Positions 1 to 59,983 of a stretch of 59,983 nucleotides of DNA are shown here, in pieces. The position numbers and the translations under genes were made by a program. This stretch comes from Actinomycetes bacterium (lineage in GTDB: Bacteria; Actinomycetota; Actinomycetes; Nanopelagicales; Nanopelagicaceae), in contig JANYCW010000048.1 of NCBI GenBank assembly GCA_025360085.1, positions 1 through 59,983 on the forward strand, read 5' to 3'. The stretch's first letter is position 1. Every line of letters starts with the position of its first letter. The notes beneath the pieces are model-generated. The model saw only the letters and a list, made by a program, of their open reading frames with translations. It was not told where the DNA came from and ran no database searches.

Positions 1-45
1 AGGAGGGATTTAGTTGGTTGCGGGAAATCTTCGATTCCAATGTAT

Positions 46-534
46 TTAGTCACCAATGACCATTGGCCTAGCACCAGTGATTCGAACTAATTCACTGAAA
101 GTTGTTGGATAGACCGAGTGTGGGTGGCCAGCCGCGGCCCACACAGTTTTATAAGCATTGAGAGCTTCGTCGATTAATGTGATCTCAGGTTGATTTACCC
201 ACCCAACAGGACTCACACCGCCGATTGAAAAACCTGAAGCGTTCTTTACAAAATCGGCGTCAGCTCGATGAAGTTTTTCTACACCAAGATTCTCTGCAAC
301 AAGCTGCGTATTGACGCGATGGCGGCCGCTAGTGATTACTAAAAGCGGATTATCGTTTGGCAGTTTAAATACGATTGATGATGCTACTTGCCCAACTTCG
401 ATGTTCAATGCGTTAGCAGCATCAAGGGCTGTTCGGGCAGAGTCTGAAAGAATCGTAACCTCGCCAGAACAACCAAACTCCTTCAGAAGCGCCCTGACCC
501 GAATAACTGAAGGGTTAGTAAAAACATCTTCCAC
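46..534 (-). CDS. YbaK/EbsC-type aminoacyl-tRNA deacylase
   Basis: A 162-residue single-domain protein of the YbaK/aminoacyl-tRNA-deacylase family. Members hydrolyse mischarged tRNAs in trans, typically Cys-tRNA(Pro) or Ala-tRNA(Pro), in the cytosol. The family pattern is visible: a central strand ending in SSIVFK, the segment LVITSGRHRVN, and the glycine-rich stretch SGFSIGGVSPVG near residues 100-111. The start is GTG at 532-534; no ATG fits the family N-terminus. It lies three bases downstream of the alcohol dehydrogenase stop on the same strand, so the two are probably co-transcribed, although their functions are unrelated. No strong ribosome binding site is visible, so translational coupling is likely. 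The family is clear; the exact tRNA substrate cannot be read from sequence. Confidence 0.85.
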   Translation of the reverse strand: MEDVFTNPSVIRVRALLKEFGCSGEVTILSDSARTALDAANALNIEVGQVASSIVFKLPNDNPLLVITSGRHRVNTQLVAENLGVEKLHRADADFVKNASGFSIGGVSPVGWVNQPEITLIDEALNAYKTVWAAAGHPHSVYPTTFSELVRITGARPMVIGD

Positions 535-537
535 TAT

Positions 538-1716
538 TTAAGCAACTCGGCTTTCTAGTTTAAGCGCTGACATGAAAGCATCGACAACTTCCGCTTTGCT
601 CCAAGGCTTTGGTGCTTGCGTAATAAAGTAGTCTTTCAATGCAATCTCTGCTAACTCGTCGATGTCACCTTCGGTAATCCCGAGTGATGAGAGCACTGGA
701 AATTCAAGTTCGGCTAAAATCTTTCGAACTGCATTAATGCATCGAGAACCATCATGTGTTCCATTTTGAGGTACTCCCATTGCATCGGCAACGCGCTCCA
801 TTTTTTGCGGAACAATTGTTGCCTCGCGGGTAAGGGTTTCAACTAAAACTAAACCGATAGTTAAGCCGTGTGGGACGTGCTTGAGTCCTCCAATTGCTTG
901 GCCCAAAGAGTGCTCGGCGGTACAGTCTGAAATATTCATCGTTAATCCAGCCATCATGCTTCCAGCCGACATCCCTGCGCGAGCATTTTTATCGTTTCCA
1001 TCTTTAAATGCGGCAACGAGTGCCGGGGTCATCATGCGAACAGCTTCATAACCGATCGCATCCCCAATAGGAGTGCTGCACTTGGCAATGATTCCTGCGA
1101 TTGCTTGTGCCAGTGCATCGATCCCAGTATTAGCCGTCATTGATGGTGGCATCGAGTACGTGAGTACTGGATCTACAAGTGCAACTTGTGCGCGTAAGTT
1201 TGCATTAGCAATTCCTGCCTTGCGGCCGGCATCAGGGTCAGAGATTACTGAGCCACCAGATACTTCAGAGCCCGTACCTGCCGAAGTCGGAAGTGCAATA
1301 AGTGGCAGCGTCGCCGTTGGATACACAGGTGGTTTGGATTGGAATTCTTCGAAAGTGCAGTTAAGTTGCGCGCATAAACGCGCAGCTTTTGCGGTGTCAA
1401 TAATAGATCCTCCACCGAGTGCCACAACAACGTCAGAGCCTGCGTTCTTAAGAGCCGCGATTGAATCATTAACCATGTGAATTGTTGGTTCACCTGCGGG
1501 CTTTTCAAAGACTGTTACTGACATGCCAGAAGCGTTTTTCATTTGCTCGATGAGCTTTTTTGCCGCTGGATTAAATTTTTCAATATCTTTATCGACCATC
1601 AAGAAGACTTTGCTCGCACCTAGCTCAGCAATAACAGCCGGAAGTGTTTCGGCAATTCCTTCTCCAAAGCGAACTTTGACAGGCAGGTGATTATTGAAAG
1701 CGGTGATGTTTTCCAC
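538..1716 (-). CDS. Iron-containing alcohol dehydrogenase
   Basis: Group III (Fe-dependent) alcohol dehydrogenase of about 392 residues, the normal length. It is expected to interconvert an alcohol and an aldehyde or ketone with NAD(P)H in the cytosol. The N-terminal nucleotide-binding half carries the hallmark GGGSIIDTAK. The metal-binding half has the EHSLGQAIGG and KHVPHG histidines. I place the start at GTG 1714-1716 because AAGGAG sits five bases upstream of it; a TTG nine codons further up has no such site. The C-terminus overlaps nothing and ybaK follows within four bases. The substrate is unknown: related proteins include butanol, 1,3-propanediol and maleylacetate reductases, and no pathway genes lie nearby. 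Confidence 0.88.
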   Translation of the reverse strand: MENITAFNNHLPVKVRFGEGIAETLPAVIAELGASKVFLMVDKDIEKFNPAAKKLIEQMKNASGMSVTVFEKPAGEPTIHMVNDSIAALKNAGSDVVVALGGGSIIDTAKAARLCAQLNCTFEEFQSKPPVYPTATLPLIALPTSAGTGSEVSGGSVISDPDAGRKAGIANANLRAQVALVDPVLTYSMPPSMTANTGIDALAQAIAGIIAKCSTPIGDAIGYEAVRMMTPALVAAFKDGNDKNARAGMSAGSMMAGLTMNISDCTAEHSLGQAIGGLKHVPHGLTIGLVLVETLTREATIVPQKMERVADAMGVPQNGTHDGSRCINAVRKILAELEFPVLSSLGITEGDIDELAEIALKDYFITQAPKPWSKAEVVDAFMSALKLESRVA

Positions 1717-1754
1717 GAGAGCTCCTTGGTGAGTGGTTTTCAATGATGACAGGG

Positions 1755-1783
1755 ATTCTATCTTGCAAAAGGCTTATTGGAAA
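1755..1783 (-). promoter_or_regulatory. Candidate promoter of the alcohol dehydrogenase operon
   Basis: On the minus strand TAGAAT (1760-1755) lies 17 bases downstream of TTTCCA (1783-1778), about 40 bases before the chosen GTG start. The -10 is close to consensus; the -35 is weak. It sits between the SulP remnant and the dehydrogenase. Confidence 0.4.
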
Positions 1784-1796
1784 AGTGTTGAAATGT

Positions 1797-2619
1797 TTAA
1801 GCCTTTGAAGTGCGTTTTTTGATCTTTTCAAGGAATACATGAAGCGTGATTCCGATAGCGATTCCCCAAATCAAGTCAATTACCACACTAGATATCGCGG
1901 TAAAAATGATGGTAATAGCTTCAGATTTCGTAGTTCGCAGTGATTCTATTATGGAAGTTGGATTAAATATTCGGTAACTCGTGCCAAGCAAAAGTCCTGC
2001 AACCACGGCCATCGGAATTTGACTAACGCGCGCTGAGAGTAGTGATTCGATGGCGACAAGGAGGGCAATCTCAACGGCTGGCCAAAGAAGTGAGACAACA
2101 TTGGAGAAGTTAACTGATTGCATAGTACCTATCGTGCGAGGAATTGCGCCGATTTTTGCGATATCAATTGAAAAAGCACTGACAATTATGGTTACAAGAC
2201 TCAAAGCTACAAAACTTGCAGGGATGTAAAATTTAAACCTATTCTCATTGCATCAGACAAAGTGTTCCAAGCGACAATAAAACTTTTATCGCCATCAATA
2301 TGACAAGAACACCCGACATTATTCCCAATGCGGGAATCGCTGCAATTCCAAATTTTGCCACTACGGGAATCAAAATCACCGTCATTGCGCCCGTTGGTCC
2401 GCTGACTTGGTATTTAGATCCACCAAAAAGAGCTGCTAGAAATCCTGCGATGATTGCCGTTGTTAAACCTGCGGCTGCCGAGATTCCCGAGGTAATACCG
2501 AAACCAATGGCCAATGGCAGGGCCACAATAGCGACCGTTAATCCTGAAATCAGATCTGCGGCCAAATCTTTCGGGACCCTTGAAAACTCCGCTTTATGTG
2601 GCCAAAAGGAAAAGAACAT
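1797..2619 (-). pseudogene. Decayed SulP-family anion transporter
   Basis: Two adjacent minus-strand reading frames together make a broken SulP (sulfate/bicarbonate-type) permease. The first, 2619-2245, holds the N-terminus (residues 1-124) with the family segment SGPTGAMT, and stops soon after the third or fourth membrane segment. The second is in another frame, open from 2252 to 1797, and resumes at FYIPASFVAL, which belongs well over 100 residues further on in an intact transporter. Inside it, LLSARV runs straight into SQIPMAVVAG, so the roughly 60-70 residues normally between these motifs, including the NxExxGxG-like region, are missing. No cytoplasmic STAS domain follows. A frameshift plus at least two deletions is the simplest explanation, with no complete transport core remaining. 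It faces the MFS gene divergently. Confidence 0.8.
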
Positions 2620-2638
2620 GTAGATATGTAAACAGACT

Positions 2639-2644
2639 TATAAT
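2639..2644 (+). promoter_or_regulatory. Perfect -10 hexamer before the MFS gene
   Basis: TATAAT, an exact -10 consensus, would start transcription near 2651. That lies after the upstream TTG (2648) but before the ATG at 2672, which favours the ATG. No convincing -35 is visible. Confidence 0.5.
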
Positions 2645-2671
2645 CACTTGTCAGTTATCGTTGCCACTCTT

Positions 2672-3868
2672 ATGGGAAATGATTTACTTGCCACTGCCAA
2701 GCGGGCTCAAATTGGCCTTCTTGCGATGTTTTTCTTAATGGGTGTTGTATCAATGGCATGGGTTGCGCGTATTCCTGAGATTCGCGATGTGAATGGTCTA
2801 AATAACGGCCAACTTGGATTGATTTTAATATCTAGCACTGTTGGTGCCCTCATTGGTGCCCAACTCTCAGGTCGTTTAATTCACACTTACGGGACCAAAG
2901 CGGTAATTAGAGTTGCGGTAGTCATTATGCCGATTGGTTTGATTCTCATGGGGTTTGCCACTTCTCCTATAATGTTAATTGCCGGTCTCTTTGTCATGGG
3001 TCTGGGTTATTCGAGCATGGATATCTCTTCAAATACTCAAGCGGTAGTCATCGAAAAACTTTTAGGCAAACGAGTTATGTCTTCATTTCATGCGCTGTGG
3101 AGTTCGGGAGCATTTGTAACAACGGTCTTTGGCGGTGCAATAGCTAAACACGTTTCACCCCGAGATAATTTAGTTGGTGTCGGAATTGTATGTTTTTTCT
3201 TTTTTATTCCTTCAGTTCGATCGTTGTTGCCTGCCCATTTAGATGATCACAGCGGAGGCGAGGAAGAGACTCAAGTTAAGATTCCATTTTTTAGTAAAAG
3301 TGTTCTGCCTTTATGGGCAATGGGTATCGGATTATTAGGTGGTTTAATTGCAGAAGGCGCAGCAAGTGATTGGGGTGCAATTTTATTGCGTGATGACATG
3401 GGCTTTGGAGTTGGTGTTAACGCATCTGCATTTGCAACTTTCTCACTTGCAATGATCACATCACGCTTTCTTGGAGATAGGGTTCTTGATTATTTCGGTC
3501 CTAGAAAAACAGTATTGCTTGGGGGTTATGTGGGTGGTGCCGGCTTTGGTTTAGGCATTGCAATAGGGGTTCCTTTATCTAGTTCACACCCCTTGGTAGC
3601 TCTTATTGTTATTAATGCAGGATTTGCATGTGCAGGAGTTGGAATCGGCCCGATGTTTCCGGCCTACATTGTGGCCGCCTCGCAAGTTTCGGGCATTGCA
3701 TCATCGGTTGCTATCGCCCGCGTTGGTGTTATCGGTCTAGCGGGCTACTTCATTGGCCCATCAGTTACAGGAGCAATAGCTCAAGTTACCTCGCTGCCGC
3801 TTGCCATGGGCTTTCCCATTGTGATGTTACTTCTTGCCGGCTATCAATCTCATATTTTTAGGAGGTAA
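2672..3868 (+). CDS. MFS transporter
   Basis: A 398-residue major facilitator superfamily permease with about 12 hydrophobic segments, in the fucose permease-like branch by overall pattern. The N-terminal half shows VARIPEIRD after the first membrane segment and GRLIHTYGTK, the loop 2-3 signature region. The second half repeats the fold, with the cytoplasmic loop GDRVLDYFGPRKT. A hydrophilic central loop lies near residues 195-210. I chose ATG 2672 over an in-frame TTG at 2648 because the -10 hexamer implies that transcription begins after the TTG. No Shine-Dalgarno is obvious. The substrate cannot be inferred: the neighbours are an SOS cassette and a dead transporter. Confidence 0.85.
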   Translation: MGNDLLATAKRAQIGLLAMFFLMGVVSMAWVARIPEIRDVNGLNNGQLGLILISSTVGALIGAQLSGRLIHTYGTKAVIRVAVVIMPIGLILMGFATSPIMLIAGLFVMGLGYSSMDISSNTQAVVIEKLLGKRVMSSFHALWSSGAFVTTVFGGAIAKHVSPRDNLVGVGIVCFFFFIPSVRSLLPAHLDDHSGGEEETQVKIPFFSKSVLPLWAMGIGLLGGLIAEGAASDWGAILLRDDMGFGVGVNASAFATFSLAMITSRFLGDRVLDYFGPRKTVLLGGYVGGAGFGLGIAIGVPLSSSHPLVALIVINAGFACAGVGIGPMFPAYIVAASQVSGIASSVAIARVGVIGLAGYFIGPSVTGAIAQVTSLPLAMGFPIVMLLLAGYQSHIFRR

Positions 3869-3890
3869 TTACTCCGACACGCCAGGCCGC

Positions 3891-3920
3891 TTGCCATCTG
3901 TCAGCCCAAGGGGCTATTTT
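3891..3920 (+). promoter_or_regulatory. Candidate promoter of the SOS mutagenesis operon
   Basis: TTGCCA (3891-3896), an 18-base spacer and TATTTT (3915-3920) make a plausible sigma-70-type promoter. The predicted start near 3927 falls inside the LexA palindrome, so repressor binding would block initiation directly. Confidence 0.5.
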
Positions 3921-3921
3921 T
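3903..3921 (+). terminator. Possible short terminator after the MFS gene
   Basis: AGCCC (3903-3907) pairs with GGGCT (3911-3915) across a three-base loop, followed by ATTTTT. The stem is only five pairs, so strength is doubtful. Its T run overlaps the -10 and LexA box of the next operon. Confidence 0.35.
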
Positions 3922-3939
3922 CGAACACCTGTTCGAAAA
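3918..3939 (+). promoter_or_regulatory. LexA (SOS) box
   Basis: The core CGAACacctGTTCG (3922-3935) exactly fits the CGAAC-N4-GTTCG operator bound by LexA in Actinobacteria and Firmicutes. The palindrome extends to nine perfect pairs per arm (3918-3926 with 3931-3939). It lies about 30 bases before the first gene of the DUF6504-dnaE2-dinB operon, as expected for DNA-damage induction. Confidence 0.9.
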
Positions 3940-3968
3940 TCCACAGCCCCAAGGAGCACCCCTTACCC

Positions 3969-4244
3969 ATGCCAGAGATTAAACCCGCCCACGATGTCAC
4001 CATCGATGGCGCAATGACCCCTATTGAATTTACTTTTAAAGGCAGACGTTTTCGTATTCATGCCGTTTTATCTAGGTGGTGTGAGGCAGGGGGTTGGTGG
4101 AATCGTATTAGCGATGGAAAGTATCGCCCCGATGATGCCGCCCGTGCAGTGTGGCGCGTTGAGGCCGCCCCGATTGGAGCGGTAACAACTTTTGAACTCG
4201 AACGTGATGAACTCAGCGGGCAATGGATTATTAGATCGATATGA
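3969..4244 (+). CDS. DUF6504-type small protein, SOS cassette
   Basis: A 91-residue soluble protein resembling the DUF6504 family, whose members occur beside Y-family polymerase and dnaE2 genes in actinobacteria. Seen here: an N-terminal segment PIEFTFKGRRFRI, then RWCEAGGWW, then VWRVEAAP and a final ELSGQWIIRSI, a small beta-rich domain full of aromatic residues. The start is ATG 3969, with AAGGAG at 3951-3956 about 12 bases upstream. An in-frame start at 3834 is rejected because it would read through the LexA operator. The stop overlaps the dnaE2 start by four bases. It is the first gene after the SOS box, so it should be co-induced with the two polymerases. The biochemical role is unknown; the family name is from memory of the pattern. 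Confidence 0.75.
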   Translation: MPEIKPAHDVTIDGAMTPIEFTFKGRRFRIHAVLSRWCEAGGWWNRISDGKYRPDDAARAVWRVEAAPIGAVTTFELERDELSGQWIIRSI

Positions 4245-7200
4245 GCTTTATTCATCTCAATGTTGCAAGTGCCTACTCACTTAAATATGGCACGACACAG
4301 CCCCATGATTTGGTTGCGCGCGCAGCGCAGTTTGAAATGCCAGCTCTGGCGCTCACCGATCGAGATGGTTTAGCTGGCGCGGTTCGCTTTGCCCAAAGCT
4401 GTGTTGAGTATGGCATTGCACCAATTATCGGAGTCAATCTAGGTATTGATATGGGCAAGATAAAGGGTCGCATCACGTTACTGGCCCATAGCGATGGTGG
4501 GTGGCGCGCGTTGTGTAGATTGTTAACTTCACTCACAATGGTTTCCGATAACCGTAACCCAATTCTGAATCTAGAGTTCTTACAGCGCTTTAGCCATTAC
4601 AGTTCAAATCTCTACGCTCTCCATGGCCCCGAATCACCCGTTGGCGCATTGCTCACCGATAACCGTATCGATGCCGCCTTTGCTGCATTCAATACAACGC
4701 GCGATTTATTTGCTAGCAATGCAATCGAATGTGTTTCCCATCTAGTTGCTGGTAAAGGCCCTCGGTCTACATCACACGCTGCGAGGTCGCTGATTTTTGC
4801 CCGTGACCATGACATTGATGCAGTTTTTACAAACGCTGTTCGCATGCGCGATCGCAGCGATGGGCCGGTGGGCGATGTCTTAGATTGCGCACGTCAGTTA
4901 GTTCCATTGCATCCTCGCCATGTCGAGCGTCGCAACGCTGAAGGTTTTTTAAAATCCGCTGATGAGATGAGTTTATTAGCTGGTGAAATTGCGCGCGCAG
5001 CCGGAGAGCGCACACCGCGCCAACTTCTTGCAACAACCAGAGCGTGGGCCGAACGCTCTTTATTATCATCTGCACGCGATATTGGACTTGGGGGCGCGTA
5101 TCTACCCGAACCTCATGTTGTTGGTGCGCAGTCGGCGCATGAGATGCGAATGCTTTTGCGTGCTCGTAGCGAGGCCGGTATTAACCGGCGCTATAGCGAT
5201 AGTGGTGCGATTAAGCGTGCGCGTGCGCGCCTTGATGACGAACTATCAACGGTTGCAACGCTCGGTTTTGAATCCTATTTTCTAACTGTCGCCGATATCT
5301 GCGACATGGCACGCAACGCCGGTATACGCGTGGCCGCACGTGGCAGTGGTGCGGGCTCACTGATCTGTCACTTACTTGCAATCTCTGGAGTCGAACCGAT
5401 GGCTCACGGACTATTAATGGAGCGTTTTTGTTCACCGCTTCGCCGAGCCTTACCTGATATCGATATCGACGTTGAATCACACCGTCGCCTTGAAATCTAT
5501 GACATGATTTTTAAACGCTACGGCGATACCGGTTGGGATACCCCTAACAATCAGTCGCGTTGTGCAACTGTTGCAATGGTCGATACATATCGCGCCAGAC
5601 ATGCCATACGCGATGCCGGTGCGGCCCTTGGTCTGCCTGCGATGGAGATTGACCTATTAGCTAAATCAATGCCCCATGTTCGTGCGCGCAATATATCCAG
5701 TGCTCTAAAAAACCTACCCGAACTCAAATCTCTCAATATATCTGCCCCTTTAACGGCGATGACAATCGCCCTTGCCGAGCGTTTAGATGGCCTGCCTCGT
5801 CATTTAGCGATGCATCCATGCGCCATAGTTTTATCTGATGGTGGTTTATTAGATCGCACACCGTTGATGGCCAGTGCTAGTGGGTATCCCATGGTGGTCT
5901 TTGATAAAGATGATGTCGAGGCGATTGGTCTTTTAAAGCTCGATGTCTTAGGTGTGCGTATGCAGTCGGCGATTTCATATGCGCTTACTGAAATCGAACG
6001 TGTGCACGATACAAAGATTGATATCGATGCCGTACCTCTAGATGATGATCAGACCTATCAACTCATTCAATCAACGCGCACTCTCGGAATCTTCCAAATC
6101 GAAAGCCCGGGCCAGCGCGAACTTGTTGGCAAACTCCAACCTAAAACATTTACCGATTTAATTATCGATATCTCACTCTTTCGTCCAGGACCCGTTAAGG
6201 GCGACATGATTTCGCCCTTTTTAAAGGCGCGTCACGGGTGGAGCAGACCGAAGGTTATTCACCCCGACCTCTACGAAATTTTGCGCGATACGCAAGGCGT
6301 TGTTGTCTTTCACGAACAAGTAATCCATATCATCGCTGCGATGACAGGCGCTTCTCTGGCAAGTGCCGATGAAAAGCGCCGTGCATTAGGGGATAAGGCG
6401 GGTGCACAAGAGGTCTGTGACTGGTTTTTTCCTACCGCACTATCGCGTGGATACGAGTTGCCCATCGTTAATGAAATTTGGGAACTTTTGCGCGCTTTTG
6501 CCTCCTTTGGTTTTTGCAAGGCGCATGCCGCCGCTTTTGCAATGCCGACATATCAATCGGCTTGGTTAAAGACGCATTACCCTGCAGCTTTTTTGGCGGG
6601 GGTTCTTACGCACGAGCCAGGCATGTACCCCAAACGTTTAATCGTCGATGAGGCACGACAGATGTCAATCACTATTGCCCCGCTAGATATTAATGAATCG
6701 GATTCGCTCTATCGTGTTGAGGAAGCGGGCACTGCGATTCGCATTGCGCTATCGACTATTTCACAGATTAGTGATGGAGAGATCGCATCAATCATTGCTG
6801 GTCGCCCATATACCGATTTAGCAGACTTTGTGCATCGCTCCGGTAGTAGTGCGCCGGTTACAGAAAGTGCAATCCTTACCGGCGCCTTTGATCGTTTGCA
6901 TAGTGATGTCAATCGTCGAGATCTCTTACTGCATCTATCTGACTTGCAACGCTCGCCGAATAAAACTATCTCTGGTGCGCAGATGAATTTAGCTTTTGCT
7001 CCCCCTGCCCTGATTACTAGCGGGCTTCCCGATATGAGCCCTGCCGAAAGTGTGCGCCACGAAGTCGAACGTTTAGGCATCGACATGTCTCACCATGTAA
7101 TCGAGTTCTATGGTGGATTTCTTAATGCCATCGGCGCAGTGCGTTCATCGCAGTTACTAGAGGCACGCTCGCGCTCTAGCGTTCTTGTCGCAGGTATTAA

Positions 7201-7468
7201 AGTTGCGATGCAGACTCCACCAGTGCGTTCAGGTAAACGCGTCATTTTCTTAACTCTCGATGATGGCTATGGCTGCAGCGATTCGACATTTTTTAGCGAT
7301 GCGCAAAGCCACTACGCCAGCACCCTGTATTCATCATCCCTGCTACTGGTTCGAGGCATTACCCGTCGTACGGGTGCGCGTGGGATTTCAATTAATGCCA
7401 CGGGAGCCTGGGATTTACGTGTGGCATATGAAAATTGGCGGGCGAAAGAAAGTACGCTGGCAATATGA
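4241..7468 (+). CDS. dnaE2: Error-prone DNA polymerase III alpha, DnaE2/ImuC type
   Basis: A 1075-residue C-family polymerase, the normal DnaE2 length and about 90 residues shorter than the replicative DnaE1 at 31480. The N-terminal PHP domain begins HLNVASAYS and has TDRDG, so metal-binding histidines found in active PHP sites (HxH and TDH) are replaced; proofreading there is unlikely. The palm carries PDIDID near residues 405-410 and the third carboxylate in KLDVLG, so polymerisation should work. A helix-hairpin-helix region and a C-terminal OB-like domain (VLVAGIKVA, then VIFLTLDDG) complete the fold. In mycobacteria DnaE2 performs mutagenic translesion synthesis with an ImuB partner. Here it overlaps DUF6504 and dinB by four bases each and follows the LexA box, so it is probably induced by DNA damage. 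Confidence 0.9.
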   Translation: MSFIHLNVASAYSLKYGTTQPHDLVARAAQFEMPALALTDRDGLAGAVRFAQSCVEYGIAPIIGVNLGIDMGKIKGRITLLAHSDGGWRALCRLLTSLTMVSDNRNPILNLEFLQRFSHYSSNLYALHGPESPVGALLTDNRIDAAFAAFNTTRDLFASNAIECVSHLVAGKGPRSTSHAARSLIFARDHDIDAVFTNAVRMRDRSDGPVGDVLDCARQLVPLHPRHVERRNAEGFLKSADEMSLLAGEIARAAGERTPRQLLATTRAWAERSLLSSARDIGLGGAYLPEPHVVGAQSAHEMRMLLRARSEAGINRRYSDSGAIKRARARLDDELSTVATLGFESYFLTVADICDMARNAGIRVAARGSGAGSLICHLLAISGVEPMAHGLLMERFCSPLRRALPDIDIDVESHRRLEIYDMIFKRYGDTGWDTPNNQSRCATVAMVDTYRARHAIRDAGAALGLPAMEIDLLAKSMPHVRARNISSALKNLPELKSLNISAPLTAMTIALAERLDGLPRHLAMHPCAIVLSDGGLLDRTPLMASASGYPMVVFDKDDVEAIGLLKLDVLGVRMQSAISYALTEIERVHDTKIDIDAVPLDDDQTYQLIQSTRTLGIFQIESPGQRELVGKLQPKTFTDLIIDISLFRPGPVKGDMISPFLKARHGWSRPKVIHPDLYEILRDTQGVVVFHEQVIHIIAAMTGASLASADEKRRALGDKAGAQEVCDWFFPTALSRGYELPIVNEIWELLRAFASFGFCKAHAAAFAMPTYQSAWLKTHYPAAFLAGVLTHEPGMYPKRLIVDEARQMSITIAPLDINESDSLYRVEEAGTAIRIALSTISQISDGEIASIIAGRPYTDLADFVHRSGSSAPVTESAILTGAFDRLHSDVNRRDLLLHLSDLQRSPNKTISGAQMNLAFAPPALITSGLPDMSPAESVRHEVERLGIDMSHHVIEFYGGFLNAIGAVRSSQLLEARSRSSVLVAGIKVAMQTPPVRSGKRVIFLTLDDGYGCSDSTFFSDAQSHYASTLYSSSLLLVRGITRRTGARGISINATGAWDLRVAYENWRAKESTLAI

Positions 7469-8637
7469 GTTCGGCCTCGATACTTCACGTTGATATGGAT
7501 GCATTCTTTGCATCCGTTGCCGAGCACGATAACCCAGAGTTAAAGGGCAAGGCCGTTGTCATTGGAATGGGCGCTCGCGGGGTCGTTTCGGCGGCCAACT
7601 ATGAGGCGCGCAAATTTGGAATCCATTCTGCAATGCCAGTAAGTCGGGCTAGGCGATTAGCGCCACACGCGATTTTTCTACCTGTCGATATGCCACGCTA
7701 TCAAGAGGTCTCATCGCACGTCATGGAGATCTTTGAAAGTTTTACGCCATGGATTGAACCCATCTCATTAGATGAAGCATTTTTAGATGTTAGCGGTGTG
7801 CAGCGATTGATAGGTTCACCGAGAGAAATAGCGATAAAGATTCGCGCAAAGGTCGAGGCACAAGAGGGCATCACGTGTTCAGTCGGTATTGCACCATCAA
7901 AGTTCATTGCAAAACTAGCATCAGAAGCGTGCAAACCCAATGGGATGCTAGAAATTACGGCCGATCGCATACTTACCTTCTTGCACCCTCTGCCGATTCA
8001 AGCGATGTGGGGAGTAGGACCAAAGACGGCGCAAACTCTAGAGCGCTTAGGCCTTCGTACTATTGAAGACATTGCTCATTTGCCACCTGCAACATTGATC
8101 CGCGCATTAGGGCAGGCAAATGGCGCATCCTTATATGAGCTGGCATGGGGCCGTGATTATCGAGACGTAACACCACACGATGCGGAAAAAAGTATTAGCG
8201 CTGCCGAAACTTTTGCCCAAGATTTAGATAATCCGAGCGAGATTTTGACTGAATTTTTACGCTTAACCGAGCGAGTATCGGCAAGGCTTCGCGATAAGGA
8301 TTTATTCTCTAAGACCATTTCAATCAAGGTGCGCTTTGCCGATTTTTCTACTCTCAATAGATCTAAAACTTTGGCTCTTCCCATAGATGGAACCCATGAA
8401 ATCTATGAAGTTGTAAAAAAGCTTTACCTGGCTTTGCATGTAGATCGTGCCCGCATGCGATTAGTAGGGGTTTCTTTAGAGAATTTAAGTACGGGGGCTC
8501 CCGAACAGATGATCTTGGGGGAGCGAGAGAGTGGTTGGCGTCAGGCCGATGGCGCAATAGATCGTGCCAGAGCGCGTTTTGGTGCAGGAAGCGTGCGCCC
8601 TGCCCGATTAATTAAACCTGGCAAAGAGGATGGATGA
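7465..8637 (+). CDS. dinB: DNA polymerase IV (Y family)
   Basis: A 390-residue Y-family translesion polymerase. Catalytic motifs are intact: HVDMDAFFASV at the N-terminus supplies the first aspartate, and SLDEAFLDV supplies the Asp-Glu pair. The palm-fingers segment is followed by the helix-hairpin-helix region (WGVGPKTAQTLERLG) and a little-finger domain. The start is ATG 7465, which overlaps the dnaE2 stop as ATGA; an upstream TTG would give an unconserved extension. Intact catalytic residues separate it from ImuB, the inactive Y-family scaffold usually paired with DnaE2. No beta-clamp motif is obvious at the C-terminus, which ends in a basic tail. As third gene of the LexA-controlled operon it may act alone or take the ImuB role. 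Confidence 0.92.
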   Translation: MSSASILHVDMDAFFASVAEHDNPELKGKAVVIGMGARGVVSAANYEARKFGIHSAMPVSRARRLAPHAIFLPVDMPRYQEVSSHVMEIFESFTPWIEPISLDEAFLDVSGVQRLIGSPREIAIKIRAKVEAQEGITCSVGIAPSKFIAKLASEACKPNGMLEITADRILTFLHPLPIQAMWGVGPKTAQTLERLGLRTIEDIAHLPPATLIRALGQANGASLYELAWGRDYRDVTPHDAEKSISAAETFAQDLDNPSEILTEFLRLTERVSARLRDKDLFSKTISIKVRFADFSTLNRSKTLALPIDGTHEIYEVVKKLYLALHVDRARMRLVGVSLENLSTGAPEQMILGERESGWRQADGAIDRARARFGAGSVRPARLIKPGKEDG

Positions 8638-8676
8638 GAGGATCAGATATAAGTAGCGATTGCGTCAAAAACCTTC

Positions 8677-8682
8677 TATTGT
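8677..8682 (+). promoter_or_regulatory. Leaderless-type -10 for the DUF3040 gene
   Basis: TATTGT ends six bases before the ATG at 8689. This spacing puts the transcription start at the start codon, as in actinobacterial leaderless mRNAs. No Shine-Dalgarno sequence is present. The -35 is weak. Confidence 0.4.
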
Positions 8683-8688
8683 TGTCGT

Positions 8689-9036
8689 ATGGCTCTATCC
8701 GATCATGAGAAGCGAATGCTCCAGGAGATGGAGGCAGCGCTTCTAACCGAGGATCCGAAACTGTTCTCGGCCCTGTCTGGAGATGCCAAACTTCCGCGCG
8801 GAAATCGCGTTGTTGTTGGTTTAGGCCTTATTCTCCTTGGGGTCGCAACCCTGTTTGGGGGTCTGATCGCAAAGATAACTCCGGTAGGCGTTCTTGGCTT
8901 TGTCATCGCATTGGTGGGAGTTATTGCGATTCTCTCCTCCTTAACCAGCCAAGCTCCACGAGTAAAGGGGGCTCGCAAAGGCTCAGCGCTGGGATCGCGC
9001 TTAGAAGAGCGTTGGGATGAGCGCAACAACCAATAA
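8689..9036 (+). CDS. DUF3040 membrane protein
   Basis: A 115-residue protein of the actinobacterial DUF3040 family. The N-terminus MALSDHEKRMLQEMEAAL is the family signature, followed by a short DPKLFSAL segment. Two membrane helices lie near residues 43-62 and 66-87, and the tail is basic and rich in Arg and Gly. Such a gene usually sits just upstream of mraZ, as here. The function is unknown; position suggests a link to the cell envelope. A terminator follows, and a -10 hexamer six bases before the ATG suggests an independent leaderless transcript. Confidence 0.85.
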   Translation: MALSDHEKRMLQEMEAALLTEDPKLFSALSGDAKLPRGNRVVVGLGLILLGVATLFGGLIAKITPVGVLGFVIALVGVIAILSSLTSQAPRVKGARKGSALGSRLEERWDERNNQ

Positions 9037-9061
9037 ATTTTAAAGTTTTTCAAGAAAAATC

Positions 9062-9086
9062 GGTCCCCTTGAGGGGCCATTTTTTA
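9062..9086 (+). terminator. Rho-independent terminator before mraZ
   Basis: GG-t-CCCC (9062-9068) pairs with GGGGCC (9073-9078) around a TTGA loop, with one bulged T, followed by ATTTTTTA. It separates the DUF3040/SOS side from the division cluster. Confidence 0.7.
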
Positions 9087-9134
9087 TCCCCTGACAGTGG
9101 GGCCACGTGGAGGAAAAATCCATATTTATGACAG

Positions 9135-9171
9135 AAAGTGGTGTAAAAAGGAGGAAAATGGAGTAAAGTGG
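9135..9171 (+). promoter_or_regulatory. MraZ operator: four boxes with a 10-bp period
   Basis: AAAGTGG (9135), AAAAAGG (9145), AAAATGG (9155) and AAAGTGG (9165) are spaced exactly ten bases apart, putting them on one face of the helix. Known MraZ operators are tandem TGGG/AAAGTGG-type boxes with this period upstream of the mra operon. The last box ends 57 bases before the mraZ start. Autorepression of mraZ and the downstream cluster is the likely purpose. Confidence 0.75.
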
Positions 9172-9227
9172 GGAAATAAGCCGATGTCACACTCGGTGAG
9201 CGAACCTGGGGAAGGGGGCGCAGAGAA

Positions 9228-9659
9228 ATGTTTCTTGGCACCTATGAACCCCGTCTTGATGAAAAGGGCCGCCTTATTATGCCGGCGAAATTTCGCGAAG
9301 AGTTAGCTTCAGGTCTGGTGGTGACAAAAGGTCAAGAGCGTTGTCTTTATGTATTTCCTTCCATTGAATTTGAAACGATAACCCAGACATTAAAACAGGC
9401 ACCCGTAACTGCAAAAGCGGCACGTGATTACAGCCGTGTGATGTTTGCAGGTGCCCATGACGAAATTCCTGATCGACAGGGGCGCATAACAATTCCACAA
9501 AACCTTCGGACCTATGCCGGTCTTGAAAAAGATTGTGTCGTGATTGGAGCAAATACACGTGTGGAAATTTGGGATGCAACTTCATGGAATGAATATTTGA
9601 CTGATCGCGAAAAAAGTTTTGCTGATGTGTCAGAGGAGGTTTTTCCTGGCCTGTTCTAA
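9228..9659 (+). CDS. mraZ: MraZ transcriptional regulator
   Basis: A 143-residue protein with two AbrB-like (SpoVT-type) swapped-hairpin domains. The first starts [24 protein letters not shown] and the second contains [17 protein letters not shown]; the paired DxKGR/DRQGR loops are the MraZ signature. MraZ forms rings that bind tandem repeats in front of its own operon, and a four-box array lies just upstream. A GGGG-type ribosome binding site precedes the ATG. It is the first gene of the division and cell wall cluster and is separated from rsmH by a 179-base spacer containing a long inverted repeat. Confidence 0.95.
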
Positions 9660-9665
9660 CTAACT

Positions 9666-9763
9666 CTCATCTGTGGCCACCGCCGACCTTTCGAACCTAT
9701 CGGCATCCCTTCCCCGGCGCCGATATTAAATTGATCCGTCGGCCGGCGGTGACCAGAGATGAG
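9666..9763 (+). ncRNA. Structured RNA candidate in the mraZ-rsmH spacer
   Basis: An imperfect inverted repeat with 20 of 23 positions pairing (9666-9688 with 9741-9763) encloses a perfect seven-pair hairpin (TATCGGC 9698-9704 with GCCGATA 9719-9725). No T run follows, so it is not a simple terminator. A cis-regulatory mraW RNA motif has been described upstream of mraW (rsmH) in actinobacteria; this may be that element or a relative. I cannot check the consensus here. Confidence 0.55.
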
Positions 9764-9838
9764 AATTTAAGAAATATGCACTTTAGTAAGAAAGAAATTA
9801 ATTACTGAGCAAGATTAATTTGAGGAATAGGGGGAGAT

Positions 9839-10792
9839 ATGATTGATAAAAATGTGCATGTATCAGTAATGCAAAATCGATGTATTGAACTCCTCTCTAG
9901 CGTTGTTGATATAAGCTCAAATCCAGTCATTGTCGATGCAACACTTGGTCTGGGTGGACATGCGAAACTCTTATTAGAAAAATTTCCAACTCTTCAGGTT
10001 GTAGGTATAGATCGCGACGCCACTGCACTCGAAATAGCAAGTCGAAGACTTGCCTTATTTGCGAATCGATTTCATGCAACTCATACAACCTTTGACAAAA
10101 TTGAAGAGGTAGTTAATTCCTTTGGGTATAGTAAAATATCGGGGGCGATTTTTGATCTTGGCGTTTCTTCGATGCAATTAGATGAAACAAATCGTGGCTT
10201 CTCATACTCCCAAGATGCACCTCTAGACATGCGCATGGATCGCACTCAATCCCTGACTGCTGCAGAAATTGTAAATACTTACGAACCCGGTCAACTAGTT
10301 CGAATTTTGCGTAAATACGGTGAAGAAAAATTTGCCACGCGCGTAGTCGAATCGATTGTCAAGGCACGAGCAAAAGCACCGCTTAACTCAACTGCACAGT
10401 TAGCGTTGCTCGTAAAAAATGCGATTCCAGCAGCTACAAGGAGAACTGGAGGAAACCCCGCAAAACGCACATTTCAAGCGCTTCGCATTGAAACCAATGA
10501 CGAACTTGGCACCATCACTCGAGCACTTCCTGCGGCACTAAATCTTCTGCATGTTGGTGGCCGCCTCATTGTTATGTCATTTCAATCACTCGAAGATCGA
10601 ATTGTAAAAGAGCTTTTTGTGGCGGCAACAACATCAAAAACACCAAGAGAGCTTCCAATTGAACTCCCAGAGCTTTCTGCCAAGTTTTCCTTAGTGATTC
10701 GTGGAAGTGAAAAAGCTAGCGCACAAGAAGTTGATGAAAACTCGCGGTCAGCGTCAGTACGACTTCGTGCGATTGAAAGGGTGGCTGCTTAA
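9839..10792 (+). CDS. rsmH: 16S rRNA m4C1402 methyltransferase RsmH
   Basis: A 317-residue S-adenosylmethionine-dependent methyltransferase (MraW) that modifies N4 of C1402 in 16S rRNA. HVSVM near the N-terminus and the SAM-binding DATLGLGGHAKLLLE are typical, as is FDLGVSSMQLDE. The substrate region RTGGNPAKRTFQALRIETNDE and the motif MSFQSLEDRIVK are intact. GGGGGAG precedes the ATG. The stop overlaps the ftsL start (TAATG). The stem-loop in the upstream spacer may control its expression. Confidence 0.96.
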   Translation: MIDKNVHVSVMQNRCIELLSSVVDISSNPVIVDATLGLGGHAKLLLEKFPTLQVVGIDRDATALEIASRRLALFANRFHATHTTFDKIEEVVNSFGYSKISGAIFDLGVSSMQLDETNRGFSYSQDAPLDMRMDRTQSLTAAEIVNTYEPGQLVRILRKYGEEKFATRVVESIVKARAKAPLNSTAQLALLVKNAIPAATRRTGGNPAKRTFQALRIETNDELGTITRALPAALNLLHVGGRLIVMSFQSLEDRIVKELFVAATTSKTPRELPIELPELSAKFSLVIRGSEKASAQEVDENSRSASVRLRAIERVAA

Positions 10793-11199
10793 TGGCTTTA
10801 GCGGTGCTCGCTCCCACAATAAGTCGTTCGCGCAAGTTGATTGTTCAAAACTCCTCCAAAGTGGCGCTTAAGTTATTGCCCGATATTTCTGCGGGCAAGC
10901 AAGCCGATCGCAAATATTTTGCAATCTTTGTCTCATTTGTTGGAATAAGCGGTCTCCTATTTCTTCTATTTATAAATACGATTCTGGCACAAGATGCCTT
11001 CGTACTTACACACTTAAAGCTACAAGCCAAGTTGGTTAGTGATCAACGCGAAGCAATTGCGCGTGAGATTGACCAACAATCTTCACCCGAGTCACTTTCA
11101 AAAAAGGCACTTGCGCTTGGGATGAAACTATCTGATGCGCCAATATTTTTGAATGTAGATAAGCCCTCTGACCAAACTGAAAGCGTAAGAAATGGGTAA
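10792..11199 (+). CDS. ftsL: FtsL-like cell division protein
   Basis: A 135-residue bitopic protein: basic cytoplasmic N-terminus, one membrane helix near residues 40-62 (AIFVSFVGISGLLFLLFIN), then a short extracytoplasmic coiled-coil-like helix and a hydrophilic tail. Size, topology and position between rsmH and ftsI match FtsL, which joins FtsQ and FtsB in the divisome and activates septal synthesis. Sequence conservation in this family is low, so the call rests mainly on context. It overlaps ftsI by eight bases. Confidence 0.8.
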   Translation: MALAVLAPTISRSRKLIVQNSSKVALKLLPDISAGKQADRKYFAIFVSFVGISGLLFLLFINTILAQDAFVLTHLKLQAKLVSDQREAIAREIDQQSSPESLSKKALALGMKLSDAPIFLNVDKPSDQTESVRNG

Positions 11200-12991
11200 T
11201 TTCTCTATTGCCCATAACCGTATTCGCATTCTTATCTTTGTGATTGCCGTTGTAATGTTCTTATTCAGCATGCGATTAGTGCAAGTTCAAGCAGTTCAGG
11301 CGAGTGATTATCAAGCCCGTGCAGTGAATGAGATGATGAACACTCGATCGTTACTTGCTCCGAGAGGCGCGATTACCGACATTAATGGCACTGCTTTTGC
11401 GCGAAGTGTTGCGGCAATAAGTATTGTTGTCGATCAAACTCAAGTTTTGAATCCGACGCGAACGGCGCAATTTGTAGCTCCAATTCTTGGCCTGCCAGTC
11501 TCTGAAGTAACCGCAAGCATCACGGGCAAGCGTAAATGGAGCATGGTTCTACAAAATGCCCAGCCTGCCACTTGGCAAAAACTCAGTGCCAGTATTACTG
11601 CTTTTAATGCCCAATTTCCGGCAATGAGTCCGGATCGAATTTATGGATTTCTTCCTGAACGTGGCTACATTCGTGAATATCCATCGGGGGAATTAGTCGC
11701 TTCATTAGTTGGTTTCGTAAATCACGAGGGTAAAGGTGCAACTGGTCTTGAATTCAGCATGAACTCATCCATTGCCGGTGTTAACGGAAAATACTTATAC
11801 GCCAATGGTTATGGAGTCGAAATCCCAGGATCGCAGTCTGAGATTATTCCTGCGCAACCGGGTACTTCGGTGAGATTGACAATCGATCGTGACATTCAAT
11901 GGGTGGCATCTCAAGCAATTTCAGAAGTAGTTAAATCGTCTCGAGCAATCAGTGGAACCGTAATCGTCATGGATCCCAGAACTGGTGAGATTTTGGCGCA
12001 TGCAACGGCGCCAACTTTTGATCCCAACAACACTTCAAAAGTTTCTCTTGTTGCTATGCGCAATCCCTCAGTACAAGATGTATATGAGCCTGGCTCTACT
12101 GGAAAAGTTATGACGATAGCCGCGGCACTAGAAGAAAAGAAGATCACTGCGGACACTGTTTTTACCGTACCGTATGCACTTAAACGATCAATAAAAGTTT
12201 TCCATGATCACGAAAAACATCCTACTCAGAGGCTAACAGCTTCTGGTGTCCTAGCAGAGTCAAGTAATACGGGTGCAATACAAATTGGAGAACTTTTATC
12301 TAATCAAACTCTTTATAATTATCTTGCAAAATTTGGCATAGGCACAAAAACAGGTTCAGGTTTATCTGGTGAATCAAAAGGTATTTTGCCAAAGGTAGCA
12401 AATTGGTCGGGAACAACTGCGCCAACGGTCGCATTTGGTCAAGGTTATTCACTCACCGCTATGCAAGCCACAAGTATTTTTTCGACAATTGCCAACGATG
12501 GGATTCGAGTTTCGCCAACTGTAATTGCCGGAACCAGTGATTCAAGCGGAAACTTCACTCCAGCCCTGGCTCGCTCGAGCGAGCGTGTTATTAGCGTTGA
12601 AACTGCACAAGCAATGCGAATAATGATGGAGTCGGTAGTGTCGACTTCTGGCACTGCGCCTACTGCCGCGATTGCGGGTTACCGAGTTGCTGGCAAAACT
12701 GGAACTGCAATGCGCATTGATGACACTTGCGGTTGCTATCGAGGTTACACCGCATCGTTTATTGGTTTTGCACCAGCGGATAAACCCGCCTATGTCATAA
12801 GTGTGACGATTCAGGGTCCTCAGGGCTTGCATTGGGGTGGAGCACTTGGAGGCCCAGTTTTCAAAAAAGTCATGTCATTTGTTTTGCAAAGTCGTCATGT
12901 TGCCCCGACTGGAACAACAGTTATACCCGTTGCTTTAACGGAAGCAGAATTAAATGCAAAGAAGGTTGTAGATGTTAAAACCAATAAATGA
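11192..12991 (+). CDS. ftsI: Septal peptidoglycan transpeptidase FtsI (PBP3)
   Basis: A 599-residue class B penicillin-binding protein that cross-links septal peptidoglycan. A cytoplasmic start and one membrane anchor (residues 9-27) are followed by the dimerisation/pedestal domain with RGAITDINGT, then the transpeptidase domain. The catalytic serine lies in STGK near residue 302, the second motif is SSN in AESSNTGAIQ, and the third is KTGT near residue 502. The active-site set is complete. A pair of cysteines (DTCGCY) lies beyond the KTGT box. Its end overlaps murE by 20 bases. Confidence 0.95.
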   Translation: MGNFSIAHNRIRILIFVIAVVMFLFSMRLVQVQAVQASDYQARAVNEMMNTRSLLAPRGAITDINGTAFARSVAAISIVVDQTQVLNPTRTAQFVAPILGLPVSEVTASITGKRKWSMVLQNAQPATWQKLSASITAFNAQFPAMSPDRIYGFLPERGYIREYPSGELVASLVGFVNHEGKGATGLEFSMNSSIAGVNGKYLYANGYGVEIPGSQSEIIPAQPGTSVRLTIDRDIQWVASQAISEVVKSSRAISGTVIVMDPRTGEILAHATAPTFDPNNTSKVSLVAMRNPSVQDVYEPGSTGKVMTIAAALEEKKITADTVFTVPYALKRSIKVFHDHEKHPTQRLTASGVLAESSNTGAIQIGELLSNQTLYNYLAKFGIGTKTGSGLSGESKGILPKVANWSGTTAPTVAFGQGYSLTAMQATSIFSTIANDGIRVSPTVIAGTSDSSGNFTPALARSSERVISVETAQAMRIMMESVVSTSGTAPTAAIAGYRVAGKTGTAMRIDDTCGCYRGYTASFIGFAPADKPAYVISVTIQGPQGLHWGGALGGPVFKKVMSFVLQSRHVAPTGTTVIPVALTEAELNAKKVVDVKTNK

Positions 12992-14459
12992 AACCAAAAA
13001 ACTGCTCTCACATATTGCCGCTGTTGTGGCGGCCACAAACGTTGGCGGCATTGAGGGTATCAATGTGTTTGGAATTTCACAGTCGAGCCGCGATGTCATA
13101 CCGGGAGATCTGTTTATTGCCTTGCCAGGTGAAAAATATCATGGCGCTAAGTTTGCTCAAGAGGCAATCGCTAATGGCGCTGTTGGGGTTTTAACGGACG
13201 CAGCCGGTGCCCAGTTGATTAGTGGAGTTCCAGTGCTCACGTGCGAGAACCCTCGCCGTGCAGCAGGAGTAGTGAGTGCTTGGTTTTATTCAGAACCAAT
13301 GCGGGATTTATATAGTGTCGGAGTGACAGGTACTAATGGAAAAACAACAGTCACGACGTTATTGCATCAGATTATGCAAGCGACTGGTCGTGAAAGTGGA
13401 CTCATTGGCACCGTTGAGACACGCATCGGAAGTGATGTTTTTACGAGCAAACGGACAACTCCTGAAAGTGCCGAACTTCAATCAATTTCTGCGGTCATGC
13501 GTGAGCGACATATGCGAAGTCTAATTATGGAAGTTTCAAGTCATTCCATAGCATTAGAGCGAATCCGAGGAAGTCACTTTGCGGTTGTGGGTTTCACTAA
13601 TCTTTCACAAGATCATCTCGATTTTCATAATTCGATGGAGGAGTATTTCCTAACAAAGGCAAAGTTGTTCACTTTTGAATATGCCGATTTGGCCGTAATC
13701 AATATTGACGATCCTTATGGTGCGCGACTGGCCGAAATGACCGAGTTGCCGGTTGTGAGGTTATCTCGTACGAGCGCACTAGCGAGTTGGCACTTTGCTT
13801 CAATTGTTAGGAATTATTGTGGGGCATCGATTGCAATCCGAGGAAGCGGTGGAATTCTTATTGAAAGTACGTCGGTTTTGCATGGTGGCTTCAACTACGA
13901 CAACTTATTAATGGCCATCGCAATTGCAACTGAGAGCGGAGTAGATCCCATCGAGATCGCATCAATTGTGCCGCAGTTATGCGGAGCAACAGGTCGCCTT
14001 GAATCGGTCAAACTTGGTCAAAACTTCATGGCTTTCGTTGATTATGCGCACTCCCCAGACGCAATTGTTCGAGTGTTAGAGGTTGCACATGAAATTGCCG
14101 ACGGCAATGTCATTGCTGTTTTAGGGTGTGGCGGAGATCGAGATGCTTCCAAGAGATCACTTATGGGACAGGCTTTACAGGAAGGCGCTGATATCGCGAT
14201 TTTCACGAGTGATAACCCCCGCAGTGAAAATCCAGAGGATATTCTTGTGCAAATGCTTATAGATATTGATGTTCAGGCGCCCAGTCAGGTTATCTCTGAC
14301 CGAGCCGTTGCTATACAAGTCGCAGTCAATTACGCAAAGGCTGGCGATGTTGTTTTGGTTTTGGGTAAAGGACATGAAACGGGACAGGAAATTGCTGGAA
14401 CCATTTTCGAATTTGATGATCGAATCGAGCTTGCTCGAGCAATTGAGAACAAGAAATGA
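12972..14459 (+). CDS. murE: UDP-MurNAc-tripeptide ligase MurE
   Basis: A 495-residue Mur ligase that adds the third residue of the stem peptide using ATP. The N-terminal UMP-binding domain is followed by the P-loop TGTNGKTTVT near residue 120, the central-domain motif EVSSHSIALERI, and the C-terminal DNPR motif (TSDNPRSENPED). DNPR is associated with meso-diaminopimelate specificity, so meso-DAP peptidoglycan is predicted. The start is ATG 12972, eight bases after GAAGG, inside the end of ftsI. It overlaps murF by four bases. Confidence 0.95.
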   Translation: MLKPINETKKLLSHIAAVVAATNVGGIEGINVFGISQSSRDVIPGDLFIALPGEKYHGAKFAQEAIANGAVGVLTDAAGAQLISGVPVLTCENPRRAAGVVSAWFYSEPMRDLYSVGVTGTNGKTTVTTLLHQIMQATGRESGLIGTVETRIGSDVFTSKRTTPESAELQSISAVMRERHMRSLIMEVSSHSIALERIRGSHFAVVGFTNLSQDHLDFHNSMEEYFLTKAKLFTFEYADLAVINIDDPYGARLAEMTELPVVRLSRTSALASWHFASIVRNYCGASIAIRGSGGILIESTSVLHGGFNYDNLLMAIAIATESGVDPIEIASIVPQLCGATGRLESVKLGQNFMAFVDYAHSPDAIVRVLEVAHEIADGNVIAVLGCGGDRDASKRSLMGQALQEGADIAIFTSDNPRSENPEDILVQMLIDIDVQAPSQVISDRAVAIQVAVNYAKAGDVVLVLGKGHETGQEIAGTIFEFDDRIELARAIENKK

Positions 14460-15832
14460 TTACTTTAACTGCCGGAGAAATAGCACTTCTTGTTGGGGGA
14501 GATATTCACTGCGATAAAGATTTACTAATTTCCAAAGCTCCTGTTTTCGACTCTCGTTTGGCTACCCCTGGTTCTTTCTTTTTAGCGTTAAGAGGAGAAA
14601 ACCGAGATGGTCACGATTTTGTCGCTCAAGCGTATCGTTTAGGTTCAGTGTTTTCTTTAACTACTCACGTTATAGATGGACCATGCATCGTCGTTAAAGA
14701 CGTTATTGAAGCAATCTCCATCATCGCAGCATTCATCCGAAATCAACTTAAAAATTTAACAGTGATTGGAATTACGGGCTCTCAAGGAAAAACAAGTACC
14801 AAGGATTTATTAGCTCATATGCTAGGAGCCGTAGGTCCAACAGTGGCGCCACCTGAATCTTATAATAATGATTTGGGAGTTCCCATCACCTTACTTGAGT
14901 GTGACGAACGCACACGTTTTTGTATTTTAGAAATGGGTGCACGGCACATGGGTGATATTGCGCGATTATGTGAGATTGCACGACCAAATATTGGAGTTGT
15001 GTTGACTGTTGGAACTGCTCATCTTGGTGAATTTGGCTCACGAGAAGCGATTGCTAAAACTAAAAGTGAGTTGATTCAATCCTTGGGGGAAACGGGAATT
15101 GCTATTCTTGGTACTTATGATGAGTTCACTCCTGGAATGGCCACGTTGCACAAGGGCGAAGTTCTCACTTTTGGTGAAAAAAGTAATATTGATATTCGTG
15201 GCGCCGATGTTGAAATTCGCGAAGGGCGCCCCCACTTTGATCTCGTAACAAAAGCAGGACGTGACGCCGTTGGTTTACGAGTAATTGGTGCCCACCAAGT
15301 TGCTAACGCCCTTGCTGTTGCAGCTGTTGGGACGGCGTTATCTTTGCCCATTGAACTCATTGCAAGTTCTTTATCTACCGCTGAAATCTCCAGTAGGTGG
15401 CGTATGGAGCTTGTTGAGGTTGGTGGGTTTTTACTAATTAATGATGCCTATAACGCTAATCCGGCGTCAATGGAGGCAGCTTTGCGCAGTCTTGTTCTCT
15501 TTGCCCAAGAGCGCGGTGGAGAGTCGTGGGCTTTTATTGGAAAAATGCATGAACTTGGCGAAAGCGGCCCAACTGCAAGCGGTGACATTGGCATCATAGC
15601 CCAAGCGATTGGTATAGATCATTTGGTCGTTATTAATGCGCCTGAATATGGCGTTGGCGATGGCCCCATGCAGTTCCACCACATTGGCAGCATCGCACAG
15701 GCCAAGCAATTTATCGACCATATTGCACCAGGTGACGTCGTACTTGTAAAGGCATCTCGCGCTGAAGGTTTTGAAGTTTTAGCCAAGGAGATTGAAAATC
15801 GTTGGATTGAACACGAAGCAGTAACCCCATGA
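14456..15832 (+). CDS. murF: UDP-MurNAc-tripeptide:D-Ala-D-Ala ligase MurF
   Basis: A 458-residue Mur ligase that adds D-Ala-D-Ala to complete the pentapeptide. The P-loop is TGSQGKTSTKD, typical of MurF in having GSQGKT rather than GTNGKT. The MurF segments YNNDLGVP and LINDAYNANPASM are present, and the C-terminal domain contains FIGKMHELGESG. Start and stop overlap murE and mraY as ATGA. No odd features. Confidence 0.95.
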   Translation: MITLTAGEIALLVGGDIHCDKDLLISKAPVFDSRLATPGSFFLALRGENRDGHDFVAQAYRLGSVFSLTTHVIDGPCIVVKDVIEAISIIAAFIRNQLKNLTVIGITGSQGKTSTKDLLAHMLGAVGPTVAPPESYNNDLGVPITLLECDERTRFCILEMGARHMGDIARLCEIARPNIGVVLTVGTAHLGEFGSREAIAKTKSELIQSLGETGIAILGTYDEFTPGMATLHKGEVLTFGEKSNIDIRGADVEIREGRPHFDLVTKAGRDAVGLRVIGAHQVANALAVAAVGTALSLPIELIASSLSTAEISSRWRMELVEVGGFLLINDAYNANPASMEAALRSLVLFAQERGGESWAFIGKMHELGESGPTASGDIGIIAQAIGIDHLVVINAPEYGVGDGPMQFHHIGSIAQAKQFIDHIAPGDVVLVKASRAEGFEVLAKEIENRWIEHEAVTP

Positions 15833-16887
15833 GACAGATTTTAATTTCCGGGGCGATTGCACTTCTTATCTCACTTTTTGGTACCCGCGTACTTATTAGA
15901 ATTCTTGCGGCTAAGGGGTATGGCCAAATCATCCGTAATGACGGTCCAAGTAGTCATCACATCAAACGTGGAACACCAACGATGGGCGGAGTCATCCTCA
16001 TTGCTGCGCCATTGTCCGGATATTTAATTGCGCATTTAGTCACGCAGAATTCGCCGACGATTTCAGCGATATTGGTGTTAAGCCTTGTGATGGCCCTTGG
16101 AGTTTTGGGTTTCATCGACGATTGGTTAAAAGTTTCGCGTCAAAACTCTATTGGCCTCTCGGGTTGGCAAAAACTTTTTGGCCAAGGCGCCGTCGCCGCA
16201 ATCTTTGCAAGCCTCGGAGTTCGATTTGCAGACTCAATGTCTCTGACCCCCATCTCAATGTATCTTTCAGGAGTCAGAGAAACTGCGCTTTACCTTGGTC
16301 CGATTATTACAATTGCTTGGATAGTACTGATGGTCATGTCTGCGAGTAATGGGGTAAATCTCACCGATGGACTAGATGGACTTGCAACCGGTGCAGCAGC
16401 AATGACTTTCCTTGCATTTATTCTCATTGGCGTTTGGGAGTTTGGCCAAGGTTGTGCAATAAATTCTGGGGCCGGTTGTTATCAAGTTCGAGATCCGTTG
16501 GACCTAGCGGTTTTAGCCGCCGCCTTTGCCGGATCGTGCACGGGTTTTCTATGGTGGAACGCATCTCCAGCAAAGATTTTTATGGGAGATACCGGCTCCC
16601 TAGCCCTTGGTGGTGCGCTGGCTGGACTTGCAGCTACTTTGCGCGTGGAGCTTTTGTTGATTCCGCTCGGGGGCTTATTTGTCATCATTACCCTCTCAGT
16701 CGTAATTCAACGGCTATATTTTAAAATCAGTGGTGGCAAACGTGTATTTAAAATGGCTCCGCTTCAACACCATTTCGAACTTTTGGGTTGGGGAGAAGTA
16801 ACAATCGTAATTCGCTTTTGGATTATCGCAGGACTCTCCGTTGCTCTCGGATTGGGCTTGTTCTATGCGCAGTGGGTTGCTAAGTAA
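15829..16887 (+). CDS. mraY: Phospho-MurNAc-pentapeptide translocase MraY
   Basis: A 352-residue integral membrane enzyme with about ten helices that transfers phospho-MurNAc-pentapeptide to undecaprenyl phosphate, making lipid I. Signature sequences are HHIKRGTPTMGG near residue 45, the catalytic aspartates in FIDDWLKV, NLTDGLDGLATG, and FMGDTGSLALGG. The C-terminal PLQHHFELLGW is also typical. Its start overlaps murF by four bases; murD follows after five bases. Confidence 0.96.
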   Translation: MRQILISGAIALLISLFGTRVLIRILAAKGYGQIIRNDGPSSHHIKRGTPTMGGVILIAAPLSGYLIAHLVTQNSPTISAILVLSLVMALGVLGFIDDWLKVSRQNSIGLSGWQKLFGQGAVAAIFASLGVRFADSMSLTPISMYLSGVRETALYLGPIITIAWIVLMVMSASNGVNLTDGLDGLATGAAAMTFLAFILIGVWEFGQGCAINSGAGCYQVRDPLDLAVLAAAFAGSCTGFLWWNASPAKIFMGDTGSLALGGALAGLAATLRVELLLIPLGGLFVIITLSVVIQRLYFKISGGKRVFKMAPLQHHFELLGWGEVTIVIRFWIIAGLSVALGLGLFYAQWVAK

Positions 16888-16892
16888 CGTCA

Positions 16893-18287
16893 ATGATGGA
16901 AAGTTATGTTGACAAAAAAATTGTCATTCTAGGCGCTGGAGTTACAGGTAAAGCCGTGGCGCGGGCTTTGGTCCAACGCCGAGCTCAAGTCGTTGTAATA
17001 GACGAGAAAACTAGCGACGAGCTTGGTTTTACGGTAGTTAGTCCAGAGGCTGTAGATATTTCTATTTTTGATGGAGCCGTAGTTTCTCCCGGATGGCGCC
17101 AGGATCATCCCTTGATTGTTGGTGCATTGAATGCAGGCGTTGAGATTTTAAATGAAATTGATATTGCGTGGTGTATTTCACGTGAGATTTCACCAACCCA
17201 AAAATGGTTGGCGCTGACTGGCACAAATGGTAAAACGTCAACAGTTGAATTGACGGCAGCGATGCTGCAAAGCGCAGGCCTTAAAGCGGTAGCGTGCGGA
17301 AACCTTGGAGATACCGTTATCGATGCAGTTACTTCACATGAAAAATTCGATATTTTAGTTCTTGAACTCTCATCATTTCAACTTCACTGGTTAAAGCAGG
17401 CGTGCTTTGAATCTGTGGCGATTCTCAATATTGCGGCGGACCATTTAGATTGGCATGGAAATTTTGATACTTATGCTCGCGCCAAACTCTTGATTCTCGA
17501 TCGCGCCAAGATCGCAATTCTCAATGCTGACGACGGTGAAATCGTAAAACGTGCGCAATCTTGGGCTGGTAAGAAGGTATTTTTTTCTCTCAATACACCT
17601 GAAGCCGGAGAAATTGGAGTTGTAGAGAACTTATTGGTGGATCGAGCCTTTGTGCCGGATTTTCAGGAGGCATCAATGATTGCCACACTTACAGACATTG
17701 TTCCAACGCTTCCTCACAGTGTTTCCAATGCCATGGCCGCGGCAGGACTTGCCAGAAGTATCGGCGTTTCTTACAGTGATATTCAAAGTGCAATCGCTAA
17801 TTTTCACCCAGGCCGACACCGAATCGAAAAAGTTTTTGAAAGCAATGAGATTTCTTGGGTCAATGATTCTAAGGCGACCAATCCGCATGCTGCAACTGCA
17901 TCGATAATGTCACATTTAAATGTCGTCTGGATTGCAGGTGGTTTGGCAAAAGGTGCAGATATGAATGCATTGATTGAAAGGAGTAGAAATCGCATCAAAG
18001 CCGCTATTTTGATTGGTGTTGACCGCGATTTAATTGAAGCGGCATTCGTGGCACATTCGCCTTTAACACCGCGAGTATTGGTCAACGCACCGGCCGACTA
18101 CATTAAAGGTGGAGAATCCAACTCATTGATGGAGCGTGTGGTGAGAGAGGCAATGGATTTAGCCGTTTCGGGGGATACGGTTTTAATGGCACCTGCGTGT
18201 GCATCTATGGACCAGTTTATTTCGTATTCAGATCGTGGGGAACGATTTGCCAAAGCGGTAATGAAGTTAGTTGCGCATGAAAAGTGA
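16893..18287 (+). CDS. murD: UDP-MurNAc-L-Ala:D-Glu ligase MurD
   Basis: A 464-residue Mur ligase that adds D-glutamate to UDP-MurNAc-L-Ala. An N-terminal Rossmann-like domain (VILGAGVTGKAVAR) leads to the P-loop TGTNGKTSTVEL, the LELSSFQL motif and NIAADHLDWHG. The C-terminal domain shows NDSKATNPHAA and WIAGGLAKGAD, both MurD hallmarks. Two consecutive ATG codons (16893 and 16896) are possible starts. The end overlaps ftsW. Confidence 0.95.
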   Translation: MMESYVDKKIVILGAGVTGKAVARALVQRRAQVVVIDEKTSDELGFTVVSPEAVDISIFDGAVVSPGWRQDHPLIVGALNAGVEILNEIDIAWCISREISPTQKWLALTGTNGKTSTVELTAAMLQSAGLKAVACGNLGDTVIDAVTSHEKFDILVLELSSFQLHWLKQACFESVAILNIAADHLDWHGNFDTYARAKLLILDRAKIAILNADDGEIVKRAQSWAGKKVFFSLNTPEAGEIGVVENLLVDRAFVPDFQEASMIATLTDIVPTLPHSVSNAMAAAGLARSIGVSYSDIQSAIANFHPGRHRIEKVFESNEISWVNDSKATNPHAATASIMSHLNVVWIAGGLAKGADMNALIERSRNRIKAAILIGVDRDLIEAAFVAHSPLTPRVLVNAPADYIKGGESNSLMERVVREAMDLAVSGDTVLMAPACASMDQFISYSDRGERFAKAVMKLVAHEK

Positions 18288-19443
18288 TACTCGTGAAAGT
18301 TTTCTCACAAAACCCGTAAACCTTTATTACATGCTTCTCGTAAGCACGCTTGGATTGAGTCTTCTTGGCGTCATAATGGTTTTTTCGGCTTCATCAATTC
18401 ACTCTCTCGAAACCAAGGGTTCTACATATGCAATCGTTATACGACAGATTATATTTTTGACTCTATCCATTCCGATGGCCTGGGTCCTATCCAGATTTTC
18501 ACTTGCACGGTGGAAAAGGATTGCGCGTTTTGGAGTTATATTTTCAATCTCCTTGTTAATAGTTGTGCAAATCGCTGGAAAAAGTGTCAATGGAAACCAC
18601 AATTGGATTAGTCTGGGTTTTGTAGATATCCAACCGAGCGAAGTAGTAAAATTTGTCATGATTGTCTGGGCGGGATTTGTTTTGGCCAAACGGGAGAAAA
18701 AGAATTCTGTTCAAACAAATGTTATAACATTGATTGCACCGGCTTTTGCTCTATGCATATTATTAGTCTTGGTGGGTAGCGATCTCGGTACGGCATCCGT
18801 TTTTGGATTTATACTAGCGGGTCTGCTTTGGGTCTCAGGAGTTCGTTTAGGTATTTTTGCGGGCATTATAGGTTTGGGCTTTGCAGGTGTTGCTGGACTT
18901 ATTCTTTCAGCCCCATATCGAATGCACCGATTTGCCGTTCTGTTAAATCCATTTGCTGAGGGACAATATAAGAATGCAGGTTGGCAGCCCGCACATAGTA
19001 TTTTGGGACTTGCAAGTGGCGGTCTATTTGGTGTTGGTTTAGGTGCCAGCCGTCAAAAATGGGGAAATCTCGCCGAGGCACATACAGATTTCATTTTTTC
19101 GGTGATTGGTGAGGAGTTAGGCTTATTTGGAACCCTATTGACTCTAGCTCTTCTAGCAATACTATTATTTTCAATTTTTAGAATCTCACTTCGCGCTCAC
19201 GATCCGATGGTGCGTTATGCAACTTCTGGCATTGGTTGTTGGATTGCAATTCAAACTATTCTCAATATTGGATCGGCAATTGGCGTGTTACCGGTCGTGG
19301 GGGTAACTTTGCCGTTGGTTTCATACGGCGGTTCATCGCTGATAGCAATTTATATGGGTATCGGCTTTGTTCTGGGCGCGGCTCGTCGTGATCCTGCAAT
19401 TTATCAAGAGTTAAAGAAAAGTGGTAATGCATGGCTACGATAG
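18277..19443 (+). CDS. ftsW: Septal peptidoglycan glycosyltransferase FtsW
   Basis: A 388-residue SEDS-family polytopic protein with about ten membrane helices; FtsW polymerises glycan strands at the septum with FtsI. Typical blocks are VSTLGLSLLGVIMVFSASS in the first helix, GKSVNGNHNWISLGFVDIQPSE, the loop FAEGQYKNAGWQPAHS and GEELGLFG, and the C-terminal LPLVSYGGSSLIA. I chose ATG 18277, inside the murD end; a TTG two codons upstream is possible. It overlaps murG by 13 bases. Confidence 0.94.
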   Translation: MKSDTRESFLTKPVNLYYMLLVSTLGLSLLGVIMVFSASSIHSLETKGSTYAIVIRQIIFLTLSIPMAWVLSRFSLARWKRIARFGVIFSISLLIVVQIAGKSVNGNHNWISLGFVDIQPSEVVKFVMIVWAGFVLAKREKKNSVQTNVITLIAPAFALCILLVLVGSDLGTASVFGFILAGLLWVSGVRLGIFAGIIGLGFAGVAGLILSAPYRMHRFAVLLNPFAEGQYKNAGWQPAHSILGLASGGLFGVGLGASRQKWGNLAEAHTDFIFSVIGEELGLFGTLLTLALLAILLFSIFRISLRAHDPMVRYATSGIGCWIAIQTILNIGSAIGVLPVVGVTLPLVSYGGSSLIAIYMGIGFVLGAARRDPAIYQELKKSGNAWLR

Positions 19444-20504
19444 TTTTTTCAGGCGGAGGAACGGCTGGACATATTGAACCCGCTTTAGCTGTTGCCAGAG
19501 CATGGAGAGAGTTACATCCACATGATCTGATAGTTTTCATTGGGACAAAGACTGGACTTGAAAACACATTAGTACCATCATCAGGTTTTACGTTAGCGCA
19601 CATACCAAAAGTTACAATCTCTCGTAGACCTTCTCGCTCTTGGTTTAACGTTCCATTCAATCTTTTTGCCGCGGTCCAGGCATCGCGGATTATTCTTAAA
19701 GACGCCGATCTACTTTTTGGCTTTGGCGGGTACGTGAGTGGCCCCACGTACATAGCGGCGCGATTATCTGCAATTCCAATCGTCATACATGAAGCAAATG
19801 CCAAGCCTGGATGGGCAAATCGGCTTGGTGCCTCATTGACACCACATATAGCAATTGTTAGTGCCTCTCGATACTTTGCAAAGGCTCAAGTCACAGGACT
19901 TCCTCTTCGCTCCGATGTTGAAGCCGCTTTTGCTGCATCTTCGAAAGACTGGGCCAATTCGCGAAGGGAGGCCAAAGTCCGATTACATTTTGACCAAAGC
20001 AAGCCACTAATTTTCATTATGGGCGGTTCTCAGGGCTCAGTTGCAATAAATAAAGTGATAGAGGAGGTCATGCCAGCGTTACTTGATAAAGGTTTTTCTA
20101 TACTTCATTCAGTTGGTCGAAATAACCCATTGCCTCCAGAAGTTGGGGCGTATCGCCCCGTTGGATACGTTGAAGCTATGGCCGATGCATATCTGGCCAG
20201 TGATTTAGTAATTGGACGTAGCGGCGCGGTTACGTGCAGCGAATTTCGGACTTTAGGTCGCTACGCTTTATTTATTCCACTTCCTATTGGAAACGGTGAA
20301 CAGTTTCATAATGCAAAGTCATTAGTCAGCCAAGGTCGAGCTGAAATTATCGAGCAATCAGATTTCACAGCGCAGTATCTTCAATCTACGATTGATCAAC
20401 TTTTATTGCGTTCTGGACTCTCCCCACTAGAAGGCTCAGATCTTGATTTGAATTCGACCTCAAAAATCGTGGCACTGGGTGAATGTGCGATTTTAAAACG
20501 ATGA
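19431..20504 (+). CDS. murG: Lipid II synthase MurG
   Basis: A 357-residue GT28 glycosyltransferase that adds GlcNAc from UDP-GlcNAc to lipid I on the inner face of the membrane. The N-terminal glycine-rich loop is SGGGTAGHIEPALAVA; FGFGGYVSGPTYIAAR and HEANAKPGWANR follow. The donor-site loops MGGSQGSVAINK and GRSGAVTCSEFRTLGR are intact. The stop overlaps the murC start as ATGA. Confidence 0.95.
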   Translation: MATIVFSGGGTAGHIEPALAVARAWRELHPHDLIVFIGTKTGLENTLVPSSGFTLAHIPKVTISRRPSRSWFNVPFNLFAAVQASRIILKDADLLFGFGGYVSGPTYIAARLSAIPIVIHEANAKPGWANRLGASLTPHIAIVSASRYFAKAQVTGLPLRSDVEAAFAASSKDWANSRREAKVRLHFDQSKPLIFIMGGSQGSVAINKVIEEVMPALLDKGFSILHSVGRNNPLPPEVGAYRPVGYVEAMADAYLASDLVIGRSGAVTCSEFRTLGRYALFIPLPIGNGEQFHNAKSLVSQGRAEIIEQSDFTAQYLQSTIDQLLLRSGLSPLEGSDLDLNSTSKIVALGECAILKR

Positions 20505-21886
20505 AACCGACGCTTAAATCCCTCATAGGCAAGCGAATTCACTTTATCGGTATTGGCGGAGCGGGCATGAGCGGGTTAGCGCGGATTGCGCTTTCGCACT
20601 CAATCGAAGTAACAGGCTCGGATGCGAAGGATTCATCTGTTGTTAAAGCGTTGCAAGCTTTAGGTGCAAAAATTCAAACATCTCACGCGGCCCGAAATGT
20701 TGAAGGCGCAGATTTAGTTGTTTACTCAACTGCAATTTTAAATAGCAATCCAGAGCTTTTCCGTGCACGCGAAATTGGAATTAATGACTTAACCCGAGCT
20801 GCAGCGCTTTCAATTTTAATGTCGGAATCAAAGAGCATTGCAGTTGCGGGTACCCATGGAAAAACGACAACATCTTCAATGTTGGCAGTGGCTCTTCAAT
20901 CTTGCGGAGCCGATCCATCCTTTGCGATTGGTGGAACTATCACGGCCTCTGGATCAAATGCCCATCACGGAACAGGCGAGATATTTGTTGCCGAAGCCGA
21001 TGAATCAGATGGCTCTTTTATTCAATACCATCCCTTTGCTGCAATCATAACTAACATTGAACTTGACCATGTCGATTTTTTTGCGACCCTGGCGAGTGTT
21101 GAAGCGGCCTTTAGAGATTTTGCCGCGACCATTGATTCTGCTGGATTCTTAACTTTCTGCGCCGACGATTTTGGTGCAAAAACACTTGCCAATTCAGTTA
21201 TTTCAACCAAATGTATTTCATATGGAGTAAGTAAGGATGCAGATTTAGTAATAGCTGACATTGAATTATTAACGATGGGCTCACGAGCAAGGGTAAATTG
21301 GCTTGGCAAGAATATTGGGATTATCGAGCTACAAGTGCCAGGTCATCACAACTTACTTAACGCTTGCGCAGTTTTAGCTACCGGTTTGCAACTTGGTTTT
21401 AACTCGCTCGATTTGATGAATGGGCTCTCTATTTTTAGGGGAACGGGGCGACGTTTTGAATTAATAGGCACCGTTCATGGTATTCGTGTTATCGATGATT
21501 ATGGTCATCACCCAACTGAAATAGATGCAACGCTGACCGCTGCGCGTCGTTTTGCAGGTGATGGCCGTTTAATTGTCATTTTTCAACCACATAGATTTTC
21601 GCGCACACTCGTATTTGCCGATGGCTTCGCGCGCGCACTTTCACAATCCGATCGAGCACTCATCTTAGAAATATACAGCTCAGGTGAAAAAATGATTCCT
21701 GGAGTGACTTCAAAGTTAATTACCGACTTAATGGAGCATGGTGAATACGTGCCTAACTTTGTAAAAGTTGTTGAAGAGGTTGTTGAATTTGCAGAACCAG
21801 GCGATGTCATCATCACTCTTGGAGCCGGGGATGTGAGTTCTCTTGCGCCCGTTATTGTAGATGGGTTGATGAGACGCTTTGAATAA
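20501..21886 (+). CDS. murC: UDP-MurNAc:L-Ala ligase MurC
   Basis: A 461-residue Mur ligase that adds the first stem-peptide residue. The N-terminal FIGIGGAGMSGLARI motif follows the start closely, which supports ATG 20501 over an in-frame ATG six codons upstream. The P-loop is AGTHGKTTTSSML, followed by EADESDGSF and NIELDHVDF. The C-terminal region has DDYGHHPTEIDATL and FQPHRFSRT, both characteristic of MurC. ftsQ starts at the next base after the stop. Confidence 0.95.
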   Translation: MKPTLKSLIGKRIHFIGIGGAGMSGLARIALSHSIEVTGSDAKDSSVVKALQALGAKIQTSHAARNVEGADLVVYSTAILNSNPELFRAREIGINDLTRAAALSILMSESKSIAVAGTHGKTTTSSMLAVALQSCGADPSFAIGGTITASGSNAHHGTGEIFVAEADESDGSFIQYHPFAAIITNIELDHVDFFATLASVEAAFRDFAATIDSAGFLTFCADDFGAKTLANSVISTKCISYGVSKDADLVIADIELLTMGSRARVNWLGKNIGIIELQVPGHHNLLNACAVLATGLQLGFNSLDLMNGLSIFRGTGRRFELIGTVHGIRVIDDYGHHPTEIDATLTAARRFAGDGRLIVIFQPHRFSRTLVFADGFARALSQSDRALILEIYSSGEKMIPGVTSKLITDLMEHGEYVPNFVKVVEEVVEFAEPGDVIITLGAGDVSSLAPVIVDGLMRRFE

Positions 21887-22528
21887 ATGAAAAGACAATC
21901 ATTAATTATTTCAATATCCACGTTGATCTTTATCGGAGCAGCATATATTCTGGGTTGGTCATCACTTTTTACGGTAAGTTCAATTGAGATTACTGGAACT
22001 AATGTTTATCTTTCAACATCAATTAAACCAGGTCAAAAACTGGCACGAGTAGAGCCCCGAGTGGTGGCAAGTGAGTTCCAAAAAATTGATTGGATTGAAA
22101 GCGCTGACGTATCAAGAAACTGGCTAACGGGGAAAGTTACTATTACTTTAGTCGAACGCACTCCAATCGCCATCTACAATAACCTTGCAATAGACCGCAG
22201 TGGAGCAAGCTTCACACTTCATAGCCAGGACGTCTTTGATCTTCCTCACATCCAAGCTTCAAACATTGAATCGGCAATTATTGCCGTCGATTTTTTTGCT
22301 TCTTTACCCTCAAATCTTGCCAACACTGTCAGAGTTGTAAAAGTGGCAAATGGAGAGAGTTATGTATTGAAGGTTCAACGCAATAATTCAGAGATTGAAC
22401 TTCGATGGGGACAAAACATTGATAATGACCTTAAATCCAAGGTTTATTTTGCTTTAATGGTGCTACCAGAAAATTCGAAAGTAATGAGAGTTGATCTATC
22501 AGCGCCCCATGCTCCAATAGTAAAATAA
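21887..22528 (+). CDS. ftsQ: FtsQ-type divisome protein
   Basis: A 213-residue bitopic protein, a little shorter than typical actinobacterial FtsQ because the cytoplasmic N-terminus is only about five residues. One membrane helix spans residues 6-25, followed by a POTRA domain starting FTVSSIEITGTNVY and the block DWIESADVSRNWLTGKVTITLVERTPIA, which matches FtsQ. FtsQ recruits FtsL and FtsB to the septum. It starts immediately after murC. The C-terminal part is divergent, ending with residues around the final DLSAPHAPIVK. Confidence 0.88.
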   Translation: MKRQSLIISISTLIFIGAAYILGWSSLFTVSSIEITGTNVYLSTSIKPGQKLARVEPRVVASEFQKIDWIESADVSRNWLTGKVTITLVERTPIAIYNNLAIDRSGASFTLHSQDVFDLPHIQASNIESAIIAVDFFASLPSNLANTVRVVKVANGESYVLKVQRNNSEIELRWGQNIDNDLKSKVYFALMVLPENSKVMRVDLSAPHAPIVK

Positions 22529-22563
22529 TTATTTCGACACGAAAAAATAATTGTTGAAGGTAT

Positions 22564-22592
22564 TTGATTAACCTGCGTGCGCACTTTACTTT
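22564..22592 (+). promoter_or_regulatory. Candidate ftsZ promoter
   Basis: TTGATT (22564-22569), a 17-base spacer and TACTTT (22587-22592) lie in the ftsQ-ftsZ gap. The predicted start near 22599 leaves a leader of about 60 bases. A dedicated ftsZ promoter is common in actinobacteria. Confidence 0.55.
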
Positions 22593-22615
22593 CACCTTAT
22601 CTAAATGCACTTAGT

Positions 22616-22640
22616 TATAAGGCTCAACTTGAGGTTTATA
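22616..22640 (+). repeat. 25-bp dyad in the ftsZ leader
   Basis: TATAA-gg-CTCAA-c-TTGAG-gt-TTATA: ten paired positions per side, broken by two bases on each arm, centred at 22628. It lies between the candidate promoter and the AGGAGG site of ftsZ. It could be an operator or a small hairpin in the leader. Confidence 0.5.
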
Positions 22641-22658
22641 GTTCATCAGGAGGAAAAC

Positions 22659-23792
22659 GTGGCTTCACCGCAGAATTATTTAGCAGTCATCAAAGTTGTT
22701 GGAATTGGTGGCGGTGGAGTGAATGCAATTAACCGAATGATTGATGTTGGTTTAAAGGGTGTCGAATTCATTGCAATAAATACCGATGCGCAACATCTCC
22801 TTATGAGTGATGCCGATGTGAAGTTAGATATCGGACGAAATACGACACGAGGTCTTGGTGCGGGCATGGATCCTGAAAAAGGTCGTGCCGCTGCCCTCGA
22901 TCACGCCGATGATATCGAAGAGATATTAAGAGGCGCAGATATGGTCTTTGTCACTGCAGGAGAAGGTGGCGGAACGGGCACTGGCGCGGCACCAATTGTT
23001 GCAAAAATTGCGAAAGATATTGGGGCTCTGACGATTGGCGTAGTCACTCGACCATTTTCCTTTGAAGCCAAACTTCGTGCGACTCAAGCCGATGCCGGGA
23101 TAGATGCACTTCGTAATGAAGTTGATACATTAATCGTTATTCCAAATGATCGTTTGCTTGCGATATCCGACCGGACAATTACATTAGCCGATGCGTTTAA
23201 GAGTGCCGATCAAGTATTACTTTCAGGAGTCCAAGGAATAACTGAAATAATTACGCAACCTGGACTCATTAATTTAGACTTTGCCGACGTGCAAGCCGTC
23301 ATGTCTGGTGCGGGATCTGCGCTCATGGGAATTGGCTCTGCGCGTGGAGAAAATCGAGCATTAAGAGCAGCTGAACTTGCAATTTCATCGCCTCTTCTTG
23401 AAGCATCGATCGATGGCGCAATGGGAGTTCTACTTTCCATTTCAGGCGGTTCTGACCTAGGTCTTTTTGAAGTTAATGAAGCTTGTGAACTCGTTCAGTC
23501 TGTGGTTCATCCGAATGCAAAATTTATTTTTGGAACTACTATCGACGACGCTTTGGGCGATGAAATTCGCATCACGGTTGTTGCTGCAGGTTTTGAAGGT
23601 GGTGAGCCAAAGAAAGTATTAATTCCAATTATTGATGCCACGACTTTGGCTGGTCAGGCCGATCCCATTGCAATCAATGATCCTATTTCAGTAGCGCTTA
23701 ACCTAGAAGAGGAGCCGAAATACAAGCGTCGGGTAAGTTTTGAAGAGTTAATTGCTGAGGATGAAGTCGACGTTCCTGATTTTATGAAGTAA
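22659..23792 (+). CDS. ftsZ: Cell division GTPase FtsZ
   Basis: A 377-residue tubulin-like GTPase that forms the Z ring. The start is GTG 22659, six bases after a perfect AGGAGG; upstream in-frame starts give an unconserved extension. [13 protein letters not shown] near the N-terminus, the tubulin signature [13 protein letters not shown] and the synergy-loop residues [11 protein letters not shown] are all present. A short linker leads to the C-terminal peptide EVDVPDFMK, the docking site for SepF and other partners. It has its own candidate promoter and a dyad in the leader. pgeF follows after six bases. Confidence 0.97.
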
Positions 23793-23798
23793 GGCGCT

Positions 23799-24461
23799 TT
23801 GCCTTCCTTTTTTACCAATCGGCATTCGGGATTAAGCCGGCCGCCTTATGACTCTCTCAATTTTGCGTGGCATGTCGGTGATTCTGAAATTTCCGTTCGA
23901 GAAAATCGAATGAAGTTAGAAGAATCGACGCCACCAGTTCAGTTCATGCATCAAGTTCACGGAGATTCAGTGTGTGTGGTTAACCAAAAGAGTGATGTCG
24001 ATCCAATGTGCGATGCTTTAATTACGAAAACTCATGGATTAGCGCTGGCCGTTATGAGTGCTGACTGCATTCCATTGCTTCTTTCATCACAAGACATGGT
24101 TGCAGCCGTTCATGTTGGTCGAGCCGGTCTCATGAACAAGATTGCAATTAAAGTAATTCAAGCGATGCGCAATCTTGGTGCACTCGCTATTCATGCCCAG
24201 TTAGGACCCTCGATTTGCGGTACTTGTTATGAGGTCCCACAAAGTTTGGCCGATGAATTTCTCAGACTGTATCCGAATGCTTTCGCTCTGACTCGGGATG
24301 CAACTCCATCGTTGAATTTGCCAAGAGCTCTCATTGACGATCTTCTTGCTCATGGTGTGACCTATGAAGCTTCGACAATATGTACTCTTGAAAATGCAGA
24401 CTACTTTTCGTATCGGCGCCACGGTATTACTGGGCGAAATGCCGGGGTCATTTGGTTATGA
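23799..24461 (+). CDS. pgeF: Peptidoglycan editing factor PgeF (YfiH family)
   Basis: A 220-residue laccase-domain protein. PgeF hydrolyses wrongly built UDP-MurNAc-peptides containing L-Ser in place of L-Ala. The three metal or catalytic ligands are visible: His in MHQVHGDSV, Cys in MSADCIPLL and His in AAVHVGRAGL. The conserved N-terminal pattern FTNRHSGLSRPPYDSLNFA begins only three residues in, so the TTG at 23799 must be the start, with AAGG just upstream. It sits between ftsZ and yggS, the usual place, and overlaps yggS by four bases. Confidence 0.9.
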   Translation: MPSFFTNRHSGLSRPPYDSLNFAWHVGDSEISVRENRMKLEESTPPVQFMHQVHGDSVCVVNQKSDVDPMCDALITKTHGLALAVMSADCIPLLLSSQDMVAAVHVGRAGLMNKIAIKVIQAMRNLGALAIHAQLGPSICGTCYEVPQSLADEFLRLYPNAFALTRDATPSLNLPRALIDDLLAHGVTYEASTICTLENADYFSYRRHGITGRNAGVIWL

Positions 24462-25123
24462 ATCGCTTTGAGGAAATTGCGTTCAACCTGACCCAAGTAC
24501 GTGATCGAATTGTGACCAGTGCCCACTCTGTTGGACGAGACGCCGATGAAATAACTCTCATAGCCGTAACGAAGAACTTCCCCATAAGTGATATTGAAAT
24601 TTTGCGCGAACTTGGCGTTTCTAACTTTGGTGAAAACCGCGATCAAGATGCCTCAGTCAAGGCTGGGAGCGTCGAAGGGATTTGGCACTTTCAAGGGCAG
24701 ATTCAAAGCAATAAATTGAAGTCAATATGCTCGTGGGCCAGCGTTATCCACTCATTAGATGATTATAGGCACTTTACGTTGATTGAAAAATACGCCATTC
24801 ACCCCTTACAGATTTTCCTGCAAGTTAATCTCGATGGTGCGCTCGGTCGAGGCGGAGAAGTGATTGAGGCGTTACTGCCACTCGCACAGGCGGTTAAAGA
24901 AAGTAGTGTGCATTCGTTGGCCGGATTAATGGCTGTTGCGCCACTTGGAGTTGACCCCACCGTTGCATTTAGTCGGCTTTCTATAATCCACGAAGAGTTT
25001 CTACAACAGTTCCCAAAGGCCACTTCTCTTTCTGCGGGAATGAGCGGGGATTTTGATGCTGCAATTTCCTCTGGCGCGACACATGTTCGTGTAGGTAGTT
25101 CAATCCTAGGTTCGCGCAAGTGA
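24458..25123 (+). CDS. yggS: YggS-type PLP homeostasis protein
   Basis: A 221-residue member of the YggS/PROSC family, a single TIM-like barrel carrying pyridoxal phosphate. It buffers PLP rather than catalysing a known reaction. The PLP lysine is Lys39 in LIAVTKNFP. NFGENRDQD, WHFQGQIQSNKLK and the C-terminal SAGMSGDFDAAISSGATHVRVGSSILG match the family. ATG 24458 overlaps the pgeF stop as ATGA; a TTG two codons upstream is less likely. In actinobacteria it is regularly found between ftsZ and sepF. Confidence 0.93.
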   Translation: MNRFEEIAFNLTQVRDRIVTSAHSVGRDADEITLIAVTKNFPISDIEILRELGVSNFGENRDQDASVKAGSVEGIWHFQGQIQSNKLKSICSWASVIHSLDDYRHFTLIEKYAIHPLQIFLQVNLDGALGRGGEVIEALLPLAQAVKESSVHSLAGLMAVAPLGVDPTVAFSRLSIIHEEFLQQFPKATSLSAGMSGDFDAAISSGATHVRVGSSILGSRK

Positions 25124-25129
25124 GACAGG

Positions 25130-25135
25130 TATCGT
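25130..25135 (+). promoter_or_regulatory. Leaderless-type -10 for sepF
   Basis: TATCGT ends six bases before the sepF ATG at 25142 and is repeated as TATCGT directly after. No Shine-Dalgarno is present between yggS and sepF. The spacing fits a leaderless transcript. Confidence 0.4.
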
Positions 25136-25141
25136 TATCGT

Positions 25142-25612
25142 ATGGCTAATGCAATTAGGCGTGTCGCAAACTTTCTTGGTTTGATGGATGAACCCGAGTT
25201 CGATAATTCACCGACTGTTCTCCCAGCGGTTGCAACTGCTAATGACGTTCGAATTAGAACTCGCGCACCTCGATCTGTTACTTCTGTAATTACATCAAGT
25301 GCCGAGTTGTCACCGCAGTTAGATCTTCCAGTTCTAGATCGAATTATTACATTACATCCACGTTTTTATAATGAAGCCCGTGTTATTGGCGAGCATTTTC
25401 GTGAAGGCAATCCTGTGATAATCAATCTTACCGATATGGATGAATCTGAGCATAAGCGATTGGTTGACTTTGCAAGTGGACTTGCCTTTGGGTTGCACGG
25501 AACGATTGAACGAGTAACTAAAAAAGTCTTTCTTATCTCGCCGACTAACGTGAAAGTGAGCACAGAAGATAAATCAGCTGCGGCACAAGCAAGTTTTTTT
25601 AACCAGAGCTGA
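25142..25612 (+). CDS. sepF: SepF Z-ring membrane anchor
   Basis: A 156-residue SepF protein. It tethers FtsZ filaments to the membrane in bacteria without FtsA, consistent with ftsA being absent from this cluster. The N-terminal amphipathic segment MANAIRRVANFLGLM is the membrane-binding helix; a variable linker follows. The globular DUF552 domain spans about residues 65-140, with VIINLTDMDESEHKRLVDFASG and LHGTIERVTKKVFLISP. yggT follows six bases after the stop. Confidence 0.93.
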   Translation: MANAIRRVANFLGLMDEPEFDNSPTVLPAVATANDVRIRTRAPRSVTSVITSSAELSPQLDLPVLDRIITLHPRFYNEARVIGEHFREGNPVIINLTDMDESEHKRLVDFASGLAFGLHGTIERVTKKVFLISPTNVKVSTEDKSAAAQASFFNQS

Positions 25613-25618
25613 TTACTG

Positions 25619-25900
25619 ATGCAGATAGGCGCTATTTTAGCTGGAGTTCTCCAACTCTTCTTATTTGCCCTTCTCGGGCGATTAATCCTTGACTATGTTC
25701 GAATGTTCGCACGTAATTGGAAACCAAGCGGCATCTCGCTCTATTTAGTTGAGGCGATCTATGCGATCACTGATCAACCCATGCGATTTGTGGGGCGTTT
25801 TATTCCGCCACTTCGCCTTGGAGCAGTTAGTTTGGACATGAGTTTTATTGTTCTCTTTTTTGGGGTACAACTCTTGATGGGCTTTGTCAGAGGACTTTAG
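25619..25900 (+). CDS. yggT: YggT-family membrane protein
   Basis: A 93-residue protein with two long hydrophobic segments, near residues 1-27 and 68-90, joined by a loop containing EAIYAITDQPMRFVGRFIPPLRLG, which is the YggT signature. The family is found beside sepF in many Gram-positive and photosynthetic bacteria, and its role is unclear; envelope or nucleoid-related functions have been suggested. Its last 14 bases overlap the 3' end of convergent ileS. The polar growth gene wag31/divIVA, usually next, is absent. Confidence 0.9.
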   Translation: MQIGAILAGVLQLFLFALLGRLILDYVRMFARNWKPSGISLYLVEAIYAITDQPMRFVGRFIPPLRLGAVSLDMSFIVLFFGVQLLMGFVRGL

Positions 25901-28900
25901 AAATAACGATGGCCAAGCCAATTTCGCTTCCCTCAATGTGGATCTCTTGGTTACGGACCATGCTTAAGGCAAGAATCTCATCTTGAATATGTTTCAAGTG
26001 GCTATCAATTGCCTCTGCAATATCCGGAGTTGCATTCCAAGCAACTGAAATTCGATCGGAAATTTCAAATCCTTCACTTTTTCGACGCTCTTGAATATAT
26101 CGAATAACTTCGCGAGCATGTCCAGCAAGAATCAATGTAGGTGATAGCGCAAGATCGAGTGCGACGCTTTCGCCATCATGGGATGTCACCATCCACCCTG
26201 ACTTTGGAGCTTCAGTTATTATGAGATCTTCTAAAGTAATCTCCCAACCTGCGATGTGGGCAGTTCCCAATGTACGCAGGCTCTTTACTAATGTACTGGC
26301 ATCACTTGCGGCGACTGCTTTAGCTATATCTTGGACTGCGCCACCAAATTTTGCGCCTAAAGATTTGAAGTTGGCCTTGATAGATATATCCACGAGATCC
26401 CCATCGGCACCCGCAATATCTTCCAACGTATTTACGTTGAGTTCATCTGCAATCTGCTCACGCATGGCTATGGGAAGCGCCGCCCAACCGCTGGCTGCTA
26501 TCAGCGCTCGTGCAAGTGGCTGTCGAATTTTGATTCCGGATTGCGCCCTTGATGCGCGACCAAGTTCGACAATTCGCCGCGTAAGTGCAACTTGACGGCC
26601 AAGTTCTAGATTAATACGAGAGGCATCAACAATTGGAAAATCCGTTAAGTGAACCGACTCCATTGCCGCAGAATCAGTTGGACGCACGAGCTCTTGCCAA
26701 ACTTGCTCAGTAATAAATGGAACTAAGGGCGCTAGTAGTTGGGTGAGAGTAACTAGGCACTCATGCAAAGTTGCCATAGCTGCTACGTCGCCATCCCAAA
26801 AACGCCTACGCGAACGACGGACATACCAATTCGATAAGTCATCGATGAAACGTGCTAGAACTCGACCGGCAGTTTGTGAATCAAAATCGCTCAATGCTTC
26901 ATCAACTTCACCGACCAGAATATTTAGCTCTGAAATAATCCAGCGATCCATTAGGGAGCGTTGCGATGCAATGGGAGATTGACTTATATCAAAGCCCGAA
27001 GCTTGAGCGTAGAGAGCGTGGAAAGAAACTGTGTTCCAGTACGTTAAAAGCGTTTTGCGCACAACTTCGTTGATTGCTTCGTGACCCACACGGCGCGCAG
27101 CCCACGGTGAACCAGCGGCCAACATATACCAACGCACGGCATCTGCACCATGTTGATCCATTAACGCAATCGGCTCCAGGATATTACCTAAGTGTTTACT
27201 CATCTTGCGACCATCTTTGTCCTGAATATGCCCAAGGCATAAAACTGTCTTATAGGAAGATTGGTTGAAAACTAAAACGCCAATTGCCATTAGCGTATAG
27301 AACCAGCCACGCGTTTGATCGATGGCTTCACAAATAAAATCTGCTGGATATGAGGCACTAAATTTTTCCACGGAGCCCTCTAAATGCGGATAACCCCATT
27401 GGGCAAAAGGCATTGCACCAGAGTCATACCAACAGTCAATGACCTCAGGGACGCGAGACATAAGTGCAGAGCATTGTGTGCAATCAAAAATGATGTCATC
27501 AACAAATGGCCGGTGCGGGTCAAGATTAGAAAGCTCTTGTCCAGATAATTCACTTAACTCTTTTAACGATTCGATACATATTTCATGCTTATTTTCACAC
27601 CGCCAGATTGGAAGTGGTGTGCCCCAGTAACGATTACGTGAGAGTGCCCAATCAATATTGTTGTTGAGCCAATCACCGTAACGCCCATCTTTTATTGTCT
27701 CTGGATGCCAGTCAGTTGCGGCATTTTCGCGAAGAAGTGCGTCTTTGATTGAAGTGGTTCGGATGTACCAAGAGGGTTGTGCGTAATACATGAGTGCGGT
27801 GTGACAGCGCCAGCAATGCGGATATGAGTGTTCGTAAGGCAGATGCTTATACAGTGCTCCAAGTGACTTTAACTCTTTTACCAGGAGTTTATCGGCATCT
27901 TTAAAGAATAATCCACCGACTAAAGGAATATTTTTCAAGAAAGTTCCATCAGGAGCAATTGGATTTACGACTGGAAGCCCATAAGTACGCGCCACGGCTA
28001 AATCATCGGCACCAAAAGCGGGGGACTGGTGCACTAATCCGGTTCCATCTTCAGTAGTTACATATGATGCAAGAACCACGAAATGCGCGTCAGGAATTTC
28101 CACATAATCAAAGGGGCGCGTAAATGTTACGTGCTCTAAATTCTTTCCAAGAATTCTTTTTAATATTTTCTTTTCACCTTTTAAACAATCAATAAGTGCT
28201 TCGGCCACTATGAGAACTTCACTCTTGTCATCGTGAGAAACTTCAACGGCTACATACTCAACTTCAGGATGAACGGCAATAGCCGTATTTGAGACAAGAG
28301 TCCAAGGAGTTGTAGTCCAGACAAGAAATGATGCATGGAGAAGCGCCAAATCTCCTGAGGTGACCGGAAACCGAACGAAAACCGATGGGTCGACGATGGT
28401 TTCATACCCTTGGGCTAACTCATGATCTGAAAGTCCCGTTCCGCATCGCGGGCAATATGGTGCAACACGATGGGCTTGAACTAAAAGACCTTTTTTCCAA
28501 ATCTCCTTTAATGACCACCAAATACTTTCAATGTAGGCAGGCGACATTGTCCAGTAAGCCTCATCAAAATCAACCCAAAAACCCATTCGATGGGTCATTT
28601 CGGTAAAGGCATCAACATGGCGTTCAACTGACTCTCGGCATTTTTCATTGAATGCCGCTACTCCAAATTTTTCAATATCTTTCTTGCCTGCAAATCCCAA
28701 CTCTTTTTCAACTGCGATCTCTACTGGCAATCCATGGCAATCCCACCCAGCTTTTCTGTCAACATAACGGCCCTTCATCGTTTGAAAACGGGGAAAGACA
28801 TCTTTAAAAACGCGCGCTTCTATATGGTGGGTGCCTGGCATTCCATTTGCAGTGGGTGGTCCTTCATAAAAACTCCACGGTTGTGCGCCAACCCTTGCTT

Positions 28901-29000
28901 GGAGGCTCTTGTGAAAGATCTGATTGCTCTGCCAAAAATCTAATATCTTATGTTCGACGGCAGGCAAGTCAACAGCCGCAGCTATGGTGCGAAACGACAT
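25887..29000 (-). CDS. ileS: Isoleucyl-tRNA synthetase
   Basis: A 1037-residue class I synthetase that charges tRNA(Ile). The HIGH-type motif is in GTHHIEARVF, near residue 57, and the KMSKS-type motif is KMSKHLGN, near residue 600. HHIEAR and KMSKH forms are usual for the long type-2 IleS of actinobacteria. An editing (CP1) domain with WTTTPWTLVSNTA is intact, and putative zinc knuckles CPRCGTG and CTQCS are visible. A C-terminal anticodon-binding region and extension complete it. It is the only long gene on the minus strand after 2.6 kb, and a translational T-box leader precedes it. Its end overlaps yggT. Confidence 0.96.
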   Translation of the reverse strand: MSFRTIAAAVDLPAVEHKILDFWQSNQIFHKSLQARVGAQPWSFYEGPPTANGMPGTHHIEARVFKDVFPRFQTMKGRYVDRKAGWDCHGLPVEIAVEKELGFAGKKDIEKFGVAAFNEKCRESVERHVDAFTEMTHRMGFWVDFDEAYWTMSPAYIESIWWSLKEIWKKGLLVQAHRVAPYCPRCGTGLSDHELAQGYETIVDPSVFVRFPVTSGDLALLHASFLVWTTTPWTLVSNTAIAVHPEVEYVAVEVSHDDKSEVLIVAEALIDCLKGEKKILKRILGKNLEHVTFTRPFDYVEIPDAHFVVLASYVTTEDGTGLVHQSPAFGADDLAVARTYGLPVVNPIAPDGTFLKNIPLVGGLFFKDADKLLVKELKSLGALYKHLPYEHSYPHCWRCHTALMYYAQPSWYIRTTSIKDALLRENAATDWHPETIKDGRYGDWLNNNIDWALSRNRYWGTPLPIWRCENKHEICIESLKELSELSGQELSNLDPHRPFVDDIIFDCTQCSALMSRVPEVIDCWYDSGAMPFAQWGYPHLEGSVEKFSASYPADFICEAIDQTRGWFYTLMAIGVLVFNQSSYKTVLCLGHIQDKDGRKMSKHLGNILEPIALMDQHGADAVRWYMLAAGSPWAARRVGHEAINEVVRKTLLTYWNTVSFHALYAQASGFDISQSPIASQRSLMDRWIISELNILVGEVDEALSDFDSQTAGRVLARFIDDLSNWYVRRSRRRFWDGDVAAMATLHECLVTLTQLLAPLVPFITEQVWQELVRPTDSAAMESVHLTDFPIVDASRINLELGRQVALTRRIVELGRASRAQSGIKIRQPLARALIAASGWAALPIAMREQIADELNVNTLEDIAGADGDLVDISIKANFKSLGAKFGGAVQDIAKAVAASDASTLVKSLRTLGTAHIAGWEITLEDLIITEAPKSGWMVTSHDGESVALDLALSPTLILAGHAREVIRYIQERRKSEGFEISDRISVAWNATPDIAEAIDSHLKHIQDEILALSMVRNQEIHIEGSEIGLAIVISKVL

Positions 29001-29190
29001 AAAAAGCCTCCACGTCCTTTAAAAAACCTGGAGGGACGAGCTCTGCCTAGGGCAGATATCGCGGTACCACCCACCTTGCGCACGGTGCACGCCACTCACA
29101 TCTCTAACCGCTAGTTCTAGATGAGTTTTCACTCACATCTTCTAGCGAGCTCGTGAGGTGATTGCCCCGTCAATGCCCACTGTGTTAGTG
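29001..29190 (-). promoter_or_regulatory. T-box riboswitch of ileS (translational type)
   Basis: The minus strand holds the T-box core AAGGTGGGTGGTACCGCG (29077-29060). Its UGGU can pair with the ACCA end of uncharged tRNA(Ile). A short Stem I is formed by CGCTAG (29147-29142) with CTAGCG (29114-29109); a candidate AUC specifier lies at 29122-29120. Next to the start codon, CCTCCA (29034-29029) can pair with TGGAGG (29012-29007), hiding the ribosome binding site. This is the sequestrator design of actinobacterial ileS T-boxes: uncharged tRNA(Ile) should open translation. The specifier position is the least certain part. Confidence 0.88.
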
Positions 29191-29196
29191 GTTATA
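29191..29196 (-). promoter_or_regulatory. -10 of the ileS leader
   Basis: TATAAC on the minus strand (29196-29191) would start a leader of about 185 bases covering the whole T-box. No good -35 is visible. Confidence 0.45.
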
Positions 29197-29236
29197 GTCT
29201 AGGCCATGATTGGATTAAAGCCTGTACGTGGCGCAG

Positions 29237-29266
29237 TTGGTATCCCAGGCCTATTCGGAATAAGGT
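29237..29266 (+). promoter_or_regulatory. Candidate promoter of the DksA-like gene
   Basis: TTGGTA (29237-29242), an 18-base spacer and TAAGGT (29261-29266) end seven bases before the ATG at 29274, suggesting a leaderless mRNA. AAGG within the hexamer could instead serve as a ribosome binding site. It is divergent from ileS. Confidence 0.45.
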
Positions 29267-29273
29267 TCGCCCC

Positions 29274-30035
29274 ATGCAAAAGAAGCCTGAAAAGAAAGCC
29301 GGCGCAAAAAAACTTCCAGCCAAAACTGCTCCGGTAAAGAAGGCCATCGTTAAAAAAATTGCTGAGAAAAAAACGCCTGTGAAAAAAGCAATCGCAAAAA
29401 CTGCTCCGGCAAAAAAGAACGTCATAAAAAGTATCCCAGTAAAGAAGGCTCCGGGCAAAGCCTCTCCAACAAAGACGACCTTGACTGTAGATGAGAACTC
29501 TCAAACGGTTTCGGTCTCAACCGTGAGTGCTCCAGTGGTCGCGCCAATAATTGAAGAGCGTCGATTAGTCATGCCACCACCACCCCGACCAAACCACACG
29601 GGAAAAAAATCAGCCCCTTTAAAGCCCATCAAGGGCGCCCCAATCCCAGCGACCGTGAGCAGTTCAGAGACGCCATGGACAAGTGCCGAGTTAAAGTCGA
29701 TACGTATTGAGGTATCTCGAGAGTTAGAACGATTGCGAAAAGAGCTATCAATTGTGGAGATAGAGATGGACTCTCTTATTCAAGAGTCGGGCGAAGGTGC
29801 TGGCGATGATCAGGCCGACGCAGGAACAAAAACTTTTGAGCGAGAGCACGAGATGTCCCTGGTTATTAACGCTCGCGATATGGTTTTACAGACAGAGCGA
29901 GCTTTAGATCGAATTGACTCAAAGCGATACGGAAACTGCGAAGAGTGTGGCAATGTGATTGGTAAAGCACGTCTTCAAGTCTTCCCGCGCGCGACTTTGT
30001 GCATGGTTTGCAAGCAGAAGGAAGAACGGCGCTAA
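29274..30035 (+). CDS. TraR/DksA-type zinc finger protein with histone H1-like tail
   Basis: A 253-residue protein in two parts. Residues 1 to about 65 are a lysine, alanine and proline-rich tail built of degenerate units such as KTAPVKKA, KTPVKKA, KTAPAKK and SIPVKKAP, like histone H1 tails. A proline-rich linker follows. Residues about 140-253 are a TraR/DksA-like domain: a coiled coil (SRELERLRKELSIVEIEMDS), then a four-cysteine zinc site with Cys222, Cys225, Cys243 and Cys246. DksA relatives bind RNA polymerase in the secondary channel; RbpA/CarD-like or DNA-binding roles are possible for tailed forms. The gene lies between ileS and lspA, as in many actinobacteria. It is followed three bases later by the proposed lspA start. 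Confidence 0.85.
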   Translation: MQKKPEKKAGAKKLPAKTAPVKKAIVKKIAEKKTPVKKAIAKTAPAKKNVIKSIPVKKAPGKASPTKTTLTVDENSQTVSVSTVSAPVVAPIIEERRLVMPPPPRPNHTGKKSAPLKPIKGAPIPATVSSSETPWTSAELKSIRIEVSRELERLRKELSIVEIEMDSLIQESGEGAGDDQADAGTKTFEREHEMSLVINARDMVLQTERALDRIDSKRYGNCEECGNVIGKARLQVFPRATLCMVCKQKEERR

Positions 30036-30037
30036 AA

Positions 30038-30517
30038 GTGCAAAGGTGGCGAACACTTTTAAGTGTTGCCTGGTTCATCTGGATCCTCGATTTAGCAACT
30101 AAGGCATGGGCAGTAAATCAACTAGCCAACCGCGAACCGATCAGAGTCCTTGGGAGTTTTTTCCAACTTACTTTAATTCGAAACCCTGGGGCTGCATTTT
30201 CATTTGCAACAAATGCCACGTTCTTTCTATCTTTATTTGGAATTATCGTTCTCGTGGGGATCGTGTATTACGCACCTCGAATAAGTTCTAAAGGTTGGTC
30301 TGTTGTTTTGGGTCTTGTACTTGGCGGAATCTTGGGAAATCTGACGGATCGAATCTTTCGTGATCCCGGTTTTCTTCAAGGACATGTTGTGGATTGGATG
30401 CAACTGCCACACTGGCCAATTTTCAATGTTGCCGACTCTGCGATCGTTATCGCCGCTTGCCTATCAATGGTCTTAACTGCCAAGAATATTTCGCCTATTA
30501 TGAAAGTGGATCTCTAA
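30038..30517 (+). CDS. lspA: Lipoprotein signal peptidase LspA
   Basis: A 159-residue membrane aspartic protease (signal peptidase II) that cleaves prolipoprotein signal peptides after lipidation by Lgt (46114 in this window). Four membrane helices are visible. The two catalytic aspartates are in GNLTDRIF and FNVADSAI, and NPGAAFSF is also conserved. I prefer GTG 30038, just after the preceding gene stops; an in-frame ATG at 29999 would add 13 residues that overlap the zinc finger gene. The pseudouridine synthase gene follows after one base. Confidence 0.92.
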   Translation: MQRWRTLLSVAWFIWILDLATKAWAVNQLANREPIRVLGSFFQLTLIRNPGAAFSFATNATFFLSLFGIIVLVGIVYYAPRISSKGWSVVLGLVLGGILGNLTDRIFRDPGFLQGHVVDWMQLPHWPIFNVADSAIVIAACLSMVLTAKNISPIMKVDL

Positions 30518-30518
30518 G

Positions 30519-31460
30519 ATGACTTACCGTGAACTACGTACTCTTGCCGTACCAGAAGGTGTAGATGGGGAGCGCATTGACAGTGCGTTAACAAGAGTTC
30601 TTGGTCTGTCTCGGACTGCAGTCGTAAAACTTTTAGAAGATGGCGATATTACAACTTCCGGGCATGCAATGCTCAAATCCGAGAGGGTAAGTGTCGGACA
30701 GGTCATTGAGGTTCGCTTGCCACTTCCGGTAAATAAAGATGCAATTCCGTTGACGCCCTTAGCGGGATTAGAAATAGTTTTCGAAGATTCCGACTTAGTG
30801 GTGATAAATAAACCTGTTGGTTGTGCAGCACATCCAAGTCCTGGCTGGACCGGTCCAACCGTTGTGGGTGCTTTGAGCGCAGCTGGATTTATTATCTCCA
30901 CGAGTGGGGCACCAGAGCGCCAAGGAATTGTTCACCGCCTAGATGTCGGTACTAGTGGATTAATGATTGTTGCAAAGAGTGATCGTGCTTTCACGGTTTT
31001 AAAGGACGCATTTCGAACACGCACCGTAGAAAAGATTTATCACGCTTTAATTCAAGGCCATATGGATCCGACCAATGGAACTATCGATGCACCGATAGAC
31101 CGACATCCAAAAGAGGATCATCGATTTGCAGTTGTCGGGACAGGCAAAGAGTCGATTACGCATTATGAAGTTATTGAGTTCTATCGTGCCGTTTCTCTCG
31201 TCAAAGTTGAGTTGGAAACTGGACGCACCCACCAAATTCGAGTTCATTTTTCAGCTCTCAACCATCCGCTGGTGGGGGACATGACCTATGGCGCAGACCC
31301 CGTGTTAGCCAAAAGCCTAGGGATGAGCCGACCGTGGCTACATGCAAGCGAGCTTAGATTTACCCACCCCATCACAGGCTCGGCGCTCAACTTCAGCGCT
31401 CCCTATCCAGACGATCTCACAGCATCATTGGCGTTGCTTTCCGATGCCGTCTTGCCGTAA
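30519..31460 (+). CDS. RluD-type large-subunit rRNA pseudouridine synthase
   Basis: A 313-residue RluA-family pseudouridine synthase with an N-terminal S4 RNA-binding domain (residues about 16-75, LGLSRTAVVKLLEDGDI). The catalytic aspartate is Asp142 in IVHRLDVGTSGLM. Other family blocks are VINKPVGCAAHP, ALIQGH, and LETGRTHQIRVHFSALNHPLVGD. Full-length S4-containing members such as RluD modify helix 69 of 23S rRNA; that target is inferred. The adjacency of lspA and this gene is widespread in bacteria. Confidence 0.9.
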   Translation: MTYRELRTLAVPEGVDGERIDSALTRVLGLSRTAVVKLLEDGDITTSGHAMLKSERVSVGQVIEVRLPLPVNKDAIPLTPLAGLEIVFEDSDLVVINKPVGCAAHPSPGWTGPTVVGALSAAGFIISTSGAPERQGIVHRLDVGTSGLMIVAKSDRAFTVLKDAFRTRTVEKIYHALIQGHMDPTNGTIDAPIDRHPKEDHRFAVVGTGKESITHYEVIEFYRAVSLVKVELETGRTHQIRVHFSALNHPLVGDMTYGADPVLAKSLGMSRPWLHASELRFTHPITGSALNFSAPYPDDLTASLALLSDAVLP

Positions 31461-31479
31461 GTATTACTCTTCATAAGCT

Positions 31480-34400
31480 ATGTCAACTGATAACTTCGTT
31501 CACCTTCACGTACACACCGAGTACTCAATGCTTGACGGAGCAGCACGGGTTGGCGAACTAATGGATGAAGTTACACGCCAAGGCATGCCAGCAATTGCAA
31601 TGACTGACCATGGAAATGTTTTCGGAGCTTATGATTTTTATAAGAATGCTAAAAAATCCGGAGTCAAGCCCATTATTGGAATTGAAGCCTATGTTGCTCC
31701 TGAATCTCGCTTTGATAAAAAGCGCGTGAAATGGGCCGATGGTGGTCAAGATGATGTTTCAGGCGGCGGTGCCTACACCCATATGACGATTCTGGCTGAA
31801 AATAATATTGGTTTAGGAAATCTATTTCGTCTCTCATCATTAGCTTCTCTCGAAGGTTATTACTACAAACCCCGCATGGACCGGGAAATTTTATCCACAT
31901 ACGCAAGTGGACTCATCGCTACAACGGGATGCCCGGGAGGTGAAATTCAAACTCGACTTCGGATGGGCGCGTATAAAGAAGCCATAAGGGCGGCGAGTGA
32001 TTACCGCGATATTTTTGGGTCAGGCAATTACTTTGTCGAGATTATGGATCATGGAATCGAAATTGAGTCTCGAGTAAAGTCTGATCTCTTAAAACTGGCA
32101 AGAGAATTGAATATACCTTTACTTGCAACAAACGATCTGCACTACACATTGCAAATTGATGCACCAGCACACGAGGCCTTATTGTGCGTTCAATCAGGAT
32201 CTACTTTGGCTGATCCAAAACGATTCAAATTTGAAAACGATAGTTTTTACGTGAAAACATCGGCGCAGATGCGGGAGCTCTTCAAAGAAATCCCTGAAAG
32301 TTGCGACAACACTGTGCTTATTGCCGAGCGTTGTAACGTCACCCTGAGAGAAGGCGAAAATCTACTTCCACAGTTTGCTGTGCCTAGTGGTGAAACCGAA
32401 GATTCGTGGCTGGCAAAAGAGGCCGAAAGTGGCTTAATACATCGTATGGGTACACGCGTAACACCTGAACACTCTGCCCGCCTTGCTTATGAGTTGGCGA
32501 CCATGAAAGCGATGGGATTTCCCGGCTACTTCTTAGTTGTTGCAGATTTAGTTGCGCATGCAAAGAGTGTAGGAATCCGAGTCGGACCAGGCCGTGGTTC
32601 GGCAGCTGGATCATTAGTTGCCTATGCACTTGGTATCACAGGCCTTGATCCGCTTGAGCACGGACTTTTATTCGAGAGGTTTTTAAATCCAGAGCGTATC
32701 TCTATGCCTGATATTGATCTGGATTTCGATGAGCGTCGGCGAAGTGAAATGATTCGTTATGCAACAACGAAATATGGTGAAGATCGAGTTGCGCAAATTA
32801 TTACTTACGGCACAATTAAATCTAAACAAGCACTTAAAGACTCTACGCGAGTACTTGGCTATCCATATGTTGTTGGAGAAAAGCTGACGAAGGCTTTGCC
32901 TCCCTCGGTGATGGGCAAGGATATTTCTCTCGGCGGTGTATTTAACTCTAAAGATGATCGCTACGGCGAGGCAGGTGAATTTCGTGCGTTGTACGAGTCA
33001 GATCCAGATTCAAAGCGAGTAGTCGACACTGCTCGGGGGCTTGAGGGTTTAAAACGCCAGTGGGGAGTCCATGCAGCGGGTGTAATTCTCTCACGTGAGC
33101 CTTTGTTAGATGTGATTCCAATTCATCGCCGAGAGGCCGACGGCGCAATCATCACTCAGTTCGATATGGGTGCATGCGAGGCAATCGGGCTATTGAAAAT
33201 GGATTTTCTCGGTTTGCGAAATCTTTCTGTACTCGATGATGCCTTGCTCAATATTAAATCTAATCAAGGCAAAGACGTTGTATTAGAGGATTTAACCCTT
33301 GATGATAAGAAAACATATGAGTTACTCTCTCGCGGGGACACGCTCGGAGTTTTTCAACTAGATGGTGGGCCTATGCGGGCACTTCTTCGTGCCATGTCAC
33401 CGGATTCATTTCAGGATATCTCGGCTGTCATCGCCTTGTACCGCCCCGGTCCAATGGGCGAAAATGCGCACAACAACTATGCAGACCGTAAAAATGGACG
33501 TAAACCAGTTGAGGCAATCCATCCAGAACTCGTCGATGCTCTGCAGGAAATTCTGGGCGATACCTATGGGTTAATTGTTTACCAAGAGCAGGTGATGGCG
33601 ATTGCCCAAAAAGTCGCTGATTTCTCGCTCGGACGCGCGGATCTACTTCGCAAAGCGATGGGTAAGAAGGATAAAAATATTCTTGATAAAGAGTACATAC
33701 CATTCGAAGCTGGCATGAAGAGCAATGGCTATTCAACTGGCGCGATTAAACGTTTATGGGATGTCCTCATTCCCTTTTCAGATTATGCTTTCAATCGCGC
33801 ACATTCTGCGGGCTACGGAGTTGTTTCGTACTGGACAGGATATTTGAAAGCTAATTATCCAACAGAATACATGGCCGCACTTTTGACTAGTGTTCGAGAT
33901 GATAAAGATAAATCAGCTCTTTACTTAAGTGAGTGTCGCCGAATGGGAATCAAAGTTCTTGAGCCGGATATTAACGAATCTGATGCCGAATATACGCCGA
34001 TAGGAAACGATATTCGCTTTGGTTTGGCGGCGATTCGAAATGTTGGCGAAGGCGTTGTCGCTTCAATTAAAGCCACACGCGAATCAAAAGGCCGATTTAC
34101 GTCATTTGGTGATTTTTTAGTAAAAGTCGATGCACAAGTGTGCAATAAAAAGACAATGGAATCACTTATCAAAGCCGGAGCTTTTGGTTCTATGGGCGTT
34201 ACTCGAAAGGGGTTGATGGCAATCTATCTTGAGGCCATCGACTCGGTAATTGAAACTAAGCGTGCAGAGGCCATTGGCCAGTTTGATTTATTTGGAGGTG
34301 AATCAATGAGCCAAGTGGTTTCTTTAGATTTAGAAATCCCGACTGGTGAATGGGACAAGTCGATGTTGCTCAGCTATGAGCGAGAGATGCTTGGACTCTA

Positions 34401-34977
34401 TGTATCCGACCACCCACTATTAGGGATTGAGCATGTTTTGAGAGCACATACCGAGATGACCATCAGTGAACTTGCCGACGATGGAGCTCGAAATGAAGCC
34501 ATTGTCACGATCGGCGGATTGATTACGGGCGTTACACGCAAAGTTTCTAGGCAAGGAGCTACATGGGCAGTTGTTACAGTGGAAGATCTTGAAGGTTCTC
34601 TGGAAGTTCTCTTCTTCTCAAACACATACAACCAATACTCGATGGCACTTACTGAAGATCGCATAGTCACGATACGAGGGAGAGTCGATAGGCGCGAAGA
34701 TACGTTGCGCTTTACCGCCTTGGAAATGTCAATGCCTGATATTTCAATGGGGCCTTCTGGCCCGCTAGTGATATCTCTGCCAATGTCTCAATGCACGCCA
34801 CCAATTGTCGAGCGTATTAAGGAGATTTTACGTTCGCACCCGGGCAAACGCGAAGTAAATCTTCATATTCTGGACAATGGAGTAACAACTTCAATGAAAA
34901 TTGATGCTCAGATTACTAATTCACCTAGTTTGAGCGCAGATTTAAAATCGATATTAGGCCCGAACTGCCTGCTCTAA
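31480..34977 (+). CDS. dnaE: DNA polymerase III alpha subunit, replicative DnaE1
   Basis: A 1165-residue C-family polymerase. The N-terminal PHP domain keeps its metal-binding signature (HLHVHTEYS and MTDHGN), so, as known for mycobacterial DnaE1, it probably proofreads. The palm has PDIDLDFDERRR and KMDFLGLR with the three catalytic aspartates. AYNRAHSAGY-type residues (FNRAHSAGYGVVSY) mark the conserved finger/thumb region. A clamp-binding-like QFDLF occurs near residue 935, followed by an OB domain. Length and intact PHP set it apart from the DnaE2 copy at 4241. Nineteen bases separate it from the preceding gene; no clear ribosome binding site is visible. Confidence 0.95.
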   Translation: MSTDNFVHLHVHTEYSMLDGAARVGELMDEVTRQGMPAIAMTDHGNVFGAYDFYKNAKKSGVKPIIGIEAYVAPESRFDKKRVKWADGGQDDVSGGGAYTHMTILAENNIGLGNLFRLSSLASLEGYYYKPRMDREILSTYASGLIATTGCPGGEIQTRLRMGAYKEAIRAASDYRDIFGSGNYFVEIMDHGIEIESRVKSDLLKLARELNIPLLATNDLHYTLQIDAPAHEALLCVQSGSTLADPKRFKFENDSFYVKTSAQMRELFKEIPESCDNTVLIAERCNVTLREGENLLPQFAVPSGETEDSWLAKEAESGLIHRMGTRVTPEHSARLAYELATMKAMGFPGYFLVVADLVAHAKSVGIRVGPGRGSAAGSLVAYALGITGLDPLEHGLLFERFLNPERISMPDIDLDFDERRRSEMIRYATTKYGEDRVAQIITYGTIKSKQALKDSTRVLGYPYVVGEKLTKALPPSVMGKDISLGGVFNSKDDRYGEAGEFRALYESDPDSKRVVDTARGLEGLKRQWGVHAAGVILSREPLLDVIPIHRREADGAIITQFDMGACEAIGLLKMDFLGLRNLSVLDDALLNIKSNQGKDVVLEDLTLDDKKTYELLSRGDTLGVFQLDGGPMRALLRAMSPDSFQDISAVIALYRPGPMGENAHNNYADRKNGRKPVEAIHPELVDALQEILGDTYGLIVYQEQVMAIAQKVADFSLGRADLLRKAMGKKDKNILDKEYIPFEAGMKSNGYSTGAIKRLWDVLIPFSDYAFNRAHSAGYGVVSYWTGYLKANYPTEYMAALLTSVRDDKDKSALYLSECRRMGIKVLEPDINESDAEYTPIGNDIRFGLAAIRNVGEGVVASIKATRESKGRFTSFGDFLVKVDAQVCNKKTMESLIKAGAFGSMGVTRKGLMAIYLEAIDSVIETKRAEAIGQFDLFGGESMSQVVSLDLEIPTGEWDKSMLLSYEREMLGLYVSDHPLLGIEHVLRAHTEMTISELADDGARNEAIVTIGGLITGVTRKVSRQGATWAVVTVEDLEGSLEVLFFSNTYNQYSMALTEDRIVTIRGRVDRREDTLRFTALEMSMPDISMGPSGPLVISLPMSQCTPPIVERIKEILRSHPGKREVNLHILDNGVTTSMKIDAQITNSPSLSADLKSILGPNCLL

Positions 34978-35020
34978 CTGCAGCCAAGTAATCGCGCGTC
35001 AACCCGCGTGCTTTCTCCAT

Positions 35021-35026
35021 TAGAAT
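35021..35026 (+). promoter_or_regulatory. -10 hexamer of the his-trp cluster
   Basis: TAGAAT is followed by TACATGGTG. The predicted transcription start falls on or next to the first codons of hisD, so the mRNA is probably leaderless. GTG 35033, seven bases after the hexamer, may be the real start rather than ATG 35030. No Shine-Dalgarno is present. Confidence 0.5.
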
Positions 35027-35029
35027 TAC

Positions 35030-36340
35030 ATGGTGATTCGTACAGTAGATTTGCGAGGTCGAGCTTTATCAAAGGCTGGCTATCAAAGTGAACTCCCTCG
35101 CGCGGTTCTTGATGTTGTCGAAGCAATGCGGCTGATTGAGCCGATATTAGCGCGAGTAAAAAATGGTACTGAATCCGATTTATTGGATTTAGCCCAAGAG
35201 TTTGACGGAGTGCGACCTTTAAGAATTCGAGTGCCAGAATCTGAGATTATCTCTGCGTTGGCAGAGTTAGAGCCTTCGGTACGCGCGGCATTAGAGCGCT
35301 CGATTTCTCGCATCAGGAAAGTTCACAATGATCAATTACGTGGTGAAAAGACGACAATTGTTGTTGATGGTGGTGTAGTCACCGAAAAGTGGATTCCTGT
35401 TGATCGCGTCGGATTATATGTTCCAGGCGGTCGCGCAGTTTATCCCAGTAGCGTGATGATGAATGTTATTCCTGCCCAGATTGCTCAAGTCCAATCAATT
35501 GCCGTGACCTCACCTCCACAAAAAGAGTTTGGTGGACTTCCTCATCCAACAATTTTGGCCACATGCGCACTCCTTGGAATCAGTGAGGTCTATGCCGTCG
35601 GTGGAGCCCAAGCAATTGCGCTTATGGCATATGGCATGGAGGGTGTGGCCGAAAAATGTGATGTCGTCACGGGTCCTGGAAATATCTACGTGGCGGCGGC
35701 AAAACGCGCCCTTCGTGGAGTAGTTGGGATTGATTCAGAGGCTGGCCCTACTGAAATTGCGATCTTGGCCGATAAGAGCGCGATTGCCGCCGATGTTGCC
35801 GCCGATCTCATAAGCCAGGCCGAACACGATGTCATCGCGGCCGCAATTTTGGTCACAGATAGTGCGGAATTGGCAGATGCGGTGATCTCTGAATTACACG
35901 TACGTGTGGGTACAAGCAAGCACGCAGATCGTATTCGTCAAGCATTATCTGGAATTCAATCCGCAATAGTGCTCGTTGACTCAATGGAACAAGGCTTAGA
36001 TGTAGTAAACGCTTATGCCGCCGAGCATTTAGAGATTCAGACAATAAATGCACAGAGGGATGCGAGCAAGATACGCAATGCCGGTGCCGTTTTTATTGGC
36101 CGATTTTCTCCAGTATCACTTGGGGATTATTCCGCAGGATCAAACCACATACTTCCGACCGGTGGATGCGCATGTCACTCCAGTGGATTGTCCGTACAAA
36201 CTTTCTTGCGTGGCATTCATTTTATTGAGTATGGAGAAAGTGCATTTCTAGATATTCTGCCAACGGTCGTAACGTTAGCAAATGCAGAGGATTTACCCGC
36301 ACATGGAGAAGCGATGTCCGTAAGGTTGGAAAACATGTGA
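35030..36340 (+). CDS. hisD: Histidinol dehydrogenase
   Basis: A 436-residue NAD- and zinc-dependent enzyme that oxidises L-histidinol to histidine, the last two steps of the pathway. Family blocks are [45 protein letters not shown] and [17 protein letters not shown], with catalytic Glu and His residues in EHDVIAAA and [12 protein letters not shown] 35030 or GTG 35033 starts it. First gene of the his-trp cluster; it overlaps hisC by one base. Confidence 0.95.
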
Positions 36341-37425
36341 TGAGTTGGCCAACATGGTTACCACTTCGCAACGATTTGCAACAACTAACTCCATATGGCG
36401 CTCCACAACTTGCCAGCGATGCATCTATGAACACCAATGAGAATCCTTATCCGCCATCAATTGAGTTACAAAAAGCGATCACAGAAGCAGTTGGAAAAGT
36501 GGCGGGTACTCTCAACCGCTATCCAGATCGCGATGCGTTAAAACTTCGTGCAGGTCTGTCGCTCTATATCAATGAAGGAAATTCCACCGAATTTGGTTTT
36601 GAAAATATCTGGGCGGCAAATGGAAGCAATGAGATTATTCAATCGCTTTTTCTGGCTTTTGGTAGTGGGCTCGCAATTGGTTTTACTCCCTCGTATTCTA
36701 TGCATTCAATAATTGCAAAAGTAACGGGAACCAAGTTCATTAATGGTCAACGAAATACTGATTTTACTTTCAACCTTGACATTGCTACGAGAGAGATTTT
36801 TCAACACTCACCAACCCTTACATTTGTAACTACCCCTAACAACCCCACGGGGGATGTGATTTCTTTTGACGATATCAAAGCGTTAGCCGAAGTCGTTAAA
36901 ATACAGGGTGGACTCTTAATCGTTGATGAAGCTTATTCCGAGTTCTCTTCTGAGAAATCTGCGGTGACACTAATTGATAAAAACCCTCACGTGGTAGTAA
37001 TACGGACGATGAGTAAAGCCTTTGCTTTTGCCGGGGCTCGTGTCGGTTATCTCATTGCCGACTCTGCGGTTGTTGATGCGATGTTGCTGGTTCGCTTGCC
37101 TTATCACCTAAGTGCGATTACTCAAGCGGCGGCGCTCGTTGCCTTGGATTATCGTGTCCAACTGTTAAGTAATGTTGAGGCTCTCGTTGCCGCGCGCAAA
37201 GAGTTGGAAAAGTCACTTATGAAACTTGGCTTAACTACGGTGCCAAGTGAGGCTAACTTTATTCTCTTCTCGGGTTTCACCATCAGTGCGCCACAATTAT
37301 GGGCTCAACTCCTAGAAAAAGGCGTTCTCATAAGAGATGTGGGATTATCGTCCTATCTTCGTGTAACTGTCGGCAATGATGCCGAGAACAAGACCTTCAT
37401 TAAAGCCCTTACGCAAATCCTCTAG
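36340..37425 (+). CDS. hisC: Histidinol-phosphate aminotransferase
   Basis: A 361-residue fold type I PLP aminotransferase acting on imidazole acetol phosphate and glutamate. [10 protein letters not shown] near the N-terminus, [18 protein letters not shown] and the PLP lysine in [16 protein letters not shown] are all present. The start is ATG 36340 (TGATG overlap with hisD) or GTG one codon earlier. hisB follows 13 bases later. Confidence 0.94.
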
Positions 37426-37438
37426 AAAGGCAATGACT

Positions 37439-38023
37439 ATGAGAAATGCAAGAGTTGAACGCGAAACAAAAGAGTCGCATGTTGTGGTTGAACTAAACTT
37501 AGATGGTCACGGTGCCATTGATGTATCAACTGGAGTTCCCTTCTTTGATCATATGATGTCCCAACTTGGAAAGCATTCAGGTTTTGATTTAACTATTAAA
37601 ACCACAGGTGATGTCGATGTTGATTCCCACCATAGTGTTGAAGATACATCCCTTGCTTTTGGCCAAGCCCTTCGCGAGGCATTGGGAGATAAGGCCGGAA
37701 TTCGCCGCTTTGGTGACTCCATGGTTCCCTTGGATGAAGTACTCGTTCAAGCCGCAGTCGATTTATCTGGTCGACCATATTTAGTTCATCGCCAACCAGA
37801 GATTGTCGAACTCATTGGAAGTTTTGATACAACTCTCGGGCGTCATATCTGGGAATCAATTGTGGCCGAGGCCCACATCGCCCTCCACATACGAGTTCTC
37901 GAGGGACGAAACGCTCACCATGTATTTGAGGCGCAGTTCAAGGCGGTTGCGCGCGCTCTGCGCGATGCGGTCTTCATCGATGGTAGGACCAGTGGGATTC
38001 CTTCAACCAAGGGCTCTCTTTGA
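37439..38023 (+). CDS. hisB: Imidazoleglycerol-phosphate dehydratase
   Basis: A 194-residue manganese-dependent dehydratase, the monofunctional actinobacterial form. It begins [13 protein letters not shown], matching the family N-terminus, and AGAAAGG lies about eight bases upstream of ATG 37439; the ATG at 37433 is too close to that site. Metal motifs [21 protein letters not shown] and [14 protein letters not shown]-like HVFEAQFKA are conserved. The stop overlaps the TTG start of hisH. Confidence 0.94.
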
Positions 38024-38622
38024 TTGCGATTCTTGACTATGGGTCAGGTAATTTACGATCTGCAGAACGCGCATTTGCAACTACTGGTTTAGATGTTGTT
38101 GTTACCTCTGATCGACGCACTGCAATCGAAGCCGATGGATTAGTTGTGCCAGGTGTCGGCGCGTTTGCCGCTTGCATGAAAGGCCTTAATTCCATCGATG
38201 GTGCAAGCATCATCAGAGCGCGTTTAGAGAAAGCTCGACCAACTTTGGGAATCTGTATTGGAATGCAGATCCTCTTTGCGCTGGGCAATGAACATGCACA
38301 AGAGCAACCTCATCGCGGTGTTGGTATCTGGCCCGCAACAGTGAGTGCATTGAAAGCCCCGATCGTGCCGCACATGGGTTGGAACACCGTCGAAGCACCA
38401 AAGGCTTCAATTCTATTTGCAGGAATCAACACAGAGTCCTTCTACTTCGTGCACTCCTTCGCGGCAAAAGAGAGCGTTGGCCTCATGCAGACGTGGACAA
38501 CTTACGGGGAGCGGTTTTTATCGGCCGTTGAAGATTCATATGTCTGTGCAACTCAATTTCACCCAGAAAAATCGGGCGAGGCTGGGCTTGCATTGATTAG
38601 GAACTGGACGAAAACGCTATGA
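38020..38622 (+). CDS. hisH: Imidazole glycerol phosphate synthase, glutaminase subunit HisH
   Basis: A 200-residue class I glutamine amidotransferase that releases ammonia from glutamine for HisF. The start is a TTG overlapping the hisB stop, giving [14 protein letters not shown], the exact family beginning. The catalytic cysteine is in [11 protein letters not shown], and the His and Glu are in FHPEKSG. The oxyanion region VPGVGAF is present. It overlaps hisA by four bases and works with HisF at 39341. Confidence 0.94.
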
Positions 38623-39344
38623 CTCATTTAGAACTTCTACCAGCAGTTGACGTCAAAGATGGACGTGCAGTCCGCTTAGTCCAAGGCGAACTTTCTCGTG
38701 AAAGTATTTATGGCGAGCCCCTTGAAGTTGCCTTTGAGTTTCAAAACGCTGGGGCCGAATGGATTCACTTAGTAGATTTAGATGCCGCCTTTGGGAGAGG
38801 TGATAATGCAGAGCTATTAGCCCAAGTAGTCGGCGCATTGGATATCAAAGTCGAACTCTCAGGGGGAATTCGAGATGACGAATCTTTAGCACGCGCAATT
38901 GCAACAGGTTGCACACGAATTAATTTAGGCACTGCCGCTCTCGAAAACCCTGATTGGACGGCCAAAGTAATTAGCAAATACGGAGATTTAATCGCTGTAG
39001 GTTTGGATGTACGCGGACATACTTTGGCTGCTCGCGGATGGACAAGTGAGGGTGGAGATCTCTTTGAAACTCTTGCGCGCCTTGATCGTGATGGCTGTGC
39101 ACGTTATGTAGTAACCGATGTTGCTAAGGATGGCACATTGGCGGGGCCAAATTTTGAGCTTCTAAAATTAGTCTGTGCAGCAACGGACCGACCGATAGTT
39201 GCAAGTGGTGGAATTTCAAGCCTTTCCGATATCGCAGATTTAGCCGCATTAACTTCCTTAGGTATTGAAGGCGCAATTGTTGGAAAAGCTCTCTATGCCG
39301 GAGCATTTACTTTGCAAGCGGCGTTGAAGGTTGCATCTTCGTGA
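38619..39344 (+). CDS. hisA: Phosphoribosyl isomerase A (HisA, probably bifunctional PriA)
   Basis: A 241-residue TIM barrel that isomerises ProFAR to PRFAR in histidine synthesis. Catalytic aspartates are in [15 protein letters not shown] and [17 protein letters not shown]. In actinobacteria the same enzyme (PriA) also performs the TrpF step. No trpF is present in the trp genes downstream, which supports that reading; bifunctionality is inferred, not seen. Confidence 0.92.
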
Positions 39345-40114
39345 GTTTGTCGATTCGCATCATTCCTTGCCTTGATGTCACAGATGGACGTGTCGTTAAG
39401 GGAGTAAACTTTACAAATCTTATAGACGCGGGCGATCCCGTAGAGATGGCGGCCTTATATGGCAAGGAAGGCGCTGACGAACTTACATTTCTAGACATCT
39501 CGGCAAGTAGTTCAGGTCGCGAAACCACATTAGAAATCGTGCGCCGCACCGCAGAGCAAGTATTTATTCCATTAACCGTTGGCGGGGGTATACGAACCGT
39601 CAAAGATGTCGATCGTCTATTACGGGCAGGTGCCGATAAAGTTTCAATTAATACTTCGGCTATTGCTCGACCTGAGTTAATCGCCGAGATTGCCGATACT
39701 TTTGGATCGCAAGTTTTGGTTCTATCGATTGATGCACGCCGAGCTCGAACTGAATCTGGGTTTGAAGTTACAACACATGGGGGCCGTCAAGGAAGTGGGC
39801 TTGATGCACTAACTTGGATAGAAAAAGCGTGTTCACTCGGAGTTGGTGAGATTCTCCTTAATTCGATGGATGCCGATGGCACCCGTGCCGGTTATGACAT
39901 TGGGATGATAAGCGCTGTTCGTGCAATCACTACAGTTCCACTCATCGCAAGTGGCGGAGCTGGCACCCTTGCCGACTTTGCGGCGGCTATTGATGCCGGG
40001 GCCAACGCCCTTCTTGCTGCCAGTGTTTTCCACTTTGGAATTCATCGCATCAAAGATATCAAGTCATATCTTGGATCACAGAATTATCCTGTGCGCACCG
40101 TTGCTACTTTCTAA
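39341..40114 (+). CDS. hisF: Imidazole glycerol phosphate synthase, cyclase subunit HisF
   Basis: A 257-residue TIM barrel that joins PRFAR and ammonia to give imidazole glycerol phosphate and AICAR. The catalytic aspartates are in [15 protein letters not shown] and [25 protein letters not shown] and [11 protein letters not shown] are the phosphate-binding loops. The GTG start overlaps hisA by four bases. hisI follows after 14 bases. Confidence 0.95.
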
Positions 40115-40128
40115 GGCAGAATTACCTT

Positions 40129-40473
40129 ATGAGTTCACTTTCACCGAACGTCCATGCAATGCTCAAAGATCCAAGCGCGCTCGTTCCAGCGATTGTTCAA
40201 GATTTCGATACTGGTGAGATTTTAATGCTCGCGTACATGAATTCCGAATCATTGGCCAAGACATTGGCTACCGGCAAAGCCACTTTTTGGAGTCGAAGTA
40301 GAAAAGAGCTGTGGGTCAAAGGTGCCACATCAGGAAATGTTCAAGAAGTCCATAGCATTATGCTTGATTGCGATGGTGATGCACTATTGGTCAAAGTTAA
40401 ACAAACAGGTGTTGCTTGCCACACCGGAAATCGATCCTGTTTTCATAACCCACTTAACATGGACTCACAATGA
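40129..40473 (+). CDS. hisI: Phosphoribosyl-AMP cyclohydrolase
   Basis: A 114-residue zinc enzyme that opens the adenine ring of phosphoribosyl-AMP. It is the cyclohydrolase alone, with no HisE pyrophosphatase domain. Zinc ligands lie in [12 protein letters not shown] and [12 protein letters not shown], and [13 protein letters not shown] is conserved. AAGGCAG about eight bases upstream serves as ribosome binding site. It overlaps trpE by four bases. Confidence 0.94.
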
Positions 40474-41954
40474 ATCTTGAAGAGTTTCGTGCATATGCAA
40501 AGATTGCAAATGTTATTCCAGTCTCACGCCGATTATTGGCCGATAGTGAAACCCCGATTGGTATTTATCGAAAATTGGCAAAAAATGCACCGAACACTTT
40601 TCTCTTAGAATCTGCCGAACATGGTGGTGCTTGGTCGCGATATTCATTCATTGGCGTTCGAAGTGAAGCTACGTTGAGTGAATCTCAGGGCCTGGCTTAT
40701 TGGCAAGGCACGCCACCTAATGGCGCCCCAACGGGAATCGATCCATTAGAGGCGCTTGCCCTGTCGGCCGCGCACCTTACATCGCCAAAAATTGAAGGTT
40801 TGCCACCATTGACGGGAGGTCTCGTTGGCTTCATGGCGTACGACGTCATCCGTAGAATAGAAAAACTTCCAAACATTGCAGTAAAAGATCTTCCAATACC
40901 TGAGCTTAGCTTTATGTTAACAAGTGACTTAGCGGTTCTCGATCACAGTGATGGAACCATCACTCTCATTGCAAATGCAATTAACTGGGACGGGAGCAAT
41001 GAACGTATTGACGAAGCATTTGCAAATTGCAATGAACGCCTAGATCGAATGCAGATTGATTTATCTTCGGCGCTTTCGGGCGATATTGCGATGATAGATA
41101 ACCATGCATCGCCAATATTAAACTCCAATATTTCTGCCGAAGCTTTCAAAGCCAAGATACTACTGGCCAAGGAGGAGATTGTTGCAGGGGAGGCCTTTCA
41201 GATTGTCTTATCACAACGATTCGAAATGGACTGTAGCGCCGATGCGTTAGCTGTTTATCGAATGTTGCGCCTAAATAATCCAAGCCCATATATGTACCTT
41301 CTTCGCTTTACTGATGGAATCAATGTTGTTGGTTCGAGTCCAGAAGCACTTATTAAAGTCCATGGGCAAGATGTCATGATTCATCCGATTGCAGGCACTC
41401 GAAAAAGATCTGCATCACCTGAAGAGGATCATCGCTTAGGCGAGGAGTTGCTTGCCGATCCAAAAGAACGTGCTGAACATTTAATGTTGGTCGATTTGGG
41501 CAGAAATGATTTAGGTCGTGTTTGTCAGCCAGGCAGTATTGAAGTAATTGATTTTATGCATATCGAACGTTATTCGCATGTCATGCACATAGTTTCAACG
41601 GTAACGGGAGTTTTAGATAAGAAGTCTTCGCCAGTGGATGCTCTCTTTTCGCTCTTTCCTGCTGGCACATTATCGGGTGCCCCTAAGCCACGAGCGATGG
41701 AGATCATTGAGGCACTAGAGCCGACTCGTCGTGGTTTATATGGTGGAATCGTGGGGTATGTCGATTTCACCGGCAACATCGACACATGTATTGCAATTCG
41801 CACGGCACTTATTCATGGAGGTACCGCGTATGTGCAAGCTGGGGCAGGCATAGTTGCAGATTCTGATCCTGAATCTGAAAACCAAGAGTGTTACAACAAG
41901 GCCGCGGCAGTACTGATTGCAATCGATGCCGCAAATAGAATGCGACGAGCTTAA
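40470..41954 (+). CDS. trpE: Anthranilate synthase component I
   Basis: A 494-residue chorismate-utilising enzyme. With a TrpG glutaminase it makes anthranilate from chorismate and glutamine. [18 protein letters not shown] near the N-terminus resembles the tryptophan feedback site. The catalytic half shows [42 protein letters not shown] and [16 protein letters not shown]. No trpG lies nearby. A 56-residue membrane protein gene begins directly after the stop codon. Confidence 0.95.
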
Positions 41955-42125
41955 TTGAAGAACAACTTCGCAATTGCTCTCAGCGTGATAATCATATGTG
42001 TGCTCGTTTTGCTGGTGGGACGAAAATTCAAACTCTCCTCACGCTATGAACGCGCACCTCGCACACTTAATTCGTGGAGCGCGCAAGATCTCGGTATTGA
42101 TCCCAGTGATGAGAGACCAGCATGA
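41955..42125 (+). CDS. Miniature trp-operon membrane protein (Trp_oprn_chp-like)
   Basis: A 56-residue reading frame that starts with TTG directly after the trpE stop and ends overlapping the trpC start as ATGA. It fills the whole trpE-trpC gap. It has one membrane helix (residues about 5-22, FAIALSVIIICVLVLLVG), a basic segment KFKLSSRYERAP, and a C-terminal stretch NSWSAQDLGIDPSDE. Tryptophan biosynthesis-associated membrane proteins of actinobacteria occupy this same place. As I recall them, they are near 200 residues with several helices and end in a WxAxxxGxDPT-like motif after a SRRY-type segment. This looks like a shortened form keeping only the last helix and the tail. Function unknown. 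Confidence 0.7.
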   Translation: MKNNFAIALSVIIICVLVLLVGRKFKLSSRYERAPRTLNSWSAQDLGIDPSDERPA

Positions 42126-42907
42126 GCGCTCTTGATTCGATAATCGAGGGTGTCCGTGAAGATTTGGCGCAACGACGAACTTCATTTGCCCACATTCGTG
42201 AAGCCGTAGATCAGGCGCAACCAGTACGTGATCCATTAACGACTTTAATGGCCAATGAAATGTCGGTCATCGCTGAGGTTAAACGCGCCTCACCTAGTAA
42301 AGGCCCACTAGCAGAGATAGTTGATCCCGCAGCTCTTGCGGAGCAGTATGTTCTTGCTGGAGCAACTGTGATTAGTGTGTTGACTGAGCGCCGAAAATTT
42401 GGTGGTTCGTTGCTTGATTTAGATGCTGTGCGCGCTCGAGTAGATATCCCGCTATTGAGAAAAGATTTTATGGTCGATGAATATCAATTTTTCGAAGCTC
42501 GCGCTCATGGCGCCGACATTGTGCTATTGATTGTTGCAGCGCTTGGCCAAAATCAACTCAATGATTATCACCAACTTGCACTCGAACTAGGTATGCGGGT
42601 AATTGTCGAAGTACATACCCATGATGAGTTAGAGCGAGCCCTTGAAATTTCTCCGCAAATCATCGGCATTAATTCGCGTAATTTAAAGACGCTCAAAGTT
42701 GATCCACAAGCTTTTGCCGAATTGATTCCACGTATACCTTTATCTCTCGTTCGAGTGGCAGAGTCGGGAATTTCAACCCGTGCCGATGTTGATTTTGCGC
42801 AAAAACATGGAGCTAACGCAATTCTCGTCGGTGAAGCTCTTGTAAAAGCGGGTGATCCCATCGCTGCAATGCGCGAACTACTGGGTCTAGGTAGGCTTGA
42901 TCTATGA
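42122..42907 (+). CDS. trpC: Indole-3-glycerol phosphate synthase
   Basis: A 261-residue TIM barrel that closes the indole ring. The conserved [12 protein letters not shown] contains the catalytic lysine; [23 protein letters not shown] and VAESGIST are also intact. It is monofunctional, with no TrpF domain. Start and stop overlap the miniature membrane protein gene and trpB by four bases each. Confidence 0.95.
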
Positions 42908-44100
42908 GTAATGAAGTTAAGGACCAAGTAGGCCATTTCGGTCAATTTGGCGGGCGATTTGTTCCTGAAGCATTGATTGGTGCACTCAATGAGTTAGAGG
43001 CCGCACATAACTCTGCGCAAGCAGATCCTGTATTTTTAGCTGAGCTTGCCCGACTTCACCGAACATATACCGGTCGCCCGAGCATCATCACTGAGGTCCC
43101 TCGCTTTGCCGAGCATGCTGGCCGAGCACGAATTATTTTAAAGCGTGAGGATTTAAATCACACCGGAAGTCATAAAATCAACAATGTTTTAGGTCAAGCG
43201 CTTCTGACTAAACGAATGGGCAAAAAACGCATCATTGCAGAAACTGGAGCTGGTCAGCATGGCGTTGCCGCTGCCACGGCCGCAGCACTTATGGGACTTG
43301 AATGCGTTGTGTATATGGGCCAAGAAGACACGCGCAGGCAGTCCTTAAATGTTGCGCGAATGAAGTTGCTTGGCGCTGAAGTTATTCCAGTTAACTCTGG
43401 ATCTATGACTTTAAAGGATGCGATAAATGAGGCGATGCGGGACTGGGTCACGAATGTTAACGATACGCATTATCTTTTGGGTACCGTTGCCGGACCCCAT
43501 CCCTTTCCAACGATGGTTCGCGATTTTCATAAAATAATCGGAATCGAAGCGCGTGAACAGGTTTTAGATTTAACAGGCAAACTTCCAGATGCGGTCTTAG
43601 CCTGCATTGGTGGAGGATCAAATGCCATTGGAATTTTCCATGCATTTATTCCAGATACCGATGTGCGTTTAATTGGATTTGAAGCCGGTGGAGATGGCGT
43701 TGAAACTGGGCGACATGCAGCAACGATTACAGGTGGCACACCTGGAGTGCTACACGGAACGCGTACATATGTTTTACAGGATGGTAATGGCCAAACCATC
43801 GAATCACACTCAATTTCTGCCGGTCTAGATTATCCAGGTGTCGGCCCAGAGCATGCATACTTACATGACATCGGTCGGGCTGAGTATCGGGCAATAAACG
43901 ATGATGCCGCAATGAGCGCATTTGCGCTCTTGTGTAAAACGGAGGGGATTATTCCGGCGATTGAATCGGCGCATGCATTGGCTGGCGCAATTATTATTGG
44001 TAACGAACTGGGTCCTGATGTAACACTTCTACTCAATTTATCGGGTCGCGGAGATAAAGATGTGCAGACTGCAGCCGATTACTTTGGAATCCCATTATGA
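42904..44100 (+). CDS. trpB: Tryptophan synthase beta subunit
   Basis: A 398-residue PLP enzyme that condenses indole with serine. The N-terminal [16 protein letters not shown], the PLP lysine in [19 protein letters not shown], and [10 protein letters not shown] (phosphate loop) are all present, as is LSGRGDKD near the C-terminus. It is the TrpB1 type that partners TrpA, which follows with a four-base overlap. Confidence 0.96.
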
Positions 44101-44900
44101 GTACGCCCCTTGATGAAGTATTTATAAAAGTTCGCGCCGAGAATCGCGCCGCACTTATTGCCTATATTCCCGCGGGTTTCCCCTCACAAGATGGTTGTGC
44201 AAAAATCATTCGCGCATTAGCAAAGGCCGGTGTTGATGCAATTGAAATTGGTTTTCCTTACAGCGATCCCGTTATGGATGGTCCCATTATTCAAGCTGCC
44301 GCAGAGATCTCACTAAAGGCGGGTACTGGAGCTTCAGATGTCTTTGCCGCGCTCAAAGTTGCTAGTGATGCTGGAGTTGCAGCGCTTATCATGACGTATT
44401 GGAATCCTATTGAAAGATATGGTGTTGAAAATTTTGCCGCGGCTGTTGCAGCTCATGGCGGATCAGGGGTAATAACGCCGGATTTACCGATTGAAGAGGC
44501 CGAGCTTTGGTTGAGCTCGACATCTAGGAATGCGATACATCCAATTTTTGTAGTTGCACCGAGCACAAGTGATGCTCGCCTTGCCCACGTTAGTTCTAAA
44601 ACGGGGGGATTTGTGTATGCCGCAAGTGTGATGGGGGTGACGGGGGTTCGAAGCGATATTTCATTAGATGCCCATGAATTGGTCTCTCGTCTGCGTTCTG
44701 TGACCTCACTTCCTGTATGCGTAGGACTGGGTGTCTCGACCCGCGAGCAGGCACAATCGGTTTCTTCGTACGCCGACGGTGTCATCGTAGGGTCGGCATT
44801 CATAAAACTCATACTCAATGCCCACGACGAAGCAAGTGCAATTACGGCAGTATCTGCCTTAGCTGCCGAGCTAGCCGAGGGAGTGCGTGCCCTTCGATGA
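44097..44900 (+). CDS. trpA: Tryptophan synthase alpha subunit
   Basis: A 267-residue TIM barrel that splits indole-3-glycerol phosphate and passes indole to TrpB. The catalytic Glu lies in [17 protein letters not shown], followed by IQAA with the catalytic Asp in the same block. [10 protein letters not shown] and VGSAFIKLI are typical. The stop overlaps the next gene, a membrane protein, by four bases (ATGA), so the transcript probably continues. Confidence 0.94.
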
Positions 44901-45394
44901 AGAGATTTAACTCCAGATACCAAAAATCCATAACCTTTATTGGACGATTGATTCTTGGTGCCACGTTAATTGCCGCCGGTGGCTTAAAAGCATTTGTTCC
45001 GGCAGAGGCGGCAAGTGCAGTAGCCGCTTATAAGATTTTACCGCTCCAGATGGCACATGTCGTTGGCTATGCCTTGCCATGGCTTGAAATGGCGATTGGT
45101 CTATTACTTATTATTGGAATCTCCATACGTATGGCTAGCGTTGTTGCCGGCGGGATTATGGTTATATTTATTGGGGCGATAATCAGTGTTTGGGCACGTG
45201 GCTTGCTCATCGACTGTGGGTGTTTTGGTGGAGGTGGAGCAATTGATCCATCTAAAGCCGCAGCAGTTCATAGAACCTATGCCGTTGAAATCACCCGAGA
45301 TCTGGGATTATTATTAGTTGCCCTCTACCTATACTTTTTCCCTCACGGAATATTTTCAGTTGAAAAATCGGCCCACAACAATGAGGAGTTATAG
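44897..45394 (+). CDS. MauE/DoxX-family membrane protein
   Basis: A 165-residue protein with four membrane helices and the family pattern GRLILGATLIAAGGLKAF at the start. A cysteine pair in LIDCGCFGGGG lies at the end of the third helix, facing the membrane surface. MauE-type proteins with CGCFG are linked to disulfide formation in the periplasm, and the next gene is a DsbA-like thiol oxidoreductase, so it may re-oxidise that partner as DsbB or VKOR does elsewhere. ATG 44897 overlaps trpA; longer in-frame starts lie inside trpA and are rejected. DsbA starts directly after the stop. Confidence 0.82.
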   Translation: MKRFNSRYQKSITFIGRLILGATLIAAGGLKAFVPAEAASAVAAYKILPLQMAHVVGYALPWLEMAIGLLLIIGISIRMASVVAGGIMVIFIGAIISVWARGLLIDCGCFGGGGAIDPSKAAAVHRTYAVEITRDLGLLLVALYLYFFPHGIFSVEKSAHNNEEL

Positions 45395-46108
45395 ATGTCC
45401 AAACAAGCAAAGGCAGTTGCTGGCGGCGATCATTTCACGCGCTGGTTAGTCATTGGAATGGTCGTCCTTGTCGTAGTCACTGGTGTCATTTTCTCCGTGA
45501 TCAGTTCATCGACTAAGGCCAATGAATCATTTGCAGCGCTGAAGGGATATAGCTTGGGTCAACCTGTTGCTACAACCATTGATTCCGCTCCTGGATCAGG
45601 CTTAGTCCTTAATCCAGGCGCTCCCGTCAAGATTGACATTTGGGAAGATCCACAGTGCCCTGTCTGTCGAACTTTTGAAACTTCAGTTGGAGCATATGTT
45701 GAAGATTTAGTTCGGGCGAAGAAAGCGACCGTGGTGTTTCACGTTCTCTCATTTTTGGGACCTGAATCTATCCGTTCTGCAAATGCGCTGATGTGTTCTG
45801 CCGATGAGAGCCAGTATCTTGATTTTCATAAAGCGATGTACGTTATACAGCCGGCGCTCGAGAACTCAGGTTTCTACTCAAATGCAAATTTGATAAAAAT
45901 CGGCGACTATATTGGATTGAAGTCAAAGCGCTTTACAGATTGCGTTACAAGTGGAGCCAAACTCGATTTAGTAAAAACACATGCGGATTCAATGTCAATA
46001 TATAAAGTTACCGGAACACCGACTGTTTTTATTAACGGCAATCTTTGGCAGCGAAAAGCAAATGGCTTTGACTTAAATGAGTTTCGAAGCGCTGTAGAGG
46101 CGGGCTAA
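45395..46108 (+). CDS. Membrane-anchored DsbA-like thiol oxidoreductase
   Basis: A 237-residue protein: a cytoplasmic N-terminus, one membrane helix (residues about 17-37) and an extracytoplasmic thioredoxin-fold domain. The active site is Cys88-Pro-Val-Cys91 in EDPQCPVCRTFE. The cis-proline loop is in VTGTPTVFINGN. Two more cysteines (MCSADES and DCVTSG) lie in the helical insertion and may form a structural disulfide. It resembles the actinobacterial DsbA/MdbA-like proteins that oxidise secreted proteins. Its neighbours are the MauE/DoxX gene upstream and lgt downstream, so envelope protein maturation is the likely theme. Confidence 0.9.
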   Translation: MSKQAKAVAGGDHFTRWLVIGMVVLVVVTGVIFSVISSSTKANESFAALKGYSLGQPVATTIDSAPGSGLVLNPGAPVKIDIWEDPQCPVCRTFETSVGAYVEDLVRAKKATVVFHVLSFLGPESIRSANALMCSADESQYLDFHKAMYVIQPALENSGFYSNANLIKIGDYIGLKSKRFTDCVTSGAKLDLVKTHADSMSIYKVTGTPTVFINGNLWQRKANGFDLNEFRSAVEAG

Positions 46109-46113
46109 AAACT

Positions 46114-46944
46114 TTGCGAAGTTCAATTCCATCCCCGACATTTTCGGCCATAGAGCTCGGACCACTAACGATTCATATGTATGCGTTGTGCATTATTATC
46201 GGTATCGCGGTAGCAATGTGGTTAGGTGATAGAGGCTTTAAAGCCGTTGCGAAAAATGGGGCCTCCGTTGTTTCAGAGGTGGCAATTACTGCAGTGCCAT
46301 TTGGAATAATTGGGGGACGGCTTTATCACGTTATTACTTCCCCTGATGCATACTTCGGTAAAGGCGGTCACCCCGTTGATGCATTTAAAATCTGGCAAGG
46401 CGGACTTGGAATTTGGGGGGCTATTGCCCTCGGTATTTGCGCAGCTTGGTTTTCCTATCGCAGGGTTGCGAAAAAAATTGAACTGCCTCCATTTGTCTAC
46501 TTTCTGGATGCCCTTGCACCTGGAGTTTTATTCGCACAGGCCATAGGACGTTTGGGTAATTGGTTTAATGTCGAGCTCTTCGGTCGTCCGCTAGATGCTC
46601 CTTGGGCACTTCAAGTACCGCTACTGAATCGGCCAAATGGATTCACAGAGTTCTCTACATTTCATCCAACTTTTTTATACGAAGCAATCTGGACAACCGC
46701 TTTAGCCATAGCACTCATGAAGTTCGGAAAATATCTTCATGCAGGTCAAGTATTTACGCTGTATGTATTTGGCTACTGTGTTGGGCGAGTGGCCATCGAA
46801 ATGATTCGAATCGATGAGGCTCACCATATTGCGGGTATTCGCTTAAATGTTGTGGTCGGTTCATTAATTGGCTTAGCTGCTCTGATTGTTTTTTTGCGCT
46901 CAAATCGAAATGATAAAATAGACTGGGATAGACTCAAACTATGA
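46114..46944 (+). CDS. lgt: Prolipoprotein diacylglyceryl transferase Lgt
   Basis: A 276-residue membrane enzyme that attaches diacylglycerol to the lipobox cysteine. Seven membrane helices are expected. The Lgt signature GRLGNWFNVELFGRP contains the essential Arg and Asn. The N-terminal IELGPLTIHMYALCIIIG and GGRLYHVI are conserved. The start is a TTG, with a GAGGCGGG site upstream in the dsbA end. LspA at 30038 carries out the next step on the same substrates. It overlaps the VIT1 gene by four bases. Confidence 0.94.
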   Translation: MRSSIPSPTFSAIELGPLTIHMYALCIIIGIAVAMWLGDRGFKAVAKNGASVVSEVAITAVPFGIIGGRLYHVITSPDAYFGKGGHPVDAFKIWQGGLGIWGAIALGICAAWFSYRRVAKKIELPPFVYFLDALAPGVLFAQAIGRLGNWFNVELFGRPLDAPWALQVPLLNRPNGFTEFSTFHPTFLYEAIWTTALAIALMKFGKYLHAGQVFTLYVFGYCVGRVAIEMIRIDEAHHIAGIRLNVVVGSLIGLAALIVFLRSNRNDKIDWDRLKL

Positions 46945-47648
46945 CTCTTGAAGAGGTTTTCAAGCGGAATCTTCACCATCGCTCTCAGCGTGCGGGATGG
47001 TTACGCGCAGCAGTTTTAGGCGCAAATGATGGCTTGGTTTCAACGGCCTCGCTGATGATTGGGGTAGTTGCCGCGGGGAAAAATGGATTTCTCATCACCG
47101 CAGGTATTGCAGGAATTACGGCGGGTGCAATGTCTATGGCAGTTGGAGAGTATGTATCGGTCCGCTCTCAAAATGATGTTGAAGACACTGACCGTAAATT
47201 AGAGATGGAGCATTTGGCCGCAGATCCTGAGGGTGAACTGTTAGAACTCCAAGATATCTACATATCCCGTGGCTTAACTCCAGAGTTAGCCCTTGAAGTT
47301 GCTCAATCGATGCATAGAAAAGATCCCCTTGCCGCTCATCTACGCGATGAGCTTGGCCAGCATCCACATACCAAGGCCCGCCCTGTCCAAGCAGCGGTTG
47401 CATCGGCAATTTCTTTTACTATCGGTGGAGTGATCCCCTTTGCTGGTGCATTTGCACCCACTATCGGCGCAAAGGCGTGGAGCATCGTTATCTTCACATT
47501 TGTAGGTTTAATTCTGACAGGAATAGTGAGTGCAAGGACTGCGGGTGCTAAGGCGCTGAACACAACTCTGCGCGTCATCATTGGAGGAGGGTTGGGCATG
47601 CTCATTACCGCTGGAATCGGACAGATTGCACGGGCTTCTGGCATTTAA
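46941..47648 (+). CDS. VIT1/CCC1-family metal transporter
   Basis: A 235-residue membrane protein of the VIT1/CCC1 family, which moves iron or manganese across membranes. GANDGLVSTASLMIGV in the first helix and AGAMSMAVGEYVSVRSQ in the second are the signatures. A cytoplasmic acidic helical segment (residues about 75-135, KLEMEHLAADPEGELLEL) resembles the metal-collecting domain. Three more helices follow. Direction and metal are not readable from sequence. The start overlaps the lgt stop. Confidence 0.9.
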   Translation: MTLEEVFKRNLHHRSQRAGWLRAAVLGANDGLVSTASLMIGVVAAGKNGFLITAGIAGITAGAMSMAVGEYVSVRSQNDVEDTDRKLEMEHLAADPEGELLELQDIYISRGLTPELALEVAQSMHRKDPLAAHLRDELGQHPHTKARPVQAAVASAISFTIGGVIPFAGAFAPTIGAKAWSIVIFTFVGLILTGIVSARTAGAKALNTTLRVIIGGGLGMLITAGIGQIARASGI

Positions 47649-47787
47649 GCGCTTTCAATCTCGGTGATTATTGCTATTCTTTGCCTTCGCTCAATAGTTC
47701 TTCCCGATCCATCAATATGTAAAATTTTTCAATGTTTTTAGGGCCAAGGTTGTCCCGAACTTCATCGACAATCGGAGCCCTACCTTC

Positions 47788-50700
47788 ATGGCTTTATCTG
47801 GCAACTATCCAAAGGCTCAAGGGTTATATAACTCTGCTCAAGAGCACGATGCGTGCGGCGTTGCGATGGTGGCTACATTAAATAAAATTGCGACCCACGA
47901 CATTGTGGAAAAAGCGCTCACTGCTTTACGAAATCTCGAACACCGCGGAGCCTCTGGCGCCGAACCCGATAGCGGTGATGGTGCCGGCATACTCATCCGT
48001 ATTCCGCATCAGTTTTTTCAAGAGAGTACACACTTTGATTTACCTCCCGCCGGTTCATATGCAACGGGCATTGCTTTTATAGAACAGCGAGCCGATATCG
48101 TCGCGCAATTTACGAACATTGCAATCGAGGAGGGCTTCAAAATTCTTGGTTGGCGAGATCTGCCAATAAATTCGGAAAACCTTGGAAAAATCGCTCTGTC
48201 GGTAATGCCTGATTTCAAACAGGTATTTATTGCCGGCAATAATAATGAAACAGGCCTTGAACTTGAGCGAATGGCATTTTGTTTGCGTAAGCGTGCTGAA
48301 CATACATTGCCAATGTATTTCCCTTCGCTTTCTGCACAGACAATTGTCTATAAAGGCATGTTGACAACGGGGCAGCTAGAGGAGTTTTTTCCAGACTTAA
48401 GTGATCTGCGAGTTATCTCTCCGCTAGCAATTGTGCACTCACGTTTTTCTACTAATACTTTTCCGTCATGGCCATTAGCCCACCCTTATCGTTTCATCGC
48501 GCACAATGGCGAAATCAACACTGTTAAAGGTAATCGAAACTGGATGCGTGCACGAGAATCTCTGCTTGCAAGCAGTTTAATTCCAGGTGATTTAAAGCGG
48601 TTGTTCCCCATCGTGCAGATGTCAGGCAGTGACTCGGCATCCTTTGATGAAGTTCTTGAACTTCTCTACCTTGGTGGGCGATCCCTTCCTCACGCAGTAT
48701 TGATGATGATTCCTGAGGCATGGGAAAACCATGCAACCATGTCAGAGGATCGGCGGAATTTTTATGCATTCCATGCCTCTTTAATGGAGCCTTGGGATGG
48801 TCCGGCCTGTGTGACGTTTACTGATGGACATGTTGTGGGCGCAGTCTTAGATCGCAATGGACTTCGGCCATCTCGCTTTTGGGTGACGAAAGATGGTTTA
48901 GTCGTACTCGCCTCTGAAGTGGGAGTTTTAGAGATTGCACCACAAAACATTGCTCGTAAAGGACGTTTGCAGCCAGGAAAAATGTTTCTCGTCGATATCG
49001 AAGCTGGCCGCATCATTGAAGATGATGAAATTAAGGATTCACTTGCAACGAATGCCCCATATGCAGATTGGTTGCATGCTGGAATGGTCAAGCTGAGTGA
49101 TCTTCCCTCTCGAGAGCACATTGTCTACCCACATGCATCTGTCGTGCGACGCCAACGCGCATTTGGCTATACCGAAGAAGAGCTTCGTATCTTAATTACT
49201 CCCATGGCCCAAAATGGCATGGAAGCCCTTGGCTCAATGGGAACGGATACTCCTATCGCAGCTCTATCGAATAAGCCTCGATTGATCTTTGATTACTTTT
49301 CACAACTTTTTGCCCAAGTTACTAATCCACCATTAGATGCAATCCGTGAAGAGTTAGTGACAAGTCTTGGAACATCTATGGGACCTGAACATAATTTGCT
49401 TGACCCCGGTCCATTTTCATGTCGACAAATATCCCTTGCATTTCCAGTAATCGATAATGATGAACTGGCAAAAATTATTCACGTTAATGCCGATGGTAAT
49501 CATCCGGGATTAAGTGCGCATGTTATACGTGGGCTCTTTTTTGTCGCCGATGGTGGTAATTCACTTCGAGAACGCCTCGATGAAATTAAATTGGAAGTTT
49601 CTCAAGCAATCAATGATGGGGCGCGAATCATTGTTTTATCTGATCGAGATGGTGACACAGAAGAGGCACCGATACCATCGTTATTGCTTACATCAGCCGT
49701 CCATCACCATTTAATCCGCGAAAAAACACGCACAAAGGTTGGATTAGTTGTTGAGGCTGGAGATGTTCGAGAAGTTCATCATGTGGCCTTGTTGATTGGT
49801 TATGGCGCAGCCGCGGTTAATCCCTATCTGGCAATGGAGAGTGCCGAAGATTTAGTTCTGCAAGGGGTAATTACGGGAATCTCTCCAGAGAAGGCAGTAC
49901 GAAATTTAATCAAATCCTTGGGTAAAGGTGTATTAAAAGTTATGTCGAAGATGGGCATTAGTACGATTGCGTCTTATACCGGAGCGCAAGTCTTTGAAGC
50001 CGTCGGTTTAAGCGCCGAAATTGTTGATGAGTACTTTGTTGGCACAACTTCGCGTTTAGGCGGAATCTCCCTTGACGTCATTGCACAAGAGGTGATCGCT
50101 CGCCATCACATTGCCTATCCACCTGGTGGAGAAGTTCCAGGTACGAAACGACTTCCTATTGGTGGCGAATATCAGTGGCGCCGAGAGGGTGAACCTCATC
50201 TTTTTGATCCTGAAACTGTTTTTGCTTTGCAGCACTCAACGCGTAACAAACGCTATGACATTTTTAAACGCTATACAAACCGGGTTAATGATCAAAGTGT
50301 TCGACTGATGACGTTGCGTGGACTTTTTGAATTCAAAGCTCAGGTTGCAATTCCCATTGATCAAGTCGAATCGGCACGTGCAATTATCAAGCGTTTTTCA
50401 ACGGGGGCCATGTCTTATGGTTCGGTTTCCCAAGAAGTTCATGAGACGTTGGCAATTGCTATGAATCGCTTAGGGGGTAAGTCAAATACAGGCGAAGGTG
50501 GAGAAGATCCTTCACGATTTACTGTGATGGCAAACGGCGATTCAAAACGTTCGGCAATCAAACAAGTTGCTTCAGGCCGATTTGGCGTAACGAGTGAATA
50601 TTTAGTCAATGCCGATGACATCCAAATTAAAATCGCACAAGGAGCAAAACCTGGAGAAGGAGGGCAACTCCCCGGAAATAAAGTTTATCCGTGGATTGCT

Positions 50701-52299
50701 AAAGTGCGTTATTCAACTCCGGGTGTTGGCTTAATTTCGCCTCCTCCTCACCATGACATTTATTCAATTGAAGATTTAGCTCAGTTAATTCACGATTTAA
50801 AAAATGCAAACAATAAAGCGCGCATACACGTCAAACTTGTGGCTGAGGTCGGAGTAGGAACAGTTGCCGCTGGGGTAAGTAAGGCTCATGCCGATGTTGT
50901 ACTCATATCTGGACACGATGGCGGAACAGGTGCGTCCCCACTAACTTCGCTAAAACACGCAGGAGCTCCCTGGGAGCTCGGCTTGGCTGAGACGCAACAG
51001 ACTTTGCTACTCAATAACTTGCGCGAACGGATCGTAGTTCAGACAGATGGACAGCTAAAGACTGGACGTGATGTTGTCATCGCTGCGCTATTAGGCGCCG
51101 AAGAGTTTGGTTTTGCAACCGCCCCGCTTGTTGTTTCTGGTTGCGTCATGATGCGTGTGTGCCATTTGGATACATGTCCCGTAGGAGTTGCTACACAAAA
51201 TCCCGAACTTCGTGCCCGATTTACCGGCAAGCCCGAATTCGTTGAGGTTTTTTTCGAATACATTGCCGAAGAAGTCCGCGAGATTCTAGCCTCTTTAGGC
51301 TTTAAAACACTTCTTGAAGCCATTGGTCATGTTGAATATTTAGAGACCAAGCGCGCCGTTGAACATTGGAAAGCAAGTGGTTTAGATCTCTCACCGCTTT
51401 TGGCTAAACCAGATGTACCTAGTGCACTTCACAATATTTTAAGTCAAGATCACGGTTTGGATGCAGCGTTAGATAATCAATTAATCCAACTCTCACAACC
51501 AGCCTTTACAGATTCAGAGTTAGTGCGCATCGACTTACCCGTTCGAAATGTCAACCGTACCGTCGGAACAATGTTGGGCGCCGAAATAACACGACGCTTT
51601 GGTGGTGTGGGCTTGCCTCATAACACCATCGATATAACTTTACGCGGTTCGGCAGGGCAGTCATTAGGTGCATTTATTCCCGCTGGGTTGACGCTTCGTT
51701 TGTTTGGTGATTCAAATGATTATGTCGGCAAGGGCATTTCAGGTGGGCGTGTCATTATTCGCCCCGATGTCACATCAACATTTAATTCTCACGAAAATGT
51801 AATCGCCGGGAATGTAATTGGCTATGGCGCAACTTCAGGTGAAATTTCGATTCGGGGATTAGTCGGGGAGCGATTCTGCGTTCGCAACTCCGGTGCGACT
51901 GCCATCGTCGAGGGCATAGGTGATCACGGCTGTGAATATATGACCGGTGGAATCGTTGTTGTCCTTGGAGTTACCGGTCGCAATTTTGCGGCGGGAATGT
52001 CAGGGGGTCGTGCATTTGTCCTTGACCTTGATTCTGCAAAAGTTAATACGGATATGGTCGATGTACTTGCCATCCCCATTGACCAGCGCGCGCACTTAAG
52101 GACAATAATCTCCACATTTGCCGAAAATACGGATTCGATTATTGCCACTGAGTTGCTTAACGATTGGGATGTATCAATTAATCGCATCTCACTCGTAATG
52201 CCAAGAGATTATGCGCGAGTGCTAGACGCGATGTCGCGGGCAGACCGTGAAGGTTTACCCATCGATACACATGTCATGGAGGTAGCAGTCAATGGTTGA
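47788..52299 (+). CDS. gltB: Glutamate synthase large subunit
   Basis: A 1503-residue flavoprotein that makes glutamate from glutamine and 2-oxoglutarate. A short N-terminal propeptide precedes Cys23 (HDACGVAMV), the class II amidotransferase nucleophile exposed by processing. The central domain, the FMN-binding synthase domain ([33 protein letters not shown]) and the 3Fe-4S cluster cysteines ([17 protein letters not shown]) are present, then the C-terminal GXGXG domain ([17 protein letters not shown]). The 139-base gap upstream must contain its promoter, but I see no clear elements. It overlaps gltD by eight bases. Confidence 0.96.
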
Positions 52300-53746
52300 T
52301 CCACGAGGATTCATCAATACTCCACGCGAAGTTCCATCCCGAAGGCCCGTGGATATTCGCATTCAGGATTGGCGTGAAGTCTATGAACCGCAAAGTTTTG
52401 AACATTTACAAAAACAGGCTGGCCGTTGCATGGATTGCGGCATTCCTTTCTGCCACTCAGGCTGTCCCCTCGGAAACCTCATCCCCGAATGGAATGATTT
52501 AATCTGGCGTGGAGATACACAAGAGGCCATCAACCGCCTACACGCGACTAATAATTTTCCTGAATTCACCGGCCGACTTTGTCCGGCACCATGTGAAAGT
52601 GCATGTGTAGTTGCAATCAATCGTGAAGCGGTGACAATAAAGCAGGTGGAGTTACGTATCGTTGAAGAGGCCTTTGCGACCGGAAGTATTAAACCATTGA
52701 TACCTGATCGCCTGAGTGGAAAGACCGTTGCCGTGATTGGATCGGGTCCTGCAGGTCTTGCCGCGGCGCAACAGTTGACTCGTGCCGGCCATACCGTTGC
52801 TGTTTATGAGCGTGCCGACAAAATCGGTGGATTACTTCGATATGGCATCCCCGAATTTAAAATGGAGAAGCACATTCTGGAGCGACGACTCGAGCAGATG
52901 GAAAAAGAGGGAACCCGTTTTCGCCCGGGTGTCGATATCGGGGGAGAGTTGAGCGGATCAACTTTGCGCAAGAAATACGACGCCATAGTTTTAGCGGTGG
53001 GTGCAACTCAATGGCGCGAACTCGCAATTCCAGGTCGTGAACTCGTTGGCGTTTATCAGGCAATGGAGTTTTTACCTTGGGGAAATAAACAAGCACTTGC
53101 TGAAATTCAAACTCCAGCAATTAATGTTGCGGGTAAGCATGTTGTAATTCTTGGAGGTGGAGATACTGGCGCAGATTGCCTCGGTACATCGATTCGTCAA
53201 GGTGCGCAAAGTATTACTCAATTAGAAATTATGCCTCGACCCACGCACGAGCGCCCCGATACACAGCCTTGGCCAACTCACCCAATGATTTATCGTATCT
53301 CGAGTGCGCATGAGGAAAATGATAATCGAATCTTTTCAATAAGTACGCAAGAGTTTTTGGGCGATGAACATGGCAAAGTGCGAGCAATTAAAATTGTTGA
53401 GACTACTTTTAAGAATGGACAATTTGAAGTAATTGAAAACTCTGGAAGAGAAATTCCAGCAGACTTTGTATTTCTTGCACTGGGATTTACTGGTCCCGAA
53501 CAATCTGAGTTGCTGACACAATTAGAAGTGAAGGTCGATGAGCGAGGTAACATCGTACGAGATTCAAATTTTGCCGCGAATGACGATGGCATCTTTGTTG
53601 CAGGTGATGCCGGCCGCGGGCAATCATTGATTGTTTGGGCGATTGCCGAAGGCAGAAGTGCAGCCGCGGCAGTTGATAGATATCTCACTGGCGATACTCA
53701 ACTCCCAGCTCCTATAGAACCTACAACCCACCAGTTAATGGTTTAA
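52292..53746 (+). CDS. gltD: Glutamate synthase small subunit
   Basis: A 484-residue FAD- and NADPH-dependent subunit that passes electrons to GltB. Two N-terminal cysteine clusters for 4Fe-4S centres are visible: [16 protein letters not shown], and CPAPCESAC. The FAD-binding loop is [15 protein letters not shown] near residue 150 and the NADPH-binding loop is [13 protein letters not shown] near residue 290. The C-terminal [21 protein letters not shown] completes the FAD site. It overlaps gltB and is followed nine bases later by pyk. Confidence 0.96.
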
Positions 53747-53755
53747 GGTAGGCGC

Positions 53756-55195
53756 ATGCGAAGAGCGAAAATAGTCTGCACGATGGGTCCAGCGGTAGAA
53801 AGTGCTGAAAAAGTCAAGGCGCTTATTGATGCGGGAATGGACATGGCCAGATTAAATCTCTCTCATGGCTCATATATTGAGCACCAAGCTCGATTCGATC
53901 TCGTCCGCGCGGCGGCGAAGTTGGCCGGTCGTCCTATTGCAATTCTCGTAGATTTGCAGGGACCTAAGATTCGGTTGGCTAAATTTTCGAATGGCCCACA
54001 CGAACTCTTTCGCGGTGATATTTTTACGATTACAACCGATGAGGTTGAGGGTACGAAAGAACGCGTTGGAACGACGTATAAAGGTCTTACAGGAGATTGC
54101 AAAGCAGGCGATTACATTTTAATTGATGATGGAAAAGTTACGGTGCAAGTGCTCGAAGTTAAAGGTAGCGATGTTATTACTAAGGTGATCGAACCAGGAA
54201 TGGTCAGTAATAACAAAGGAATTAATCTGCCGGGTGTAGCCGTCTCGGTTCCGGCAATGTCTGAAAAAGACATTGAAGATCTGCGTTGGGGTATACGAGC
54301 GGGTGCCGATTTCATTGCACTCTCATTCGTGCGTAGTGCATTAGATATTAATGATGTTCACAAGATTATGGATGAAGAGGGTATTCGTATTCCAGTAATT
54401 GCCAAGATTGAAAAGCCTCAAGCCGTCCAAAATATTATCGAAATCGTCAACGCCTTTGATGGCATTATGGTCGCACGTGGTGATTTAGGAGTTGAACTTC
54501 CGATTGAAGACGTGCCACTTGTGCAAAAACTTTGTGTTGAATTGGCTCGTGATATGGCGAAGCCGGTGATTGTTGCGACCCAGATGCTCGAGTCAATGAT
54601 TCTAAGTTCACGTCCCACACGGGCAGAAGCTACCGACTGCGCAAATGCAGTTTTGGATGGAGCCGACGCTCTAATGCTCTCGGGGGAGACAAGTGTTGGA
54701 GCCTTCCCCATTGAGGCGGTACAAACAATGGCACGCATTATTCAAAAGACCGAAGAGGGTGGCTTGGATCGTATACGTCCCATAAAAACGCCTCCTCGAA
54801 CCAAAGGCGGTGCCATAACAAAGGCGGCCACAGAGGTTGGCGCAATTGTTGGTGCAAAGTATTTAGTAGCATTTACTCAAAGCGGGGATTCGGCCCGCCG
54901 CATGTCACGGCTGCGCTCTCCGATTCCAATTCTTGCCATGACACCAGAGATCGGAACGTATAATCGTTTAGCACTTTCATGGGGCGTTGAATCGATGTTA
55001 GCGCCGGTCGTTGGTGCAACCGATGAAATGGTAAAGATTGTCGATTGCGCCCTTATTGATTCTGGACGGGCGCATATTGGCGATAATGTAATGATTGTTG
55101 CAGGGGCGCCTCCTGGGATTCCTGGCTCAACGAATGCGATGCGAGTTCACGTAGTGGGCGACGCGGTTGGTGGCGCGGCTCCTGCCTACCGCTAA
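53756..55195 (+). CDS. pyk: Pyruvate kinase
   Basis: A 479-residue glycolytic enzyme converting phosphoenolpyruvate and ADP to pyruvate and ATP. The N-terminal RRAKIVCTMGPAVES, the substrate site LVDLQGPKIR, the catalytic loop PVIAKIEKPQAV, MVARGDLGVELP and TRAEATDCANAVLDGADALMLSGET are all intact. The C-terminal allosteric domain is complete. AAGGTAGG provides the ribosome binding site. It may be co-transcribed with gltBD. A tRNA gene follows 14 bases after the stop. Confidence 0.96.
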   Translation: MRRAKIVCTMGPAVESAEKVKALIDAGMDMARLNLSHGSYIEHQARFDLVRAAAKLAGRPIAILVDLQGPKIRLAKFSNGPHELFRGDIFTITTDEVEGTKERVGTTYKGLTGDCKAGDYILIDDGKVTVQVLEVKGSDVITKVIEPGMVSNNKGINLPGVAVSVPAMSEKDIEDLRWGIRAGADFIALSFVRSALDINDVHKIMDEEGIRIPVIAKIEKPQAVQNIIEIVNAFDGIMVARGDLGVELPIEDVPLVQKLCVELARDMAKPVIVATQMLESMILSSRPTRAEATDCANAVLDGADALMLSGETSVGAFPIEAVQTMARIIQKTEEGGLDRIRPIKTPPRTKGGAITKAATEVGAIVGAKYLVAFTQSGDSARRMSRLRSPIPILAMTPEIGTYNRLALSWGVESMLAPVVGATDEMVKIVDCALIDSGRAHIGDNVMIVAGAPPGIPGSTNAMRVHVVGDAVGGAAPAYR

Positions 55196-55209
55196 GATTT
55201 GCCAGTAGC

Positions 55210-55282
55210 GCCTCGGTACTCCAACGGTAGAGAGGGCAGTCTCAAACACTGCATAGTGTCGGTTCGAATCCGACTCGGGGCA
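55210..55282 (+). tRNA. tRNA with anticodon CAA (Leu), short variable loop
   Basis: A 73-base cloverleaf. The acceptor GCCTCGG pairs with TCGGGGC (two wobbles), discriminator A. The D-stem CTC/GAG is three pairs around a CAACGGTAGA loop. The anticodon stem GCAGT/ACTGC is perfect, with loop CTCAAAC and anticodon CAA at 55243-55245. The T-arm GTCGG-TTCGAAT-CCGAC is perfect. CCA is not encoded. CAA reads UUG (leucine), and the three-pair D-stem with GGTAGA is leucine-like. However, the variable region is only ATAGT, five bases, whereas leucine tRNAs normally carry a long variable arm. The structure is sound; the isotype is inferred from the anticodon. Confidence 0.85.
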
Positions 55283-55319
55283 CGCTAGCAACATAAACAT
55301 CCTGAAAGGATGAATTGCA

Positions 55320-55892
55320 GTGATTCGTATTCTTGTTGCCGAAGATGAAACGATTATTCGCATGGATTTGGTCGAGATGCTACAAGGTGCTGGCTATGAA
55401 GTAGTGGCACAAGCCAGTAATGGCCAAGAGGCACTTGATTTAGCAACGTTGCATAAGCCCGATCTTGCAATTTTAGATGTCAAGATGCCCGTGATGGATG
55501 GAATATCGGCGGCTGAGAAGATCATCAACATTGCGCCAGTATTAATGTTGACGGCTTTTTCTCAAAAGGAGCTTATTGACCGTGCGCGTGATGCCGGAGT
55601 CATGGCATATGTTGTTAAGCCCTTCACTATCGGTGATTTAGTCCCAGCTATTGAGATCGCGATAAGCCGCCATCTTCAGATGAAATCCCTTGCTGAGGAG
55701 GTCGCCGATCTTCAAGATCGCCTGGAGACTCGTAAATTGATCGATAGGGCAAAAGGCGTTCTGATGAAGGCGCTCAACCTCTCAGAGCCACAGGCCTTTT
55801 CTTGGATACAGCGCACGGCGATGGATCGGCGGATGAGCATGAAGGCAGTGGCAGAGGCGGTCATTAACCCTGATGCAGTGCCTGAGAATTGA
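55320..55892 (+). CDS. pdtaR: ANTAR-domain response regulator (PdtaR-like)
   Basis: A 190-residue regulator. The receiver domain (residues about 1-118) has the acidic pocket in VAEDET, the phospho-acceptor Asp53 in AILDVKMP and the lysine in YVVKPF. A coiled linker leads to an ANTAR RNA-binding domain (residues about 130-185) with DRAKGVLMKALNLSEPQAFSWIQRTAMDRRMSM. In mycobacteria PdtaR is activated by the PdtaS kinase and prevents terminator hairpins by binding RNA. No kinase gene is present in this window. GTG 55320 follows GAAAGGA at a good distance. The position next to pyk is typical of actinobacteria. Confidence 0.92.
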   Translation: MIRILVAEDETIIRMDLVEMLQGAGYEVVAQASNGQEALDLATLHKPDLAILDVKMPVMDGISAAEKIINIAPVLMLTAFSQKELIDRARDAGVMAYVVKPFTIGDLVPAIEIAISRHLQMKSLAEEVADLQDRLETRKLIDRAKGVLMKALNLSEPQAFSWIQRTAMDRRMSMKAVAEAVINPDAVPEN

Positions 55893-55994
55893 GCTTGGAT
55901 ATCTGCGGATTTTTGCGGGTTTTATAACGAAATTGGAATGTTTAATTCCCTGATTCTCCTTGTTAGAGGGTTGAAAGTGCCGTTACTCTCATCA

Positions 55995-56028
55995 CCTCCC
56001 TGTCCCGGGACGAAATGAACAGGAAAGG
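55995..56028 (+). promoter_or_regulatory. Possible hairpin covering the livJ ribosome binding site
   Basis: CCTGT (55999-56003) pairs with ACAGG (56019-56023), and CCT (55995-55997) can pair with AGG (56026-56028), enclosing the AGGAAAGG site of livJ. A perfect palindrome GTCCCGGGAC (56002-56011) overlaps it and could be an operator instead. Confidence 0.35.
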
Positions 56029-56034
56029 CAATTC

Positions 56035-57192
56035 ATGAACTCAAAGATTCAGCGTTCACTTGCCGTAATGTCGGCAGCGGCTCTCGTTTTCGGAGTAGCG
56101 ACCACATCTACTACAAGTGCACAAGCAGCCCCAAAGAAGCTCTACATCGCCTACCAAGGTCCACTCTCAGGAGGAGAAGCGTCAACAGGTATCGATGAGA
56201 TCAATGCAGTTAAGTATGCTGTCAAACTTTTCAATGCGGCAAACAAAGCTAAGTTCAATGTCCAGGTCGTTGCAGTCGATGACCAAGGAGATCCAGCTGT
56301 TGCATCAACTGTTGCTCCAGGAACCGGAAGCAACAAGAAAATAATTGGCCTTGTTGGACCTGCATATTCAGGTGCGACAATTGCCTCACTTCCATATTAC
56401 AAGGCCGGCGGATTAGCTCTTATCTCTCCATCGGCAACACGAGTTTCACTTACAGATCCTAAATCACCTGATTTCGGCGGACCGGTTTTCCACCGTGTCG
56501 TTGCAACTGATGACAAGCAGGGTCCAGCGTTGGCCAAGTATGCAACGTCTAAGGTGAACTCACCTAAGGTATTTGTCTTTGATGACCAGTCAGCATATGC
56601 GGTACCTCTTCGCGGATATGTTGAGGCTGCAATGAAGACCATGTCGGGCACAACTCTTGTTGGTGGAGATTCAGTTCCTAACACAACAACTGACTTTGCT
56701 CCAACACTTGCAAAGATTAAAACTTCTGGAGCAAATGTTGTCATCTACACCGGTTACTACAGCCAAGCTGCCGTATTTGTAAAGCAGCTTCGTGATTCAG
56801 GTTCAACTGCGATCTTTGCAGGTGGCGACGGAGTATTTAACCAACAGTTCTCAGTCCTTGCAGGCGCATCGGCAGAAGGCTCACGCCTTACTGGTGTTGC
56901 AGGTCTTGCCGATGTTGGTGCAAAGCAAGAGGCAGCATTTAAGAAGTCAATGGGAATTTCATCAGGTGTATATGCCGTTGAATCATTCGATGCAGCTAAC
57001 ATATTCCTTGCTGGAATCAAGGCTGGAATTACCGACCGTGCAAAAATGCTCAAGTGGGTCACTGCATTTAAAGGAACTGGAATCGGTGGAGCAACTCTCT
57101 CATTCAATGCGAATGGTGATATTGCTGTTGGCGGATTCTCAGGCTTCACTGTCACAAGTGGACTCCTTAAGAACACGGGTCCAGTCAAGTAA
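56035..57192 (+). CDS. livJ: Branched-chain amino acid ABC transporter, substrate-binding protein
   Basis: A 385-residue periplasmic-type type I binding protein of the LivJ/LivK family, which captures branched-chain or related amino acids for LivHM. A signal peptide with a basic start and hydrophobic core spans residues 1 to about 32, ending AQAA. The mature protein has two lobes, with YQGPLSGGEASTGIDEIN, GLVGPAYSGATIASLPYY and VYAVESFDAANIFLAGI. The signal peptide has no lipobox cysteine, which is unusual for a Gram-positive binding protein; retention may depend on the envelope or on an uncleaved signal. AGGAAAGG precedes the ATG. A hairpin separates it from livH. Confidence 0.92.
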   Translation: MNSKIQRSLAVMSAAALVFGVATTSTTSAQAAPKKLYIAYQGPLSGGEASTGIDEINAVKYAVKLFNAANKAKFNVQVVAVDDQGDPAVASTVAPGTGSNKKIIGLVGPAYSGATIASLPYYKAGGLALISPSATRVSLTDPKSPDFGGPVFHRVVATDDKQGPALAKYATSKVNSPKVFVFDDQSAYAVPLRGYVEAAMKTMSGTTLVGGDSVPNTTTDFAPTLAKIKTSGANVVIYTGYYSQAAVFVKQLRDSGSTAIFAGGDGVFNQQFSVLAGASAEGSRLTGVAGLADVGAKQEAAFKKSMGISSGVYAVESFDAANIFLAGIKAGITDRAKMLKWVTAFKGTGIGGATLSFNANGDIAVGGFSGFTVTSGLLKNTGPVK

Positions 57193-57218
57193 TTAACTTG
57201 ATGTAACGTTTAGTAGTT

Positions 57219-57262
57219 GGTGGGCGCTTAATTTATCTTTTAAGATAACCTAAGTGCCCACC
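57219..57262 (+). repeat. Strong hairpin between livJ and livH
   Basis: GGTGGGCGCTTA (57219-57230) pairs with TAAGTGCCCACC (57251-57262), twelve positions with one G-U pair. An inner TTATC/GATAA stem (57233-57237 with 57244-57248) closes a TTTTAA loop. No T run follows. It may protect the livJ mRNA or partly terminate it, giving more binding protein than permease. Confidence 0.75.
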
Positions 57263-57320
57263 TCTTACGTAATTGCACAAAATGCGTAGGTTTGCATGAA
57301 TTGACCATAAAAGGAGCCCA

Positions 57321-58271
57321 ATGTTTGCAGTATTAATTGATCAGTTCTGGTCACTAACTATTGCTGGAGTTGCCCTTGGATTTATTTACGTCCTTATTTC
57401 ACTTGGATACACGATGGTCTACGGTGTTTTGAGAATGATTAATTTTGCAAACTCAGAGATCTTCATGTGGGGAACCTTTGGAACGGTGATTACAAATCGC
57501 GATATTTTCCACTATACCCAACTTTCGGATCCCGCAAAGGGCTGGAAATTAGCGCTTGTTCTTATCAGTGCGCTACTCATGTCAATGTTTGTTGCTGCGC
57601 TTACTGCAGTCTTTGTGGAGTTCGTGGCTTATCGTCGCTTGCGTGCAAAAGGTACGAACCGACTAGCGACTTTAATCTCTGCCATCGGTATTTCGATTGC
57701 CCTTCAAGAAGTTATGCGCTTACTTACAGCTTCACGTCCAGTTGGATCTCCACGAGTTCTAGAAAAGATTATTCTCACCGAAGTGTGGGGCGCAAACATC
57801 CGCCTAGACACCGTAATTACGATTATTGCTGCAGCAATAATCTATTTTCTTTTGGAGCGCTTTATTAAATTATCGCGTATGGGTAAAGCAATCCGTGCGG
57901 TATCGCAAAATGAAGATGCTGCAAAACTCATGGGCGTAAACCTCAATCGTGTTATCACTATGACTTTCCTAGTTGGCGGACTTGCCACGGGTGCAGCAGG
58001 ATTCTTTTATGTGACTGTCTTTGAATACACGAAGTTTAATATTGGTTTTACTATGGGATTAGCCGCCTTTACTGCGGCAGTACTTGGCGGAATTGGAAAC
58101 ATTCGCGGAGCGTTTTTGGGCGGTTTAAGTTTAGGTCTCTTAGAAACCTACGCATCGGCCGTTCTTGGTACTCAATGGAAGGCTGTGACGGTTTTTATCG
58201 TACTTGTCTCAGTTCTTCTCTTTAAGCCAAATGGCCTATTTGGTGAAGCCGTCCAGCAGACGAGGGCGTGA
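57321..58271 (+). CDS. livH: Branched-chain amino acid ABC transporter permease LivH
   Basis: A 316-residue membrane permease with about eight helices. YVLISLGYTMVYGVLRMINFANSEIFMWGTF near the start is the LivH signature, and the cytoplasmic coupling loop SRMGKAIRAVSQNEDAAKLMGVN contacts the ATPases. AVLGGIGNIRGAFLGGLSLGLLE is also typical. A GGAG-type site precedes the ATG. It overlaps livM by four bases. Confidence 0.94.
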   Translation: MFAVLIDQFWSLTIAGVALGFIYVLISLGYTMVYGVLRMINFANSEIFMWGTFGTVITNRDIFHYTQLSDPAKGWKLALVLISALLMSMFVAALTAVFVEFVAYRRLRAKGTNRLATLISAIGISIALQEVMRLLTASRPVGSPRVLEKIILTEVWGANIRLDTVITIIAAAIIYFLLERFIKLSRMGKAIRAVSQNEDAAKLMGVNLNRVITMTFLVGGLATGAAGFFYVTVFEYTKFNIGFTMGLAAFTAAVLGGIGNIRGAFLGGLSLGLLETYASAVLGTQWKAVTVFIVLVSVLLFKPNGLFGEAVQQTRA

Positions 58272-59314
58272 CGACAATGAAAATTCGTAACTACTGGAAC
58301 CTGCGTGATTTTGGCGCATCGATGTGGGAAAAGTCCAACCGACCTCAGCGCATAGCAATCGCCATTGGATCAATTTTTTTGGTAGGGCTCTTACCTTTTG
58401 CCGGAGCAAGTTTCTTGGCCACTCCTATCGCTGCCTATGACGCAGTTCTTGTTTATCCCGTTGGTGTTTTCGTTTTGATGGCGTTGGGTTTAAATATCGT
58501 CGTTGGTAAATCGGGAATGCTCGATTTAGGTTACGTCGCCTTCTTTGCTATAGGTGCTTACACAATGGCGTTGATGGGCACACATACAGGTCTAAATACT
58601 TGGGAGATCATGCCCTTCGGTATTGCCTTTTCAATGTTAGCTGGTGTTTTACTAGGCCTGCCGACTCTCAGACTTCGCGGAGATTATTTAGCCATTGTGA
58701 CGTTAGGTTTTGGAGAGATTGTTCGTCTCATAGCCCTTAACTCTTCATGGACAAAGGGCCCTAACGGAATTGCAAATATTCCAATGCCGCCTGATATCGG
58801 ACCTTTGAAATTTAAGCTAGAAGATCAGAAAGTATTTTTCTGGGTAGTCGTAACAATGATTTTGCTTGTGATCTGGATGATTCGACGTTTGAGCATTCGA
58901 CGTCCAGGCCGTGCGTGGGAGTCGATTCGACAAGATGAGGATGCTGCCGAGCTCATGGGGGTACCAACGTTAAAGTACAAGATCTGGTCCTTTACTTTAG
59001 GTGCGGCAGTCGGTGGTGCTGCAGGTGTTCTCTATGCTTCTAAAAATCTCTTTATTGCACCGGAAATGTTTACGTTAAATGTATCGATATTAATTCTCTC
59101 CTGTGTTGTATTTGGCGGAATCGGAAATATTTGGGGAGTAGTCGTTGGTGCAACGATTCTTGGATACTTGCCGGATCGAATTCGCTTTATCTCCGATGCC
59201 AGACTCTTAGTTTTTGGCTTAGTTTTAGTTGTCGTCATGAACTTTAGACCAGATGGTTTATTACCACGTAAGAAACGTGAAAAGGCGATTCTAAAGAGAG
59301 AGGTGAGTGTTTAG
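58268..59314 (+). CDS. livM: Branched-chain amino acid ABC transporter permease LivM
   Basis: A 348-residue second permease subunit with a longer cytoplasmic N-terminus. GLNIVVGKSGMLDLGYVAFFAIGAY, LRLRGDYLAIVTLGFGEIVR and the coupling loop GRAWESIRQDEDAAELMGV are LivM hallmarks. The start is GTG 58268, overlapping the livH stop, or ATG 58277 three codons on. A basic tail ends just before the livG start. Confidence 0.93.
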   Translation: MTTMKIRNYWNLRDFGASMWEKSNRPQRIAIAIGSIFLVGLLPFAGASFLATPIAAYDAVLVYPVGVFVLMALGLNIVVGKSGMLDLGYVAFFAIGAYTMALMGTHTGLNTWEIMPFGIAFSMLAGVLLGLPTLRLRGDYLAIVTLGFGEIVRLIALNSSWTKGPNGIANIPMPPDIGPLKFKLEDQKVFFWVVVTMILLVIWMIRRLSIRRPGRAWESIRQDEDAAELMGVPTLKYKIWSFTLGAAVGGAAGVLYASKNLFIAPEMFTLNVSILILSCVVFGGIGNIWGVVVGATILGYLPDRIRFISDARLLVFGLVLVVVMNFRPDGLLPRKKREKAILKREVSV

Positions 59315-59983
59315 ATGTCAGAGACTCTTCTCTCTATTGTGAATGTAACGATGAAATTTGGTGGAGTGACCGCCCTCGGTGAAGTAAACCTTGAGGTTAA
59401 AAAAGGCGAGATACTTGCGCTCATCGGCCCAAATGGGGCTGGTAAGACGACGGTATTTAATGTTATTACAGGCGTATACAAACCCACCAGTGGTTCAATT
59501 ACATTTGATGGCATCACACTTGCAAAACAAAAACGTTTTCAAATTACTAAGCTGGGCATTGCCAGAACCTTCCAGAATATTCGTTTATGGGGAGATATGA
59601 CCACGCTTGAAAACGTGATTACTGCAACCGATGTGCACAAAAAAAGTGGCCTCGTTGGTGCACTCTTTGGTCTTCCACGCGCGCGTCGAGAGGAAAAGGA
59701 AAATCGCGAGCGTGCGCATGAGATATTGAAATTTATTGGAATTGATGAGTACTCCGATCGTTTAGCTAAAAATCTTCCTTATGGTGTTCAGCGTCGATTA
59801 GAGATCGCCCGTGCGATGGGCACTTCTCCGCAGCTTCTTCTCCTTGATGAGCCCGCTGCCGGCTTTAATCCAGCTGAGAAAGTGGAGTTAGCAACGCTCA
59901 TTAAAAAGATTCGCGATGCCGGTTACACCATTTTATTGATCGAGCATGACATGTCACTGATCATGGGAATCTCTGATCGCGTT
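59315..59983 (+). CDS. livG: Branched-chain amino acid ABC transporter ATPase LivG (partial)
   Basis: The first 223 codons of an ATPase subunit, cut by the right edge of the window. Walker A is IGPNGAGKTT near residue 38, the signature is the LivG-type LPYGVQRRLEIARAM near residue 155, and Walker B is LLLLDEPAAGFNP followed by the switch histidine in LIEHDMSLIM. It begins next to the livM stop. About 30-40 more residues are expected, then probably livF. Confidence 0.94.
   Translation, partial: MSETLLSIVNVTMKFGGVTALGEVNLEVKKGEILALIGPNGAGKTTVFNVITGVYKPTSGSITFDGITLAKQKRFQITKLGIARTFQNIRLWGDMTTLENVITATDVHKKSGLVGALFGLPRARREEKENRERAHEILKFIGIDEYSDRLAKNLPYGVQRRLEIARAMGTSPQLLLLDEPAAGFNPAEKVELATLIKKIRDAGYTILLIEHDMSLIMGISDRV

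Follow-up and report, generated by a model that had tools for sequence, protein, structure and literature searches.

Results and discussion

Gene content and organization of the locus

The window, by which we refer to the whole stretch of 59,983 nucleotides analysed, harbours an operon in which a predicted LexA box is followed by genes for a DUF6504 protein, the C-family polymerase DnaE2 and the Y-family polymerase DinB, in this order (Table 1). Both gene junctions are ATGA overlaps (4241-4244 and, provided that dinB starts at its ATG, 7465-7468); the genes, described as overlapping in a previous sequence-only reading, share no more than four bases at each junction. Comparison with six relatives yielded uncorrected pN/pS values of 0.10-0.19, indicating purifying selection on all three genes.

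Table 1. Features of the DUF6504-dnaE2-dinB operon (window coordinates)
Feature	Position	Strand	Basis
LexA (SOS) box, predicted	3918..3939	.	10-base arms, 2-base centre; core 3922-3935
AAGGAG, possible ribosome binding site of DUF6504 gene	3951..3956	+	sequence reading, candidate
DUF6504 protein of 91 aa; ImuB C-terminal (ImuB-C) domain as a standalone gene	3969..4244	+	PF20114, 40.2 bits, 4.2e-10
DnaE2-type error-prone C-family polymerase, 1075 aa	4241..7468	+	DnaE-type family match; PDIDID and KLD carboxylates present
DinB / Pol IV, 390 aa from ATG 7465 (TTG 7435 also possible)	7465..8637	+	IMS, 175.6 bits, 7.8e-52
QMILGE, candidate beta-clamp-binding motif of DinB	8506..8523	+	alignment conservation (Q..Lg)
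AIDRARARFGAGSV, putative RecA-N-terminal-like motif in DinB tail	8554..8595	+	HMM of DinB tails

Predicted LexA control

The box reads TTTTCGAACA-CC-TGTTCGAAAA, both arms being perfect, which confirms the 22-base palindrome and the CGAAC-N4-GTTCG pattern reported earlier. Its core, CGAACACCTGTTCG, was matched by none of 100 shuffles of the 600-base upstream region. Genome-wide, the CGAAC-N4-GTTCG pattern was found at five sites, against two for the reversed-pattern control, and three of the five stand upstream of recA, of lexA (the only LexA gene in the genome) and of the DUF6504-dnaE2-dinB operon, with an identical core. The remaining two lie within coding sequences named leuA and nuoG from a reading of the sequence, without family search. 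The operon thus holds its upstream box in common with lexA and recA, a feature of LexA regulons, and the core was perfect 5' of DUF6504 in 48 of 50 upstream regions, that of the window included, with one mismatch in the other two. LexA control, as already suggested by the sequence-only reading, appears probable, and according to PMC9380542, LexA binds upstream of dnaE2 in Streptomyces venezuelae, where mitomycin C induces dnaE2 and dinP. The proposed location of the box at the transcription start could not be confirmed: a promoter-like match (3891-3920) extends into the box, and the promoter scan that produced it performed at chance level (4 matches found, 6.8 expected).

Identity of DnaE2 and apparent absence of imuA and imuB

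The PDIDID and KLD columns of DnaE2, whose carboxylates we take to be its catalytic residues, were conserved in the alignment. The NCBIfam error-prone polymerase model scored 633.9, below its cut-off of 939, and the name DnaE2 is consequently based on tree placement. The window sequence fell in a group of 20 rows, itself included, from loci without adjacent imuA or imuB (support 100/100), in the same clade as a Streptomyces plasmid DnaE2, and the four ImuA-linked DnaE2s formed a separate group (support 100/100). On this tree of our own sequence set, it would thus belong to DnaE2B, the group of DnaE2s that lack an association with ImuA/ImuB. Identity with the replicative DnaE was rejected, a second DnaE being encoded in the window (open frame 31477-34974).

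The genome is 99.36% complete and contains one Y-family (IMS) gene and one PF20114 match. The ImuA profile retrieved recA alone (25.7 bits), and an ImuA hidden elsewhere in the genome was accordingly rejected; in two control records containing profile sequences the scores were 247.5 and 364.5 bits. Of the four sequences in the profile, two carry an imuA annotation, and those from Bosea and Kitasatospora were chosen by position, Pfam giving no family for the latter. The other 35 genomes of the order searched gave single weak matches (at most 30.2 bits), whose open frames of 358-543 aa would fit RecA, as judged from frame length. As for imuB, the sole Y-family gene detected retains its motifs intact and is not matched by PF20114; since the IMS model detects a presumed Kitasatospora ImuB at 46 bits, an ImuB of that kind would have been revealed by the search. 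The genome therefore appears devoid not only of imuA, as previously noted, but also of imuB, neither being found on searching elsewhere as had been proposed.

DUF6504 as a standalone ImuB-C domain

PF20114 (cut-off 24.2 bits) also matched the C-terminal part of ImuB from two proteobacteria, Bosea (residues 429-503, 26.0 bits, above the cut-off) and Neorhizobium (residues 370-443, 22.6 bits, slightly below it). By this homology, the DUF6504 protein is the ImuB-C domain encoded as a gene of its own. No PF20114 match was obtained in a Kitasatospora protein presumed to be an actinobacterial ImuB, so that not every ImuB is covered by the family. The AlphaFold2 model of the DUF6504 protein, of mediocre quality (mean pLDDT 72.8), was mostly beta; no fold match was found in the PDB at E <= 0.001, nor any NCBIfam family for the protein.

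The sequence-only reading had this small protein stand in for ImuA as adaptor, the mutasome being a reduced form in a streamlined genome. The failure to find imuA and the position of the gene at the head of the operon would agree with such a replacement, but the homology to the ImuB C-terminus and a mostly beta model, unlike the RecA-like ImuA, point to a different part of the mutasome. Moreover, the box-DUF6504-dnaE2-dinB layout is present in many other actinobacteria, isolates among them, which argues against an economical form due to a streamlined genome. We consider this explanation very improbable, RecA being a better candidate for the place of ImuA.

An apparently active DinB with a possible RecA-like tail motif

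DinB was matched by NCBIfam PRK03858 (DNA polymerase IV) above its cut-off. Its catalytic motifs HVDMD (7486-7500) and SLDE (7765-7776) are intact, and both were present in all 55 aligned DinBs, that of the window included. The gene adjoining dnaE2 would thus encode an active Y-family polymerase, bearing out the earlier observation that a protein with its catalytic carboxylates stands in the place of ImuB. The conserved Q..Lg of DinB is a candidate beta-clamp-binding motif.

The tail motif was conserved in the alignment. An HMM of 53 distinct DinB tails aligned to the FGKGSV motif of the genome's own RecA with 6.6 bits, a modest margin over the best of 2000 shuffles (5.9 bits). A 30-column ungapped matrix hit the same place in RecA; its score was reached by 853 of 5000 shuffles and is not significant, the HMM performing slightly better. 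With the matrix result weighed against that of the HMM, the evidence that the DinB tail is similar to the N-terminal motif of RecA is modest and leans in favour; on account of this similarity RecA is a likelier stand-in for ImuA than DUF6504.

Distribution of the operon

In 96 of the 121 genomes of the order, DUF6504 and dinB were co-directional, with domain matches 3.2-5.0 kb apart (this count disregards a further Y-family match of G072 that lies below the cut-off). All 43 regions fetched from these genomes showed DUF6504-dnaE2-dinB-DUF3040, one of them with two genes inserted after DUF6504; the gene order that the sequence-only reading had proposed to look for in relatives is hence a recurring unit. 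Among the 10 genomes of genus g3, G120 has the intact layout; in G008 and G011, both single contigs, the box, DUF6504 and dnaE2 stand elsewhere and dinB, at which no box was found, remains by the dcw genes, and in four further genomes DUF6504-dnaE2 and dinB are on different contigs. The four genomes of genus g5 gave no DUF6504 match and retain dnaE2-dinB. G019 keeps dinB and LexA, with one DnaE and no DUF6504; a single DnaE and the lack of DUF6504 are also seen in G117 and G043. From these exceptions, not every member of the order needs a single obligate complex.

The DUF6504-dnaE2-dinB order extends to genomes of the phylum beyond the window's class and recurs in 23 of 70 genomes outside the order. 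In another 14, DUF6504 directly precedes dnaE2 and no dinB-type gene follows shortly downstream on the same strand, contig ends perhaps accounting for some of these cases, and in 11 it stands beside a Y-family gene with no dnaE2 near. One DUF6504 match was counted per genome (G135 has a second, below the cut-off) and, where more than one DnaE match occurred, only the weaker DnaE2-like rows were used. On the conjugative Arthrobacter plasmid pYA7-1a, a DUF6504-dnaE pair is found without adjacent dinB. Of 40 loci with an assignment outside the order, 35 have a HEPN gene (HEPN_SAV_6107) ahead of dnaE2. The gene is present in Propioniciclava and Micropruina, relatives of Tessaracoccus, and Humibacillus and Terrabacter show the arrangement box-DUF6504-HEPN-dnaE2-dinB; within the window's order it was found in none of the 121 genomes.

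Comparison with known systems

The operon fits the DnaE2-[ImuB-C]-PolY-RecA type published in 2026 with AlphaFold support for a four-part complex and, according to the authors of PMC12926913, predicted but not yet characterised. With that module (exemplar Tessaracoccus lapidicaptus), it shares a DnaE2 outside the ImuA-linked clade, an apparently active PolY, a standalone ImuB-C, the lack of detectable imuA/imuB and actinobacterial relatives, and perhaps the RecA-like motif in the PolY tail; it differs in that HEPN, carried by Propioniciclava and Micropruina, is missing from the window's order. The novelty implied by the sequence-only reading does not hold, since PMC12926913 (2026) had already predicted this type, preceded by PMC6511836 (2019) and PMC3765255 (2013). 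The words Nanopelagic, Planktophila and LexA are absent from the main text of PMC12926913, and a literature search on SOS in acI/Planktophila returned unrelated work only.

The same source lists DnaE2-[ImuB-C] as a separate type (Arthrobacter alpinus type), like the pairs on pYA7-1a and in G008 and G011, whereas in the window dinB directly follows dnaE2. The LexA-controlled dnaE2-dinP operon of Streptomyces (PMC9380542 and PMC6511836) likewise combines DnaE2, a Y-family gene and a LexA box; in contrast, according to PMC6511836, the DinB2 of Streptomyces coelicolor is inactive and ImuB-C is lacking. Deinococcus lexA-imuY-imuB-C-dnaE2 (PMC8072749) also has a standalone ImuB-C beside dnaE2, LexA control and no imuA, but ImuY is predicted to be inactive there and lexA lies inside the operon. 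With the ImuA-ImuB-DnaE2 mutasome the operon has in common DnaE2, the ImuB-C domain and damage control, and it differs in the Y-family motifs, which are intact, in the DnaE2 clade and in that neither imuA nor ImuB was found in the genome.

A shared complex or separate tools

We regard the window's operon as probably a translesion-synthesis operon that is repressed by LexA and belongs to the DnaE2-[ImuB-C]-PolY-RecA type. DUF6504 would associate with DnaE2 and DinB with RecA, and the products may form a single shared complex. Alternatively, one transcript could carry two separate SOS tools, a self-sufficient DUF6504-DnaE2 pair and an ordinary DinB, the latter owing its downstream position merely to the anchoring of dinB at the dcw cluster. 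In favour of this alternative, DUF3040 follows dinB in the 43 three-gene regions and also in G008, G011, G019 and G117, in none of which dinB is preceded by dnaE2; the displaced pair with its box and the box-less dinB of G008 and G011, the Arthrobacter plasmid, the 14 genomes outside the order with no dinB-type gene shortly behind the pair and the listing of the pair as a type of its own in PMC12926913 agree with it. Nevertheless, the dnaE2/dinB ATGA overlap, the co-directional adjacency within the order and its recurrence outside, the conserved DinB tail motif and the four-part models of PMC12926913 all speak against it, and no DUF3040 match was found within the 1.9 kb fetched behind dinB in G043. 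Two independent tools are thus a serious but rather unlikely explanation.

Another proposal, compatible with the preferred one, sees DUF6504 chiefly as a damaged-DNA-binding recruiter of polymerases and not as a DnaE2 adaptor. Such a role was put forward for ImuB-C in PMC3765255 and would suit the mostly beta model and the 11 genomes in which DUF6504 accompanies a Y-family gene alone. The later models of PMC12926913, however, seat ImuB-C on the PHP domain of DnaE2, and DUF6504 and dnaE2 remain paired where dinB is elsewhere, which makes this role improbable as the main one.

Under the shared-complex reading, DNA damage would lead to RecA-stimulated self-cleavage of LexA and free the box, and DUF6504, DnaE2 and DinB would be made together, the overlaps probably giving translational coupling. 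By analogy with published ImuA-ImuB-DnaE2 models, DUF6504 would bind DnaE2 at its PHP domain as adaptor, while the DinB tail motif would bind RecA and Q..Lg the beta clamp. DinB would thereby take the place of ImuB, and DinB together with RecA that of ImuA; the two polymerases, both with intact active-site motifs, may split insertion and extension past lesions.

Conclusions

The cassette is real and conserved; rather than a new invention, it belongs to a kind that had been predicted for the phylum. What is new is its distribution in the order, probably freshwater acI judging by the nearest relatives, the uncoupling of dinB from the LexA-controlled DUF6504-dnaE2 pair in some genomes, and the HEPN neighbour elsewhere. 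The mutasome type predicted in PMC12926913 is now placed in a small-genome actinobacterial order, with a probable LexA switch. Tentatively, the LexA-controlled DUF6504-DnaE2 pair could be an autonomous SOS mutagenesis core in many actinobacteria, with DinB-RecA as a detachable second active polymerase handing lesions over, HEPN_SAV_6107 as an additional subunit of the common actinobacterial version that this order has lost, and the order itself displaying a stepwise dismantling. As the neighbour of dnaE2 outside the order, HEPN is a candidate for an additional subunit or a regulator. The order offers natural experiments: in some genomes dinB is uncoupled, others lack DUF6504, and others again lack both DUF6504 and dnaE2, so that the indispensable parts of a DnaE2 mutasome become testable by comparison.

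Organization of the operon and its LexA-type box

As described in the sequence-only reading, three overlapping genes, DUF6504, dnaE2 and dinB, lie in the window behind a LexA-type box. The ATGA overlaps at both the DUF6504/dnaE2 and dnaE2/dinB junctions suggest that the three genes are translationally coupled. The Y-family polymerase retains its catalytic motifs (HVDMD and SLDE), as had been claimed, and DnaE2 retains PDIDID and KLD, which we take to be its catalytic residues. Compared with six near relatives, pN/pS was 0.10-0.19 for the three genes (uncorrected for saturation). A promoter-like match at 3891-3920 extends into the box, the promoter scan being at chance level, so the transcription start that the sequence-only reading placed at the box is putative. 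Behind dinB come DUF3040 and open frames read as mraZ and rsmH, with which the division-gene (dcw) cluster begins.

The pattern CGAAC-N4-GTTCG occurs at five sites in the 1.63-Mb genome, versus two for a reversed-pattern control. Three of them, belonging to the operon, recA and lexA, share the core CGAACACCTGTTCG (one on the other strand), and the remaining two are inside genes reading as leuA and nuoG. Of 50 regions upstream of DUF6504, counting the window's, 48 have a perfect box core and two a core with one mismatch. LexA would be expected to bind the operon box and to mediate damage induction; in Streptomyces venezuelae, PMC9380542 reports that LexA binds at dnaE2 and that DNA damage induces both dnaE2 and dinP. 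In addition, lexA shares two boxes with a 159-aa open frame running divergently from it, a candidate SOS-induced division inhibitor whose LysM match is marginal (20.3 bits against a cut-off of 20.9).

Coordinates of the features discussed (window positions, unless preceded by a contig of the window's own genome, C, or a fetched region, L)
Feature	Position	Remarks
LexA-type box	3918-3939	core 3922-3935
DUF6504 gene	3969-4244	91 aa
dnaE2 (DnaE-type polymerase)	4241-7468	1075 aa
dinB (DinB/Pol IV)	start ATG 7465 or TTG 7435, end 8637	
DUF3040, mraZ, rsmH	8689-10792	downstream of dinB; mraZ and rsmH read from open frames
recA box	C17:45681	recA domain at C17:45917
lexA box	C55:22818	lexA domain at C55:22949
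lexA and divergent 159-aa frame	L026:1067-2243	own genome, C55
First shared box	L026:1501-1514	perfect
Second shared box	L026:1562-1575	one mismatch
AbiEi/AbiEii pair	L065:1046-2405	genome G037
HEPN_SAV_6107 genes, examples from L179-L221	L201:5512-5955; L185:5526-5993; L208:1658-2299	
DUF6504-dnaE pair and peptidase gene	L135:2707-6996	plasmid pYA7-1a
Weak DUF6504-like gene	L138:658-951	plasmid pA48BH1
ImuB-type protein	L139:1481-3004	plasmid pANAM02

Distribution within the order

The order, which by the nearest loci is very probably Nanopelagicales (the acI freshwater actinobacteria), was sampled with 121 genomes, the window's included; DUF6504 was found in 108, a Y-family gene in 114, at least one DnaE finger domain in 118 and LexA in 109. 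DUF6504 and Y-family matches were co-directional on the same contig, 3.2-5.0 kb apart, in 96 genomes. Sixty regions were fetched (43 from these 96 genomes, 17 from exceptions), and all 43 standard-layout regions showed the order DUF6504-dnaE2-dinB-DUF3040. In one of the 43, from G037, two genes, an AbiEi/AbiEii toxin-antitoxin pair, are inserted between DUF6504 and dnaE2 and break up the otherwise compact operon. Both catalytic motifs were present in 55 of 55 DinBs. DUF3040 follows dinB not just in the 43 three-gene regions, but also in four genomes without dnaE2 upstream (G008, G011, G019 and G117), as if dinB were tied to the division-gene cluster. In G043 the 1.9 kb fetched behind dinB had no DUF3040 match.

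The remaining 25 genomes partly reflect assembly breaks, but several of them are instructive. Among the 10 genomes of genus g3, the usual layout is seen in G120. In the single-contig genomes G008 and G011 the DUF6504-dnaE2 pair, under a perfect box, is remote from dinB; dinB there precedes DUF3040-mraZ-rsmH and had no box site better than three mismatches in the 470 bases examined. Four more g3 genomes have the two parts on separate contigs. In G019 (one contig, 99% complete) dinB and LexA are retained, alongside a single DnaE and no DUF6504. G043 and G117 (the latter 84% complete and without a LexA match) also have a single DnaE and lack DUF6504; no dnaE2 was found in the DNA fetched upstream of dinB in either, and G043 has other open frames at that place. 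The four genomes of genus g5 gave no DUF6504 match, and in the two of their regions that reach far enough upstream, a perfect box directly precedes dnaE2-dinB. These exceptions show that DUF6504-dnaE2 can stand alone under its own box and that dinB can be uncoupled.

Distribution outside the order

In a phylum sample of 197 genomes (the window's and 196 others), DUF6504 was found in 71. Among the 70 non-window genomes, it directly precedes a DnaE finger domain in 37, and in 23 of the 37 a Y-family gene follows closely; a further 11 pair DUF6504 with a Y-family gene and have no dnaE2 nearby, and 22 fall into none of these classes. A scan of titled genomes covered the best 80 of 532 loci, assigned by identity to the order (40) or the rest (40), an approximate split since four of the 40 "rest" loci are titled Nanopelagicales. 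Among the 40 outside-order loci of these best 80, 20 carry box, DUF6504, HEPN gene, dnaE2 and dinB, 10 the same with dinB not in reach, five box, HEPN, dnaE2 and dinB without DUF6504, and five other arrangements (one being a contig starting inside dnaE2). Hosts of the five-part layout in this set include Humibacillus, Janibacter, Propioniciclava, Micropruina, Terrabacter, Streptacidiphilus and Quadrisphaera. Because the layout occurs in many other actinobacteria, streamlining does not explain it, and the earlier reading as an economical form in a streamlined genome is not supported.

By HMM, 35 of the 40 outside-order loci among the best 80 of 532 have a HEPN_SAV_6107 gene (PF18726) ahead of dnaE2, preceded by either the LexA box or DUF6504; five of five proteins examined were confirmed in Pfam, and the family had no match in the 121 order genomes. 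Its product is a candidate for an additional mutasome subunit or for a regulator; the accessible part of PMC3710099 names SAV_6107 among the HEPN families, as an actinobacterial one, and gives no context. On the conjugative Arthrobacter plasmid pYA7-1a, a DUF6504-dnaE pair travels without an adjoining dinB; behind it lies a convergent gene for an SOS response-associated peptidase. Another conjugative Arthrobacter plasmid, pA48BH1, has a weak DUF6504-like gene (tblastn E 7e-3; PF20114 15.7 bits, below cut-off) and no dnaE2 annotated within 5 kb downstream.

Searches for imuA and imuB, and probable identity of DUF6504

The window's own genome, 99.36% complete, contains one gene with a Y-family polymerase domain (IMS), one match to PF20114 (the Pfam family DUF6504), two DnaE genes and one RecA above cut-off, a second RecA-family match reaching only 15.6 bits. 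An ImuA profile built from four genes (two with an imuA annotation, two selected for lying ahead of an imuB-type gene) matched only recA there, at 25.7 bits; two source records, both members of the profile, scored 247.5 and 364.5 bits. The IMS model does detect the presumed Kitasatospora ImuB, at 46 bits, so the IMS search should have revealed a comparable ImuB in this genome. Both searches thus agree with the claimed absence of imuA and imuB from this genome.

PF20114 matches residues 429-503 of a Bosea plasmid protein (26.0 bits, cut-off 24.2) that also has IMS and IMS_C matches and is encoded directly before dnaE2, and, slightly below cut-off (22.6 bits), residues 370-443 of an annotated Neorhizobium ImuB. 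DUF6504 proteins of an Arthrobacter plasmid and of Nonomuraea, each adjoining dnaE2, are family members. The presumed Kitasatospora ImuB gave no match at E <= 0.1, so the model misses some ImuB proteins. From the matches at ImuB C-termini, DUF6504 would in our reading be the ImuB-C domain treated by Aravind and colleagues (PMC3765255) and by Timinskas and Venclovas (PMC6511836). In the literature searched, outside which most subscription journals lie, no paper was found for the name DUF6504, and this equation is therefore our own; nor was one found for HEPN together with DnaE2 or for Nanopelagic with DnaE2. The AlphaFold2 model of DUF6504 is mostly beta (mean pLDDT 72.8) and had no significant match in the PDB, in agreement with the new fold reported in PMC12926913. 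The ImuB-type Bosea protein above, from plasmid pANAM02, is annotated "DUF6504 family protein" from its C-terminal domain, a naming practice that can hide imuB genes.

DnaE2 relationships and the place of ImuA

In a DnaE2 tree of 25 rows, nine flagged for unusual composition, one clade (20 rows, 100/100) unites the window's DnaE2 with those of Streptomyces and Arthrobacter plasmids and of the titled loci, and the ImuA-linked DnaE2s of Kitasatospora, Burkholderia, Bosea and Neorhizobium form a separate clade (four rows, 100/100). This split, in rows of our own rather than the reference set of PMC12926913, agrees with DnaE2B and DnaE2A of that paper. Among the best 80 of 532 loci, DnaE2 identity to the window was up to 90% for the nearest actinobacterial MAG loci, 73% for Candidatus Planktophila and 57-64% for Candidatus Nanopelagicaceae.

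Conservation of the DinB tail is strong (W, A-x-D, RFG-x-GS-V). Outside the order, a simple tail-motif pattern matched 24 of 28 DinBs; of the four that it missed, one is truncated by a contig end. An HMM of 53 distinct tails ranked the genome's own RecA first, aligned at QFGKGSV near its N-terminus, with 6.6 bits where the best of 2000 shuffles reached 5.9; a 30-column matrix gave no significant result, since 853 of 5000 shuffles scored at least as high. This is modest evidence that the tail may carry the RecA-NT motif described in PMC6511836, with which RecA, rather than DUF6504, would occupy the place of ImuA. The sequence-only reading had DUF6504 replace ImuA; both the PF20114 matches and, modestly, the RecA-like tail speak against this.

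The operon itself is thus confirmed and its interpretation upheld in part, DUF6504 as a substitute for ImuA and genome streamlining being the parts not supported. The operon belongs to an already known kind. PMC12926913 describes, in Tessaracoccus lapidicaptus, a type with DnaE2B, an apparently active Y-family polymerase (PolY), a standalone ImuB-C and RecA, restricts the DnaE2B-PolY-[ImuB-C]-RecA and DnaE2-[ImuB-C] types to Actinobacteria, and reports AlphaFold support for all 11 types; the window operon shows the examined features of the former type other than the RecA motif, for which its DinB tail gives modest evidence. Given the split genomes, one obligate complex cannot be assumed. DUF6504 would act on DnaE2, and DinB on RecA and the clamp, with DinB and DnaE2 both presumably active polymerases.
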